From contig JAICWH010000007.1 of NCBI GenBank assembly GCA_025934895.1, positions 1 to 48,838 on the forward strand: a DNA stretch of 48,838 nt. The letters are read 5' to 3'. Below are positions 1 through 48,838 of this stretch, piece by piece (position 1 is the stretch's first letter; every line of letters starts with the position of its first letter). Both the position numbers and the translations under genes were made by a program. This DNA comes from Nocardioidaceae bacterium (GTDB lineage Bacteria; Actinomycetota; Actinomycetes; Propionibacteriales; Nocardioidaceae). The notes under the pieces were generated by a model, which was not told where the DNA came from, did no database searches, and saw only the letters and a list, made by a program, of their open reading frames with translations.

Positions 1-70
1 GAGGCTCCTGGAGTGGGTTCTGAGACGGGACCGACGCTAGCAAGGGTGCGGGGTGCGAGGGGAGGCAGGA

Positions 71-721
71 TCAGTGCTGGAAGTCCGGGTGCCGGCTCGA
101 CACCTTGCGCGCCGAGACGAGGTGGCCCCCGAGGAACCCGCCCACGCCCAGCGCGGAGGACGCCGCGAGGCCGAGGACCTTGCCGGTGAGGTGCCGTTCG
201 GCCCGCCGGGCCCGCCACGAGGCTGTGAACAGGCCTAGCGCGACCACGTTGGACACCGCGTGCACGACTCCGACTCGCTGCTCCCGCTGACCGGTGCCGC
301 TCCACTCCGCCCAACCGGTCACCGCCGTGGGCACGGCTGCCAGCACGCCGAGGCCGATGAGCCGCTGCGCGGGCTTGCGAGCACCTCGGCCGCCGGCCAG
401 GTCCAGCACGAGCGCCGAGGTCCAGAAGCCGATGGGCATGTCGGTGAGGATCGGGTGCACGGCATGTCCGAGCCACGTCCCCCTGAGCAGGTCGCGCCGC
501 GTCGGGTCGGCGACCAGGGCGTCGGCGAGTGGGCGTACGGCGCGCACGATCGGGTCCAGGGCGGTGAGGTTCTCGATGCTCTCGGCGGCCGCCACGAGCG
601 GCGAGGCGGGCGCCGACGGGGCGGACGGGGTTGCGGACGGGGTTGCGGAGGGGGCAGCGGACGGGGTCGACGAGGCGGGTGCGTCGTCGTGGGCGGGGGA
701 CGGACTGCTCGGCACGGACAT
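71..721 (-). CDS. DUF2231-family membrane protein
   Basis: A 216-residue membrane protein of the DUF2231 type; the biochemical role of this family is unknown to me. The N-terminal 45 residues are Ser/Thr/Pro/Ala-rich with short repeats (SATP, SAPS) and probably disordered. The core holds the family signature GHAVHPILTDMPIG, followed by about four hydrophobic segments, which suggests an inner-membrane location. I chose ATG 721 rather than the GTG at 733 because a GAGGAG Shine-Dalgarno (726-731 on the complement) lies just upstream of 721 and would overlap the GTG. It stands alone and is transcribed away from icd. Family assignment is fairly sure; function is not. Confidence 0.8.
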   Translation of the reverse strand: MSVPSSPSPAHDDAPASSTPSAAPSATPSATPSAPSAPASPLVAAAESIENLTALDPIVRAVRPLADALVADPTRRDLLRGTWLGHAVHPILTDMPIGFWTSALVLDLAGGRGARKPAQRLIGLGVLAAVPTAVTGWAEWSGTGQREQRVGVVHAVSNVVALGLFTASWRARRAERHLTGKVLGLAASSALGVGGFLGGHLVSARKVSSRHPDFQH

Positions 722-851
722 GGTGCTCCTCACAAGCGGGTAGGACCGGGTAGTTCAGTCATACCCCACGGGAGCGTTGACCATGACTCCGCGCCGAGGT
801 GGACTGGTCGCAGGCGTCGACCTGGTGGACGTGCCCGGAGACGCTGAGATA

Positions 852-865
852 TCTTGACGTCAAGA
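852..865. promoter_or_regulatory. 14-bp perfect palindrome upstream of icd
   Basis: TCTTGACGTCAAGA is a perfect inverted repeat about 106 bp before the icd start. It looks like the operator of a dimeric regulator and contains a TTGACG that could also act as a -35 element. The cognate regulator is not identifiable from this window. Confidence 0.55.
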
Positions 866-889
866 AACTTGGGCAGCCGCCGCGGGCCC

Positions 890-923
890 GACGATCGGGC
901 GGGGACGACGATAGGGCGGGGAC
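890..923. repeat. Two tandem 17-bp repeats upstream of icd
   Basis: A 17-bp unit (890-906) is repeated directly at 907-923 with one mismatch. A second, 9-bp direct repeat (ACCCGGCTA at 934-942 and 946-954) follows. Both lie in the 5' region of icd. They may be regulator half-sites or simple slippage; nothing in the sequence decides. Confidence 0.6.
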
Positions 924-955
924 ACGGTGGACGACCCGGCTAAGAACCCGGCTAG

Positions 956-3235
<2,280 letters not shown>

Positions 3236-3272
3236 CCGCCCCGGACGGCTGGCCCCGTCGGTGGGGACCCCG

Positions 3273-4169
3273 CTAGGCGGTGTCGGGGTCGGCGGCGCCG
3301 AACGGCTGCGGCACGGGGCACCCGCGCGGGAAGGTGCCGAGCGCGTCGACCTGGTAGCCCGCGGGATAGGACCTGATCCGCGGCAGGTCCGGTGAGTGCA
3401 GCGGCCGCCGCCGGGCCGGCATCAGCGACTCGACCCGGCCCCGGGCCCGCAAGCCCGCGCGGGCCGCCCCCACGACGACCCGTGGAGGGCGCCGGAAGCC
3501 GAAGGCCGCCAGCAGCGGCGGGTCCATCAGCGCCCTGCTGAACACCTCGACCGGCCTGCTCAGGACGGCGGGGTAGAACCCCACCAGCAGGCGCATCGTC
3601 GCGTCAGCCACCCGACGGCTGCCCTCGTCGAACGCGAAGTGCCGGGCCTCGTAGCCGTCCATCAGCTCCGCGAAGCCGTCGTAGGTCGTGGGCACGTCCT
3701 TGACGCCCATCAACCGGCCCAGCTCCTGGTAGTAGCGGACGCTGGCGCGCACCTCGGCCGCCGACAGCGCTCGCCACCCGTAGTCGTCGAGCCACCGCTT
3801 GGGCACCACCACGAACGTGGAGAGCACGTAGCGCATGTCCGCCGGGTCGATGTCGTAGGCGCCGTGCATCTGGTTGATCCGGCGGATGGCTCGACGGCCC
3901 GCGTCGCCGTGCAGGCCGGTGCGCAGCGGCTCGTCGAGCAGCAGCACCGTGTCGTCGTAGCGCTTCTGGGTGCGCTGCACGAGCTCGCCGGTCTCGGCCA
4001 GCAGCCTCCCGATGGAGGGCACGGCATAGGTGCGGAAGAGGGCGAAGGACAGCGACTGGTGCAGGTCCCACGGGAACTCGTGGGCCGCCAGGATCCGGTA
4101 GATCTCCTCGAAGTCTGCCTCCGGGTCGAGGCGGGCGATGTGCCGCTGCCAGTGCGTGCGGGGGAGCAT
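3273..4169 (-). CDS. Oxygenase MpaB-family (DUF2236) protein
   Basis: A 298-residue protein of the DUF2236 family, which includes the fungal oxygenase MpaB and bacterial latex-clearing protein Lcp; those members are heme oxygenases, but the substrate here cannot be told. Recognisable features are the N-terminal HEFPWDLHQSLSFALFRTYAVPSIG region, the central MHGAYDIDPADMRYVLSTFV block and a conserved Pro-rich C-terminus. I chose ATG 4169 because GGAGG sits about 5 nt upstream. The open frame continues upstream to 4349, but that extension would translate the 11-bp tandem repeats and is very unlikely to be protein. It is convergent with icd (37-bp gap). Confidence 0.85.
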   Translation of the reverse strand: MLPRTHWQRHIARLDPEADFEEIYRILAAHEFPWDLHQSLSFALFRTYAVPSIGRLLAETGELVQRTQKRYDDTVLLLDEPLRTGLHGDAGRRAIRRINQMHGAYDIDPADMRYVLSTFVVVPKRWLDDYGWRALSAAEVRASVRYYQELGRLMGVKDVPTTYDGFAELMDGYEARHFAFDEGSRRVADATMRLLVGFYPAVLSRPVEVFSRALMDPPLLAAFGFRRPPRVVVGAARAGLRARGRVESLMPARRRPLHSPDLPRIRSYPAGYQVDALGTFPRGCPVPQPFGAADPDTA

Positions 4170-4241
4170 CCTGCCTCCAGGGGAGAACGTAGGGGGAGTC
4201 TTCTGTCGAGGTCCGGGGCTGTCAAGGACGTTCCCGCAGCC

Positions 4242-4307
4242 CCCCATGACAACCCCATGGCAACCCCATGACAACCCCATGGCAACCCCATGGCAACCCC
4301 ATGGCAC
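4242..4307. repeat. Six tandem 11-bp CCCCATGRCAA repeats
   Basis: Six head-to-tail copies of CCCCATGGCAA or CCCCATGACAA (the last copy ends in C) fill positions 4242-4307, in the divergent region between the DUF2236 gene and the CNNM/CBS gene. The palindrome CCATGG recurs in most units. The array shares the CCCCATGG core with the hairpin element at 14089-14202. Confidence 0.95.
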
Positions 4308-4381
4308 TGAGGCGTCGCATCCTGCGCCCGGGCCGGCGGACGTCATCAACGCCGCGGGTCACCCGGGTGTCCGCGAGCCCT

Positions 4382-4387
4382 TATCGT
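4382..4387 (+). promoter_or_regulatory. -10-like hexamer, leaderless start of mini-ORF
   Basis: TATCGT lies 7 nt before ATG 4395. This geometry would place the transcript start at the A of that ATG. Confidence 0.5.
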
Positions 4388-4394
4388 TGGGGCC

Positions 4395-4418
4395 ATGACC
4401 GAGGGTGAGCAACCGTGA
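4395..4418 (+). CDS. Possible 7-codon leader peptide overlapping the next start
   Basis: ATG 4395 opens a seven-residue ORF (MTEGEQP) whose TGA (4416-4418) overlaps the GTG start (4415-4417) of the CNNM/CBS gene. The ATG is correctly placed behind a -10-like hexamer for leaderless translation, and the GGTGAG inside it could serve as the ribosome site for the GTG. It would couple translation of the two. It is small enough to be chance. Confidence 0.35.
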   Translation: MTEGEQP

Positions 4419-5872
4419 GCAGCACGCTCGCCAACATCGGGCTGGTCGTCCTCTTCGTCCTGATCGGCAGTCTCTTCGCCGCCGCGGAGATCGCCCTCGT
4501 CTCGCTGCGCGAGAGCCAGGTCCGCGCGATGGCGACCCGGGGCCGGCGCGGCGAGGCGGTGGCCCGGCTCGCCGAGGACCCGAACCGGTTCCTGGCCGCC
4601 GTGCAGGTGGGCGTCACGCTGGCCGGCTTCCTGTCCGCGTCCTTCGGCGGTGCCACCCTGTCCGGCGACCTGGCGCCCAAGCTCGAGCAGGTCGGGGTGC
4701 CGCCGGGAGCAGCCGACCCGGTCGCGCTGGTGCTGGTCACCATCGCCATCTCGATCCTGTCCCTGGTGCTCGGGGAGCTGGCCCCCAAACGCCTGGCCCT
4801 GCAGCGCGCCGAGGTGTTCGCCCTGGCGCTGGGGCCGTCGGTGGACCGGATCGCGAAGATCACCCGCCCGGTCATCTGGCTGCTGTCCGTGCTGACCGAC
4901 GTGGTCGTCCGGCTGGCCGGCGGGGACCCGTCCGCCCAGCGCGAGCAGATGTCGGACGAGGAGCTCCGCGAGCTGGTCAACACCCACGAGACGCTCGGCG
5001 AGGAGGAGCGCCGGATCGTCGAGGACGTCTTCGCGGCGGGCGACCGGCAGATCCGCGAAGTGATGATCCCGCGCACCGAGGTCGACTTCCTGGAGGCGTC
5101 GGCCCTGGTCTACAAGGCCGCCAAGGAGGCGCTGCACCAGCCACACTCGCGCTATCCGGTCACCCGGGGCTCCGCGGACGACGTGATGGGCTTCGTCCAC
5201 GTGCGCGACCTGCTCGACCCGGAGCTGGCCGGCCGCTCGGTGCGGGTCGGTGAGCTGTGCCGGCAGATCCTGGTGCTGCCCTGGACGCGACCCATCCTCG
5301 CCGCCCTCGCCGACATGCGCCGCGAGGGCATGCACCTGGCGATCGTCGCCGACGAGTACGGCGGCACGGCGGGCATCGTGACGATGGAGGACCTGGTCGA
5401 GGAGCTGATCGGCGACATCAAGGACGAGTACGACGTCGAGGAGACCGAGACCACGGTGCACCGCGGTGGCGACGTCGAGGTCGACGGCCTGCTGAACCTC
5501 GACGACTTCGAGGACGAGACCGGCCTGGAGCTCCCGGAGGGGCCCTACGAGACGGTCGCCGGCTTCCTGATGGCGCGGCTAGGTCGGCTGCCCCAGGTGG
5601 GGGACTGGGTGGACTTCGCCGAGCGCCGGATCACCGTGCGCGAGGTCGAGGGACGCCGGGTCGGGAGGGTCCTGGTGACCGCCGTACCCCCGCCTGCAAC
5701 GGAACCACCCTTTCAACCAGGACCGGGACCAGCCGGCGAGGAGCGACCCGTCGACGGACACCGGCCGCTGAGCATCACCCCGGCGGACCGGGTGGTCGGC
5801 GCCGGCGTCATCGACGGGACGGGGGCGGAGTCCACACCCGAGGACCGCGAGGACCTCGCCGGTCGGGGTTGA
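4415..5872 (+). CDS. CNNM/CBS/CorC_HlyC-domain membrane protein (hemolysin family)
   Basis: A 485-residue integral membrane protein of the group called hemolysin C/TlyC or CorC, now linked to Mg2+/Co2+ efflux. Residues 1-about 170 form the CNNM transmembrane domain ([14 protein letters not shown] motif, then hydrophobic segments). About 205-330 is a CBS pair ([14 protein letters not shown] and [19 protein letters not shown]), and about 350-430 is the CorC_HlyC domain ([25 protein letters not shown]). The last 50 residues are Pro/Gly-rich. The GTG start follows GGTGAG and overlaps the stop of a possible leader peptide. Ion specificity is inferred from the family only. Confidence 0.92.
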
Positions 5873-5912
5873 GGCGCTCGGCCCGGATTTCACCACCGCG
5901 GGCCCGGGCTGG

Positions 5913-5918
5913 AACAAT
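5913..5918 (+). promoter_or_regulatory. -10-like hexamer, leaderless trpS start
   Basis: AACAAT is 7 nt before ATG 5926, and no Shine-Dalgarno precedes the ATG. TTCACC at 5889-5894 (18-bp spacer) is a possible -35. Confidence 0.45.
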
Positions 5919-5925
5919 CCCCCGC

Positions 5926-6966
5926 ATGTCCGAGCCAGCAGCGCCCAGCAGCCCGCCGGCACGCCCACGGGTGCTCTCCGGGATCCAGCCCACCGCCGAC
6001 TCCTTCCACTTCGGGAACTACCTCGGAGCGCTGCGGCAGTGGGTGGCGCTGCAGGAGGACTACGACACGTTCTTCTTCATCGCCGACCTGCATGCGATCA
6101 CGATGGGGCAGCAGGACCCCAAGGTGCTGCGCTCGCGGGTGCGGCGCGCGGTCGCCCAGCTGCTGGCGATGGGCGTGGACCCGCAGCGCTCGACGATGTT
6201 CATCCAGTCCCAGGTGCCGGCGCACGCGCAGCTGGCCTGGGTGCTGGAGTGCATCACCGGCTACGGCGAGGCGCGGCGGATGACCCAGTTCAAGGACAAG
6301 TCGGCCAAGGGTGGAGAGGGCCAGGCGTCCGTGGGGCTGCTCACCTACCCCATCCTGCAGGCCGCCGACATCCTGCTCTACCGCCCGGAGTACGTCCCGG
6401 TCGGAGAGGACCAGCGTCAGCACCTGGAGCTGACCCGCGACCTGGCGGGTCGCTTCAACAACCGCTACGAGAGGACGTTCCGGCTGCCCGAGCCCTACAT
6501 CCTCAAGGCGACCGCGAAGATCACCGACCTCCAGGAGCCCACGGCGAAGATGTCGAAGTCCGCGTCGTCAGCGGCCGGGATCATCGAGCTGCTCGACGAC
6601 CCCGCGGTCTCGGCCAGGAAGATCCGCTCTGCGGTGACCGACTCCGGCACCGAGGTCCGCTTCGACATGGAGCACAAGCCGGGCATCTCCAACCTGCTCA
6701 CCATCTTCTCCTCGCTGACCGGGCGCTCCGTGCCCGACCTCGAGCAGGCGTACGACGGGCGGGGCTACGGGGACTTCAAGAAGGACCTGGCGGATGCTGT
6801 GGTGGACTTCGTGACGCCGTTCCGCGACCGGACCCTGGAGCTGCTCGACGACGTGGCCCGGCTGGACGCGATCCTGCGGGACGGGGAGGAGCGCGCCGCA
6901 GCGGTGGCGCAGCGCACGCTGGCCGACGTCTACGAACGCGTCGGCTTCATGGCTCCGAGCCGCTAG
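5926..6966 (+). CDS. trpS: Tryptophanyl-tRNA synthetase
   Basis: Charges tRNA(Trp) with tryptophan in the cytosol. The 346-residue class I synthetase carries the HIGH-equivalent HFGN at 28-31 and KMSKS at 208-212. The motifs [20 protein letters not shown] and [14 protein letters not shown] are typical of bacterial TrpRS. ATG 5926 is the start because family homology begins just after it. The frame stays open further upstream, but that part overlaps the CNNM/CBS gene. It is separated by 53 bp from that gene and probably has its own leaderless promoter. The phosphoesterase gene follows after 11 bp and is likely cotranscribed. Confidence 0.97.
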
Positions 6967-6977
6967 GGTCACCAGGG

Positions 6978-7535
6978 ATGCACACCTCCTCGAGCGCGTT
7001 GACGGCCAGCACGACCACCATCGGGGTGGCCATCGCCGTTCCGGACCCCTGGGGTGCCCGGCTGCAGGCCTACCGCAGCGCCCTGGGTGACGACACCGCC
7101 GGGGGCATCCCGACCCATGTGACGCTGATGCCGCCCCACGAGATCGACGTCGAGGCGATCGAGGCCCTCGAGAGGCACCTGGAGGAGGCGTCGTCGGCCA
7201 CCGACGCCTTTCGGATGCACCTGCGGGGGACCGGTACCTTCCGCCCGGTCTCGCCGGTGGTGTTCGTGACCGTCGCCGAGGGGATCTCGGCGTGCGAGCA
7301 GATCGCCCGTGCGGTGCGCCGTGGGCCGCTTCCGGCCGACCAGAAGTTCCCCTACCACCCGCACGTCACCGTCGCGCACCACCTTCCGGGAGCCGCCCTG
7401 GACCGCGCGTTCGACGAGATGGCGGACTTCGAGTGCTCCTTCGTCGTCGACCGCTTCTCGCTCTACGTGCACGACGGGGACGCCGGCTGGGCGCCGACGA
7501 GGGACTTCTCCCTGGCGGCACCCGCTGATCGGTAG
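6978..7535 (+). CDS. 2'-5' RNA ligase / 2H phosphoesterase family protein
   Basis: A 185-residue protein of the 2H phosphoesterase superfamily, whose members cleave or join 2',3'-cyclic or 2'-5' phosphodiester bonds. The two catalytic HxT motifs are clear: HVT at 47-49 (THVTLMPPH) and HVT at 129-131 (HPHVTVAHH), about 80 residues apart as the family requires. ATG 6978 is preceded by a close AGGG and lies 11 bp after trpS. The true substrate is unknown; in actinobacteria this gene commonly accompanies trpS, so a link to tRNA or RNA repair is possible but only inferred. Confidence 0.88.
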   Translation: MHTSSSALTASTTTIGVAIAVPDPWGARLQAYRSALGDDTAGGIPTHVTLMPPHEIDVEAIEALERHLEEASSATDAFRMHLRGTGTFRPVSPVVFVTVAEGISACEQIARAVRRGPLPADQKFPYHPHVTVAHHLPGAALDRAFDEMADFECSFVVDRFSLYVHDGDAGWAPTRDFSLAAPADR

Positions 7536-7584
7536 GCCCCGGTCGGCCTCGTGGCCCACCGGTGCCGGCCCGACCGAGGCGTCG

Positions 7585-7590
7585 TATCCT
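7585..7590 (+). promoter_or_regulatory. -10-like hexamer before a leaderless mini-ORF
   Basis: TATCCT ends 6 nt before GTG 7597, the geometry expected for a transcript starting at that GTG. Confidence 0.5.
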
Positions 7591-7596
7591 GCGGCG

Positions 7597-7626
7597 GTGA
7601 CGACCACCCAGGCAGGGCGACGATGA
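7597..7626 (+). CDS. Possible 9-codon leader peptide overlapping the hydrolase start
   Basis: GTG 7597 opens a nine-residue ORF (VTTTQAGRR). Its TGA (7624-7626) overlaps the hydrolase ATG (7623-7625) as ATGA, and it carries the AGGG that would serve that ATG. The start is correctly spaced from a -10-like hexamer. This suggests translational coupling; it could still be chance. Confidence 0.4.
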   Translation: MTTTQAGRR

Positions 7627-8510
7627 GCGGCCCGTCGTACGACGTGTTCGACGTGCCGGTGACCGGCGGGGATCTGCGCGTGGGACGGTGGACGGCGAGC
7701 GACCCGCAGGCACCGGTGGTGCTGGCGGTGCACGGTGTGACGGCGAACCACCTGGCGTGGCAGTTCCTGGGCGCCCTGGACCGGTTCACGGTCCTCGCGC
7801 CGGACCTGCGCGGACGCGGTCGCAGTGGGCCTCTGGTGGGCGCCTCGAGCATGGAGCAGCACGCCGACGACCTGCTCGCGGTGCTCGACCACGTGGACGG
7901 CCCCATGCCACTGCTGGTCGGCCACTCGATGGGCGGCTTCGTGGCGAGCGCGTTCGTCGCCCGGAACGCCGAACGGGTGACGGGCACGGTGCTCGTGGAC
8001 GGCGGCCTGCCGTTCCCTCCGCTGCCCGAGGGAGTCACGACCGACCAGGCCCTGAACGCAACGATCGGGCCGGCGGCGCAACGGCTGACGATGACCTTCC
8101 CGACGCCCGCCGACTACCTCGACTTCTGGCGCCCGCATCCCGCGTTCGCCGGCCACTGGACGCGGGAGATCGAGGCGTACCTGACCTACGACCTCGAGGG
8201 CACCCGCTCGAGTGTCTCCCTGGACGCGGTGCGCGAGGACTCCGAGGGCCTGCTCGACGCTGTGCGGACCGGTCGGTGGGCGCAGGCGCTGCCCCCGGGT
8301 ACGGCGTTCCTGCGCGCGCCCCGCGGCATGCTCGACGACCCGGGCGGGTTCTACCCCGGTGACCTCGTCGACCAGCACCGCTCCAGGTTCCCGCAGGTCG
8401 ACGTGCGCGACGTCCCGGGCACCAACCACTACACCATCGTGATGAGCGAGGCGGGCGCAGTCGGGGTGGCCGACGGGCTCGACAGGGTCCGGGCGGCCTC
8501 GGCCGGCTGA
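7623..8510 (+). CDS. Alpha/beta hydrolase
   Basis: A 295-residue serine hydrolase of the alpha/beta fold. The oxyanion region is HG at 37-38 (LAVHGVTANHLAW). The nucleophile is S102 in GHSMGG and a C-terminal TNHYTI supplies the likely catalytic histidine. PDLRGRGRSG is the usual strand-turn motif of this family. It has no signal peptide, so it is cytosolic. I chose ATG 7623 over the GTG 24 codons upstream because homology starts here and AGGG precedes it. The substrate cannot be deduced; esterase, lactonase or haloperoxidase-like activities are all possible. Confidence 0.88.
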   Translation: MSGPSYDVFDVPVTGGDLRVGRWTASDPQAPVVLAVHGVTANHLAWQFLGALDRFTVLAPDLRGRGRSGPLVGASSMEQHADDLLAVLDHVDGPMPLLVGHSMGGFVASAFVARNAERVTGTVLVDGGLPFPPLPEGVTTDQALNATIGPAAQRLTMTFPTPADYLDFWRPHPAFAGHWTREIEAYLTYDLEGTRSSVSLDAVREDSEGLLDAVRTGRWAQALPPGTAFLRAPRGMLDDPGGFYPGDLVDQHRSRFPQVDVRDVPGTNHYTIVMSEAGAVGVADGLDRVRAASAG

Positions 8511-8525
8511 CCCCGGCCACGTGTC

Positions 8526-8567
8526 GGTCGGGCTGGACGGGTCGGGTTGGACGGGTCGGGTTGGATG
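8526..8567. repeat. Three tandem 14-bp repeats before the SCO4848-like gene
   Basis: Three contiguous 14-bp units (8526-8539, 8540-8553, 8554-8567) follow GGTCGGGYTGGAYG with one or two changes each. The last unit ends 6 bp before the chosen start of the next gene, so the array occupies its leader or promoter. Confidence 0.9.
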
Positions 8568-8573
8568 GGCGTT

Positions 8574-8816
8574 GTGAAGCTCGAACGCAAGCACGCCGTC
8601 CTGTTCCTGGCCCTGACAGCCTGGAACGTGTTCATCTGGTCCACGTTCGCGAAGAACCTCGCGGCGGCACACGGGCGAGGGGAGGACCGGCCCACTGGCT
8701 ACTGGGTGGCCCACACGGTGCTGATCGTGGTGAACCTGCTGATCGCCGTCGTGCTGGGCCGGCTGGGCGTCAAGGCGTGGAGCGCCACGCGCCCCCGCGT
8801 CGAGATCGGCTCGTGA
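8574..8816 (+). CDS. SCO4848-family small membrane protein
   Basis: An 80-residue protein with two hydrophobic helices (about 8-25 and 48-68) separated by a charged loop. It matches what I recall of the SCO4848 family, which has an N-terminal MKLxRKHA followed by W-N-x-F-I-W and two transmembrane segments; its function is unknown. I chose GTG 8574 because family members start with MKL; ATG 8565 is an in-frame alternative. No clear Shine-Dalgarno is present, and the preceding sequence is the 14-bp tandem repeat. Confidence 0.75.
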   Translation: MKLERKHAVLFLALTAWNVFIWSTFAKNLAAAHGRGEDRPTGYWVAHTVLIVVNLLIAVVLGRLGVKAWSATRPRVEIGS

Positions 8817-8915
8817 GGCGCCACCTCCCGGCCACGCCCGCAGCCGTGGTGGCGACGGCGGTGGCGGTTTGACTCGTGACCCCTCAGCGGGCTCTCGGGC
8901 GCGGAACCCGACACC

Positions 8916-9620
8916 TCAGCGACGGAAGATCAGCGCCCGCTTGACTTCCTGGATCGCCTTGGTGACCTCGATGCCGCGGGGGCAGGCCTCCGTGCAGTTG
9001 AAGGTGGTGCGGCACCGCCACACGCCCTCCTTGTCGTTGAGGATCTCCAGGCGCTGGTCGGTGCCCTCGTCGCGGCTGTCGAAGATGAACCGGTGCGCGC
9101 CGACGATCGCCTGCGGGCCGAAGTACTGACCGTCGGTCCAGTAGACCGGGCACGACGTGGTGCACGCCGCGCAGAGGATGCACTTGGTGGTGTCGTCGAA
9201 CCGCTCGCGGTCGCGCTGGGACTGCACGCGCTCGCGGGTCGGTTCGTTCCCGCTGGTCACCAGGAACGGCATCACCGAGCGGTAGGCGTCGAAGAACGGC
9301 TCCATGTCGACGATCAGGTCCTTGAGCACCGGGAGGCCCTTGATCGGCTCGACGGTGATGGGCGCCGAAGGGTTGACGTCCTTGAGCAGCGTCTTGCACG
9401 CCAGCCGGTTCTTGCCGTTGATCCGCATCGCGTCGGAGCCGCAGACGCCGTGCGCACACGAGCGTCGGAAGCTCAGCGAGCCGTCGATGTCCCACTTCAC
9501 CTTGTGCAGGGCGTCCAGCACCCGGTCGGTGGGCTCCGCGGTGACCTCGTAGCTCTCCCAGTGCGCCTGGTCGGACAGCTCCGGGTTGTAGCGGTGGATC
9601 TTGACCGTGACGTTCATCAT
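8916..9620 (-). CDS. sdhB: Succinate dehydrogenase iron-sulfur subunit
   Basis: The 234-residue electron-transfer subunit of complex II carries electrons from SdhA flavin to quinone at the membrane. [2Fe-2S] ligands are C55, C60, D63 and C75; the third ligand is Asp, as in E. coli SdhB. The ferredoxin-type clusters use C147, C150, C153, C157 and C203, C209, C213. It lies last in the minus-strand operon sdhC-sdhD-sdhA-sdhB, 7 bp after sdhA. Two consecutive ATGs occur; the first, at 9620, is taken. The three-cluster set is complete, so the enzyme should be functional. Confidence 0.97.
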   Translation of the reverse strand: MMNVTVKIHRYNPELSDQAHWESYEVTAEPTDRVLDALHKVKWDIDGSLSFRRSCAHGVCGSDAMRINGKNRLACKTLLKDVNPSAPITVEPIKGLPVLKDLIVDMEPFFDAYRSVMPFLVTSGNEPTRERVQSQRDRERFDDTTKCILCAACTTSCPVYWTDGQYFGPQAIVGAHRFIFDSRDEGTDQRLEILNDKEGVWRCRTTFNCTEACPRGIEVTKAIQEVKRALIFRR

Positions 9621-9627
9621 CGTGGCA

Positions 9628-11373
9628 TCAGTACTTGCGCTCCATCGGCTTGTAGCGCGTCGTGATGACCGGCTTGTAGTCGAGCCGGATGCTCGTGGAT
9701 CCATCCGGCCGGCGCTCCCTGTAGGCCATCGTGTGACGCATGAAGTTGACGTCGTCCCGGGTCGGGTAGTCCTCCCGGAAGTGCCCGCCGCGCGACTCGG
9801 TGCGGGCCAGCGCGGAGGTGACGAGGACCTCGGCAAGGTCGAGCAGGAACCCCAGCTCGATGGCCTCGAGGAGGTCCGTGTTGAACCGCTTGCCCTTGTC
9901 CTGCACGGATACCTGCGCGTAGCGGGCCTTGAGGCCCTCCACGTCGGAGAGCGCCTGCTTGAGCGAGCCCTCGGTCCGGTAGACCTGCGCGTTGATGTCC
10001 ATCGTGGCCTGGAGCTCGGTGCGGATCACCGAGACGCGCTCCGAGCCGCCCGCGTCTCGCATCGACTCGATCATCGAGACGACCGCGGCCTCCGGGTGCT
10101 CAGGGATCTCGAGGTGCACGGTGGCCTGGGCGTACTCGGCGGCGTAGATCCCCGCGCGGCGGCCGAACACGTTGATGTCGAGCAGGGAGTTGGTGCCGAG
10201 CCGGTTGGAGCCGTGCACCGACACGCACGCGACCTCACCGGCGGCGTAGAGGCCGGGGATGACGGCGTGGTTGTCGGCGAGGGCCTCGCCCTTGATGTTG
10301 GTCGGCACCCCGCCCATCGCGTAGTGCGCCGTCGGGAAGACGGGGATCATCTCGGTGTAGGGCTCGACGCCGAGGTAGGTGCGCGCGAACTCGGTGATGT
10401 CCGGCAGCTTGGCGTCGATCTGCTCCTTGGGCAGGTGCGTGACGTCGAGGTAGACGTAGGCCTTGTCCGGCCCGGCGCCGCGGCCCTCCCGCACCTCGTT
10501 GGCCATCGCCCGCGCGACCATGTCGCGGGGTGCGAGGTCCTTGATCGTGGGGGCGTAGCGCTCCATGAATCGCTCGTTCTCGCTGTTGCGCAGGATGCCG
10601 CCCTCTCCGCGGGCGGCCTCCGACAGCAGCACCCCGAGCCCGGCCAGGCCGGTCGGGTGGAACTGGAAGAACTCCATGTCCTCGAGCGGCAGGCCCTTGC
10701 GCCACACGATGCCCATCCCGTCGCCGGTGAGCGTGTGCGCGTTGGAGGTGGTGCGGAAGACCTTGCCGAAGCCGCCGGTCGCGAGGATGACGGACTTGGC
10801 GCTGAAGACGTGGATCTCGCCGCTGGCCAGCTCGTAGGCGACCACGCCGGACATCCGCCCGTTGGTCATCAACATGTCCAGGACGTAGAACTCGTTGTAG
10901 AACTCGACGTTGTGCTTGATGCACTGCTGGTAGAGCGTCTGCAGGATCATGTGGCCCGTGCGGTCCGCGGCGAAGCAGGACCGACGCACGGCGGCCTCGC
11001 CGTGGTTGCGGGTGTGGCCACCGAAGCGGCGCTGGTCGATCCGGCCCTCCTCGGTGCGGTTGAAGGGCAGGCCCATCTTCTCCAGGTCCAGGACGGCGTC
11101 GATAGCCTCCTTGGCCATCACCTCCGCGGCGTCCTGGTCGACGAGGTAGTCACCGCCCTTGACGGTGTCGAAGGTGTGCCACTCCCAGTTGTCCTCCTCG
11201 ACGTTCGCCAGGGCCGCGCACATGCCGCCCTGGGCTGCGCCGGTGTGGGACCGGGTCGGGTAGAGCTTGGTGAGGACCGCTGTGCGGGTGCGCTGGCCGG
11301 ACTCCAGGGCGGCCCGCATCCCTGCCCCGCCGGCGCCGACGATGACGACGTCGTACCTGTGGTGCTCGACCAT
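9628..11373 (-). CDS. sdhA: Succinate dehydrogenase flavoprotein subunit
   Basis: The 581-residue catalytic subunit oxidises succinate to fumarate and carries covalent FAD. The N-terminal dinucleotide fold is GAGGAGMRA (13-21). H43 in the [10 protein letters not shown] motif is the expected covalent flavin attachment site. The active-site stretch [25 protein letters not shown] and the C-terminal [14 protein letters not shown] region are intact. ATG 11373 follows GAGGAG by about 11 nt. It lies 13 bp after sdhD and is cotranscribed with it. Confidence 0.98.
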
Positions 11374-11386
11374 GGTGCTCAGCTCC

Positions 11387-11821
11387 TCACTTGGTGCACA
11401 CCGACAGCGTGGAGCTCGGGTCCGCGCACGGGTCGAAGGTGAAGATGACCAGGGTCCCGAGCACGATGACCACCAGCGCCGAGAAGTACAGCAGGGTCTT
11501 GAGCAGGAACCTCGTGTGCGGCCTGGTGGCGTAGTCGTTGATGATCGTGCGGAGGCCGTTCATCCCGTGCAGCTCGGCGAGCCACAGCATCGCGAGGTCC
11601 CAGACCTGCCAGAACGGGTTGGCCCACTTGCCGGCGACGAACGCGAAGTCGATCGCGTGGATCCCCCTGCCGACCATCAGGTTGACGAAGAGGTGGCCGA
11701 TCACCAGTACGACGAGCAGCAGTCCGGACCCGCGCTGGAACAGCCATGAGTTGAGCTCGAAGTTGCCGCTCCTCCGGGCCTTGTACGGCGCCCGGGGCGA
11801 GGGGATCGTGGGTGCGCTCAC
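11387..11821 (-). CDS. sdhD: Succinate dehydrogenase hydrophobic membrane anchor subunit
   Basis: A 144-residue membrane anchor with three transmembrane helices (roughly 30-50, 70-90 and 107-127). It holds heme and quinone together with SdhC. The recognisable segment is [24 protein letters not shown], with candidate heme-ligand histidines in IGHLF and [10 protein letters not shown]. The GTG start at 11821 comes 2 nt after the sdhC stop, so translation is probably coupled. The divergent sequence is usual for this subunit; identity rests on the motif and the operon. Confidence 0.92.
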
Positions 11822-11823
11822 GG

Positions 11824-12201
11824 TCAGCCGCCGAACACGTGGGAGAGGTGGCGGATCGCGAACGGCACCATCAGGACCACCCAGAGGCCCGCGACGCCGT
11901 AGGTCATCTGCCGCTGGTAGCGCGGCCCCTTCTCCCAGAAGTCCACCAGCACCACCCGGATGCCGTTCAGCGCGTGGAAGAGAACTGCGGCGACCAGCCC
12001 GACCTCCATCAGGCCGACCACCGGGTTCTTGTAGGTGTTGACGGCGGTGTTGTAGGCACTGGGGGACACCCGGACCATCGATGTGTCGATGACGTGCGCG
12101 AACAGGAAGAAGAAGACCAGGACGCCGGTGATGCGGTGCAGCACCCAGGTCCACATCCCCTCCCGCCCTCGGTAGAGCGTCCCTGCCGGTGAGCTGGCCA
12201 C
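11824..12201 (-). CDS. sdhC: Succinate dehydrogenase cytochrome b556 subunit
   Basis: A 125-residue membrane subunit that heads the operon. It has three helices, the family motif LHRITGVLVFFFLFAHVIDTS and the second motif LFHALNGIRVVLVDFW; histidines in these two are the heme and quinone-site candidates. The GTG start at 12201 is supported by GGAAGGA 7 nt upstream. The upstream region (12202-12410) is shared with the divergent mutase gene and should hold the sdh promoter. Confidence 0.94.
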   Translation of the reverse strand: MASSPAGTLYRGREGMWTWVLHRITGVLVFFFLFAHVIDTSMVRVSPSAYNTAVNTYKNPVVGLMEVGLVAAVLFHALNGIRVVLVDFWEKGPRYQRQMTYGVAGLWVVLMVPFAIRHLSHVFGG

Positions 12202-12251
12202 GTCGCGTCCTTCCGAGATAGTCCCGAGCCGCCGGACCCGGTCAGTTCCCT

Positions 12252-12257
12252 ACCTTA
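12252..12257 (-). promoter_or_regulatory. Candidate sdh operon -10 element
   Basis: TAAGGT on the minus strand, about 50 nt upstream of sdhC GTG, fits a leadered transcript that includes the GGAAGGA ribosome site. No good -35 is visible; an imperfect operator-like GGGAC-N9-GTCCC (12261-12279) overlaps that position. Confidence 0.3.
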
Positions 12258-12397
12258 TCGGGGACATTCGGACCGTCCCGGCCCCCCGGCTGTGACATCG
12301 GATACAGCAGTCGCTCCCTGCCGCGACGACGTCGGCTGCGGCCGCAGGCGTCCCGCGGAGCGAGAAGGAGGTGATGCGCGACACGGACCGGTCGCCG

Positions 12398-12403
12398 TAC
12401 TGT
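12398..12403 (+). promoter_or_regulatory. -10-like hexamer, leaderless mutase start
   Basis: TACTGT ends 7 nt before ATG 12411, so the predicted transcript starts at the start codon. Confidence 0.5.
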
Positions 12404-12410
12404 GTGGGCC

Positions 12411-14036
12411 ATGACCGAAGCCGAGAGCCCCACCGCCGGCCCACCCGGGGCGGGAGACGTGAACCGCACCGAGTCCGGCCTCCCGTTCGAGTCCCTCTAC
12501 GGGCCCGAGTCACTGGCGGGCTTCGACCCCGCCGAGAAGCTGGGTCCGCCCGGAAGCTTCCCGTTCACCCGGGGGGTCTACCCGTCGATGTACACCGGTC
12601 GGCCCTGGACGATGCGGCAGTACGCCGGGTTCGGCACCGCCAAGGAGTCGAACGAGCGCTACAAGCAGCTGGTCGCCAACGGCACCGGCGGGCTGAGCGT
12701 CGCCTTCGACCTCCCGACCCAGATGGGACACGACTCCGACGCCGACATCTCGCACGGCGAGGTGGGCAAGGTGGGGGTCGCCATCGACTCCATCGAGGAC
12801 ATGCGGCTGCTCTTCGACGGCCTGCCGCTCGACGAGGTCTCCACCTCGATGACGATCAACGCGCCGGCGGCTCTGCTGCTGCTGATGTACCAGCTCGTCG
12901 CCGAGGAGAACGGCGTGGACGGCGCCAAGATCACCGGCACCATCCAGAACGACGTGCTCAAGGAGTACATCGCCCGGGGCACCTACATCTACCCGCCCAA
13001 GCAGTCCCTGCGGCTGATCACCGACATCTTCGCCTACTGCAAGTCGGAGGTGCCGAGGTGGAACACCATCTCGATCTCCGGCTACCACATGGCCGAGGCC
13101 GGTGCGACCCCCGCACAGGAGATCGCGTTCACGCTCGCCGACGGCATCGAGTACGTCCGAGCCGCCGTCAAGGCCGGCTTGGACGTCGACGACTTCGCTG
13201 CGCGGCTGTCGTTCTTCTTCGTCTCGCGGACCACGATCCTCGAGGAGGTCGCGAAGTTCCGCGCCGCCCGGCGGATCTGGGCGCAGGTGATGCGCGACGA
13301 GTTCGGCGCCAAGAAGCCCAAGTCGCAGATGCTGCGGTTCCACACCCAGACCGCCGGCGTCCAGCTCACCGCGCAGCAGCCCGAGGTGAACCTGGTCCGG
13401 GTCTCCATCCAGGCGCTGGCGGCGGTCCTCGGCGGCACCCAGTCGCTGCACACGAACTCCTACGACGAGGCCCTCGCCCTGCCCAGCGAGAAGTCGGCGC
13501 GGCTCGCGCTGCGCACCCAGCAGGTGATCGCCTACGAGTCCGACGTCACCAAGACGGTCGACCCGTTCGCCGGGTCCTACGCCGTCGAGGCGCTCACCGA
13601 CGGTGTGGAGGCCGAGGCGCGCAAGCTGATGGCCCAGGTCGAGGAGCTCGGGGGAGCGGTCGCGGCGATCGAGGCGGGCTTCCAGAAGAACGAGATCGAG
13701 AAGGCCGCCTACCAGATTTCCCGCGACATCGACGCAGCCACGCGCGTCGTCGTGGGCGTGAACCGCTTCCAGGCCGAGGAGGAGGAACCCTACGAGACGC
13801 CGTACGTCGACCCGGCGATCGAGGAGCAGCAGGCCGAGCGCCTCCAGAAGCTGCGGGCCGAGCGGGACCAGGGCGAGGTCGACAAGCACCTCACGGCGCT
13901 CGCGCAGGCGGCCCAGGGCGAGGACAACCTGCTCTACCCGATGAAGGAGGCGCTCCGGGCGAAGGCGACCGTCGGCGAGGTGTGCAACGCGCTGCGGGAG
14001 GTGTGGGGGGTCTACGTCCCACCGGACGCGTTCTAG
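12411..14036 (+). CDS. Methylmalonyl-CoA mutase family protein, catalytic subunit without B12 domain
   Basis: A 541-residue acyl-CoA mutase TIM-barrel subunit. It lacks the C-terminal cobalamin-binding domain (no DxHxxG), so it must pair with a separate small subunit that is not in this window. Aligned by hand to the Propionibacterium enzyme at a constant offset of 18, it keeps Y71 (Y89), Q179 (Q197), R189 (R207) and H226 (H244). Tyr and Arg at the first and third sites are the methylmalonyl-CoA type; isobutyryl-CoA mutases carry Phe and Gln there. It probably interconverts methylmalonyl-CoA and succinyl-CoA, close to the sdh operon. ATG 12411 has a correctly placed -10 for leaderless translation. 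An in-frame GTG at 12402 is less likely. Confidence 0.9.
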
Positions 14037-14088
14037 GCGGGCCGCGCCGGTGCGCAGGCCGGGTATTCGCTGGCGCGGCGACGCCTGT

Positions 14089-14202
14089 TTACCAGGGGAT
14101 GCAGGACGTTTGTCTCGTGCGGCAGCACCCCCCATGGAGAACTGGCACCCCCCATGGGTCATGGCCCATGGGGTGCGCCAAACAGCCTGCATCCCCTGGT
14201 AA
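14089..14202. repeat. 114-bp inverted-repeat element with nested hairpins
   Basis: Outer arms of 24 bp (14089-14112 and 14179-14202) pair with two mismatches; the ends are TTACCAGGGGATGCAGG and its complement. Inside lie a 13-bp direct repeat GCACCCCCCATGG (14125-14137 and 14145-14157) and an inner hairpin, 14145-14176, built on CCCATGGG/CCCATGG. It fills most of the gap between the mutase and amidohydrolase genes. It has no coding capacity. It may be a MITE-like or REP-like element or a structured terminator. Confidence 0.9.
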
Positions 14203-14242
14203 TCGGCAAGCGGCGCGGGCGTCGCGGGGGAGGCCGCTCCGG

Positions 14243-14248
14243 TAGCCT
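14243..14248 (+). promoter_or_regulatory. -10-like hexamer, leaderless amidohydrolase start
   Basis: TAGCCT ends 8 nt before GTG 14257, with no Shine-Dalgarno between. Confidence 0.4.
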
Positions 14249-14256
14249 TGCGTCTC

Positions 14257-15447
14257 GTGCCCTCCCCTCAGCTCGGTCGAGTCGCAGCTGTCGTCGACCG
14301 GCTCGAGGGCGAGCTGATCGCGCTGCGGCGGGACCTGCACGCGCACCCGGAGCTGGCCTGGACCGAGGAGCGCACCACCGTCACGGTCGCGCAGCGGCTC
14401 GAGGCCGCGGGCGTCGAGATCAAGCTGCTGCCCAAGAGCGGGCTGATCGCGGAGCTCGGCGCGGCGCACGGTCCCCTCATCGCCCTGCGGGCCGACCTGG
14501 ATGCGCTGCCGGTCGAGGACCGCACCAAGGCTCCCTGGCGGTCCACCGTCGACGGGATGGCCCACGCCTGCGGGCACGACGTGCACACGGCGGCCCTGGT
14601 CGGCGCCGGGCTCGCCCTGGCCGAGGCGCACCTAACCGAGCCGCTGCCGGGCCGGGTCCGGCTGCTCTTCCAGCCGGCGGAGGAGATCATGCCGGGCGGC
14701 GCCCTCGAGGTGATCTCCGCGGGCGCGCTCGACGGCGTCCAGCGCGTGTTCGGGCTGCACTGCGACCCGACCGTCGACGTCGGCCATGTCGGGCTGCGGG
14801 TCGGGCCGCTCACCGGTGCCGCCGACGCGATCACCGTGCGGCTCAGCGGTCACGGCGGGCACACCTCTCGCCCGCACTTGACCGAGGACCTCACCTTCGC
14901 GCTGGCCAAGCTGATCACCGAGCTGCCCGCGCTGCTCTCGCGCCGCCTCGACCCGCGCGCGGGGGCCAGCCTGGTCTGGGGCGTGGTGCGGGCGGGGTCG
15001 GCGAAGAACGTGATCCCCTCCGGGGGTGAGGTCGCCGGCACCCTGCGGATGCTCGACGCAGTCGCCTGGGCGGACGCCGAGGACCTGGTGCGCGAGCTGG
15101 TGGCCCAGATCCTGGCGCCGTACGGCGTCGGGGCGGAGGTGACCTACGTCCGAGGGGTGCCCCCGGTGGTGAACGAGGTGATCTCCACCGGGCAGCTGCA
15201 GCGCTCGGTGGTCGACGTGCTCGGGCCGGCCGGGGTGGTGGCGACCGCCCAGAGCCTCGGCGGTGAGGACTTCGCGTGGTATCTCGAGTCGATCCCGGGA
15301 GCGATGGGCCGGCTCGGGACCAGGACCCCGGGCGGGCCGACGTACGACCTGCACCAGGGAGACCTGACCATCGACGAGCGGGCTGTCGCGATCGGCGCGA
15401 AGGTCCTCGCGGCCGCCGTGCTCAGCGCCCTGGTCACCGACTCATAA
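14257..15447 (+). CDS. M20-family amidohydrolase
   Basis: A 396-residue metallopeptidase-fold amidohydrolase of the M20D type (hippurate/IAA-amino acid/N-acyl-amino acid hydrolases). Metal and catalytic motifs are visible: HACGHDVHTA, LLFQPAEE with the paired glutamates, the histidine in GLHCDP, and GHGGHTSRPH in the lid domain. A late histidine in DLHQGD completes the set. GTG 14257 is preferred to TTG 14248 because of the -10 spacing. M. tuberculosis carries M20 amidohydrolases in the same neighbourhood (from memory). The substrate is unknown. Confidence 0.9.
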   Translation: MPSPQLGRVAAVVDRLEGELIALRRDLHAHPELAWTEERTTVTVAQRLEAAGVEIKLLPKSGLIAELGAAHGPLIALRADLDALPVEDRTKAPWRSTVDGMAHACGHDVHTAALVGAGLALAEAHLTEPLPGRVRLLFQPAEEIMPGGALEVISAGALDGVQRVFGLHCDPTVDVGHVGLRVGPLTGAADAITVRLSGHGGHTSRPHLTEDLTFALAKLITELPALLSRRLDPRAGASLVWGVVRAGSAKNVIPSGGEVAGTLRMLDAVAWADAEDLVRELVAQILAPYGVGAEVTYVRGVPPVVNEVISTGQLQRSVVDVLGPAGVVATAQSLGGEDFAWYLESIPGAMGRLGTRTPGGPTYDLHQGDLTIDERAVAIGAKVLAAAVLSALVTDS

Positions 15448-15493
15448 CGATCGGTGAGAACTCGCACCGCGGGACGAATCACCCCGTTCCGCG

Positions 15494-15502
15494 TACTAAG
15501 GT
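15494..15502 (+). promoter_or_regulatory. Candidate promoter of the nucleoside operon
   Basis: TACTAAGGT offers a -10 (TACTAA or TAAGGT) 53-58 nt before the lipoprotein start. The transcript would be leadered, in agreement with the GAGGAGA at 15544-15550. No convincing -35 is seen. Confidence 0.35.
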
Positions 15503-15554
15503 GTCGCAGGATCCTGCCGGCCCCAAGCTCGGCCCTTCCGGACGAGGAGAAACT

Positions 15555-16634
15555 GTGCGCCACGCCATCAAGATCGTCGCGGTCGTCGCGACGGCGGGTC
15601 TGCTGCTCGCCGGGTGCGGCTCGAAGCCGAGCTCGAGCAGCGGAGGCAGCTCGACCGCCAGCTCGAGCCCCAAGTTCACCGCCTGCATGGTCCTCGACAC
15701 GGGCGGCGTCGACGACCGCTCCTTCAACCAGTCCTCGTGGGCCGGCATGCAGGCGGCCGCCAAGAAGGACCCCGGCATCAAGGTGTCCTACGTGTCGTCG
15801 AGCTCGCAGAACGACTACACCCCGAACCTCAACGCCGAGACCAGCAAGGGCTGCGACACCGTCCTCGCCGTCGGGGGGCTGATGGGCGACGCCGTCAAGG
15901 CGGTCGCGAAGAAGAACCCGAAGGAGCACTACGCCGAGATCGACAGCCCCTCGTCGGGCCCGAACGTCTACGGGCTGCAGTACAACACCGCTCAGGGCGG
16001 CTTCCTCGGCGGCTACCTCGCAGCGGGGATGTCCAAGACCGGCAAGGTCGCGACCTTCGGCGGCCTCAACATCCCACCCGTGACGATCTACATGGACGGC
16101 TTCTGGGAGGGCGTGCAGTACTACAACAAGAGCAAGGGCAAGAAGGTCCAGGTCCTCGGCTGGGACGAGAAGAACCAGAAGGGCGGCACCTTCGCCAACT
16201 CGTTCACCGACCTCAACAAGGGAAAGTCGATCAGCCAGGCGTTCGTCCAGGCCGGCGCGGACGTGATCTTCCCGGTCGCCGGCGGCACCGGCCTCGGGGC
16301 GGGCGCGGCGGCCCAGGCCTCCGGCGGCAGAGTGAACCTGCTCTGGGTCGACACGGACGGCTGCGTGTCCGCCTCGCAGTACTGCAAGTACTTCATCAGC
16401 AGCGTGACCAAGAACCTCACCGACCCGGTCACCCAGTACGTCACCAAGGCGGCTGGTGGCAGCTACCCGACCGGGAACTACGTCGGCACCCTCAGCAACG
16501 GTGGCACCGGGCTGGCGTCCTTCCACGACTTCGACAGCAAGGTCCCCAGCGGCCTCAAGAGCGAGCTGGCGACGGTGAAGAAGGACATCTCGAGCGGCAA
16601 GATCAAGATCACCTCGCCCAGCCAGCCGCAGTGA
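15555..16634 (+). CDS. BMP-family nucleoside-binding lipoprotein of an ABC importer
   Basis: A 359-residue extracellular substrate-binding lipoprotein of the BMP/PnrA family, which binds purine and pyrimidine nucleosides. A signal peptide ends in the lipobox LLAGC with C21 as the lipidated residue, followed by a Ser/Gly-rich linker. Family motifs include VLDTGGVDDRSFNQSSWAGM near the N-terminus and FPVAGGTGLGAGAAAQ in the middle. GTG 15555 follows GAGGAGA at good spacing. It is the first gene of a run that continues with ATPase, two permeases, cdd and deoA, so nucleosides are the likely ligand. Confidence 0.93.
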   Translation: MRHAIKIVAVVATAGLLLAGCGSKPSSSSGGSSTASSSPKFTACMVLDTGGVDDRSFNQSSWAGMQAAAKKDPGIKVSYVSSSSQNDYTPNLNAETSKGCDTVLAVGGLMGDAVKAVAKKNPKEHYAEIDSPSSGPNVYGLQYNTAQGGFLGGYLAAGMSKTGKVATFGGLNIPPVTIYMDGFWEGVQYYNKSKGKKVQVLGWDEKNQKGGTFANSFTDLNKGKSISQAFVQAGADVIFPVAGGTGLGAGAAAQASGGRVNLLWVDTDGCVSASQYCKYFISSVTKNLTDPVTQYVTKAAGGSYPTGNYVGTLSNGGTGLASFHDFDSKVPSGLKSELATVKKDISSGKIKITSPSQPQ

Positions 16635-16635
16635 G

Positions 16636-18153
16636 GTGAGGCTCGAGCTCCGCGGGATCACCAAACGCTTCGGCTCGCTGACCGCGAACGACGCGATCGA
16701 CCTCGTCGTCGAGCCGGGTGAGATCCACGCCCTGCTGGGGGAGAACGGTGCCGGGAAGAGCACCTTGATGAACGTGCTGTACGGCCTCTACGACCCCGAC
16801 GAGGGCGACATCCTGGTGGACGGGGAGCCGGTGTCGTTCTCCGGTCCGGGCGACGCGATGGCCGCCGGCATCGGGATGGTGCACCAGCACTTCATGCTGA
16901 TCCCGGTGTTCACCGTGGCCGAGAACGTCGAGCTCGGGAACGAGAGGACCCGTCGTTTCGGCTGGCTGGACCGGGGCCGAGCCCGGCGCGAGGTCGCTGA
17001 GGTCTCCCGTCGCTACGGCCTCGAGGTGCCGCCGGACGCGCTCGTCTCCGACCTGCCGGTAGGGGTGCAGCAGCGGGTGGAGATCATCAAGGCGCTGATC
17101 CGGGATGCCCGGGTGCTGATCCTCGACGAGCCGACGGCGGTGCTGACGCCGCACGAGACCGACGAGCTGATGGACGTGATGCGGACACTGCGGGACGCCG
17201 GCACGTCGATCCTGTTCATCACCCACAAGCTGCGTGAGGTGCGCGCGGTGGCCGACCGGATCACCGTGATCCGTCGCGGGGCCGTCGTCGGCGAGGCCGA
17301 GCCGACCACCTCCGCCGCCGAGCTGGCCTCGATGATGGTCGGTCGTCCCGTGCAGCTGACCGTGGACAAGGCGCCCGCCGAGCCCGGCGACCAGACGCTG
17401 GTGGTGGACTCGCTGCGAGTGGTCGACGACCGCGGGCAGGTGCTGGTCGACGACGTCAGCTTCACCGTGCACGCGGGAGAGATCTATGCCCTCGCCGGGG
17501 TCCAGGGCAACGGCCAGTCGGAGCTGACCGAGGCGCTCGTCGGGCTGAGGCCGGTCGAGTCCGGCACCATCCGGCTGGGCGGCGTCGACGTCACCGGGGC
17601 GGCGGTCGACGACGTGCTCGGGCGTGGTGTCGGCTACGTCCCGGAGGACCGTCTGCACGACGGGCTGGTCGGCAGCTTCACGGTCGCCGAGAACTGCGTG
17701 CTGGACGTCTTCGACCAGCACCCCTACGGCAACCGTGTCTCGCTCGACCTGGCCGCGATCGACGCCAACGCCCGCGCCCGGGTCGAGGAGTACGACGTCC
17801 GGACCCAGTCGATCCACGACCCGGTGTCCGCCCTGTCCGGGGGCAACCAGCAGAAGGTCGTGCTGGCCCGTGAGCTGTCCCGTCCGCTGCGGCTGCTCGT
17901 GGTCTCCCAGCCGACCCGCGGGGTCGACGTGGGCTCGATGGAGTTCGTGCACAAGCGGATCGTCGCCGAGCGGGACAACGGAGCGGCTGTCGTCCTGGTG
18001 TCCACGGAGCTCGACGAGGTGCTGGCGCTGGCCGACCGGATCGCGGTGATGTACCGCGGCCGGGTCGTCGGCGAGCTGCCCGGCGGGACGTCCGCGGAGG
18101 AGGTCGGGCTGTTGATGGCCGGCTCGACCCGCGACGTCGCGGAGACGGCATGA
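16636..18153 (+). CDS. Nucleoside ABC importer ATPase (two ATPase domains)
   Basis: A 505-residue protein with two fused nucleotide-binding domains, as in sugar and BMP-type importers. Domain 1 has Walker A GENGAGKST (35-43) and DE at 163-164, but a degenerate signature (LPVGVQQ). Domain 2 has a degenerate Walker A (GVQGNGQS, 287-294, no lysine), an intact LSGGNQQ (399-405) and Gln at position 424, where the catalytic Glu is expected (VSQPTRGVD). This asymmetry is normal for the family and leaves one competent composite site. The GTG start follows the lipoprotein stop by 1 nt, so translation is likely coupled. Confidence 0.94.
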   Translation: MRLELRGITKRFGSLTANDAIDLVVEPGEIHALLGENGAGKSTLMNVLYGLYDPDEGDILVDGEPVSFSGPGDAMAAGIGMVHQHFMLIPVFTVAENVELGNERTRRFGWLDRGRARREVAEVSRRYGLEVPPDALVSDLPVGVQQRVEIIKALIRDARVLILDEPTAVLTPHETDELMDVMRTLRDAGTSILFITHKLREVRAVADRITVIRRGAVVGEAEPTTSAAELASMMVGRPVQLTVDKAPAEPGDQTLVVDSLRVVDDRGQVLVDDVSFTVHAGEIYALAGVQGNGQSELTEALVGLRPVESGTIRLGGVDVTGAAVDDVLGRGVGYVPEDRLHDGLVGSFTVAENCVLDVFDQHPYGNRVSLDLAAIDANARARVEEYDVRTQSIHDPVSALSGGNQQKVVLARELSRPLRLLVVSQPTRGVDVGSMEFVHKRIVAERDNGAAVVLVSTELDEVLALADRIAVMYRGRVVGELPGGTSAEEVGLLMAGSTRDVAETA

Positions 18154-18163
18154 CGGGGACCGC

Positions 18164-19366
18164 ATGAGCTCGGACGTGCAGCCCCGTCGCCGGCTCCGGG
18201 TGAGCGGGAACGTCGCCGTCACCGCCCTCGCCTTCCTGGTGGCGCTGGTGATCGGCGCGGTGCTGATCGCCCTCGCCGACCCGCCGACCCAGGCCGCCGC
18301 GAAGTACTTCACGGCCTACCCCTGGGACACCTTCACCGCGGCCGGCCGGGCCGTCGCCGACGGCTACGTCGCGCTGTTCGAGGGCGCGATCTTCGACCCC
18401 GGGACCGCGTCGCAGGGCACGCTGTCCGGCATCCTCGGGCCGCTCTCGGAGACCCTCGTGAACGCGACGCCGCTGATCCTGGGCGGGCTCGCGGTCGGGC
18501 TGGCCTTCCGGGCCGGGTTGTTCAACATCGGCGGGCAGGGCCAGGTGATCATCGGTGCGGTGTTCGCCGGCTACGTGGGCTTCGCCTGGCACCTGCCGGC
18601 GGTGCTGCACGTCGTCGTCGCGGTGCTCGCGGGGATCCTCGGCGGGGCCCTGTGGGGCGGCATCGCCGGCTGGCTCAAGGCGCGCACCGGCGCGCACGAG
18701 GTGATCACCACGATCATGCTCAACTACGTCGCCTACTACCTGCTGGCCTACCTCCTCTCGGTCAAGGGCTTCCAGCGGCCGCCGTACGGTCAGGCCATCT
18801 CCAACGTCGTCGAGGGCAACGCCCGGCTGCCGCACCTGCTCGGCGGCAACCTGCGGTTGCACACCGGGCTCCTGGTCGCGCTGCTGGCGGCCTACGGCGT
18901 GCACTGGCTGCTGACCCGCAGCACGCTCGGGTTCCAGCTGCGCGCCGTGGGCGCCAACCAGTTCGCGGCGCGCACCGCCGGGATGAGCGTCGAGCGCAGC
19001 TACGTCGTGGTGATGGTGGTCAGCGGCGCGCTGTGCGGGCTGGCGGGGGTCAGCCAGATCCTCGGCACCAACACCGCCATCACCCAGGACATCGACGCCG
19101 GCATCGGCTTCGACGCGATCACCGTGGCACTGCTCGGCCGGGGCCGGCCGGGCGGGATCGTCTGGGCCGGGCTGCTCTTCGGCGCCCTGCACGCCGGCGG
19201 GGTCCAGATGCAGTCGGCCACCGGCACGCCGGTCGACCTGGTGGTGGTCGTGCAGTCGCTGATCGTGCTGTTCATCGCGGCCCCCGGACTGGTGCGGTCG
19301 ATCTTCCGGATCCGCACGCAGGGTGCCGGTGTCGGCCAGCAGCTGGCGAAGGGCTGGAACGGATGA
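18164..19366 (+). CDS. Nucleoside ABC importer permease 1
   Basis: A 400-residue polytopic inner-membrane permease of the BPD_transp_2 family, which forms one half of the channel. About eight to ten hydrophobic helices are visible, with the family segment FRAGLFNIGGQGQVIIGAVFAG and the coupling region GWLKARTGAHEVITTIMLNYVAYYL. ATG 18164 lies 10 bp after the ATPase stop. The ATGA overlap with the next permease (19363-19366) fixes the operon. Substrate is inferred from the operon. Confidence 0.93.
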   Translation: MSSDVQPRRRLRVSGNVAVTALAFLVALVIGAVLIALADPPTQAAAKYFTAYPWDTFTAAGRAVADGYVALFEGAIFDPGTASQGTLSGILGPLSETLVNATPLILGGLAVGLAFRAGLFNIGGQGQVIIGAVFAGYVGFAWHLPAVLHVVVAVLAGILGGALWGGIAGWLKARTGAHEVITTIMLNYVAYYLLAYLLSVKGFQRPPYGQAISNVVEGNARLPHLLGGNLRLHTGLLVALLAAYGVHWLLTRSTLGFQLRAVGANQFAARTAGMSVERSYVVVMVVSGALCGLAGVSQILGTNTAITQDIDAGIGFDAITVALLGRGRPGGIVWAGLLFGALHAGGVQMQSATGTPVDLVVVVQSLIVLFIAAPGLVRSIFRIRTQGAGVGQQLAKGWNG

Positions 19367-20661
19367 CCGCCACCGGCGTGGGTCCCGAAGCCGACATCGT
19401 CGTCCACGAGGTCGTCGAGCCGCCGCTGACGCTGCGCAGCCGGCTGACCGCTGGCTGCATCCTGGTGGCCGTCGGGCTGGTGTGCGCACTGCTGCTCGGG
19501 CTCCCCGCGCACGGCACGGCCGGGTTCGCGCTCTCTCCCGGCTCTCCGAAGATCACCGTCAGCCTGCCCGCCCAGGCGACCTGCCTGGTCCTGGGACTCG
19601 TCTTGGTGCTCCTCGGGCTCTGGCACGGCGTGCGCGGGTGGCCGCGGTCGGCGATGCGCTGGGTGCTGTCCGCGACGCTGCTGTGCTTCGTGGTCAGCTT
19701 CCTGTGCTGGGCGGTGACCGGCCAGCAGGGCACCTCCTTCGACCTGCTCGGCCTCCTGCAGAACACCATCCTGACCGCCGTACCCCTGGTGCTCGGAGCC
19801 TTGGCAGGGGTGCTGTGCGAGCGGTCCGGTGTCATCAACGTCGCCATCGAGGGGCAGATGCTGGCCGGTGCCTTCGCGGGTGCGCTGGTGGCCAGCGTGG
19901 CGGGCAACGGATACGTCGGGGTCGTCGGAGGAGTGCTCGCGGGCGCCGTGATGGGGCTGCTGCTGGCGCTCTTCGCGATCCGCTACCTGGTCAACCAGGT
20001 GGTGCTCGGCGTGGTGCTGAACGGCTTGGCGCTGGGGCTGACCGGGTTCGTCTACGACGCGCTGATGCAGCCGAACGCCGACGCCTTGAACAACCCGAAG
20101 ATCTTCGACCCGATCTCGGTCCCGCTGCTCTCCGACATCCCGGTGCTGGGGCCGCTCCTGTTCGAGGCGAACATCATCGTCTACCTGATGTACGTCCTCA
20201 TCGTCGCCGTCGACGTGGCCCTGTTCCGGACCCGCTGGGGGCTGCGCACGCGAGCCATCGGCGAGCACCCCAAGGCCGCGGACACTGTCGGCATCAAGGT
20301 GCTGGCGATGCGCTACCGCAACGTCGTGCTGGGCGGTGCGGTCGCCGGGCTGGCCGGCGCCTACCTGACCCTCGGATCGGTCGGCGCGTTCAGCAAGAAC
20401 ATCACCTCCGGCCAGGGCTTCATCGCGCTCGCGGCGGTGATCTTCGGCCGGTGGAGCCCGCGCGGTGCGGTCGCTGCCGCACTGCTGTTCGGCTTCACCG
20501 AGTCGGTGGCGACCGTGCTGTCGTTCACCCAGACGCCGGTCAAGATCCCGACGAACTTCCTGCTGATGCTGCCCTACCTGGCCACCGTGTTCGCGGTGGC
20601 CGGCCTGGTGGGCCGGGTGCAGGCGCCCGCCGCCGACGGCGAGCCCTACGTGAAGGAGTGA
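19363..20661 (+). CDS. Nucleoside ABC importer permease 2
   Basis: A 432-residue second permease of the same family, with a longer N-terminal part (two extra helices before the core). The conserved segment LCERSGVINVAIEGQMLAGAFAG corresponds to the first permease's FNIGGQGQ motif, and ALFAIRYLVNQVVLGVVLNGLAL is the coupling region. The late block GFIALAAVIFGRWSPRGAV is typical. The start ATG overlaps the stop of permease 1. The cdd gene follows after 2 bp, which ties uptake directly to catabolism. Confidence 0.93.
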   Translation: MTATGVGPEADIVVHEVVEPPLTLRSRLTAGCILVAVGLVCALLLGLPAHGTAGFALSPGSPKITVSLPAQATCLVLGLVLVLLGLWHGVRGWPRSAMRWVLSATLLCFVVSFLCWAVTGQQGTSFDLLGLLQNTILTAVPLVLGALAGVLCERSGVINVAIEGQMLAGAFAGALVASVAGNGYVGVVGGVLAGAVMGLLLALFAIRYLVNQVVLGVVLNGLALGLTGFVYDALMQPNADALNNPKIFDPISVPLLSDIPVLGPLLFEANIIVYLMYVLIVAVDVALFRTRWGLRTRAIGEHPKAADTVGIKVLAMRYRNVVLGGAVAGLAGAYLTLGSVGAFSKNITSGQGFIALAAVIFGRWSPRGAVAAALLFGFTESVATVLSFTQTPVKIPTNFLLMLPYLATVFAVAGLVGRVQAPAADGEPYVKE

Positions 20662-20663
20662 GG

Positions 20664-21086
20664 ATGGATGCGGTCCCCGCCACCGAGGAGCCCTGGCACC
20701 GGCTCCTCGACGAGGCAGCACGAGCGATGCGCCGTGCCTATGCGCCCTACTCCGGCTACCAGGTCGGTGCCGCCGGTCTCGCCGACGACGGCCGGCTGCT
20801 GGTCGGCTGCAACGTCGAGAACGCGTCGTACGGCGTGGGGCTGTGCGCCGAGTGCGGGCTCGTGTCACAGCTGGCCGCGACCGGAGGAGGTCGTCTCACC
20901 CACGTGGTCTGCGTCAACCGCGCCGCCGAGGTGATCATGCCGTGCGGACGGTGCCGGCAGCTGCTGTCCGAGGCAGGAGGGCCCGGGCTGCTGCTGCTCA
21001 CCGTGTCGGGGGTGCGGCCGATGTCCGAGGTGCTCCCCGACGCCTTCGGCCCCGACGCGCTCCAGGCCGCCCGGCCGGGCGGCTGA
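20664..21086 (+). CDS. cdd: Cytidine deaminase
   Basis: A 140-residue zinc enzyme that converts cytidine and deoxycytidine to uridine and deoxyuridine. The zinc site is C61-A-E63 (the GLCAECGL motif, with E63 the proton shuttle) plus C94 and C97 in PCGRCRQ, the tetrameric all-cysteine form. N-terminal YAPYSGYQVGAA and GCNVENASYG are substrate-binding motifs. ATG 20664 is preceded by GAAGGAG. It is the fifth gene of the importer operon and supplies substrate for the next gene, deoA. Confidence 0.97.
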   Translation: MDAVPATEEPWHRLLDEAARAMRRAYAPYSGYQVGAAGLADDGRLLVGCNVENASYGVGLCAECGLVSQLAATGGGRLTHVVCVNRAAEVIMPCGRCRQLLSEAGGPGLLLLTVSGVRPMSEVLPDAFGPDALQAARPGG

Positions 21087-21106
21087 GCTCTCCTCAGGAG
21101 GCAGAC

Positions 21107-22414
21107 ATGGGAGGTCCCGGGCAGGACGCGCACGACGCTGTCGAGGTGATCATCGCCAAGCGGGACGGCGGCGAGCTGAGCGACTCGCAGGTCGACTGGG
21201 TGGTCGAGGCCTACACGCACGGGGTGGTCGCCGAGGAGCAGATGTCGGCGCTGGCGATGGCGATCCTGCTCAACGGCATGAGCCGCCGGGAGATCTCCCG
21301 GTGGACCGCGGCGATGATCGCCTCGGGTGAGCGGATGGACTTCTCGTCCCTGTCCCGCCCGACCGCCGACAAGCACTCCACGGGTGGTGTCGGGGACAAG
21401 ATCACGCTGCCCCTGGCACCCCTGGTCGCGGCGTGCGGGGTCGCCGTACCCCAGCTGTCGGGGCGGGGTCTCGGGCACACCGGCGGCACCCTGGACAAGC
21501 TGGAGTCCATCGCGGGCTGGCGCGCCGACCTGTCCAACGCCGAGATGCTCCACCAGCTCGAGGACGTCGGAGCCGTGATCTGTGCCGCGGGGGCCGGCCT
21601 GGCGCCCGCCGACCGCAAGCTCTACGCGCTCCGCGACGTCACGGGCACCGTGGAGGCCATCCCGCTGATCGCCTCCTCGATCATGAGCAAGAAGATCGCC
21701 GAGGGCACACGTGCGCTGGTGCTCGACGTCAAGGTGGGCAGCGGGGCCTTCATGAAGGACGCCGCGCGGGCGCGCGAGCTGGGCGAGACGATGGTCGCGC
21801 TGGGCACCGACGCCGGAGTCACGACCGTGGCGCTGCTGACCGACATGTCCACTCCGCTGGGCCGCACGGCGGGCAACGCCCTCGAGGTCGCCGAGTCGGT
21901 CGACGTGCTCGCGGGTGGTGGACCGGACGACGTCGTCGCCCTCACGCTGGAGCTGGCGCGCGAGATGCTGCTGGCCGCCGGGGTGGACGACGTGGACCCG
22001 GCCGACCGGCTCCGCGACGGGTCCGCCATGGACGTGTGGCGGCGGATGATCACCACGCAGGGCGGCGAACCGTCGGCTCCGTTGCCGAGGGCCCGGGAGA
22101 CCCAGGCCGTCACCTCCACCCGCAGCGGAGTGCTCAGCACGCTGGACGCGATGGCGGTCGGCCTGGCAGCCTGGCGGCTGGGGGCGGGGCGGGCGCGCAA
22201 GGAGGACCCGGTGCAGGCCGCAGCCGGAGTGGTCATGCACGCCAAGCCGGGGGACCAGGTCACCGAGGGGCAGGAGCTGCTGACGCTGTACACCGACGAG
22301 CCCGGGCGCTTCGACCGGGCACTCGCCGCGCTCGAGGGCGGGGTGGCCGTCTCGGACACGGGGTCGGTCCGCGAGTCGCAGCCGCTGGTGATCGGAAGAA
22401 TCTCGGCAACCTGA
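21107..22414 (+). CDS. deoA: Thymidine (pyrimidine-nucleoside) phosphorylase
   Basis: A 435-residue enzyme that cleaves thymidine or (deoxy)uridine with phosphate to base plus (deoxy)ribose 1-phosphate. The family signature SGRGLGHTGGTLDKLE occupies 118-133, and the phosphate-binding KHSTGGVGDK is at 89-98. The C-terminal alpha/beta domain (VVMHAKPGDQVTEGQELL) is complete. ATG 21107 has an excellent AGGAGG site 6 nt upstream. It ends the importer operon; its product feeds the phosphosugar mutase and deoC farther along the window. Confidence 0.97.
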   Translation: MGGPGQDAHDAVEVIIAKRDGGELSDSQVDWVVEAYTHGVVAEEQMSALAMAILLNGMSRREISRWTAAMIASGERMDFSSLSRPTADKHSTGGVGDKITLPLAPLVAACGVAVPQLSGRGLGHTGGTLDKLESIAGWRADLSNAEMLHQLEDVGAVICAAGAGLAPADRKLYALRDVTGTVEAIPLIASSIMSKKIAEGTRALVLDVKVGSGAFMKDAARARELGETMVALGTDAGVTTVALLTDMSTPLGRTAGNALEVAESVDVLAGGGPDDVVALTLELAREMLLAAGVDDVDPADRLRDGSAMDVWRRMITTQGGEPSAPLPRARETQAVTSTRSGVLSTLDAMAVGLAAWRLGAGRARKEDPVQAAAGVVMHAKPGDQVTEGQELLTLYTDEPGRFDRALAALEGGVAVSDTGSVRESQPLVIGRISAT

Positions 22415-22424
22415 CCGGTCGGGA

Positions 22425-22451
22425 TGTCGAGAACCTCGACCCTGTTCCGTC
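22425..22451 (+). promoter_or_regulatory. Predicted ECF42-type promoter for the DGPF-sigma pair
   Basis: TGTCGA (22425-22430), a 17-bp spacer, then CGTC (22448-22451). From memory, published ECF42 promoters carry TGTCGA at -35 and CG(A/T)C at -10. It lies between deoA and the DGPF gene, so the sigma factor probably transcribes its own operon. An inverted repeat GTCGAG-AAC-CTCGAC (22426-22440) overlaps the -35. Confidence 0.65.
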
Positions 22452-22509
22452 CCCTGGACGAGAGGCGGAACGGCAACCAGGCTGACCGCTGACCAACGAG
22501 GAGGACACC

Positions 22510-22920
22510 ATGCCGAAGTACCTGTTGCTCAAGCACTACAACGGAGGCCCCGAGCCGCTGCCGGGCTGCGTGCCTATGAGCGAGTGGACGCCCGAGGAGG
22601 TCACCGCCCACATCGAGTTCCAGCACGACGTGGTCCGGATGCTGACCGAGCGCGGCGAGTTCGTGGATGCGCAGGGTCTCAGCCCGGAGGGCGCCTACGT
22701 GCGCTACGGCGGCCCGGCCGCCGCGCCGGTGGTCACCGACGGCCCGTTCCCGGAGACCAAGGAGCTGGTTGCCGGCTGGTTCCTGGTCGACGTCGAGTCG
22801 CAGGCACGGGCCCACGAGATCGCCGCCTTCGCCTCGTCCGCGCCCGGCAAGGACGGAACGCCGATCCACGAGTGGATCGAGGTGCGGCAGGTGATGAGCG
22901 CGCCGGCTCCCGCCGAGTGA
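22510..22920 (+). CDS. YciI-like DGPF-domain protein
   Basis: A 136-residue protein of the YCII/DGPF family, a dimeric ferredoxin-like fold of unknown biochemical function. The family hallmark DGPF is at 77-80 (VVTDGPFPETKE), with MPKYLLLKHYN at the N-terminus. Genes of this family are the standard partners and targets of ECF42 sigma factors. ATG 22510 has GAGGAGGA upstream. The following sigma gene overlaps it by GTGA. Confidence 0.93.
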   Translation: MPKYLLLKHYNGGPEPLPGCVPMSEWTPEEVTAHIEFQHDVVRMLTERGEFVDAQGLSPEGAYVRYGGPAAAPVVTDGPFPETKELVAGWFLVDVESQARAHEIAAFASSAPGKDGTPIHEWIEVRQVMSAPAPAE

Positions 22921-24074
22921 CCGGCCCACCAGGCACCGACCTGCTGCGCGACCTCGCGCCGCGCCTGCTCGGCGTCCTCGTCCGTCGCGGCCACGACTTC
23001 GCGACGGCCGAGGACGCCTGCCAGGACGCGCTGCTCGAAGCGCACACCCGGTGGACCGACGAGCTGCCTGACGACCCGTTGGCCTGGCTGGTGACCGTGG
23101 CGTCCCGCAAGGTCATCGACGCGCAGCGCTCGCAGGCAGCGCGCCGGCGCCGCGAGGAGACGGTGGCCCTCGAGCCGGGGCCTGGGTGCACCGAGCACGC
23201 CGACGACACGCTGCTGCTGCTGTTCTTGTGCTGCCACCCCTCGCTGAGCCCGGCCTCGGCGGTGGCGCTCACGCTGCGGGCGGTCGGCGGACTGACGACG
23301 CGGGAGATCGCGGAGGCCTTCCTCGTGCCGGAGGCGACCATGGCGCAGCGGATCAGCCGGGCCAAGCGGACCGTCGCCGGCCAGCGGTTCTCCAGCCCGG
23401 CCGACATCGCGGTGGTGCTCCGGGTGCTCTACCTGATCTTCAACGAGGGGTACGCCGGTCGCATCGACCTCGCCGCGGAGGCGATCCGGCTGACCAGGCT
23501 CCTCGTGCTGGAGTCCGACGAGCCCGAGGTCGCCGGCCTGCTGGCGCTGATGCTGCTGCACGACGCCCGGCGAGCCGCCCGCAGGGACGAGACCGGCGCC
23601 CTCGTCCCGCTCGACGAGCAGGATCGCGGCCGGTGGGACGAGGACAGGATCGTCGAAGGGGTCGGGATCCTGCAGGAGGCCCTCGCGAAGGGTCGTCGGG
23701 GCGAGTACCAGATCCAGGCGGCGATCGCGGCCCTGCACGACGACGCACGGTCGGCGGACGAGACCGACTGGCCCCAGGTGCTCAGCTGGTACGACGAGCT
23801 GGTGGAGCTCACCGCGAACCCGCTGGCCGCGCTCAGCAGGGCAGTTGCGCTCGGTGAGGTGGACGGTCCGCTGGTCGCCCTTCGTGCGCTGGAGGCGCTC
23901 GACGAACCCCTGGCGGGCCACCACCGCCTCGATGCGGTCCGGGCGCACCTGCTCGAGCGCGCCGGCCGCCATGACGAGGCGGCAGCGCTGTACCGTCGCG
24001 CGGCGTCCCGGACGACGAGCGTCGCCGAGCGGGACCACCTCACCAAACGGGCCGCCCGGGTCCGGTCACGTTGA
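22917..24074 (+). CDS. ECF42-type RNA polymerase sigma factor with C-terminal extension
   Basis: A 385-residue extracytoplasmic-function sigma factor. Residues about 5-75 form the sigma-2 region (FATAEDACQDALLEAHTRW) and about 110-165 sigma-4 (GGLTTREIAEAFLVPEATMAQRISRAKRTV). Residues 170-385 form the large helical, TPR-like extension that marks ECF42 and takes the place of an anti-sigma partner. No anti-sigma gene is adjacent, as expected. The GTG start overlaps the stop of the DGPF gene. The signal it senses is unknown; autoregulation through the upstream TGTCGA promoter is likely. Confidence 0.94.
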   Translation: MTGPPGTDLLRDLAPRLLGVLVRRGHDFATAEDACQDALLEAHTRWTDELPDDPLAWLVTVASRKVIDAQRSQAARRRREETVALEPGPGCTEHADDTLLLLFLCCHPSLSPASAVALTLRAVGGLTTREIAEAFLVPEATMAQRISRAKRTVAGQRFSSPADIAVVLRVLYLIFNEGYAGRIDLAAEAIRLTRLLVLESDEPEVAGLLALMLLHDARRAARRDETGALVPLDEQDRGRWDEDRIVEGVGILQEALAKGRRGEYQIQAAIAALHDDARSADETDWPQVLSWYDELVELTANPLAALSRAVALGEVDGPLVALRALEALDEPLAGHHRLDAVRAHLLERAGRHDEAAALYRRAASRTTSVAERDHLTKRAARVRSR

Positions 24075-24163
24075 CCGGCGACCCTTCGGACGGGCACTCG
24101 CGGCTCCCGACACGGTCGGCTGAGCGGGCCGGGACCGGACCGGGCGGTCGAGTGCCTGTCCGA
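24062..24163. terminator. Structured convergent intergenic region, probable terminator
   Basis: A 7-bp perfect hairpin CCGGTCA-CGT-TGACCGG (24062-24078) overlaps the sigma factor stop codon. Beyond it, 15-bp arms (24086-24100 and 24149-24163, one mismatch) bracket a GC-rich loop that holds a further CCGAC-ACG-GTCGG stem. It separates convergent genes and could terminate transcription from both sides. No U-tract is present, as is common in high-GC actinobacteria. Confidence 0.5.
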
Positions 24164-24189
24164 GCGGTCGCTGGCAGTCGGGTCCTGTC

Positions 24190-24642
24190 TCAACCGAGGA
24201 GCAGGGCCACCGTCTCAGCCACGCAGGCCGGCTTGGGCTCCCCCTCGATCTCGACCGTGTAGCGGGTCACCAGCTGCCTGCCGGCGGGCACGGTCACTAC
24301 GGCGACGAACTGCGCGCTCGCCCGGATCCGGGCGCCGACCTTGACCGGGCTCGGGAAGCGCGCCTTGTTGACGCCGTAGTTGAGCCGAGGTCCCGGTGTC
24401 TCGAGGCTGAACAGCTCCGGGATGAACCGCGGGATCAAGGAAAGGGTGAGGTACCCGTGGGCGATCGTGCCTCCGAACGGCCCCGCCGCAGCCCGCGTGA
24501 CGTCGACGTGGATCCACTGGTGGTCGTCGGTGGCGTCGGCGAACGCGTCGACCCGCTCCTGGGTCATCTCGAGCCAGGTCGTGGGCCCGAGGCCCTCACC
24601 GACCGCCGCCTCCAGCTCGTCGAACGTCGTGAAGGTGCGCAT
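24190..24642 (-). CDS. MaoC-family (R)-specific enoyl-CoA hydratase-like protein
   Basis: A 150-residue hotdog-fold protein of the MaoC/hydratase-2 family, which hydrates trans-2-enoyl-CoA to (R)-3-hydroxyacyl-CoA. The hydratase-2 motif is seen as DATDDHQWIHVD, with the Asp/His pair, followed by FGGTIAHGYLTLSLIP. I chose ATG 24642 because homology starts there; there is no strong Shine-Dalgarno. TAGGTT (24648-24653) lies 5 nt upstream, as in leaderless genes. It is a lone gene between the sigma factor and the GH65 locus; the substrate is unknown. Confidence 0.9.
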   Translation of the reverse strand: MRTFTTFDELEAAVGEGLGPTTWLEMTQERVDAFADATDDHQWIHVDVTRAAAGPFGGTIAHGYLTLSLIPRFIPELFSLETPGPRLNYGVNKARFPSPVKVGARIRASAQFVAVVTVPAGRQLVTRYTVEIEGEPKPACVAETVALLLG

Positions 24643-24666
24643 GCGACAACCTATCCCGACACTCGA

Positions 24667-24690
24667 GTCACATCGTGACCCCCAGGTCAC
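24667..24690. promoter_or_regulatory. Operator-like inverted repeats upstream of maoC-like gene
   Basis: GTCAC (24667-24671), GTGACC (24675-24680) and GGTCAC (24685-24690) form two overlapping inverted repeats: GTCAC-N3-GTGAC and GTGACC-N4-GGTCAC. They lie 25-48 bp before the maoC-like start and just after the GH65 stop. They may be a regulator site or a weak terminator. Confidence 0.4.
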
Positions 24691-24706
24691 GCTCAAGTAC
24701 CAGGGC

Positions 24707-27223
24707 TCAGAAGGGGTGGGGCTCGGTCGCGTGCGGCACGGACGCACTGATCACGGTGCCGTCGGCCCGGCGCACGCCGTCGCGGCCCCAGGCCGGCGGA
24801 CCGTCCGGCAGTCGGAGACCCTGGCCGTCCAGCGGCACGGTGACGGCCTCGGCAGGCGTCACCTCGAGCTCCTTGCCGCGCACCGCCAGCCGGGCCGACT
24901 CCCCGCTCTCCAGGGTGAGGACGACCTGGCCATGGTCCACGCAGACCCGCACGCGGGCGCCCTTGAGCGTGATCCGGTAGGTCAAGGACGTCCAGGGCTC
25001 AGGCAGGCGAGGGTCGATGCTGTAGCTGCCGCCGGCGTCGCGGAACCCGCCGAACCCGTAGACCAGCGCACTCCACACCCCGCCCGTCGAGGCCACGTGC
25101 ACGCCGTCGCTGGTGTTGGCGTGCAGGTCGGCGAGGTCGACGAACAACGACTGGTAGAAGTAGCGCAACGCGAGCTCGTGGTAGCCGACCTCGGCGGCGA
25201 TGATGGACTGCACGACGGCGGACAGCGTCGAGTCGCCGGTCGTGATCGGGTCGTAGTACTCGAAGTTCGCCCGCTTCTCCTCGTCGGTGAACGCCTCTCC
25301 GCGCAGGAACAGCGCGAGCACCACGTCGGCCTGTTTGATCACCTGGAACCGGTAGATCACCAGCGGGTGGTAGTGCAGCAAGAGCGGCAGGCTGCTCGGG
25401 GGAGTCGCTTCCAGGTCCCAGACCTCACGGTCCAGGAAATGCGCGTCCTGCGGGTGGATGCCCAGGTGCGCCTCGTAGGGGATGAACATCCGATCCGCCG
25501 CGCGCTCCCACTCCTGCGGCTCGTGGTCCTCCAGCTCGAGACGGGCGACCATCCGAGCGTGGCCGTCCGGGTCGTTCTCGGCGAGCCAGCGCACGGTCGT
25601 GGCGGCGTCACGCAGGTTGCCCTGGGCCATCACGTTGGTGAAGAGGTTGTCGTTGACGACGGTGGTGTACTCGTCGGGACCAGTGACCCCATGGATGTGG
25701 AACACCCCGGCGCCGTTGACCCGCCAGAAGCCGAGGTCCGCCCACAGCCGCGCGGTCTCGACGAGGATGTCGACGGCCTCCCGCTGCATGAACTCCTGGT
25801 CACCGGTGGCCGCGATGTACTGGCTGCAGGCGTAGGAGATGTCGGCGTCGATGTGGTACTGCGCCGTGCCGGCGGCGTAGTAGGCAGACGCCTCCTCGCC
25901 GTTGATGGTCCGCCACGGGAACAGCGCCCCTCGCTGGGTCATCTGGCTGGCGCGCACCCGCGCCGCGTCGAGCAGGCCGTAGCGGAAGCGCAGCGCTGCC
26001 CGGGCGCAACGGGGCGTCGTGTAGGTGAAGAACGGCAGCGTGTAGATCTCGGTGTCCCAGAAGTAGTGTCCGCTGTAGCCGGTGCCGGTGACCCCCTTGG
26101 CTGGCACCCCGCCGCCCTCGGCGCGGCCGCCGGCCTGGGCGAGCTGGAACAGGTTCCAGCGCACCGCCTGCTGGACCTCGGGCGGACCGTCCACCTCGAC
26201 GTCCGAGCGTTGCCAGAACCCGTCGAACCAGTGCCGCTGGTCGGCGAGCAGCGCCTCCGGGCCGTCGGCGCACGCGCGGTCGAGAGTACGACGGCAGCGG
26301 CTGACGAGCTCGCGCACCGGCACCCCACGGGAGGTGTGGTAGACGGCGTTCTTCTGCAGCCGGATCGGCACGCCGACGCGACCGTCCACCCGGTAGGTCA
26401 TCCGGGCCACGTCCGGGTCGAAGTGATGGTTGGACTCGAACTCGTTGTCGGTCTCGAAGACATGGTCGACGGCCACCGCGATGGTCATGCCGGACTCGGC
26501 GCACCGGTAGCCCTGGATCATCCGGTCGCTGTCCGCCTCTACCCCGATGGACTGTGGGGTGAGCACCCGGCGGTGGAACGTGGTGGACCTGCGCGGGTCG
26601 GCGCCCTGTCCCATCGCGGCGGACCGGACGTAGTACTCGTCCTCGCCGTCCTGCCGGTTCAGCAGCTGGGAGGAGATCGCCACGGGAGCGTCGGAGTCGA
26701 GCAGTGTCACCTCGAACGTCATCACGGCCAGATGCCGGTCGGTCATCGACACCATCCGGCTCGAGTCGACGCGCACCCGCTTCCCGGCCGGCGTGCGCCA
26801 CACCAGGGACCGGGTCAGCCGCCCGCTGCGGAAGTCCAGGGTGCGGTCGTAGGCGTCGAGCTCGGCGATGGGCAGCAGCAGCGGCTCGTCGTCGACGTAC
26901 AGCCGGATCAGCTTCGCGTCCGGGACGTTCACCATCGTCTGGCCCACGCGGGCGAAGCCGAACGCCTCCTCGGCGTGCTGGATGGTGAAGGTCTCGTGGA
27001 AGCCGTTGACGAACGTGCCGTGCGCGAAGCTCTCGCGCCCCTCCTCGACGTTGCCACGCATCCCGAGGTAGCCGTTGCCGACCGCGAACAGCGTCTCGTT
27101 GCGACCGAGGTGCCGCTTGTCGTAGCTGGTCTCGCTGAGCTGCCACGGGCGGACCGGGAAGAAGTGGCGGTCCAGGGGGTCGTCCGCCCTCGGCGGGACG
27201 TGGTCGGCGCCGGTGGTCCTCAT
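24707..27223 (-). CDS. GH65 glycoside hydrolase / disaccharide phosphorylase
   Basis: An 838-residue family-65 enzyme. Members phosphorolyse alpha-linked disaccharides (maltose, trehalose, kojibiose, nigerose) to glucose plus beta-glucose 1-phosphate, though some are hydrolases. The three-domain layout is clear: an N-terminal beta-sandwich (1-about 330), an (alpha/alpha)6 barrel with GHYFWDTEIY (385-394) and the general acid E518 in HGVTGPDEYTT, and a C-terminal beta-sheet. KQADVVLALFL and STLSAVVQSIIAAE match the phosphate-binding area. The start ATG overlaps the stop of the beta-phosphoglucomutase-like gene, which would use the beta-glucose 1-phosphate; this favours phosphorylase over hydrolase. 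Which disaccharide is used cannot be told. Confidence 0.92.
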   Translation of the reverse strand: MRTTGADHVPPRADDPLDRHFFPVRPWQLSETSYDKRHLGRNETLFAVGNGYLGMRGNVEEGRESFAHGTFVNGFHETFTIQHAEEAFGFARVGQTMVNVPDAKLIRLYVDDEPLLLPIAELDAYDRTLDFRSGRLTRSLVWRTPAGKRVRVDSSRMVSMTDRHLAVMTFEVTLLDSDAPVAISSQLLNRQDGEDEYYVRSAAMGQGADPRRSTTFHRRVLTPQSIGVEADSDRMIQGYRCAESGMTIAVAVDHVFETDNEFESNHHFDPDVARMTYRVDGRVGVPIRLQKNAVYHTSRGVPVRELVSRCRRTLDRACADGPEALLADQRHWFDGFWQRSDVEVDGPPEVQQAVRWNLFQLAQAGGRAEGGGVPAKGVTGTGYSGHYFWDTEIYTLPFFTYTTPRCARAALRFRYGLLDAARVRASQMTQRGALFPWRTINGEEASAYYAAGTAQYHIDADISYACSQYIAATGDQEFMQREAVDILVETARLWADLGFWRVNGAGVFHIHGVTGPDEYTTVVNDNLFTNVMAQGNLRDAATTVRWLAENDPDGHARMVARLELEDHEPQEWERAADRMFIPYEAHLGIHPQDAHFLDREVWDLEATPPSSLPLLLHYHPLVIYRFQVIKQADVVLALFLRGEAFTDEEKRANFEYYDPITTGDSTLSAVVQSIIAAEVGYHELALRYFYQSLFVDLADLHANTSDGVHVASTGGVWSALVYGFGGFRDAGGSYSIDPRLPEPWTSLTYRITLKGARVRVCVDHGQVVLTLESGESARLAVRGKELEVTPAEAVTVPLDGQGLRLPDGPPAWGRDGVRRADGTVISASVPHATEPHPF

Positions 27224-27969
27224 GGGCGCTCCTCGACGCCGGGCACCAGCTCCGCGAGGTCGTCGACCACGAGGTCCGCCCCATGGGAGAGGAGCTGCTG
27301 CGCGCCGGCCCCCCGGTCGACGCCGACGACCGCCGCGAAGTCGCCGGCGGCCCCGGCCTCGACGCCGGAGACGGCGTCCTCGACGACGACGGCGCGAGGG
27401 TGCGCCACGCCGAGGATGTCGGCGGCGAACTCGTAGGTGTCCGGGCACGGCTTGCCTCGCAGCCGGTGCTCCCGGGCCACCACGCCGTCGACGACCGTCT
27501 CGAACCGGCCGAGGAGACCGGCGGCCTCCAGCACGTCGGGCGCGTTCGCGGAGCTGGACACGATCGCCATCCTGGTGCCCCGGGCCTCGAGTGCGTCGAC
27601 CAGCTCCAGGGAGCCGGGATAGGCGCGCACCCCGTCGCGGGCGAGGACCTCGCCGAACAGCACGTTCTTGCGGTTGCCCAAGCCGCACACCGAGACCGTG
27701 TCGGGCGTGTCGTCCGGGCCGCCCCACGGGACGTCGAGGCCGCGGGAGGCCAGCAGCGCGGCCACCCCGTCGTAGCGCGGCTTGCCGTCGACGTGCGCGA
27801 AGTAGTCCTGCTCGGTGTACGGGGCGACCCCCTGACCGTCCAGGAACGCGGTGAACATCTCTGCCCACGCGTGCATGTGGACCTCGGCGGTGGGCGTGAT
27901 CACACCGTCGAGATCGAAGAGCACGGCCTCGACCGTGCCCCAGTCGAGCCCCCCGGTGCTGGTTCCCAC
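27220..27969 (-). CDS. HAD hydrolase, beta-phosphoglucomutase-like
   Basis: A 249-residue HAD-superfamily enzyme that probably converts beta-glucose 1-phosphate to glucose 6-phosphate. The nucleophile and acid/base aspartates are D19 and D21 (LFDLDGVITPTAEVH). Motif II is IVSSSAN, the motif III lysine lies in GKPCPDTY, and motif IV is VEDAVSGVEAG. The cap domain is present between them. I chose GTG 27969 because TAGGCT sits 7 nt upstream (leaderless). It forms a two-gene operon with GH65 through an ATGA overlap. Confidence 0.9.
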   Translation of the reverse strand: MGTSTGGLDWGTVEAVLFDLDGVITPTAEVHMHAWAEMFTAFLDGQGVAPYTEQDYFAHVDGKPRYDGVAALLASRGLDVPWGGPDDTPDTVSVCGLGNRKNVLFGEVLARDGVRAYPGSLELVDALEARGTRMAIVSSSANAPDVLEAAGLLGRFETVVDGVVAREHRLRGKPCPDTYEFAADILGVAHPRAVVVEDAVSGVEAGAAGDFAAVVGVDRGAGAQQLLSHGADLVVDDLAELVPGVEERP

Positions 27970-27976
27970 GTCAGCA

Positions 27977-27982
27977 AGCCTA
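27977..27982 (-). promoter_or_regulatory. -10-like hexamer, leaderless HAD/GH65 operon
   Basis: TAGGCT on the minus strand ends 7 nt before GTG 27969, and no Shine-Dalgarno intervenes. Confidence 0.5.
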
Positions 27983-28061
27983 GAGCCGTTCTGTTGCAGG
28001 TGTATGACGAACACGGGCCATGGCGCGTAGGACCCATGGGTGCGACTGGTTGGATGGGGCC

Positions 28062-29165
28062 ATGCCCGAAGGCGCCACCCGTCCCGTCCCCCGTGCGCTG
28101 GTGGGCCGCGCGCCCAAGGTGCTGCTGCACGACCACCTCGACGGGGGCCTGCGTCCGGCCACGGTCGTGGACCTGGCGGCGCAGGTCGGGCACTGCCTGC
28201 CGGCGACGGACCCGGGGTTGCTGCAGTCGTGGTTCGAGGACTCGGCGGACTCGGGCTCGTTGGAGCGTTACCTGGCGACGTTCGAGCACACGGTCGCGGT
28301 GATGCAGACCGCGGCGAACCTGCGCCGCGTGGCCCGCGAGTGCGTCCTGGACCTGGCCGCGGACGGTGTCGTCTACGCCGAGGTGCGCTACGCCCCCGAG
28401 CAGCACCTGCAGGAGGGGCTGTCCCTGGCGCAGGTCGTGGAAGCCGTCCGGGACGGGTTCGTCGAGGGCCAGGAGGAGGCCCGCCGCGACGGGCTGCCGA
28501 TCGTCGTACGCCAGCTGTTGACCGCGATGCGGCACCAGGCCCGCAGCCGGGAGATTGCCGAGCTCACCGTCGCCTACCGCAACCAGGGCGTCGTGGGCTT
28601 CGACATCGCGGGCGCCGAGGCGGGCTACCCGCCCACCCGGCACCTCGACGCGTTCGAGTACCTCCAGCGCGAGAACGCGCACTTCACCATCCACGCCGGC
28701 GAGGCGTTCGGCCTGCCGTCGATCTGGCAGGCGATCCAGTGGTGCGGCGCGGACCGGCTCGGCCACGGGGTGCGGATCATCGACGACGTGACGGTCTCCG
28801 GCGACGGGGAGCCGACGCTCGGGCCGCTGGCGTCCTACGTGCGCGACAAGCGGATCCCGCTGGAGATGTGCCCGTCCTCGAACATCCAGACCGGCGCCGC
28901 CTCCTCGCTCGCCGACCACCCGATCGGCACGCTGGCCCGGCTCCGGTTCCGGGTCACGGTGAACACCGACAACCGGTTGATGAGCGGCACGTCGATGACC
29001 CGGGAGATGAGCCTGCTCACCGACGCGTTCGGCTACGACATGGACGACCTGCGCTGGTTCACCATCAACGCGATGAAGTCCGCGTTCGTGCCGTTCGACG
29101 AGCGGCTGCGGATCATCGACGAGGCGATCAAACCGGCGTACGCCGTGCTGTCGGCGATGAGCTAG
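28062..29165 (+). CDS. add: Adenosine deaminase
   Basis: A 367-residue zinc amidohydrolase that turns (deoxy)adenosine into (deoxy)inosine. Zinc ligands are H23 and H25 ([10 protein letters not shown]), the histidine of TIHAGEAFG (with the catalytic Glu) and the aspartate in VNTDNR; GHGVRI is the proton-relay histidine motif. Length and motifs are normal. ATG 28062 is taken from homology; no strong Shine-Dalgarno or clean -10 is present. The stop TAG overlaps the stop of the convergent aldo/keto reductase through a shared CTAG. It supplies inosine for the purine nucleoside phosphorylase at 40.3 kb. Confidence 0.96.
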
Positions 29166-30037
29166 CCGACCGCGCCCGTCTCGAGCTCGACGATGTCGTC
29201 GTCGCTCAGCACGACCCCGGCGACCGCCACGTTCTGCTCGAGGTGCGCCAGGCTCGACGTCCCGGGGATCAGCAGGATGTTCTCCCGGTGTGCCAGCAGC
29301 CAGGCCAGCCCGACCTGCGCGGGGGTGACGCCGAGCCGCTCGGCAACCCGCTGGACCACCCCGTTCTCGGGGACCTTGGGCATCCCGGGGAAGGCGGAGC
29401 CGAGCGGGAAGTACGGGACGTAGGCAAGGCCGGCCTCCTGGCAACGGTCCAGCACCGCGCTGTCGTGCTGGTCGAGGAGGCTGAACGGGTTCTGCACGCA
29501 GACGATGCCGGCGGTGTCGATCGCCTGGTCCACCTGCTCCAGGGAGGCGGTCGAGATGCCGACTCCGGCGATCTTGCCCTCCTCTCGCAGCGCCACCATC
29601 TCGGCGAGCTGGTCCTCGAGAGCAGGCGGCTGCTCGCCGGGCGGCAGCTCGTGCTCGGCCATCAGCCGGAGGTTGACCGCGCCGAGCTGCTCGACCTTGA
29701 GGGACCGCAGGTTGTCCTCCACACCGGACCGCAGCTCCCTCGGAGTCTGGGCGGGCAGCCAGGCCCCGGTGTCGTCGCGCCTGCCACCGACCTTGGAGAC
29801 GAGCACCAGGTCGTCGGGGTAGGGATGCAGCGCCTCGCGGATCAGCTCGTTGGAGACGTCGGGCCCGTAGTACTGGGCCGTGTCGATGTGGTTGACGCCG
29901 AGCTCCACGGCGCGCCGCAGCACGGCGAGTGCCTGGTCGCGGTCGCGGGGTGGGCCGAACACGCCCCGGCCGGGGAGCTGCATGGCGCCGAAGCCGACGC
30001 GGCGCACGGTCAGGGGGCCGAAGGTGTAGGTGTCCAC
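29162..30037 (-). CDS. Aldo/keto reductase with His-to-Arg change
   Basis: A 291-residue NAD(P)H-dependent oxidoreductase with the AKR barrel. Catalytic residues D52 and Y57 (HIDTAQYYG) and K82 (LVSKVGG) are in place. The usual catalytic histidine (…DLxxLH) aligns with R124 in GAVNLRL, a substitution I recall in an actinobacterial subgroup. [11 protein letters not shown] and [12 protein letters not shown] belong to the cofactor site. GTG 30037 lies 7 nt after TAGCGT (leaderless). The substrate is unknown; the altered tetrad may change it. Confidence 0.9.
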
Positions 30038-30044
30038 GACCCCG

Positions 30045-30050
30045 ACGCTA
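30045..30050 (-). promoter_or_regulatory. -10-like hexamer, leaderless aldo/keto reductase
   Basis: TAGCGT on the minus strand ends 7 nt before GTG 30037. It overlaps the stop codon of the upstream P-loop ORF. Confidence 0.5.
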
Positions 30051-30257
30051 GCCGAGCGGTCCGAACGGCCGGCCTCCCGCCACGGTGACCCGGCGCATCC
30101 CCTGCGTGACCACCTCTGGCTCGACCCGGATCAGCGGCCCGCCACGACGCAGCAGCAGCACCGTCGGCACGCCGTAGGCGTGCTCAAGCCACCCGCAGAG
30201 GCGGGACCTGCCGGAGCCGGACGGTCCGCACACCACGACGACCGGGCCCAGCACCAC
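30048..30257 (-). CDS. 69-residue P-loop ORF, possible uridine kinase remnant
   Basis: A short ORF directly after the truncated aldehyde dehydrogenase (5-bp gap, same strand). Its beginning VVVVCGPSGSGRSRLC is a P-loop in a hydrophobic strand, as at the start of uridine/cytidine kinases, with Arg in place of the usual Lys (GSGRS). The kinase core that should follow (DDFYKDG, lid, base-binding parts) is missing, and the remaining 50 residues match nothing I know. Third positions are strongly G/C, so it looks coding. It could be a decayed nucleoside kinase or a small stand-alone protein. Confidence 0.5.
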   Translation of the reverse strand: MVLGPVVVVCGPSGSGRSRLCGWLEHAYGVPTVLLLRRGGPLIRVEPEVVTQGMRRVTVAGGRPFGPLG

Positions 30258-30262
30258 GCGCC

Positions 30263-31162
30263 TCAGACGCCGATCGGATGCCAGACCGTCTTCGTCTCCA
30301 GGAACGCCGTCATCCGCTCCAGCCCGGGGTCCCGGGCCCAGTCCGGCTCCCGGACGGGTGCCCGGAGCACGCGCTTGAGGTTGTCGGCGGCGGACTGCTC
30401 GAGCTCGGTGGCGCGCTCCGCGTCGCCCACCAGGCCGATGAGGTCGACGGCGTTGACGTCCAGGTGCGAGGCCAGGGTGGGCGCCGTGTCGCCGAGCGGG
30501 CCGGTGAGCACGTTGACGACGCCGCCGGGCACGTCGGAGGTCGCCAGCACCTCGCTGAACGTGATCGCGGGCAGCGGCCGCTGGTGCGAGGACGCCACCA
30601 CCACCGTGTTGCCGGTGACGATGACCGGTGCTAGGACGCTGACCAGCCCCAGCAGCGACGACCCCGACGGGGCGAGCACCGCGACCACCCCGGTCGGCTC
30701 CGGGACCGAGAAGTTCAGGTACGGGCCGGCCACCGGGTTGGTGCCGCCGACGACCTGCCCGATCTTGTCGGCCCATCCGGCGTACCACACCAGCCGGTCC
30801 ACGGTCAGGTTCACGAGCGCCCTGGCCTGCCGCCTGCCGACGCCCTCGGACCGCTGCACCTCGTCGATGAACTGCGCCCGTCGACCCTCGAGCACCTCCG
30901 CGACCCGGTAGAGCACCTGCCCGCGGTTGTACGGCGTCCGGGAGGACCAGCCGGCGAAGGCCTTGCGGGCTGCCTGCACCGCGTTGCGGGCGTCCTTTCG
31001 TGAGGCGGCCGAGGCGTTGGCCAGGAACCGGCCCGCGGTGTCCTGCACGACGTAGGAGCGTCCCGACTCCGAGCGCGGGAACGCCCCACCGACGAACAGC
31101 TTGTAGGTCTTGCGAACCTCCACCCGGCGTGCCGTGGCCGGTTCCTCCAGGGGCGCCGTCAT
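30263..31162 (-). CDS. Truncated aldehyde dehydrogenase-like protein without catalytic residues
   Basis: A 299-residue ALDH-family protein. It covers the N-terminal cofactor-binding half (YKLFVGGAFPRSESGRSY, YAGWADKIGQVVGG, GNTVVVASS). It then departs at the point where a normal enzyme has the catalytic Glu (ELGGK) and Cys (GQxCC), both absent. The end is a clean stop, with no sign of a decayed remainder in the following DNA. It overlaps the stop of the full-length enzyme by ATGA and is probably its partner or a regulatory pseudo-subunit. I recall similar short paralogues beside deoC in other actinobacteria. Function is unproven. Confidence 0.85.
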   Translation of the reverse strand: MTAPLEEPATARRVEVRKTYKLFVGGAFPRSESGRSYVVQDTAGRFLANASAASRKDARNAVQAARKAFAGWSSRTPYNRGQVLYRVAEVLEGRRAQFIDEVQRSEGVGRRQARALVNLTVDRLVWYAGWADKIGQVVGGTNPVAGPYLNFSVPEPTGVVAVLAPSGSSLLGLVSVLAPVIVTGNTVVVASSHQRPLPAITFSEVLATSDVPGGVVNVLTGPLGDTAPTLASHLDVNAVDLIGLVGDAERATELEQSAADNLKRVLRAPVREPDWARDPGLERMTAFLETKTVWHPIGV

Positions 31163-32601
31163 CGCAGGTAGGCCGCCAACCCGTGGCGGCCGCCTTCGCG
31201 GCCGTAGCCGGACTCCTGATAGCCGCCGAACGGACTGCCCGGGTCGAACCTGTTGAAGGTGTTCGCCCAGACGACCCCTGCCCGGAGCCGGCCGGCCGCC
31301 CCCATGATGCGCGAGCCCTTGTCGCTCCAGACGCCCACCGACAGGCCGAACGGAGTGTTGTTGGCCTTGTCGACCGCCTCACCGGGCGTGCGGAACGTCA
31401 GCACCGAGAGCACCGGTCCGAAGATCTCCTCGCGGGCGATCCGGTGCGCCTGGGAGACGCCGGTGAAGATGGTCGGCGGGAACCAGAAGCCGTGTGCGGG
31501 CAGGTCGCAGGGCGGTGACCAGCGCTCCGCACCCTCGGAGTCGCCGCTGGCGGAGAGCTCCCGGATCCTGGTCAGCTGCTCTGCGGAGTTGATGGCCCCG
31601 ACGTCGGTGTTCTTGTCCAGGGGGTCACCGACGCGCAGGGTGGCCATCCGGTGTTTGAGCCGGTCCAGGACGTCGTCGGCGACCGACTCCTGCACCAGCA
31701 ACCGGGAGCCGGCACAGCAGACCTGGCCCTGGTTGAAGAAGATGCCGTTGACGACGCCCTCCACGGCCTCGTCGAGCGGCGCGTCGTCGAAGACGATGTT
31801 GGCGCCCTTGCCACCGAGCTCGAGGGTGACCTTCTTGCGGGTGCCGGCCACTGCGCGTGCGATGGACTTCCCGACATCGGTGGAGCCGGTGAACGCCACC
31901 TTGTCCACGTCCTCGTGGGCCACCAGGGCGCGGCCGGTGGCCCCTGCGCCGGTGACGATGTTGACCACGCCGGCGGGCAGGTCGGCCTGCTGGCAGATCT
32001 CCGCGAACAGCAGCGCCGTCAACGGGGTCGTCTCGGCGGGCTTGAGCACCACCGTGTTGCCGCAGGCAAGAGCAGGGGCGATCTTCCAGGCCAGCATCAG
32101 CAGCGGGAAGTTCCACGGGATCACCTGCCCTGCCACGCCGAGCGGCCGGGGCGGCCCGGGGCGTCCGGGCAGCGCGTAGTCGAGCTTGTCCGCCCAGCCT
32201 GCGTAGTAGAAGAACCACTGGGCCGCCAATGGCACGTCGACGTCGCGGGACTCCTTGATCGGCTTGCCGTTGTCGATCGACTCGAGGACGGCCAGCTCGC
32301 GACCGCGTTCCTGGAGGACGCGGGCGATCCGGAAGAGGTACTTCGAGCGGTCCCGCCCGGACATCCGCGACCACACCCGAGTGAAGGCCCTGCGGGCGGC
32401 CCCCACGGCGCGGTCGACGTCGGCGTCGTCGGCGTCGCTGACCTCGGCCAGCACCTCCTCGGTTGCCGGGTTGAGGGTCTTGAAGGACCGACCTGCCACG
32501 GGGTCGACGAACTCTCCGCCGATGAACAGCCCGTAGGAGGACCGGATGTCCACGACCGAGCGGGACTCCGGGGCGGGGGCGTAGTCGAACGGCTGGGCCA
32601 C
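31159..32601 (-). CDS. Aldehyde dehydrogenase, full length
   Basis: A 480-residue NAD(P)-dependent dehydrogenase. N164 (IPWNFP), general base E261 (ELGGKG) and nucleophile C295 or C296 (GQVCCAGSR) are present, as is the C-terminal EIFGPVLSV. It lies 2 bp after deoC, whose cleavage of deoxyribose 5-phosphate releases acetaldehyde, so acetaldehyde oxidation to acetate is the obvious role. The GTG start at 32601 is fixed by the deoC stop. It should form a complex or at least an operon with the truncated paralogue downstream. Confidence 0.93.
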   Translation of the reverse strand: MAQPFDYAPAPESRSVVDIRSSYGLFIGGEFVDPVAGRSFKTLNPATEEVLAEVSDADDADVDRAVGAARRAFTRVWSRMSGRDRSKYLFRIARVLQERGRELAVLESIDNGKPIKESRDVDVPLAAQWFFYYAGWADKLDYALPGRPGPPRPLGVAGQVIPWNFPLLMLAWKIAPALACGNTVVLKPAETTPLTALLFAEICQQADLPAGVVNIVTGAGATGRALVAHEDVDKVAFTGSTDVGKSIARAVAGTRKKVTLELGGKGANIVFDDAPLDEAVEGVVNGIFFNQGQVCCAGSRLLVQESVADDVLDRLKHRMATLRVGDPLDKNTDVGAINSAEQLTRIRELSASGDSEGAERWSPPCDLPAHGFWFPPTIFTGVSQAHRIAREEIFGPVLSVLTFRTPGEAVDKANNTPFGLSVGVWSDKGSRIMGAAGRLRAGVVWANTFNRFDPGSPFGGYQESGYGREGGRHGLAAYLR

Positions 32602-32603
32602 GG

Positions 32604-33584
32604 TCAGTCCACCGTGACGTAGTCGGGGCTGGAGTAGCGGCCGGTGGTCATCCGCATCCTCTGCATCAGCAGGTCGTTGAGCAGTGACGACGCGCCGAAC
32701 CGGAACAGGTCGGGGTCCAGCCAGTCGGTGCCGGCGACCTCGTTGACCATCACCAGGTAGGCCAGCGCCTCCTTGGTGGTGCGGATGCCGCCGGCCGGCT
32801 TGACGCCCACCTGCCGGCCGGTGGCGAACCGGAAGTCGCGGACGGCCTCGAGCATCACGAGCGTCACCGGCAGGGTCGCCGCGGGCTGCACCTTGCCGGT
32901 GGAGGTCTTGATGAAGTCGGCGCCGGCGAGCATCGCCAGCCAGGACACCCGGCGCACGTTGTCGTAGGTCTGCAGCTCGCCGGTCTCGCAGATCACCTTG
33001 AGGTGCGCTCGGGTTCCGTCCGGGCGCCCGCACACCTCACCCACGGCGACGATCTGGTCGAGCACCTCCAGGTAGCGCCCGGAGAGGAACGCGCCACGGT
33101 CGATCACCATGTCGATCTCGTCCGCCCCGGCCTGCACCGCGTCCCGGGCATCCGCCAGCTTGACAGCCGGCGCCGCGCGACCCGAGGGGAACGCGGTGGC
33201 GACCGAGGCCACATGCACGCCGCTGCCGGCCAGGGTGGCGCGGGCCGTGCCCACCATGTCCGGGTAGACACAGACTGCGGCGACGGCCGGACACGTCGGG
33301 TCGGCGGGGTCGGGCCGCATCGCCTTGGTGGACAGGGCCCGGACCTTGCCGCGGGTGTCGGCGCCCTCGAGCGTGGTGAGGTCGACCATCCGGATCGCCA
33401 GGTCGATCGCGAACGCTTTCGCCGTGGCCTTGACCGACCGACCCGCCAGCGCCGACGCCCGGGCCTCTGCCCCGACCTGGTCCACCCCGGGAAGGCCGTG
33501 CAGGAACCGGCGGAGCGCCGCGTCGGAGCCGGTCGCGGCGCTCAGCTCCTCCGGGACCGGGCTCAGGAGTGTTCCGGCGCCCAT
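32604..33584 (-). CDS. deoC: Deoxyribose-phosphate aldolase
   Basis: A 326-residue class I aldolase that splits 2-deoxyribose 5-phosphate into glyceraldehyde 3-phosphate and acetaldehyde. The Schiff-base lysine is K226 (GADFIKTSTGK), the second active-site lysine is K262 (VGVKPAGGIRT), and the proton-relay Asp is in DEIDMV. It is longer than the E. coli enzyme (259) through an N-terminal extension of about 60 residues, as in many actinobacteria. ATG 33584 follows TATGCT by 6 nt (leaderless). It heads a unit with the two aldehyde dehydrogenases and the P-loop ORF. Confidence 0.96.
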   Translation of the reverse strand: MGAGTLLSPVPEELSAATGSDAALRRFLHGLPGVDQVGAEARASALAGRSVKATAKAFAIDLAIRMVDLTTLEGADTRGKVRALSTKAMRPDPADPTCPAVAAVCVYPDMVGTARATLAGSGVHVASVATAFPSGRAAPAVKLADARDAVQAGADEIDMVIDRGAFLSGRYLEVLDQIVAVGEVCGRPDGTRAHLKVICETGELQTYDNVRRVSWLAMLAGADFIKTSTGKVQPAATLPVTLVMLEAVRDFRFATGRQVGVKPAGGIRTTKEALAYLVMVNEVAGTDWLDPDLFRFGASSLLNDLLMQRMRMTTGRYSSPDYVTVD

Positions 33585-33590
33585 GGGGTC

Positions 33591-33596
33591 AGCATA
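33591..33596 (-). promoter_or_regulatory. -10-like hexamer, leaderless deoC
   Basis: TATGCT on the minus strand ends 6 nt before ATG 33584. Confidence 0.5.
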
Positions 33597-33634
33597 GGTC
33601 CAGCCGTCGACAGGGCTCCTGCTCCCGGACAGGA

Positions 33635-33880
33635 CTAGGAGGACGGCTCGTCGGTGTTGTCGGTCGCCTGCTCCTCGGGCTCGGGGGTCTCGCCCTCGAG
33701 CAGCTCGTCCGGGACCTCGTCCTGCTGCGCCGACATCGGCTCCTCAGGAGTGACGGGTGTGCCGTCGGAGGCGGCCCCCACGTCGCTCTCCGCTGACTCC
33801 ACGGCGTCCGCGCCGCCCGGAGCATGCTCGGGCTCATGGTCGACGTGCGGATCGGGAAGGTCTCCGATGTCGGCGCTCAT
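33635..33880 (-). CDS. Small acidic, probably disordered protein
   Basis: An 81-residue ORF rich in Asp, Glu, Pro and Ser, with few hydrophobic residues and almost no Lys or Arg. It is strongly acidic and likely unstructured. Third positions are mostly G/C, which supports coding. Its ATG is 4 bp after the oligopeptidase stop and has GATGAGG just before it, so it is probably translated from the same message. I do not recognise the family. The open frame ends 50 bp before deoC. Confidence 0.6.
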   Translation of the reverse strand: MSADIGDLPDPHVDHEPEHAPGGADAVESAESDVGAASDGTPVTPEEPMSAQQDEVPDELLEGETPEPEEQATDNTDEPSS

Positions 33881-33884
33881 GGCC

Positions 33885-35984
33885 TCATCCTAGGTAGGTC
33901 AGGTCGAGCCGGTCGACGTAGAACGTGTAGTAGTCGGTCCACAGACCCACCAGCTGGTCGAGCGACCGGCCCGGGCCGTGGCCACCGGCCTCCATCCGGA
34001 GCAGGATCGGCTGGTCGCTCGACGTCGCGTCCTGGAGCCTGGCGACCATCTTCTTGGCGTGCCAGGCGTCCACCCTCGGGTCGAACTCGCCTGCAGTGAC
34101 GAGCACGGCCGGGTACGCCGTACCGTCGTGGACGTTGTGGTAGGGCGAGTACGCCAGCAGTGCGCGGAACATGTCCTCGTCGCGGACGGACCCGAACTCG
34201 GTGACGTTGAAGGCGCCGTTGGGCGTCGTCTCGCTGCGCAGGGCGTCGAGCACCGGGACCGCGCAGACCACGGCGGCCGCCACGTCGGGGCGCTGGGTGA
34301 GGACGGCACCCATCAGCAGGCCGCCGTTCGAGCCACCCATGATCCCCAGCCGGTCGCGGCTCGTGACCCCCGTCTCGACGAGGTGGTCGGCGCAGGCGAT
34401 GAAGTCGTCGAAGCAGTTCCGCTTGGTCGTCAGCCGGCCGGCCCGGTGCCACTGCTCGCCGTACTCGCCACCGCCGCGGATGTTCGCGATCGCATAGATG
34501 CCACCCTGCGCGAGCCAGACCCGTCGGACGGCGGCGAATGACGGCTTCATGGAGATTCCGTAGCCGCCGTAGCCGTAGAGGATCGTCGGTGCCGGCCGGG
34601 CAGGACCGCTGTCCGTGCGCCCGATCAGCGTGACCGGGATCCTGGTGCCGTCCTTCGACGTGGCGAAGACGCGCTCGACCCCGACACCGGTGAAGTCGAC
34701 CGGGGTCACGGTGTCCAAGGCGGTCCGCCGGGGGTTCGCGTCCTCGTCGTCGTGGACCCACCAGGTCCGGGGGGACACGAACGACTCGACGGTCCAGGCC
34801 ACCTGCGTCGCCCCGAGCCGGGTCAGCGACGAGACGGCGGAGACGGGGGGTACGTCGACGGGCGGCAACGGGGTGCCGGAGTGGTCGAAGGTGCGCAGGG
34901 TGGTGGGACCGCCGTCCATGGCGACCACCCAGAGCCGGTCCTCGGTGACGGCGAGCGACTCGACCGTGGTGTCGTCGGCGGCCACCACCGGCACGGGTAC
35001 GGCGTCGGGGTCGGCCAGCGACAGCCGCAGGACCGCACCGTGCGGGTCGTCCGTGACGCTCACGAGGAACAGCTCGTCGGTCCCCAGGACGGCGTCCACG
35101 CACCGGTCGTCGAGGTCGGCGACCTGTCGCCACGTGGAGCCCTCCTCCTGTGACCTGACCAGGACCTGCCACTCGCCGCCGTCGCCGCGCTGCACCCGGT
35201 CGAGGACCCAACGGCCGTCACCGGACGAGGTGAGGCAGCTCTCGGCGATCCGCGCCTCGGCGAACTCGGCCCTGGTCAGCTCAGCCCGGTCGTCCGCAGG
35301 GGCTGCACCGAGCTCGTGGAACCACACGGTCTGGTGGAACCCGAGGTCAGCGTCCGGCACCGTCCCGGGCGCGGGATGGCGGGTGTACCAGAACCCGCCG
35401 GAGTCCCCCCGCCAGGCGAGAGACCCCCCGGCCGTGCCGCTGTTCACGAACGGCGTGGGGGTGTCGACGCGATCGCCGGAGGTGGCGTCGTACACGTGCA
35501 GCGTGCCGTCCTCGGTCCCGTGCTCGGACAGCGACACCGCGACCAGGGAGCCGTCGGGTGAGGGGACGAACCAGTCGATGGTGGTGGCACCGCTCGGGTC
35601 CAGCTCGTTCGGGTCGAGCAGCACCCGCTCCTGCCCCAGGTCGTCGATCCGTGCCGTCGTGACGAGGAAGGGCTGCTGCTTGGGTGGTTGGGCCTTGAGC
35701 GCGACGTAGGTCGAGCCGCCACGCTGGAGCCGGGAGTACTCGGTGTACTCGACCGTCAGGACGTCCTCGACGCTGCGCCGGATCGCCTCCCGGAACGGAA
35801 GGTCCTGCAGGTAGGCGCGGGTGCGGGAGTCCTGGGCTGCCGTCCACACCCGGGTGCGCTCGTCCGAGCCGTCCTCCAGCCAGCGGTAGTCCTCGGTCAC
35901 CTCGATCCCGTGGTACGTCGTGGTCAGCGGTTCGCGCGGAGTCTCGACGGCAGGGAGCTCGGTCATGGTCGGTGAGTCAACCAT
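33885..35984 (-). CDS. Prolyl oligopeptidase (S9A family)
   Basis: A 699-residue serine peptidase that cuts short peptides after proline. Residues about 80-430 form the seven-bladed propeller that filters substrates. The C-terminal hydrolase domain holds S552 (GGSNGG), D635 (GEFDPRVDAWHAKKM) and H669 (EAGGHGPGR). ILYGYGGYGISMKPSF and NIRGGGEYGEQWHRAG are classical S9A motifs. There is no signal peptide, so it is cytosolic. ATG 35984 is the first start; M7 at 35966 is possible. The small acidic ORF follows immediately. Confidence 0.95.
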   Translation of the reverse strand: MVDSPTMTELPAVETPREPLTTTYHGIEVTEDYRWLEDGSDERTRVWTAAQDSRTRAYLQDLPFREAIRRSVEDVLTVEYTEYSRLQRGGSTYVALKAQPPKQQPFLVTTARIDDLGQERVLLDPNELDPSGATTIDWFVPSPDGSLVAVSLSEHGTEDGTLHVYDATSGDRVDTPTPFVNSGTAGGSLAWRGDSGGFWYTRHPAPGTVPDADLGFHQTVWFHELGAAPADDRAELTRAEFAEARIAESCLTSSGDGRWVLDRVQRGDGGEWQVLVRSQEEGSTWRQVADLDDRCVDAVLGTDELFLVSVTDDPHGAVLRLSLADPDAVPVPVVAADDTTVESLAVTEDRLWVVAMDGGPTTLRTFDHSGTPLPPVDVPPVSAVSSLTRLGATQVAWTVESFVSPRTWWVHDDEDANPRRTALDTVTPVDFTGVGVERVFATSKDGTRIPVTLIGRTDSGPARPAPTILYGYGGYGISMKPSFAAVRRVWLAQGGIYAIANIRGGGEYGEQWHRAGRLTTKRNCFDDFIACADHLVETGVTSRDRLGIMGGSNGGLLMGAVLTQRPDVAAAVVCAVPVLDALRSETTPNGAFNVTEFGSVRDEDMFRALLAYSPYHNVHDGTAYPAVLVTAGEFDPRVDAWHAKKMVARLQDATSSDQPILLRMEAGGHGPGRSLDQLVGLWTDYYTFYVDRLDLTYLG

Positions 35985-36018
35985 CGCCCCCGCGGACCAT
36001 CAAGATCGCGGGGCATCG

Positions 36019-36103
36019 CGGCCTGCGGACGGGCCGGGTCGAGGGGGTTCCGGCCTGCGGACGCGCCGGGTCGAGGGGGTTTCGGCCGGCGGACGGGCCG
36101 GGT
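36019..36103. repeat. 32-bp tandem repeat, locus A
   Basis: Two full 32-bp units (36019-36050, 36051-36082) plus 21 bp of a third (36083-36103). The core is CTGCGGACGCGCCGGGTCG. The array lies just downstream of the phosphosugar mutase stop. Read in the direction of that gene, it has the same orientation as the related array at 40239-40330. Confidence 0.9.
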
Positions 36104-36110
36104 GGGCAGG

Positions 36111-37778
36111 TCAGAGGCCGGCTGCCGCGGAGAGGTCCTTGCGGATCGCGTCCAGCCGCTGGGCGGCGACGATGCGAGCGGCGTGCACCGCGTCCTCGGA
36201 GGACCGTTCGTCGTGCTGCACGGGCACCACGACCTCCAGATAGCACTTGAGCTTCGGTTCCGTGCCCGACGGTCGCACGATCACCCGTGCCCGCTCCGCG
36301 AGGCGGTAGCGCAGCCCGTCGGTGGCCGGCAGGTCGTCGGTGCCCCGGGACAGGTCGTCGACCCCCTCGACGACGAGGCCCCCGAGCTGGGTCGGGGACC
36401 GAGACCGCAGCCGTTCCATCGTCTCGGTGATCCGGTCGAGGTCGGTGACCCGCACCGAGAGCTGGTCGGTGGCATAGACCCCGTGGTCGCGGGCGATCTC
36501 GTCCAGCCGGTCGGTGAGCGTCAGGTCCTGGCTCTTGAGCAGGGCCGCGAGCTCCAGGACCCGCAGCGCGGCGGAGACACCGTCCTTGTCCCGGACCAGG
36601 GCCGGCGCGACGCAGTAGCCCAGCGCCTCCTCGTAGCCGAACGCCAGCCCGTCGACCCGACCGATCCACTTGAAGCCCGTGAGTGTCTCCTGGTGCGGTT
36701 GTCCGTGCGACGCGGCGAGCTCACCGAGCAGCGACGACGACACGATCGAGCTCGCGTAGACACCCTCGACCCCTCGGCGCAGCAGGAAGTCACCGAGCAG
36801 CGCACCCACCTCGTCCCCGCGGAGCATCCGCCACCCGTGCGGACCGGGGACCCCGACGGCGCAGCGGTCTGCGTCCGGGTCGTTCGCGACCACCAGGTCG
36901 GCGTCGACCTCGGCGGCGAGCGCCATCGCGAGGTCCATCGCCCCCGGCTCCTCGGGGTTGGGGAAGGCGACCGTGGGGAAGTCGGGGTCCGGCTCCGCCT
37001 GCTCCGGCACGACCTGCGGTGCGGCGAAGCCGGCCCGGTGCATCGCGGCCGTCATCAGCTCGCCGCCGACGCCGTGCAGGGGCGTGTAAACCGTCGTCAG
37101 CTCGCGGGGACCGTCGCCGTCGAGCAGGTCGACGACGTCGGCCAGGTAGGACTCCACGACGCCCTCGCCGAGGCGGCTCCAGCCCTCGGCTCGACGCACG
37201 TCGGCCAGCTCCCCGACGCCGTCGATGTGCCGGGAGATCTCGGCGTCCGCCGGCGCCACGATCTGGGTGCCGTCGCCGAGGTAGACCTTGTAGCCGTTGT
37301 CCTGGGGCGGGTTGTGCGACGCGGTGACCATCACCCCCGCGACGCAGCCCAGCCGCCGGATCGCGTAGGCCAGCAGCGGCGTGGGCAGGGCCCGGGGGAG
37401 GAGCACGCCCCGCAGCCCCGCCCCGGTCATCACGGCCGCGGTGTCCTGCGCGAACATGTCGGACCGGTGGCGCGCGTCGTACCCGACGACGACGGTGTCC
37501 CGGCTGCCTGCACCCTTCTCCAGGAGGTACGACGCGAGGCCGGCCGCCGCGCGCTGCACCACGACCCGGTTCATCCGGTTGGGGCCGGCGCCGAGGGCCC
37601 CGCGGAGCCCAGCGGTGCCGAACTCGAGACGCCCGGCGAAGCGGTCGGCGAGGTCCGTTGCAGCCTCTCCGTCGGGGTCCTGCTCCGCGGCCGAGACCAA
37701 GGCCTCGAGCTCGGACCGGGTCCCCGGGTCGGGGTCCTGCGCGGCCCAGGCCCGGGCCCGCCCGAGGAGGTCGGTCAT
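36111..37778 (-). CDS. Phospho-sugar mutase (phosphopentomutase/phosphomannomutase type)
   Basis: A 555-residue alpha-D-phosphohexomutase-superfamily enzyme. The phosphoserine is S154 (TASHNPPQ), the metal loop is DPDADR and the C-terminal phosphate-binding loop is RPSGTEPKLK. The long form with EFGTAGLRG at 52-60 resembles Pgm2-like enzymes that act on pentose 1-phosphates. Next to PNP, deoC and deoA, the best role is (deoxy)ribose 1-phosphate to 5-phosphate, though phosphomannomutase or phosphoglucomutase activity cannot be excluded. ATG 37778 overlaps the stop of the upstream dehydrogenase. Confidence 0.9.
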   Translation of the reverse strand: MTDLLGRARAWAAQDPDPGTRSELEALVSAAEQDPDGEAATDLADRFAGRLEFGTAGLRGALGAGPNRMNRVVVQRAAAGLASYLLEKGAGSRDTVVVGYDARHRSDMFAQDTAAVMTGAGLRGVLLPRALPTPLLAYAIRRLGCVAGVMVTASHNPPQDNGYKVYLGDGTQIVAPADAEISRHIDGVGELADVRRAEGWSRLGEGVVESYLADVVDLLDGDGPRELTTVYTPLHGVGGELMTAAMHRAGFAAPQVVPEQAEPDPDFPTVAFPNPEEPGAMDLAMALAAEVDADLVVANDPDADRCAVGVPGPHGWRMLRGDEVGALLGDFLLRRGVEGVYASSIVSSSLLGELAASHGQPHQETLTGFKWIGRVDGLAFGYEEALGYCVAPALVRDKDGVSAALRVLELAALLKSQDLTLTDRLDEIARDHGVYATDQLSVRVTDLDRITETMERLRSRSPTQLGGLVVEGVDDLSRGTDDLPATDGLRYRLAERARVIVRPSGTEPKLKCYLEVVVPVQHDERSSEDAVHAARIVAAQRLDAIRKDLSAAAGL

Positions 37779-38602
37779 CCCCCCGCCCTGTCGAGGGCGG
37801 GCCGGTTGAAGGAGTCGGTCGCGAACGGACCACCGACGTGAGCCGCCTCGGCAGCGTCCCGGTCCGGGTCGTCCGAGGCGGCCAGCACCTGCTCGGCGAA
37901 CCGTTCCGCGTCGTCCTCGGGGTGGTAGCCCAGGGCCCGGCCCGGGCCGAGGTCCCACCAGCCGCGGGTGTTGTCCGAGACGCCGTAGAGCACCGCGAAC
38001 CCGGGGTCCGGCGCGGTCAGGCAGGCCTGGACCATCCGCACCGCGTCGTCGTGGGACAGCCACGTCGACAGGGCGCGAGGGCTCTCGGGCTGTGGGAGGA
38101 AGCTGCCGATGCGGGTGGCGACCGCGTCGATCCCATGGCGGTCCGCGTAGAGACTGAGCAGCGCCTCGGCTGCGACCTTGGCGACTCCGTAGAACGTGTC
38201 CGGCCGCGGCCGGGTCTCCACCGGGAGCAGGTCGCTGCGCGGAGTCCGGCCCACCGCGTGGTTGCTGCTGGCATACACGATCCGGGTGACCCCGTGGGTG
38301 ACCATCGCGTCCAGGAGTGCCGCCGTGGTGACCACGTGCGACGTCAGCTCGTCGGTCAGCGACGACTCGCTCGGCCGGCCGGCCAGGTGGACGACGGCGT
38401 CCAGGGAGCCCGATGATGACAGGCCCGCGAAGACCGCCTCGACGGCATCGGGGTCAGCGCAGTCGGCCGTGAACCACTGGCCGGTGAAGCCCTCCTGCTC
38501 GGGGACCAGGTCGAGGCCGGCGACGTCGTGCCCCCGGTCGACGAGCCCGCTGCAGACCACGGTGCCGATGCTGCCGGCGGCGCCGCTGACGAGTACGCGC
38601 AT
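37775..38602 (-). CDS. NAD-dependent epimerase/dehydratase, uronate dehydrogenase-like
   Basis: A 275-residue extended short-chain dehydrogenase. The nucleotide fold is GAAGSIG (7-13), with S112/S113 in YASSNHAVG and Y138/K142 (YGVAK) as catalytic residues. The stretch STWLSHDDAVRMVQ and the ending VLYGVSDNTRGWWDLG closely resemble uronate dehydrogenases, which oxidise glucuronate or galacturonate to the aldarolactone. ATG 38602 lies 6 nt after TACGGT (leaderless). It forms an operon with the mutase by ATGA overlap. The true substrate in this setting is uncertain. Confidence 0.87.
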   Translation of the reverse strand: MRVLVSGAAGSIGTVVCSGLVDRGHDVAGLDLVPEQEGFTGQWFTADCADPDAVEAVFAGLSSSGSLDAVVHLAGRPSESSLTDELTSHVVTTAALLDAMVTHGVTRIVYASSNHAVGRTPRSDLLPVETRPRPDTFYGVAKVAAEALLSLYADRHGIDAVATRIGSFLPQPESPRALSTWLSHDDAVRMVQACLTAPDPGFAVLYGVSDNTRGWWDLGPGRALGYHPEDDAERFAEQVLAASDDPDRDAAEAAHVGGPFATDSFNRPALDRAGG

Positions 38603-38608
38603 GCGTGC

Positions 38609-38614
38609 ACCGTA
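38609..38614 (-). promoter_or_regulatory. -10-like hexamer, leaderless dehydrogenase/mutase operon
   Basis: TACGGT on the minus strand ends 6 nt before ATG 38602. It is divergent from the promoter of the acyl-CoA ligase, 37 bp away. Confidence 0.5.
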
Positions 38615-38651
38615 GAGCATCCGGGTGGTTGTGGCCGGTTGTGTCGTAGGT

Positions 38652-38657
38652 CACACT
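38652..38657 (+). promoter_or_regulatory. -10-like hexamer, leaderless acyl-CoA ligase
   Basis: CACACT ends 6 nt before ATG 38664. The hexamer is weaker than the others (first base C). Confidence 0.35.
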
Positions 38658-38663
38658 GCGGTC

Positions 38664-40232
38664 ATGACCGCACCCCTGCCGCTGTACGTCGACGACCGGC
38701 TCGGCCACTGGGCCGCGGAGACACCCGACGCGGAGGCGATGACCTACGGCGGCCGGACCTGGACCTGGTCGGAGTGGAACGACCGGGTGCGCCGGGCCGC
38801 GGGAGGCCTGCAGGCACTGGGCGTCGGTCGCGGGGACGTGGTCGCGTTCCTCGACAAGAACCACCCGGCGTGCGTGGAGGTCAGCCTCGCCGCCGGCTCG
38901 CTGGGGGCCGCCAACGCCATCGTCAACTGGCGCTCGGCCGTCGACGAGGTCGACTACGCCGTCAACGACAGTGGTGCCCGGGTGCTGTTCGTGGGCAGCG
39001 AGATGAGACCGACCCTGGACAAGGTGCGCGACCGGCTGGTGTCCGTGGAGGACGTCCTCGAGGTGACCCCCGAGGGGGCCGCGGGCGACGAGTACGAAGC
39101 CTGGCTGCGCTCCTCCTCGCCGGTCGGTCGCCCCGAGGACGTGCAGCCTGACGACGTCTGCCTGGTGATGTACTCCTCCGGCACGACCGGGCGGCCCAAG
39201 GGCGTGATGCTGACCCACACCAACCTGGTCCGGCACAGCATCGCCGCCCATGACGGCTGGAGCTTCGAGCCGGGTGACAAGAACCTCGTCGCGATGCCGC
39301 TGTTCCACGTCGGCGGGTCGTCGTACGTCCTGTTCGGCATCCACGACGGCATCCCCAGCGTCATCACGCGCGAGCCGGACGGCGCCTCCCTGGCCGGCGC
39401 CATCACGGCGGGCGCCAACCGGACCTTCCTGGTCCCGGCCGTCCTCGCAGGTGTGCTGCAGAACGGGCCGGACGCGGTCCGGGTGTTCAGTGGGCTGCGC
39501 AGCTTCACGTACGGCGCCTCGCCGATGCCGCTGCCGCTGCTGAGGGCCGCGATGCAAGCGTGGCCGGAGACCGACTTCATCCAGGTCTACGGGTTGACCG
39601 AGGTGGCCGGAGTGGCCACCCACCTGATGCCGGACGCGCACCGAGACGCGGAGCACCCGGAGCGGTTGCTGTCGGCCGGCCGGCCGGTGCCGGGCGTCGA
39701 GGTACGCATCGTCGACCCGGCCACCCGGCTGGACGTGCCCGTCGGCGAGCGCGGCGAGATCTGGCTGCGGACCGCGCAGCTGATGAAGGGGTTCCTCGGC
39801 AAGCCGGAGGAGACGGCGGCCGTCGTCACCGAGGACGGCTGGTTCCGCACCGGCGACCTCGGCCGCGTGGACGAGGACGGCTTCGTGTTCGTGCAGGACC
39901 GCCTCAAGGACCTGATCATCAGCGGCGGCGAGAACATCTACTCCCCCGAGGTGGAGCGAGTGCTCGCCGAGCACCCAGCCGTCCAGGAGGTCGCCGTCAT
40001 CGGGGTCCCCGACGACACCTGGGGCGAGACGGTGAAGGCGGTGGTGGTACTGCGCCCGGGTGCCCACGTCGACGAGGCGGAGCTGGTCGCGTGGTGCCGG
40101 GACCGGCTGGCGCACTTCAAGTGCCCGCGAACGGTCGACCTGGTCGCCGCGCTGCCCCGCAACGCCACCGGCAAGGTCCTCAAGCGCGAGCTCCGCAAGC
40201 CGTTCTGGGCCGGCCGGGACCGCGCCGTCTGA
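38664..40232 (+). CDS. Acyl-CoA ligase (AMP-forming)
   Basis: A 522-residue ANL-superfamily enzyme that adenylates a carboxylic acid and transfers it to CoA. The P-loop-like YSSGTTGRPKG, the A5 motif VYGLTEVAG, the A7/A8 segment WFRTGDLGRVDEDG-F-V-F-V-Q-D-R-L-K-D and the C-terminal lysine in NATGKVLKRELR are all present. It most resembles fatty acyl or aryl-CoA ligases, and chain length cannot be read from the sequence. It is transcribed alone, and a 32-bp tandem repeat follows its stop. Confidence 0.92.
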   Translation: MTAPLPLYVDDRLGHWAAETPDAEAMTYGGRTWTWSEWNDRVRRAAGGLQALGVGRGDVVAFLDKNHPACVEVSLAAGSLGAANAIVNWRSAVDEVDYAVNDSGARVLFVGSEMRPTLDKVRDRLVSVEDVLEVTPEGAAGDEYEAWLRSSSPVGRPEDVQPDDVCLVMYSSGTTGRPKGVMLTHTNLVRHSIAAHDGWSFEPGDKNLVAMPLFHVGGSSYVLFGIHDGIPSVITREPDGASLAGAITAGANRTFLVPAVLAGVLQNGPDAVRVFSGLRSFTYGASPMPLPLLRAAMQAWPETDFIQVYGLTEVAGVATHLMPDAHRDAEHPERLLSAGRPVPGVEVRIVDPATRLDVPVGERGEIWLRTAQLMKGFLGKPEETAAVVTEDGWFRTGDLGRVDEDGFVFVQDRLKDLIISGGENIYSPEVERVLAEHPAVQEVAVIGVPDDTWGETVKAVVVLRPGAHVDEAELVAWCRDRLAHFKCPRTVDLVAALPRNATGKVLKRELRKPFWAGRDRAV

Positions 40233-40238
40233 CCCCCT

Positions 40239-40330
40239 CCCCGCCGACCCGGCGCGTCCGCAGGCGCAAACCCCGCCGACCCGGCGCCTCCGCAGGCGCA
40301 AACCCCGCCGACCCGGCGCGTCCGCAGGGG
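40239..40330. repeat. 32-bp tandem repeat, locus B
   Basis: Two full 32-bp units (40239-40270, 40271-40302) and most of a third (40303-40330), between the convergent acyl-CoA ligase and PNP genes. The shared core GACCCGGCGCGTCCGCAGG is the reverse complement of the core at locus A. There are no spacers, so it is not a CRISPR array. Confidence 0.92.
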
Positions 40331-41134
40331 CTATACCCGGGGGAGCACCCGGCTCAGCAGCTCACCCATCCGTGCGGCTGCCGCGCGCCCGGCCTCCAGG
40401 ACCTCCCGGTGGGCGAGGGGCTCCCCGGTGATACCCGCGGCCAGGTTCGTGACCAGCGAGATCCCCAGCACCTCGAGGCCCGCCTCCCGCGCCGCGATCG
40501 CCTCCAGGCCTGTCGACATCCCGACCAGGTCACCACCGATGGCACGGACCATCCGAATCTCCGCCGGGGTCTCGTAGTGAGGTCCGCGGAACTGCACGTA
40601 GACGCCCTCGGGCAGGTCCGGCTCCACCTCACGGCACAGCGCCCGCAGACGACGGCTGTAGAGGTCGGTGAGGTCCACGAAGCTTGCGCCCTCCACAGGA
40701 GAGGTGGCCGTCAGGTTGACGTGGTCGCTGATCAGCACCGGCGTCCCCGGCAGCCAGGCCTCGTCGAGCCCGCCGCAGCCGTTCGTGAGCACGACCACGA
40801 GGCAGCCCGCCGCTGCGGCTGTCCGGACACCGTGCACGACCGGCCGTACCCCGACGCCCTCATAGAGGTGGGTGCGGCCCATCAGCACGAGCAGGTTGCG
40901 GTCGCCGGCGCGGACCGAGCGGATCCGGCCGGCATGGCCCGCCACCGTGGGCCGCGCGAACCCGGGCAGGTCCGTCGTGCTCAGCTCTGCGGTCGGCTCA
41001 CCCAGCGCGTCGACCGCAGGGAGCCACCCCGATCCCAGGACCACGGCGACGTCGTGCGAACGGACGCCGGTGCGATCCCGGAGTACGGCGGCCGCATCGG
41101 CGGCGAGGGCTGCCGGGGAGGTGGCGTGGGTCAC
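40331..41134 (-). CDS. punA: Purine nucleoside phosphorylase (trimeric class)
   Basis: A 267-residue class I phosphorylase that cleaves inosine and guanosine (and deoxy forms) with phosphate. Motifs are VVLGSGW with the phosphate-binding serine, GRTHLYEG, the base-binding region [14 protein letters not shown], and [15 protein letters not shown]. Adenosine must first pass through Add, whose gene lies at 28 kb. The GTG start at 41134 overlaps the stop of the cyclotransferase-like gene (GTGA). Confidence 0.96.
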
Positions 41135-41583
41135 AGGCCGATGGACCGGCAGGGGAGGGCCCGCAACGCATCGACGTAGTCCTGCGGTGCATCGGCAGCC
41201 TCCGCGGCGTCAGCGAGGATCCCGACATAGCTGGCGGACGGCAGTCCGCCTTCGTAGGCGTCGAGCACGTAGGCCCACGCGAGGAGCTCGCCGAGCATCG
41301 TCGAGACCCGGACCCTGGTCTTGCGGTAGAGCCCCGTGTCGGCACTCTCCAGGACGTCGAGGTGCGAGACGTCCTCGTCCGTCACGTCGTAGATGGCCAC
41401 GAACACCTGCTCGATCGGGTCCTCGACGATGGTGGGCAGGGCGCCGTCCCACCCGTGCTCCTCGCCACCGAAGGTGAGGCGCCATCCAGTGAGCCATCCG
41501 GTGGTGCGCAACGGCGAGTGCGGGCATCGCGAGCTCATCCGTCGGGGGTCCATGTTGGACCCGAAGGCGGCGTACAGAGGCAC
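41131..41583 (-). CDS. Gamma-glutamylcyclotransferase-like protein
   Basis: A 150-residue protein of the GGCT/AIG2-like fold, which in characterised members releases 5-oxoproline from gamma-glutamyl compounds. The N-terminal [13 protein letters not shown] is the family substrate-binding loop. [20 protein letters not shown] provides the acidic residue (Glu in LES) expected as the catalytic base, and AWAYVLDAY is the typical late strand. GTG 41583 lies 6 nt after TAGGCT (leaderless). It is coupled to PNP by a GTGA overlap. Substrate not established. Confidence 0.85.
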
Positions 41584-41589
41584 GGCCGC

Positions 41590-41595
41590 AGCCTA
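41590..41595 (-). promoter_or_regulatory. -10-like hexamer, leaderless cyclotransferase/PNP operon
   Basis: TAGGCT on the minus strand ends 6 nt before GTG 41583. Confidence 0.5.
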
Positions 41596-41640
41596 GGGCA
41601 TCTCGAGCCGTGGTCCGCACATCGCACTTCTTTTGCGATG

Positions 41641-43050
41641 ATGACCCGTGTGAACCGTGTGGTGGTGGTCGGAGGCGGGCCCGGCGGCTACGAGGCTGCG
41701 CTGGTAGCGGCACAGCTCGAGGCCGACGTCACCGTCGTTGACACCGACGGCATCGGCGGCTCGGCCGTCCTGACCGACTGTGTGCCGAGCAAGACGCTGA
41801 TTGCGACGGCCGAGCTAATGGCGGAGATGGAGGAGGCCGATGAGCTCGGGATCCGGGCCACGGGGGTCGACCAGGGCCTGAGAGCCGACCTGCACCGCGT
41901 CAACGTCCGGGTCAAGCGCCTGGCGCTCGCCCAGTCCTCCGACATCGAGGCTCGACTGACAAGGGAAGGGGTGCGGGTGCTGCGGGCCCGGGCCCGGCTC
42001 GACGGGCCCCAGCGGGTGGTGGCGACGCTGACCGGGGGGTCCGGTCAGGACGGCGCGGAGGAGTCCCTGGAGGCGGACGCGATCCTGGTCGCGACCGGTG
42101 CCGCGCCGCGCACGCTGGAGTCGGCCCGCCCGGACGGCGAGCGGATCCTCTCCTGGGAGCAGGTCTACGACCTGCACGAGGTTCCCGAGAAGCTGATCGT
42201 CGTCGGTTCCGGAGTCACCGGCGCCGAGTTCGCGAGTGCCTACAACGCTCTCGGCGTCGATGTCACGCTCGTCTCCAGCCGGGACCGCGTGCTGCCTGGC
42301 GAGGACGCGGATGCCGCGGAGGTCCTCGAGCAGGTGTTCAAGCGCCGCGGGATGACGGTCCTGGGACGGTCCCGGATGGAGTCGGTGGACCGTGACGGGG
42401 ACTCGGTCACCGTGACCCTCACCGACGGCCGCAGCGTGGTCGGGTCGCACTGCCTGCTGGCCCTGGGGTCGGTGCCGAACACTGCGGACATGGGGCTGGA
42501 GACGGCCGGCGTAGACCTCGGCAACGGCGGGTTCGTCACCGTGGACAGGGTCTCCCGTACGTCGGCCCGCGGCGTCTATGCGGCGGGCGACTGCACCGGC
42601 GTACTCATGCTCGCGTCGGTCGCCGCCATGCAGGGCCGGATCGCGATGTGGCACTTCCTCGGCGACGCCGTCGCCCCGCTCAACCTGCGGGCCGTCTCCT
42701 CCAACGTGTTCACCGCCCCGGAGATCGCCACCGTCGGCTGGACGCAGAACGAGGTGGACGCCGGCAGCATCGCGGCCGAGAGCTTCACGCTGCAGCTCTC
42801 GGGGAACCCGCGCGCCAAGATGCAGGGCGTGCGGGACGGTTTCGTCAAGCTCTTCGCCCGGCCTGGCACCGGCATCGTCGTGGGCGGCGTCGTCGTCGGT
42901 CCCCGCGCCTCGGAGCTGATCCACCCGGTCGCGATCGCGGTCTCCCAGAGCCTCACCGCGGACGAGCTGGCGCACGCGTTCACGGTGTACCCCTCGATGA
43001 GCGGCTCGGTCGCCGAGACCGCCCGACGGCTCCACCGCTTCCGCACCTGA
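41641..43050 (+). CDS. lpdA: NAD(P)H-quinone dehydrogenase, LpdA-type flavoprotein
   Basis: A 469-residue flavoprotein of the dihydrolipoamide dehydrogenase family. The FAD fold is VVVGGGPGGYEAA, the NAD(P) fold is VVGSGVTGAEFASAY, and YAAGDCTG binds FAD. The redox pair is broken: only C47 of TDCVPSK remains and the partner cysteine position is A42. The C-terminal HxxxxE motif is also missing. This pattern matches mycobacterial LpdA (Rv3303c), a quinone reductase rather than a lipoamide enzyme, found beside the same genes. Two adjacent ATGs occur (41638, 41641); GTG 41650 is a third option. Confidence 0.93.
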   Translation: MTRVNRVVVVGGGPGGYEAALVAAQLEADVTVVDTDGIGGSAVLTDCVPSKTLIATAELMAEMEEADELGIRATGVDQGLRADLHRVNVRVKRLALAQSSDIEARLTREGVRVLRARARLDGPQRVVATLTGGSGQDGAEESLEADAILVATGAAPRTLESARPDGERILSWEQVYDLHEVPEKLIVVGSGVTGAEFASAYNALGVDVTLVSSRDRVLPGEDADAAEVLEQVFKRRGMTVLGRSRMESVDRDGDSVTVTLTDGRSVVGSHCLLALGSVPNTADMGLETAGVDLGNGGFVTVDRVSRTSARGVYAAGDCTGVLMLASVAAMQGRIAMWHFLGDAVAPLNLRAVSSNVFTAPEIATVGWTQNEVDAGSIAAESFTLQLSGNPRAKMQGVRDGFVKLFARPGTGIVVGGVVVGPRASELIHPVAIAVSQSLTADELAHAFTVYPSMSGSVAETARRLHRFRT

Positions 43051-43063
43051 TCCGAGGTAGGAC

Positions 43064-43993
43064 TCAGAAGCCGCCGAAGTCCCCGCCGCCGCCGAAGTCC
43101 CCGCCGCCGAGGTCGAATCCGCCGCCGTCACCGCCGCCGAACCCGAAGTTCCCGCCGTCCCCTCCACCGAAGTCGAGGTCCCCGCCTCCGTCGTACCCGT
43201 CGTACCCGCCGTCGCCGGAGTCGCCGCCACCCGAGTCGCCGCCACCCGAGTCGCCGCCGTCACCCGGGTCCCCGTCGCCGAAGTCGCCGTCGCCGCCGTA
43301 GAAGCCGTCGCCACCGATGCCGTCCCAGCCGGGCGACAGCATGGTCGCCAGCATGAACCCGGGCAGCAGTCCGGAGAGCGCGTAGCCGCCGAAGTAGCCG
43401 GACGCCCAGGGCGAGTACGCCGGACCGCCCTGCCAGTAGGGCACCCGACCGGCACCCTGCTGGATGGTGCGGACGTCCGGCTCGGCGCCCTGCTGCACCC
43501 GGTCCGCGTCGGCGGCGCACACCGGCACCTGCCGAGGCTGGCCTCCGGGAGGTGCCCACTGGATGTCCGTCGTGGACGGACCGTGGGCAGGGTTGAAGAA
43601 GCACGGGGGGCGACGGGTCGGGAGCGGGCGGCCGGCCACCCTGGCTCGCACGCACGCCTCTGCGTAGCGACCGTCCTCGAGTGCCTCGGTGACGTGCTTG
43701 ATCTCCTCTGACCTGGTCACCCGGGCCAGGGACTCCTTCGCCGACTCGTAGGAGTCCAGAGCCCGCTGGTAGTCCTGCCGCGTCGCCTCGTCGAGCCGTT
43801 CGGTGAGCAGGTCGCTGTCGAGGCGCTGAAGCTCCTCACCGAAACGGGTGACGTCCTCGTCGGCGACCCGGCGGACCGCCTCCAGGTCGGCGTTACGACG
43901 CTCCTCGAGAGCGCGCCTGTCCCGCCGGGCCCGCACCGCAGACATCGTGAGCAGCACGGCCGCGATGATCACGATGAGCGCCAGAAAGGTCAT
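43064..43993 (-). CDS. Membrane-anchored Gly/Asp-rich protein with Cys-pair motif
   Basis: A 309-residue protein with one N-terminal transmembrane helix (2-20). A charged coiled-coil-like part (20-118) follows, then a motif with two cysteines (C131 in CFFNPAHGP, C159 in VPVCAADA) that may bind metal or form a disulfide. The last 85 residues (225-309) are almost only Gly, Asp, Ser, Tyr and Phe in short repeats (GGGDS, GGGDFGG). I recall this layout from unnamed actinobacterial proteins but know no function. ATG 43993 lies 6 nt after TAACCT. It is convergent with lpdA (13-bp gap). Confidence 0.8.
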   Translation of the reverse strand: MTFLALIVIIAAVLLTMSAVRARRDRRALEERRNADLEAVRRVADEDVTRFGEELQRLDSDLLTERLDEATRQDYQRALDSYESAKESLARVTRSEEIKHVTEALEDGRYAEACVRARVAGRPLPTRRPPCFFNPAHGPSTTDIQWAPPGGQPRQVPVCAADADRVQQGAEPDVRTIQQGAGRVPYWQGGPAYSPWASGYFGGYALSGLLPGFMLATMLSPGWDGIGGDGFYGGDGDFGDGDPGDGGDSGGGDSGGGDSGDGGYDGYDGGGDLDFGGGDGGNFGFGGGDGGGFDLGGGDFGGGGDFGGF

Positions 43994-43999
43994 TACGTG

Positions 44000-44005
44000 A
44001 GGTTA
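44000..44005 (-). promoter_or_regulatory. -10-like hexamer, minus arm of bidirectional promoter
   Basis: TAACCT on the minus strand ends 6 nt before ATG 43993. It lies exactly 17 bp from the plus-strand hexamer at 44023-44028, so each hexamer occupies the -35 position of the other. Confidence 0.5.
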
Positions 44006-44022
44006 CCCGCAGTCCCGCAGAC

Positions 44023-44028
44023 CATACT
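44023..44028 (+). promoter_or_regulatory. -10-like hexamer, plus arm of bidirectional promoter
   Basis: CATACT ends 6 nt before ATG 44035. TACTGT, two bases further on, is an alternative hexamer. Confidence 0.45.
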
Positions 44029-44034
44029 GTGGCC

Positions 44035-45237
44035 ATGTCACCTCGCCCCCGGCTGTTGCTCGCCTGCCTCGCCGCCGCGGCCCCGCTGCTGCCCGCCGCT
44101 GCGCCACCCGTCGCGGCCGCGACCGCCGACCAGGTCTACCCGGTCCCCGCTGGGGGCAGGTACACGCTGCACGGTCACGGCTTCGGCCATGGTCACGGGA
44201 TGTCCCAGTACGGCGCCGCCGGGGCCGCGGTGCACGGTCTGGGCTACCGCGGGATCCTCCGCTTCTACTATCCGCGTACGTCGTCGGGCACGGCCGCGGG
44301 CCGCCTCCGGGTGCTGGTCACCTCCGACTCGACGCCGGACCTGGCGGTCAGCGCGGTCCCGGGGCTGGTGGTCCACGACCTGGGCTCGCGGTCGACGTAC
44401 CACCTGCCACGCATCGCGGGAGTCAGCCGGTGGCGGCTCAGCGCCGCCGGAGACCGGACCGTGGTCGGCTACTTCACGAAGGGCTGGCACCGCTACCGCC
44501 CCGGCGGGCGGCCGGCGCTGGTGGGCGACGGCCAGTTCGGGGCCCGCCGCCCGCTCACGCTGTGGACCCCCTCGGGTCGGCGCACCTATCGCGGCGGGCT
44601 GCGCGCCGCCTCGCCGACCCCAGGGTCGAGCACCCGGCGCACCGTGAACGTGGTGCCTGTCGAGGACTACGTGCGGGGCGTGGTGCCCGCGGAGATGCCG
44701 CCCTCGTGGAGGACCGAGGCCCTCAGGGCCCAGGCAGTCGCGGCCCGGACGTACGCCGTGTGGTCGCGTGCCCAGGCCCCGCGCCGCTACTGGCACATCT
44801 GTGACAGCCCGACGTGCCAGGTCTACCGCGGCGTCGACGGCGAGGACCCACGCGCCGACGCGGCCGTCACCGCGACCGCGCACCGCATCGTGACCTACCG
44901 CGGACGGGCTGCCTTCACCCAGTTCTCCGCCAGCAGCGGCGGCTATACGGCGGCGGGCGGGATGCCGTACCTCGTCGCCAAGCCCGACCCGTACGACGGC
45001 CTGACCGCCAACCCGGTGCACTCGTGGTCGACGGGGCTGAGCGCCAGCCGGATCCAGCACGCGTACCCCGGGATCGGCAGGCTGCACCGCCTGGTGGTGA
45101 CCCGCCGGGACGGGCACGGCCAGTGGGGTGGCCGGGTCCTCTCGATCAGGCTCGACGGGAGCCGCCGCACCGTCGGTGTCTCCGGCGACAGGTTCCGCTC
45201 GGTGTTCGGCCTACGCTCGACCTGGTTCACGCCCTGA
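44035..45237 (+). CDS. Secreted SpoIID/LytB-domain protein
   Basis: A 400-residue exported protein. A signal peptide covers about residues 1-29 (Ala/Leu-rich, cleavage near VAAATA). GHGFGHGHGMSQYGA (47-61) and the segment around E220 (VVPAEMPPSW), with QAVAARTYA, are hallmarks of the SpoIID domain, a lytic transglycosylase that cuts denuded glycan strands in sporulating Bacillus. C257 and C261 (CDSPTC) are the conserved pair. In non-sporulating actinobacteria the target is probably cell-wall peptidoglycan, but this is inferred. ATG 44035 is preferred to the GTG 44029. Confidence 0.9.
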   Translation: MSPRPRLLLACLAAAAPLLPAAAPPVAAATADQVYPVPAGGRYTLHGHGFGHGHGMSQYGAAGAAVHGLGYRGILRFYYPRTSSGTAAGRLRVLVTSDSTPDLAVSAVPGLVVHDLGSRSTYHLPRIAGVSRWRLSAAGDRTVVGYFTKGWHRYRPGGRPALVGDGQFGARRPLTLWTPSGRRTYRGGLRAASPTPGSSTRRTVNVVPVEDYVRGVVPAEMPPSWRTEALRAQAVAARTYAVWSRAQAPRRYWHICDSPTCQVYRGVDGEDPRADAAVTATAHRIVTYRGRAAFTQFSASSGGYTAAGGMPYLVAKPDPYDGLTANPVHSWSTGLSASRIQHAYPGIGRLHRLVVTRRDGHGQWGGRVLSIRLDGSRRTVGVSGDRFRSVFGLRSTWFTP

Positions 45238-45255
45238 CTCCCGCGGCGTCGCAGC

Positions 45256-48200
45256 TCAGGTGCTGAGCACCAGGACGAGGTCGCCGCCCTCGACCTGCTG
45301 GGTGCCGCCGAGCGCGAGCCGCTCCACCGAGCCGGCGACGGGTGCGGTGATGGACGCCTCCATCTTCATCGCCTCGATGGTCGCCACCGTGGCGCCTGCC
45401 TCGACCGTGTCGCCCTCGGCGACGACAATGGTGACGACCCCGTCGAAAGGCGCGGCCACCTGCCCCGGCTTGCTCGGGTCGGCACGCTCGGTGGTGGCGG
45501 CGTCCGCGGACACCGACCGGTCCCGCACGTTGATCGGCCGTAGCTGGCCGTTGATGGTGCACATCACCGTGCGGAAGCCGCGTTCGTCGGGGTCACTGAC
45601 CGCCTGCAGCCCGAAGAACAGCCGCTTTCCCTCCTCGAGGTCGACCTCGTGCTCCTCGCCCGTGCGCAGGCCGTAGAGGTAGTCCGAGGTGGGCAGGGCC
45701 GACAGGTCGCCGTACTTCTCCCGGGACTCGGCGAACGCGCCGGTCGGACCCGGGAACAGCAGTGCGTTGAGCGTCAGCCGGCGGTCGCTGTCCAGGCCCT
45801 TGCGCTGGTCGTCGTCCAGCTCGGTGACGGCGGGTTTGACCGTCCGCCCGGCGAGCGCCTTGGTCCGGAACGGCTCCGGCCAGCCGCCGGGCGGGTCGCC
45901 GAGGTCGCCGGAGAGGAACCCGATCACCGAGTCGGGGACGTCGAACCTGCCGGGGTCGTCGGCGAACTCCTTCGGGTCCGCGCCGACGGCGACCAGGTGC
46001 AGGGCGAGGTCGCCGACCACCTTGGAGGAGGGGGTGACCTTGACGATGTTGCCGAGGATGTCGTTGGCGGCGGCGTACATGTCCTCGATCTGCTCGAACT
46101 TCTCCCCGAGCCCGAGCGACACCGCCTGCTGACGCAGGTTGGAGAGCTGGCCGCCGGGAATCTCGTGGGTGTAGACGCGCCCGGTCGGCGAGGCCAGCCC
46201 CGACTCGAACGGCGCGTAGACCCGCCGGGTCGTCTCCCAGTAGGGCTCCAGGTCGCAGACCGCGTCCAGGTCCAGGCCGGTGGCTCGCTCGGTGTGGTCG
46301 GTGGCCGCCACCAGTGAGGACAGGGCCGGCTGCGAGGTCGTGCCGGCCATCGCCGCGCACGCGGCGTCCACCGCGTCCACGCCGGCGTCGATCGCGGCGA
46401 GCAGGGTCCCGAGCTGACCGCCGGGCGTGTCGTGGGTGTGCAGGTGGACGGGCAGGTCGAAGCGGTCCCGCAGCGCGCCGACCAGGGTGCGGGCCGCGGG
46501 GGCCCGCAGCAGGCCGGCCATGTCCTTGATCGCCAGGACGTGCGCGCCCGCCTCGACGATCCGCTCGGCCAGGGCGAGGTAGTAGTCGAGGGTGTAGATC
46601 CTCTCGTCCGGGCTGGACAGGTCACCGGTGTAGCACAGCGCGACCTCAGCGACGGTGGTCCCCGTGCCCCGCACCGCCTCGATGGCCGGGCGCATCTGCT
46701 CCACGTCGTTGAGGGCGTCGAAGATCCGGAACACGTCGATGCCGGAGTCGGCGGCCTCCGAGATGAACGCCTCGGTCACCTCGGTCGGGTACGGCGTGTA
46801 GCCGACCGTGTTGCGGCCGCGCAGCAGCATCTGCAAGCAGATGTTCGGGACCGCCTGCCGCAGCTTGTCCAGGCGCTCCCACGGGTCCTCGGACAGGAAC
46901 CGCAATGAGACGTCGTACGTCGCACCGCCCCATGCCTCCAGGCTCCACAGCTGCGGCGTCAGGCGCGCGACGTGACCGCCGACGGCGACCAGGTCGCGGG
47001 TGCGGACCCGGGTCGCCAGCAGCGACTGGTGGGCGTCGCGGAAGGTGGTGTCCGTGACGGCGACGGCCTGCTGGTCGCGCAGGGCCCGGGCGAAGCCCTC
47101 CGGCCCGGCCGCCAGAAGGGCCTGGCGGGTGCCGTCCGGAGCCGGCACCGCGAGGTCGAGCGGGGGCAGCTTGCTGACCGGGTCGACGCTGACGGGCGCC
47201 GCGCCGTGCGGCTGGTTGACGGTGACGTCGGCGAGGTAGGTCAGCAGCTTGGTGCCGCGGTCCGCCGAGGACCGTGCGGTGAGCAGCTGCGGGTGCTCCT
47301 CGATGAACGCCGTGGTGATGTGGCCGGACCGGAAGTCCGGGTCGTCCAGCACCGCCTGCAGGAACGGGATGTTCGTGGACACTCCACGGATCCGGAACTC
47401 CGCGACCGCTCGGCGGGCGCGGGCGACAGCGGTGGCGAAGTCCCGTCCGCGACAGGTCAGCTTGGCCAGCATCGAGTCGAAGTGGGCGCTGACCTCGGTG
47501 CCGGAATAGGTCGTGCCGCCGTCGAGCCGGACCCCCGCACCGCCGGGGGACCGGTAGGTGGTGATCATGCCGGTGTCCGGCCGGAAGCCGTTGGCCGGGT
47601 CCTCGGTGGTGATCCGGCACTGCAGCGCCGCGCCTCGGAGCACGAGGACGTCCTGGGAGAGCCCCAGGTCGGCCAGCGTCTCACCGGACGCGATCCGCAT
47701 CTGGGACTGCACCAGGTCGACGTCGGTGACCTCCTCGGTCACCGTGTGCTCGACCTGGATCCGTGGGTTCATCTCGATGAACACGTAGTTGCCGGCGGGG
47801 TCCAGGAGGAACTCGACCGTGCCGGCGTTGCGGTAGCCGATCTCGCTCGCGAACCGGACGGCGTCCGCGCACATCCGCTCCCGGATGGCCGGGTCGAGGT
47901 TGGGGGCCGGGGCGATCTCGACGACCTTCTGGTGCCGACGCTGGACCGAGCAGTCCCGCTCGAACAGGTGGATCACGCTGCCGACCGCGTCAGCGAGCAC
48001 CTGCACCTCGATGTGCCGCGGCTCCACCACGGCCTGCTCGATGAACACCGTCGGGTCCCCGAACGCGCCGTCGGCCTCCCGCATGCAGGTCTCCACCGCC
48101 GCCCGCAGGTCCTCGACCCGGTCCACCCGCCGCATCCCTCGGCCACCACCCCCGGAGACCGCCTTGACGAACAGCGGGAACGGCATCTCGGACGCCGACG

Positions 48201-48636
48201 CCACCAGGGCCTCGACGTCGGTGGACGGCTCGACCGACGCCAGCGTGGGCACGCCGGCAGCCTTCGCAGCGGCGATGGCGCGCGCCTTGTTGCCGGTCAG
48301 CGTCAGCACCTCGGCCGTCGGCCCGATGAACGTGATCCCGGCGTTGCTGCAAGCCTCTGCCAGCTGCGGGTTCTCGGAAAGGAACCCGTAGCCCGGGTAG
48401 ACCGCGTCCGCGCCGGCCCGCACCGCCGCCGCAACGATCATGTCCGGGTCCAGGTAGGCCCGCACCGGGTGCCCGCGCTCCCCGATCTCGTAAGCCTCGT
48501 CAGCCTTCAGCCGGTGCTCGGAGCCCCGGTCCTCGTGCGGGAACACCGCCACCGTCTGGGCACCCAGCTCGTAGGCCGCCCGGAACGCCCTGATCGCGAT
48601 CTCGCCACGGTTGGCCACCAGCACCTTGGAGAACAT
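45256..48636 (-). CDS. pyc: Pyruvate carboxylase
   Basis: A 1126-residue biotin enzyme that carboxylates pyruvate to oxaloacetate (anaplerosis). Biotin carboxylase spans about 1-455 (ATP loop SGGGGRGMR, ERDCSVQRRHQK, EMNPRIQVEH). Carboxyltransferase runs from about 540 (TDTTFRDAHQSLLATRVRT, metal-binding HLHTHDT, catalytic lysine in AIKDMAG), and the carrier domain ends the chain with K1091 in EAMKMEA. The length is normal for the single-chain form. ATG 48636 lies 7 nt after TAGCCT, with TTGCTT as -35. It is convergent with the SpoIID gene (18-bp gap). Confidence 0.97.
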   Translation of the reverse strand: MFSKVLVANRGEIAIRAFRAAYELGAQTVAVFPHEDRGSEHRLKADEAYEIGERGHPVRAYLDPDMIVAAAVRAGADAVYPGYGFLSENPQLAEACSNAGITFIGPTAEVLTLTGNKARAIAAAKAAGVPTLASVEPSTDVEALVASASEMPFPLFVKAVSGGGGRGMRRVDRVEDLRAAVETCMREADGAFGDPTVFIEQAVVEPRHIEVQVLADAVGSVIHLFERDCSVQRRHQKVVEIAPAPNLDPAIRERMCADAVRFASEIGYRNAGTVEFLLDPAGNYVFIEMNPRIQVEHTVTEEVTDVDLVQSQMRIASGETLADLGLSQDVLVLRGAALQCRITTEDPANGFRPDTGMITTYRSPGGAGVRLDGGTTYSGTEVSAHFDSMLAKLTCRGRDFATAVARARRAVAEFRIRGVSTNIPFLQAVLDDPDFRSGHITTAFIEEHPQLLTARSSADRGTKLLTYLADVTVNQPHGAAPVSVDPVSKLPPLDLAVPAPDGTRQALLAAGPEGFARALRDQQAVAVTDTTFRDAHQSLLATRVRTRDLVAVGGHVARLTPQLWSLEAWGGATYDVSLRFLSEDPWERLDKLRQAVPNICLQMLLRGRNTVGYTPYPTEVTEAFISEAADSGIDVFRIFDALNDVEQMRPAIEAVRGTGTTVAEVALCYTGDLSSPDERIYTLDYYLALAERIVEAGAHVLAIKDMAGLLRAPAARTLVGALRDRFDLPVHLHTHDTPGGQLGTLLAAIDAGVDAVDAACAAMAGTTSQPALSSLVAATDHTERATGLDLDAVCDLEPYWETTRRVYAPFESGLASPTGRVYTHEIPGGQLSNLRQQAVSLGLGEKFEQIEDMYAAANDILGNIVKVTPSSKVVGDLALHLVAVGADPKEFADDPGRFDVPDSVIGFLSGDLGDPPGGWPEPFRTKALAGRTVKPAVTELDDDQRKGLDSDRRLTLNALLFPGPTGAFAESREKYGDLSALPTSDYLYGLRTGEEHEVDLEEGKRLFFGLQAVSDPDERGFRTVMCTINGQLRPINVRDRSVSADAATTERADPSKPGQVAAPFDGVVTIVVAEGDTVEAGATVATIEAMKMEASITAPVAGSVERLALGGTQQVEGGDLVLVLST

Positions 48637-48643
48637 GGACAGC

Positions 48644-48671
48644 AGGCTAGTGGTCGGGACCGACAAAGCAA
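48644..48671 (-). promoter_or_regulatory. Promoter of pyc, predicted leaderless
   Basis: On the minus strand TTGCTT (48666-48671), a 16-bp spacer and TAGCCT (48644-48649) precede ATG 48636 by 7 nt. This is the most complete promoter in the window. Confidence 0.55.
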
Positions 48672-48705
48672 GACGGGGTCTCACGCTCGACAGCGAACGG
48701 TCCCG

Positions 48706-48838
48706 TCAGTCCTTGAGCTCGCAGATGACGGCGCCGCTGCTGATGCTGTCGCCCACCTCGGCGGACAGGCCGGTGACCGTGCCGGCACGGTGCGCCCGGA
48801 TGGGCTGCTCCATCTTCATCGCCTCGAGGACCACGATC
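48706..48838 (-). CDS. Biotin carboxyl carrier C-terminus of an acyl-CoA carboxylase (partial)
   Basis: The last 43 codons of a gene that enters from beyond the window edge. The reading IVVLEAMKMEQP contains the biotinylation motif EAMKME, and the chain ends in ICELKD then TGA. This is the carrier domain of an acetyl/propionyl-CoA carboxylase alpha subunit or a stand-alone carrier. It lies 69 bp upstream of pyc on the same strand. Related genomes have an accA-type gene next to lpdA and PNP (from memory), in favour of the alpha subunit. Confidence 0.85.
   Translation of the reverse strand, partial: IVVLEAMKMEQPIRAHRAGTVTGLSAEVGDSISSGAVICELKD

Follow-up and report, generated by a model that had tools for sequence, protein, structure and literature searches.

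The 41 bp that separate a membrane-protein gene from the divergent spoIID gene (positions 43994–44034 of the window, the whole 48,838-nucleotide stretch of Nocardioidaceae DNA analyzed here) probably hold two separate, back-to-back leaderless promoters, each reduced to a −10 hexamer and left after the loss of a palindromic control region that relatives carry. The pair looks ordinary in kind, a compact divergent promoter region with no special interlocked switch. The first-pass annotation had proposed an interlocked bidirectional promoter; as a functional or conserved arrangement this does not hold, given the poor −35 character of both hexamers, the variable spacing in relatives, and the lack of any preference for 17 bp.

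The Locus and Its Genes

The window corresponds to contig C132, one of the 247 contigs of a 3.9-Mb genome. The gene order around the junction is an lpd-like oxidoreductase gene, the membrane-protein gene on the minus strand, spoIID on the plus strand, and a pyruvate carboxylase gene on the minus strand. The membrane-protein gene (43064–43993, minus strand) encodes 309 amino acids with an N-terminal hydrophobic segment and a Gly-rich C-terminus, and its product has no family match in Pfam or NCBIfam. Relatives turn up in 181 of the 294 genomes of the family, and a genome often gives several matches; the protein represents an unnamed actinobacterial family. The N-terminal part of the protein is conserved, and its C-terminus is rich in Gly and Asp.

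The spoIID gene (44035–45237, plus strand) encodes a SpoIID/LytB domain protein of 400 amino acids when read from the ATG at 44035. The assignment is based on PF08486 (E 5.6e-29) and TIGR02669 (E 4.2e-55), both above cut-off; the equivalog model TIGR02870 gave 106.9 bits, under its cut-off of 234.75 bits. Judged by eye, the N-terminus resembles a signal peptide. The reading frame offers an alternative in-frame GTG start at 44029–44031 (plus strand), and neither this GTG nor the ATG at 44035 is preceded by a Shine-Dalgarno-like sequence.

Two −10-Like Hexamers in 41 bp

The divergent start codons are an ATG at 43993–43991 on the minus strand and an ATG at 44035–44037 on the plus strand. On the membrane-protein side, TAACCT (44000–44005, minus strand; AGGTTA on the plus strand) is a strict TANNNT 6 nt from the start codon. 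We took a TANNNT located 5–7 nt before the start as the mark of a leaderless promoter, and this hexamer implies a transcript beginning at 43993. On the spoIID side, CATACT (44023–44028, plus strand) also lies 6 nt before the ATG. It is sub-consensus, as the first T of TANNNT is missing. An alternative strict TANNNT, TACTGT (44025–44030, plus strand), overlaps CATACT, lies 4 nt before the ATG, and is the sole plus-strand TANNNT within 43900–44034. The two hexamers are 17 bp apart with CATACT and 19 bp apart if TACTGT is used instead. The letters, the coordinates, and the 17-bp gap had thus been read correctly in the first-pass annotation.

Such hexamers are infrequent at this position in the window. 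NANNNT occurs exactly 6 nt upstream of 11 of the 729 window ATGs (plus strand, 5/362; minus strand, 6/367), strict TANNNT exactly 6 nt upstream of four, and TANNNT 5–7 nt upstream of eight. The 43994–44034 junction is the sole CAT...ATG pair of the window at 28–59 bp with NANNNT 6 nt from both ATGs; two −10-like elements are therefore unlikely to be there by pure chance. The 17-bp gap is another matter. It follows by arithmetic from a 41-bp spacer minus 6 nt on both sides, hence is not an independent observation, and making this explicit guards against reading too much into a chance geometry.

A true interlock would have the sigma factor read each −10 a second time, as the −35 for transcription in the other direction, with 17 bp under selection and a single mutation affecting both genes. 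By position, each hexamer does sit where the −35 of the other would be, exactly 17 bp away, as had been pointed out. By sequence, this fails: scored as −35 elements against TTGACA, the two hexamers match at only 2/6 and 1/6 positions, and a scan for two-hexamer promoters over 38000–48838 found none (0.2 expected in shuffles).

Conservation of the Junction in Relatives

We collected 123 membrane-protein loci, of which 40 have an adjacent divergent spoIID gene, forming 32 distinct syntenic junctions including that of the window. The named relatives with the membrane protein belong mostly to the Nocardioidaceae and other Propionibacteriales, and the genus group of the window includes Nocardioides iriomotensis and several Nocardioidaceae MAGs. 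The suggested tie between the two genes is supported insofar as they are conserved divergent neighbors at 31 other distinct junctions. It is not general, as no divergent spoIID gene was seen at 75 distinct membrane-protein loci, some with flanks short enough for a more distant spoIID gene to be missed.

Conservation of the 41-bp spacing had been set beforehand as a test of the interlock. Among the 32 distinct syntenic junctions, only that of the window measures 41 bp; the other 31 range from 92 to 828 bp when the starts nearest the aligned position are used, and the five from the same genus measure 163, 262, 285, 309, and 344 bp. Start choice for spoIID in relatives is uncertain, being set by rule and not by experiment. 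When any ATG or GTG start was allowed, the five same-genus junctions still measured at least 87 bp, and only three of the 31 (L116, L117, and L118) could reach 45 bp or less; each of these three also has a Shine-Dalgarno-like start at 93–108 bp. As far as it can be tested by sequence comparison, the 41-bp arrangement is specific to the genome of the window. The closest relative by spoIID, G062 (66% identity), has one contig end that cuts spoIID near residue 20 and another that truncates the membrane protein at residue 196. Its junction falls between contigs, and the 41-bp spacing could therefore be shared by a small clade.

It is highly improbable that the short junction arose by misassembly or by a local deletion in the strain that was sequenced. 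The fragmentation of the assembly into 247 contigs, the longer junctions of all 31 relatives, and the gap in the G062 assembly over the same region would fit such an accident. Against it, both reading frames are intact up to their start codons, the −10 of the membrane-protein gene is intact, and the order lpd-like gene, membrane-protein gene, spoIID, pyc is complete and the same as in relatives.

The two sides of the junction differ in their conservation, and the claim of two leaderless genes holds for one of them. TANNNT is found 5–7 nt before the membrane-protein start at 19 of the 31 syntenic relatives and at 38 of the 75 other distinct loci, compared with 8 of 729 window ATGs, and this leaderless-type −10 is present in all five same-genus junctions. 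A leaderless promoter is very probable for the membrane-protein gene. On the spoIID side, a candidate start is preceded by a leaderless-type −10 in only one of the 31 relatives, the TANNNT equivalent of CATACT being absent in the other 30, and 24 of the 31 have a Shine-Dalgarno-like sequence before a candidate start. Random ATG/GTG positions gave a mean of 12.5 and a maximum of 21 such sequences in 500 draws; with this loose rule about half of the 24 are expected by chance, and the support is weaker than the raw count. These counts make a leaderless spoIID at most a property of the lineage of the window.

The same asymmetry bears on a reading in which the membrane-protein promoter alone is real, CATACT being a chance match and spoIID being transcribed from an upstream site, from within the membrane-protein gene, or by a different sigma factor. 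The missing first T of CATACT, the occurrence of NANNNT 5–7 nt before 29 of the 362 plus-strand ATGs of the window (8%), and a leaderless −10 in a single relative are all consistent with this reading. The leadered mRNA that it entails would be expected to carry a Shine-Dalgarno-like sequence, and the spoIID gene of the window starts without one. Nor does 43900–44034 contain any plus-strand TANNNT apart from TACTGT. We consider a single promoter rather unlikely, though it deserves to be kept in mind, and prefer two promoters of unequal strength.

Mirrored −10 Pairs across the Family

Mirrored TANNNT pairs located 6 nt from divergent ATGs were found at 83 sites in 61 family genomes, and 41 of these genomes have at least one; the reversed pattern gave 2 sites. 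The excess over the control indicates that compact divergent promoters of the leaderless type are common in the family. Among the matches listed (75 of the 83 sites), gap spacing is broad, a 17-bp gap occurs once, and 38 of the 75 sites have fewer than 41 bp between the start codons. The junction of the window had been described as close to the limit of compactness for a divergent pair. Both these sites and the genome of the window itself contradict this: in that genome, a 30-bp spacer carrying a strict TANNNT in each direction separates dapF from a divergent ABC ATPase gene (G000:C211:8489-8524; L136 1990-2025). The strict mirrored pattern misses the site of the window, and gave no site at gaps 16–18 in its genome.

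A larger search of 284 genomes recovered 87 mirrored sites at gaps 16–18 and 58 at gaps 10–12. Similarity clustering, at one threshold, took in 75 of the 87 sites at gaps 16–18 (the matches listed) and all 58 at gaps 10–12. It yielded 12, 13, and 10 clusters at gaps 16, 17, and 18, respectively, for the matches listed, and 11, 13, and 15 clusters at gaps 10, 11, and 12. The totals, 35 (matches listed) versus 39, show no favored value. An apparent preference for an 11-bp gap in the 61 genomes (9 of the 75 matches listed) disappeared after this clustering of the sites from 284 genomes.

One gap-17 cluster comprises 21 sites among the matches listed. The two of its sites that were read (L137 1982-2028; L138 2000-2046) separate an inositol-monophosphatase-family gene from a divergent DUF2231 gene, Pfam having been run on one. 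Such a spacing can therefore persist elsewhere in the family, unlike at the locus of the window, and this gene pair would suit a test of conserved compact divergent promoters better than the pair of the window. The persistence of the 21-site cluster and the exact 17-bp distance speak for an interlock. The absence of a 41-bp spacing from all 31 relatives, the unfavored gap of 17 both in the cluster counts and in the 61-genome scan, and the poor agreement with TTGACA make it very unlikely at the junction of the window.

A Palindrome and an MtrA-Like Box Precede Hydrolase Genes in Relatives

The longer junctions of relatives contain an element that the window lacks. The palindrome GAAYTACA-N4-TGTARTTC (up to two mismatches, no more than 300 bp from the membrane-protein start) lies between spoIID and the membrane-protein gene in 18 of the 31 syntenic relatives; forty permuted palindromes gave none. 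It is present in four of the five same-genus junctions and also in other genera. The remaining 13 relatives, including the same-genus G011, do not have it at the junction, and the window contains no match with up to three mismatches. Of 284 family genomes, 137 have exact copies, the reversed pattern being absent among the matches listed, and no copy was found in the 14 genomes searched from other families in the same order. The palindrome was considered as an operator of the membrane-protein gene, and this was set aside since none of the 75 membrane-protein loci lacking a divergent spoIID gene carries it (some of their flanks being short). It was also considered as a BldD box and tentatively set aside because of the odd spacing in the BldD consensus.

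The genes next to the palindrome point to the cell wall. We viewed 36 loci with an exact copy (8 + 28) and dropped two, L157 and L169, in which no gene was called. Where genes lay on both sides, the secreted-looking one was picked by eye before the Pfam scan, and only the picked genes were scanned. In the first set, leaving aside the spoIID locus L134, six of the seven adjoining genes encode a peptidoglycan-hydrolase domain: three Amidase_2, two Rv2525c-like, and one NlpC/P60, the exception being L128 with none. In the second set, 27 proteins that include L128 again, there were 14 Rv2525c-like glycoside hydrolases, 5 NlpC/P60, 4 Amidase_2, 1 Peptidase_M23, and 1 SpoIID, counts that may overlap when one protein belongs to several families; one DUF881 protein, not of a known hydrolase family, was also present. 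Examples are L134 (spoIID), L132 (Amidase_2), and L130 (Rv2525c-like), each with the palindrome at 1501–1520.

A second motif accompanies the palindrome. A direct-repeat box resembling the MtrA consensus GTNAC-N4-GTNAC, as given in PMC6265350, occurs with at most one mismatch within 65 bp of the palindrome on the side of the chosen gene at 27 of 34 loci. On the opposite side none of the 34 loci has one; the reversed pattern gave 3 of 34, and shuffles 0.58. Exact matches number 11 on the chosen side, 0 on the other side, 0 for the reversed pattern, and 0.02 in shuffles. Between spoIID and the membrane-protein gene, 16 of the 31 relatives have a box with at most one mismatch, a count made without control. 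The best match in the 41 bp of the window has three mismatches. Together, the palindrome and the MtrA-like box define a candidate cell-wall regulon of the Nocardioidaceae. A search of titles and abstracts found no paper on such a hydrolase-linked palindrome.

The genome of the window has three palindromes with one or two mismatches, near a DUF3263 gene, near a whiB-like gene, and at a site of unclear context. The first two are upstream of their genes (L032 1501-1520, one mismatch; L034 1501-1520, two mismatches). The DUF3263 and whiB-like genes are possible regulators of the palindrome regulon.

A Model for the 41-bp Junction

We propose that the junction carries two minimal actinobacterial promoters of the housekeeping type, each with a −10 hexamer and no −35. 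Each would fire an mRNA beginning at or beside the start codon. The minus-strand promoter would be that of the membrane-protein gene, leaderless and conserved, and the plus-strand promoter of spoIID a weaker one, lineage-specific as far as this can be tested. In relatives, the palindrome, perhaps with the MtrA-like box, may control spoIID; in the window, spoIID would start from what remained after its loss. Loss is the most parsimonious direction of change because the palindrome is present in four of the five same-genus junctions and in other genera, though 13 of the 31 relatives are without it as well.

RNA polymerase covers about 75 bp at a promoter. Since the implied start sites lie only 42 bp from each other, footprints would overlap and initiation should be mutually exclusive, the polymerases occluding each other sterically while neither hexamer acts as the −35 of the other. 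Occlusion of this kind needs no interlock, and would hold for any spacing of such size. One could go further and suppose that a two-factor region, palindrome plus MtrA-like box, was deleted and replaced by the face-to-face leaderless pair, so that polymerase competition and not two regulators sets the expression of SpoIID and the membrane protein. We regard this extension as conceivable yet doubtful.

The main interest of the pair in the window is that it probably represents a natural loss: the comparison exposes the conserved palindrome that relatives carry beside MtrA-like boxes before peptidoglycan-hydrolase genes. This hydrolase-linked module, a testable cell-wall regulon, is a more interesting lead than the promoter pair.

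Comparison with Known Systems

Titles and abstracts retrieved in a literature search described no leaderless interlocked promoter pair, and the search found no start-site map for Nocardioides. A close parallel is Mycobacterium tuberculosis. According to PMC3898074, 73% of its primary start sites have TANNNT upstream and no −35 motif was found, 26% of genes that have a primary start site are leaderless, and divergent promoters in close juxtaposition are a common feature. Like the leaderless TANNNT promoters described there, those of the window would have a −10 just before the start codon and neither a −35 nor a Shine-Dalgarno sequence. The difference is that only the membrane-protein side places a strict TANNNT at the customary distance, the spoIID side being sub-consensus.

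The junction also recalls the bidirectional promoters studied by Warman, Grainger, and colleagues (PMC12825309, PMC10268837), in which divergent transcription arises from a very short segment that two polymerases cannot bind together. As described in these reports, bidirectional promoters share one −10, with start sites mostly 18 bp apart and also 10 or 23 bp; they were counted at 7–25 bp between start sites (PMC10268837), and separate divergent promoters were not categorized as bidirectional (PMC12825309). With two separate −10s and implied start sites 42 bp apart, the pair in the window falls outside this shared-−10 definition and its 7–25 bp range. Finally, the junctions of relatives, 16 of 31 with GTNAC-N4-GTNAC, resemble the MtrA-controlled promoters of cell-wall hydrolases described in PMC6265350, unlike the 41 bp of the window, in which the box is absent.
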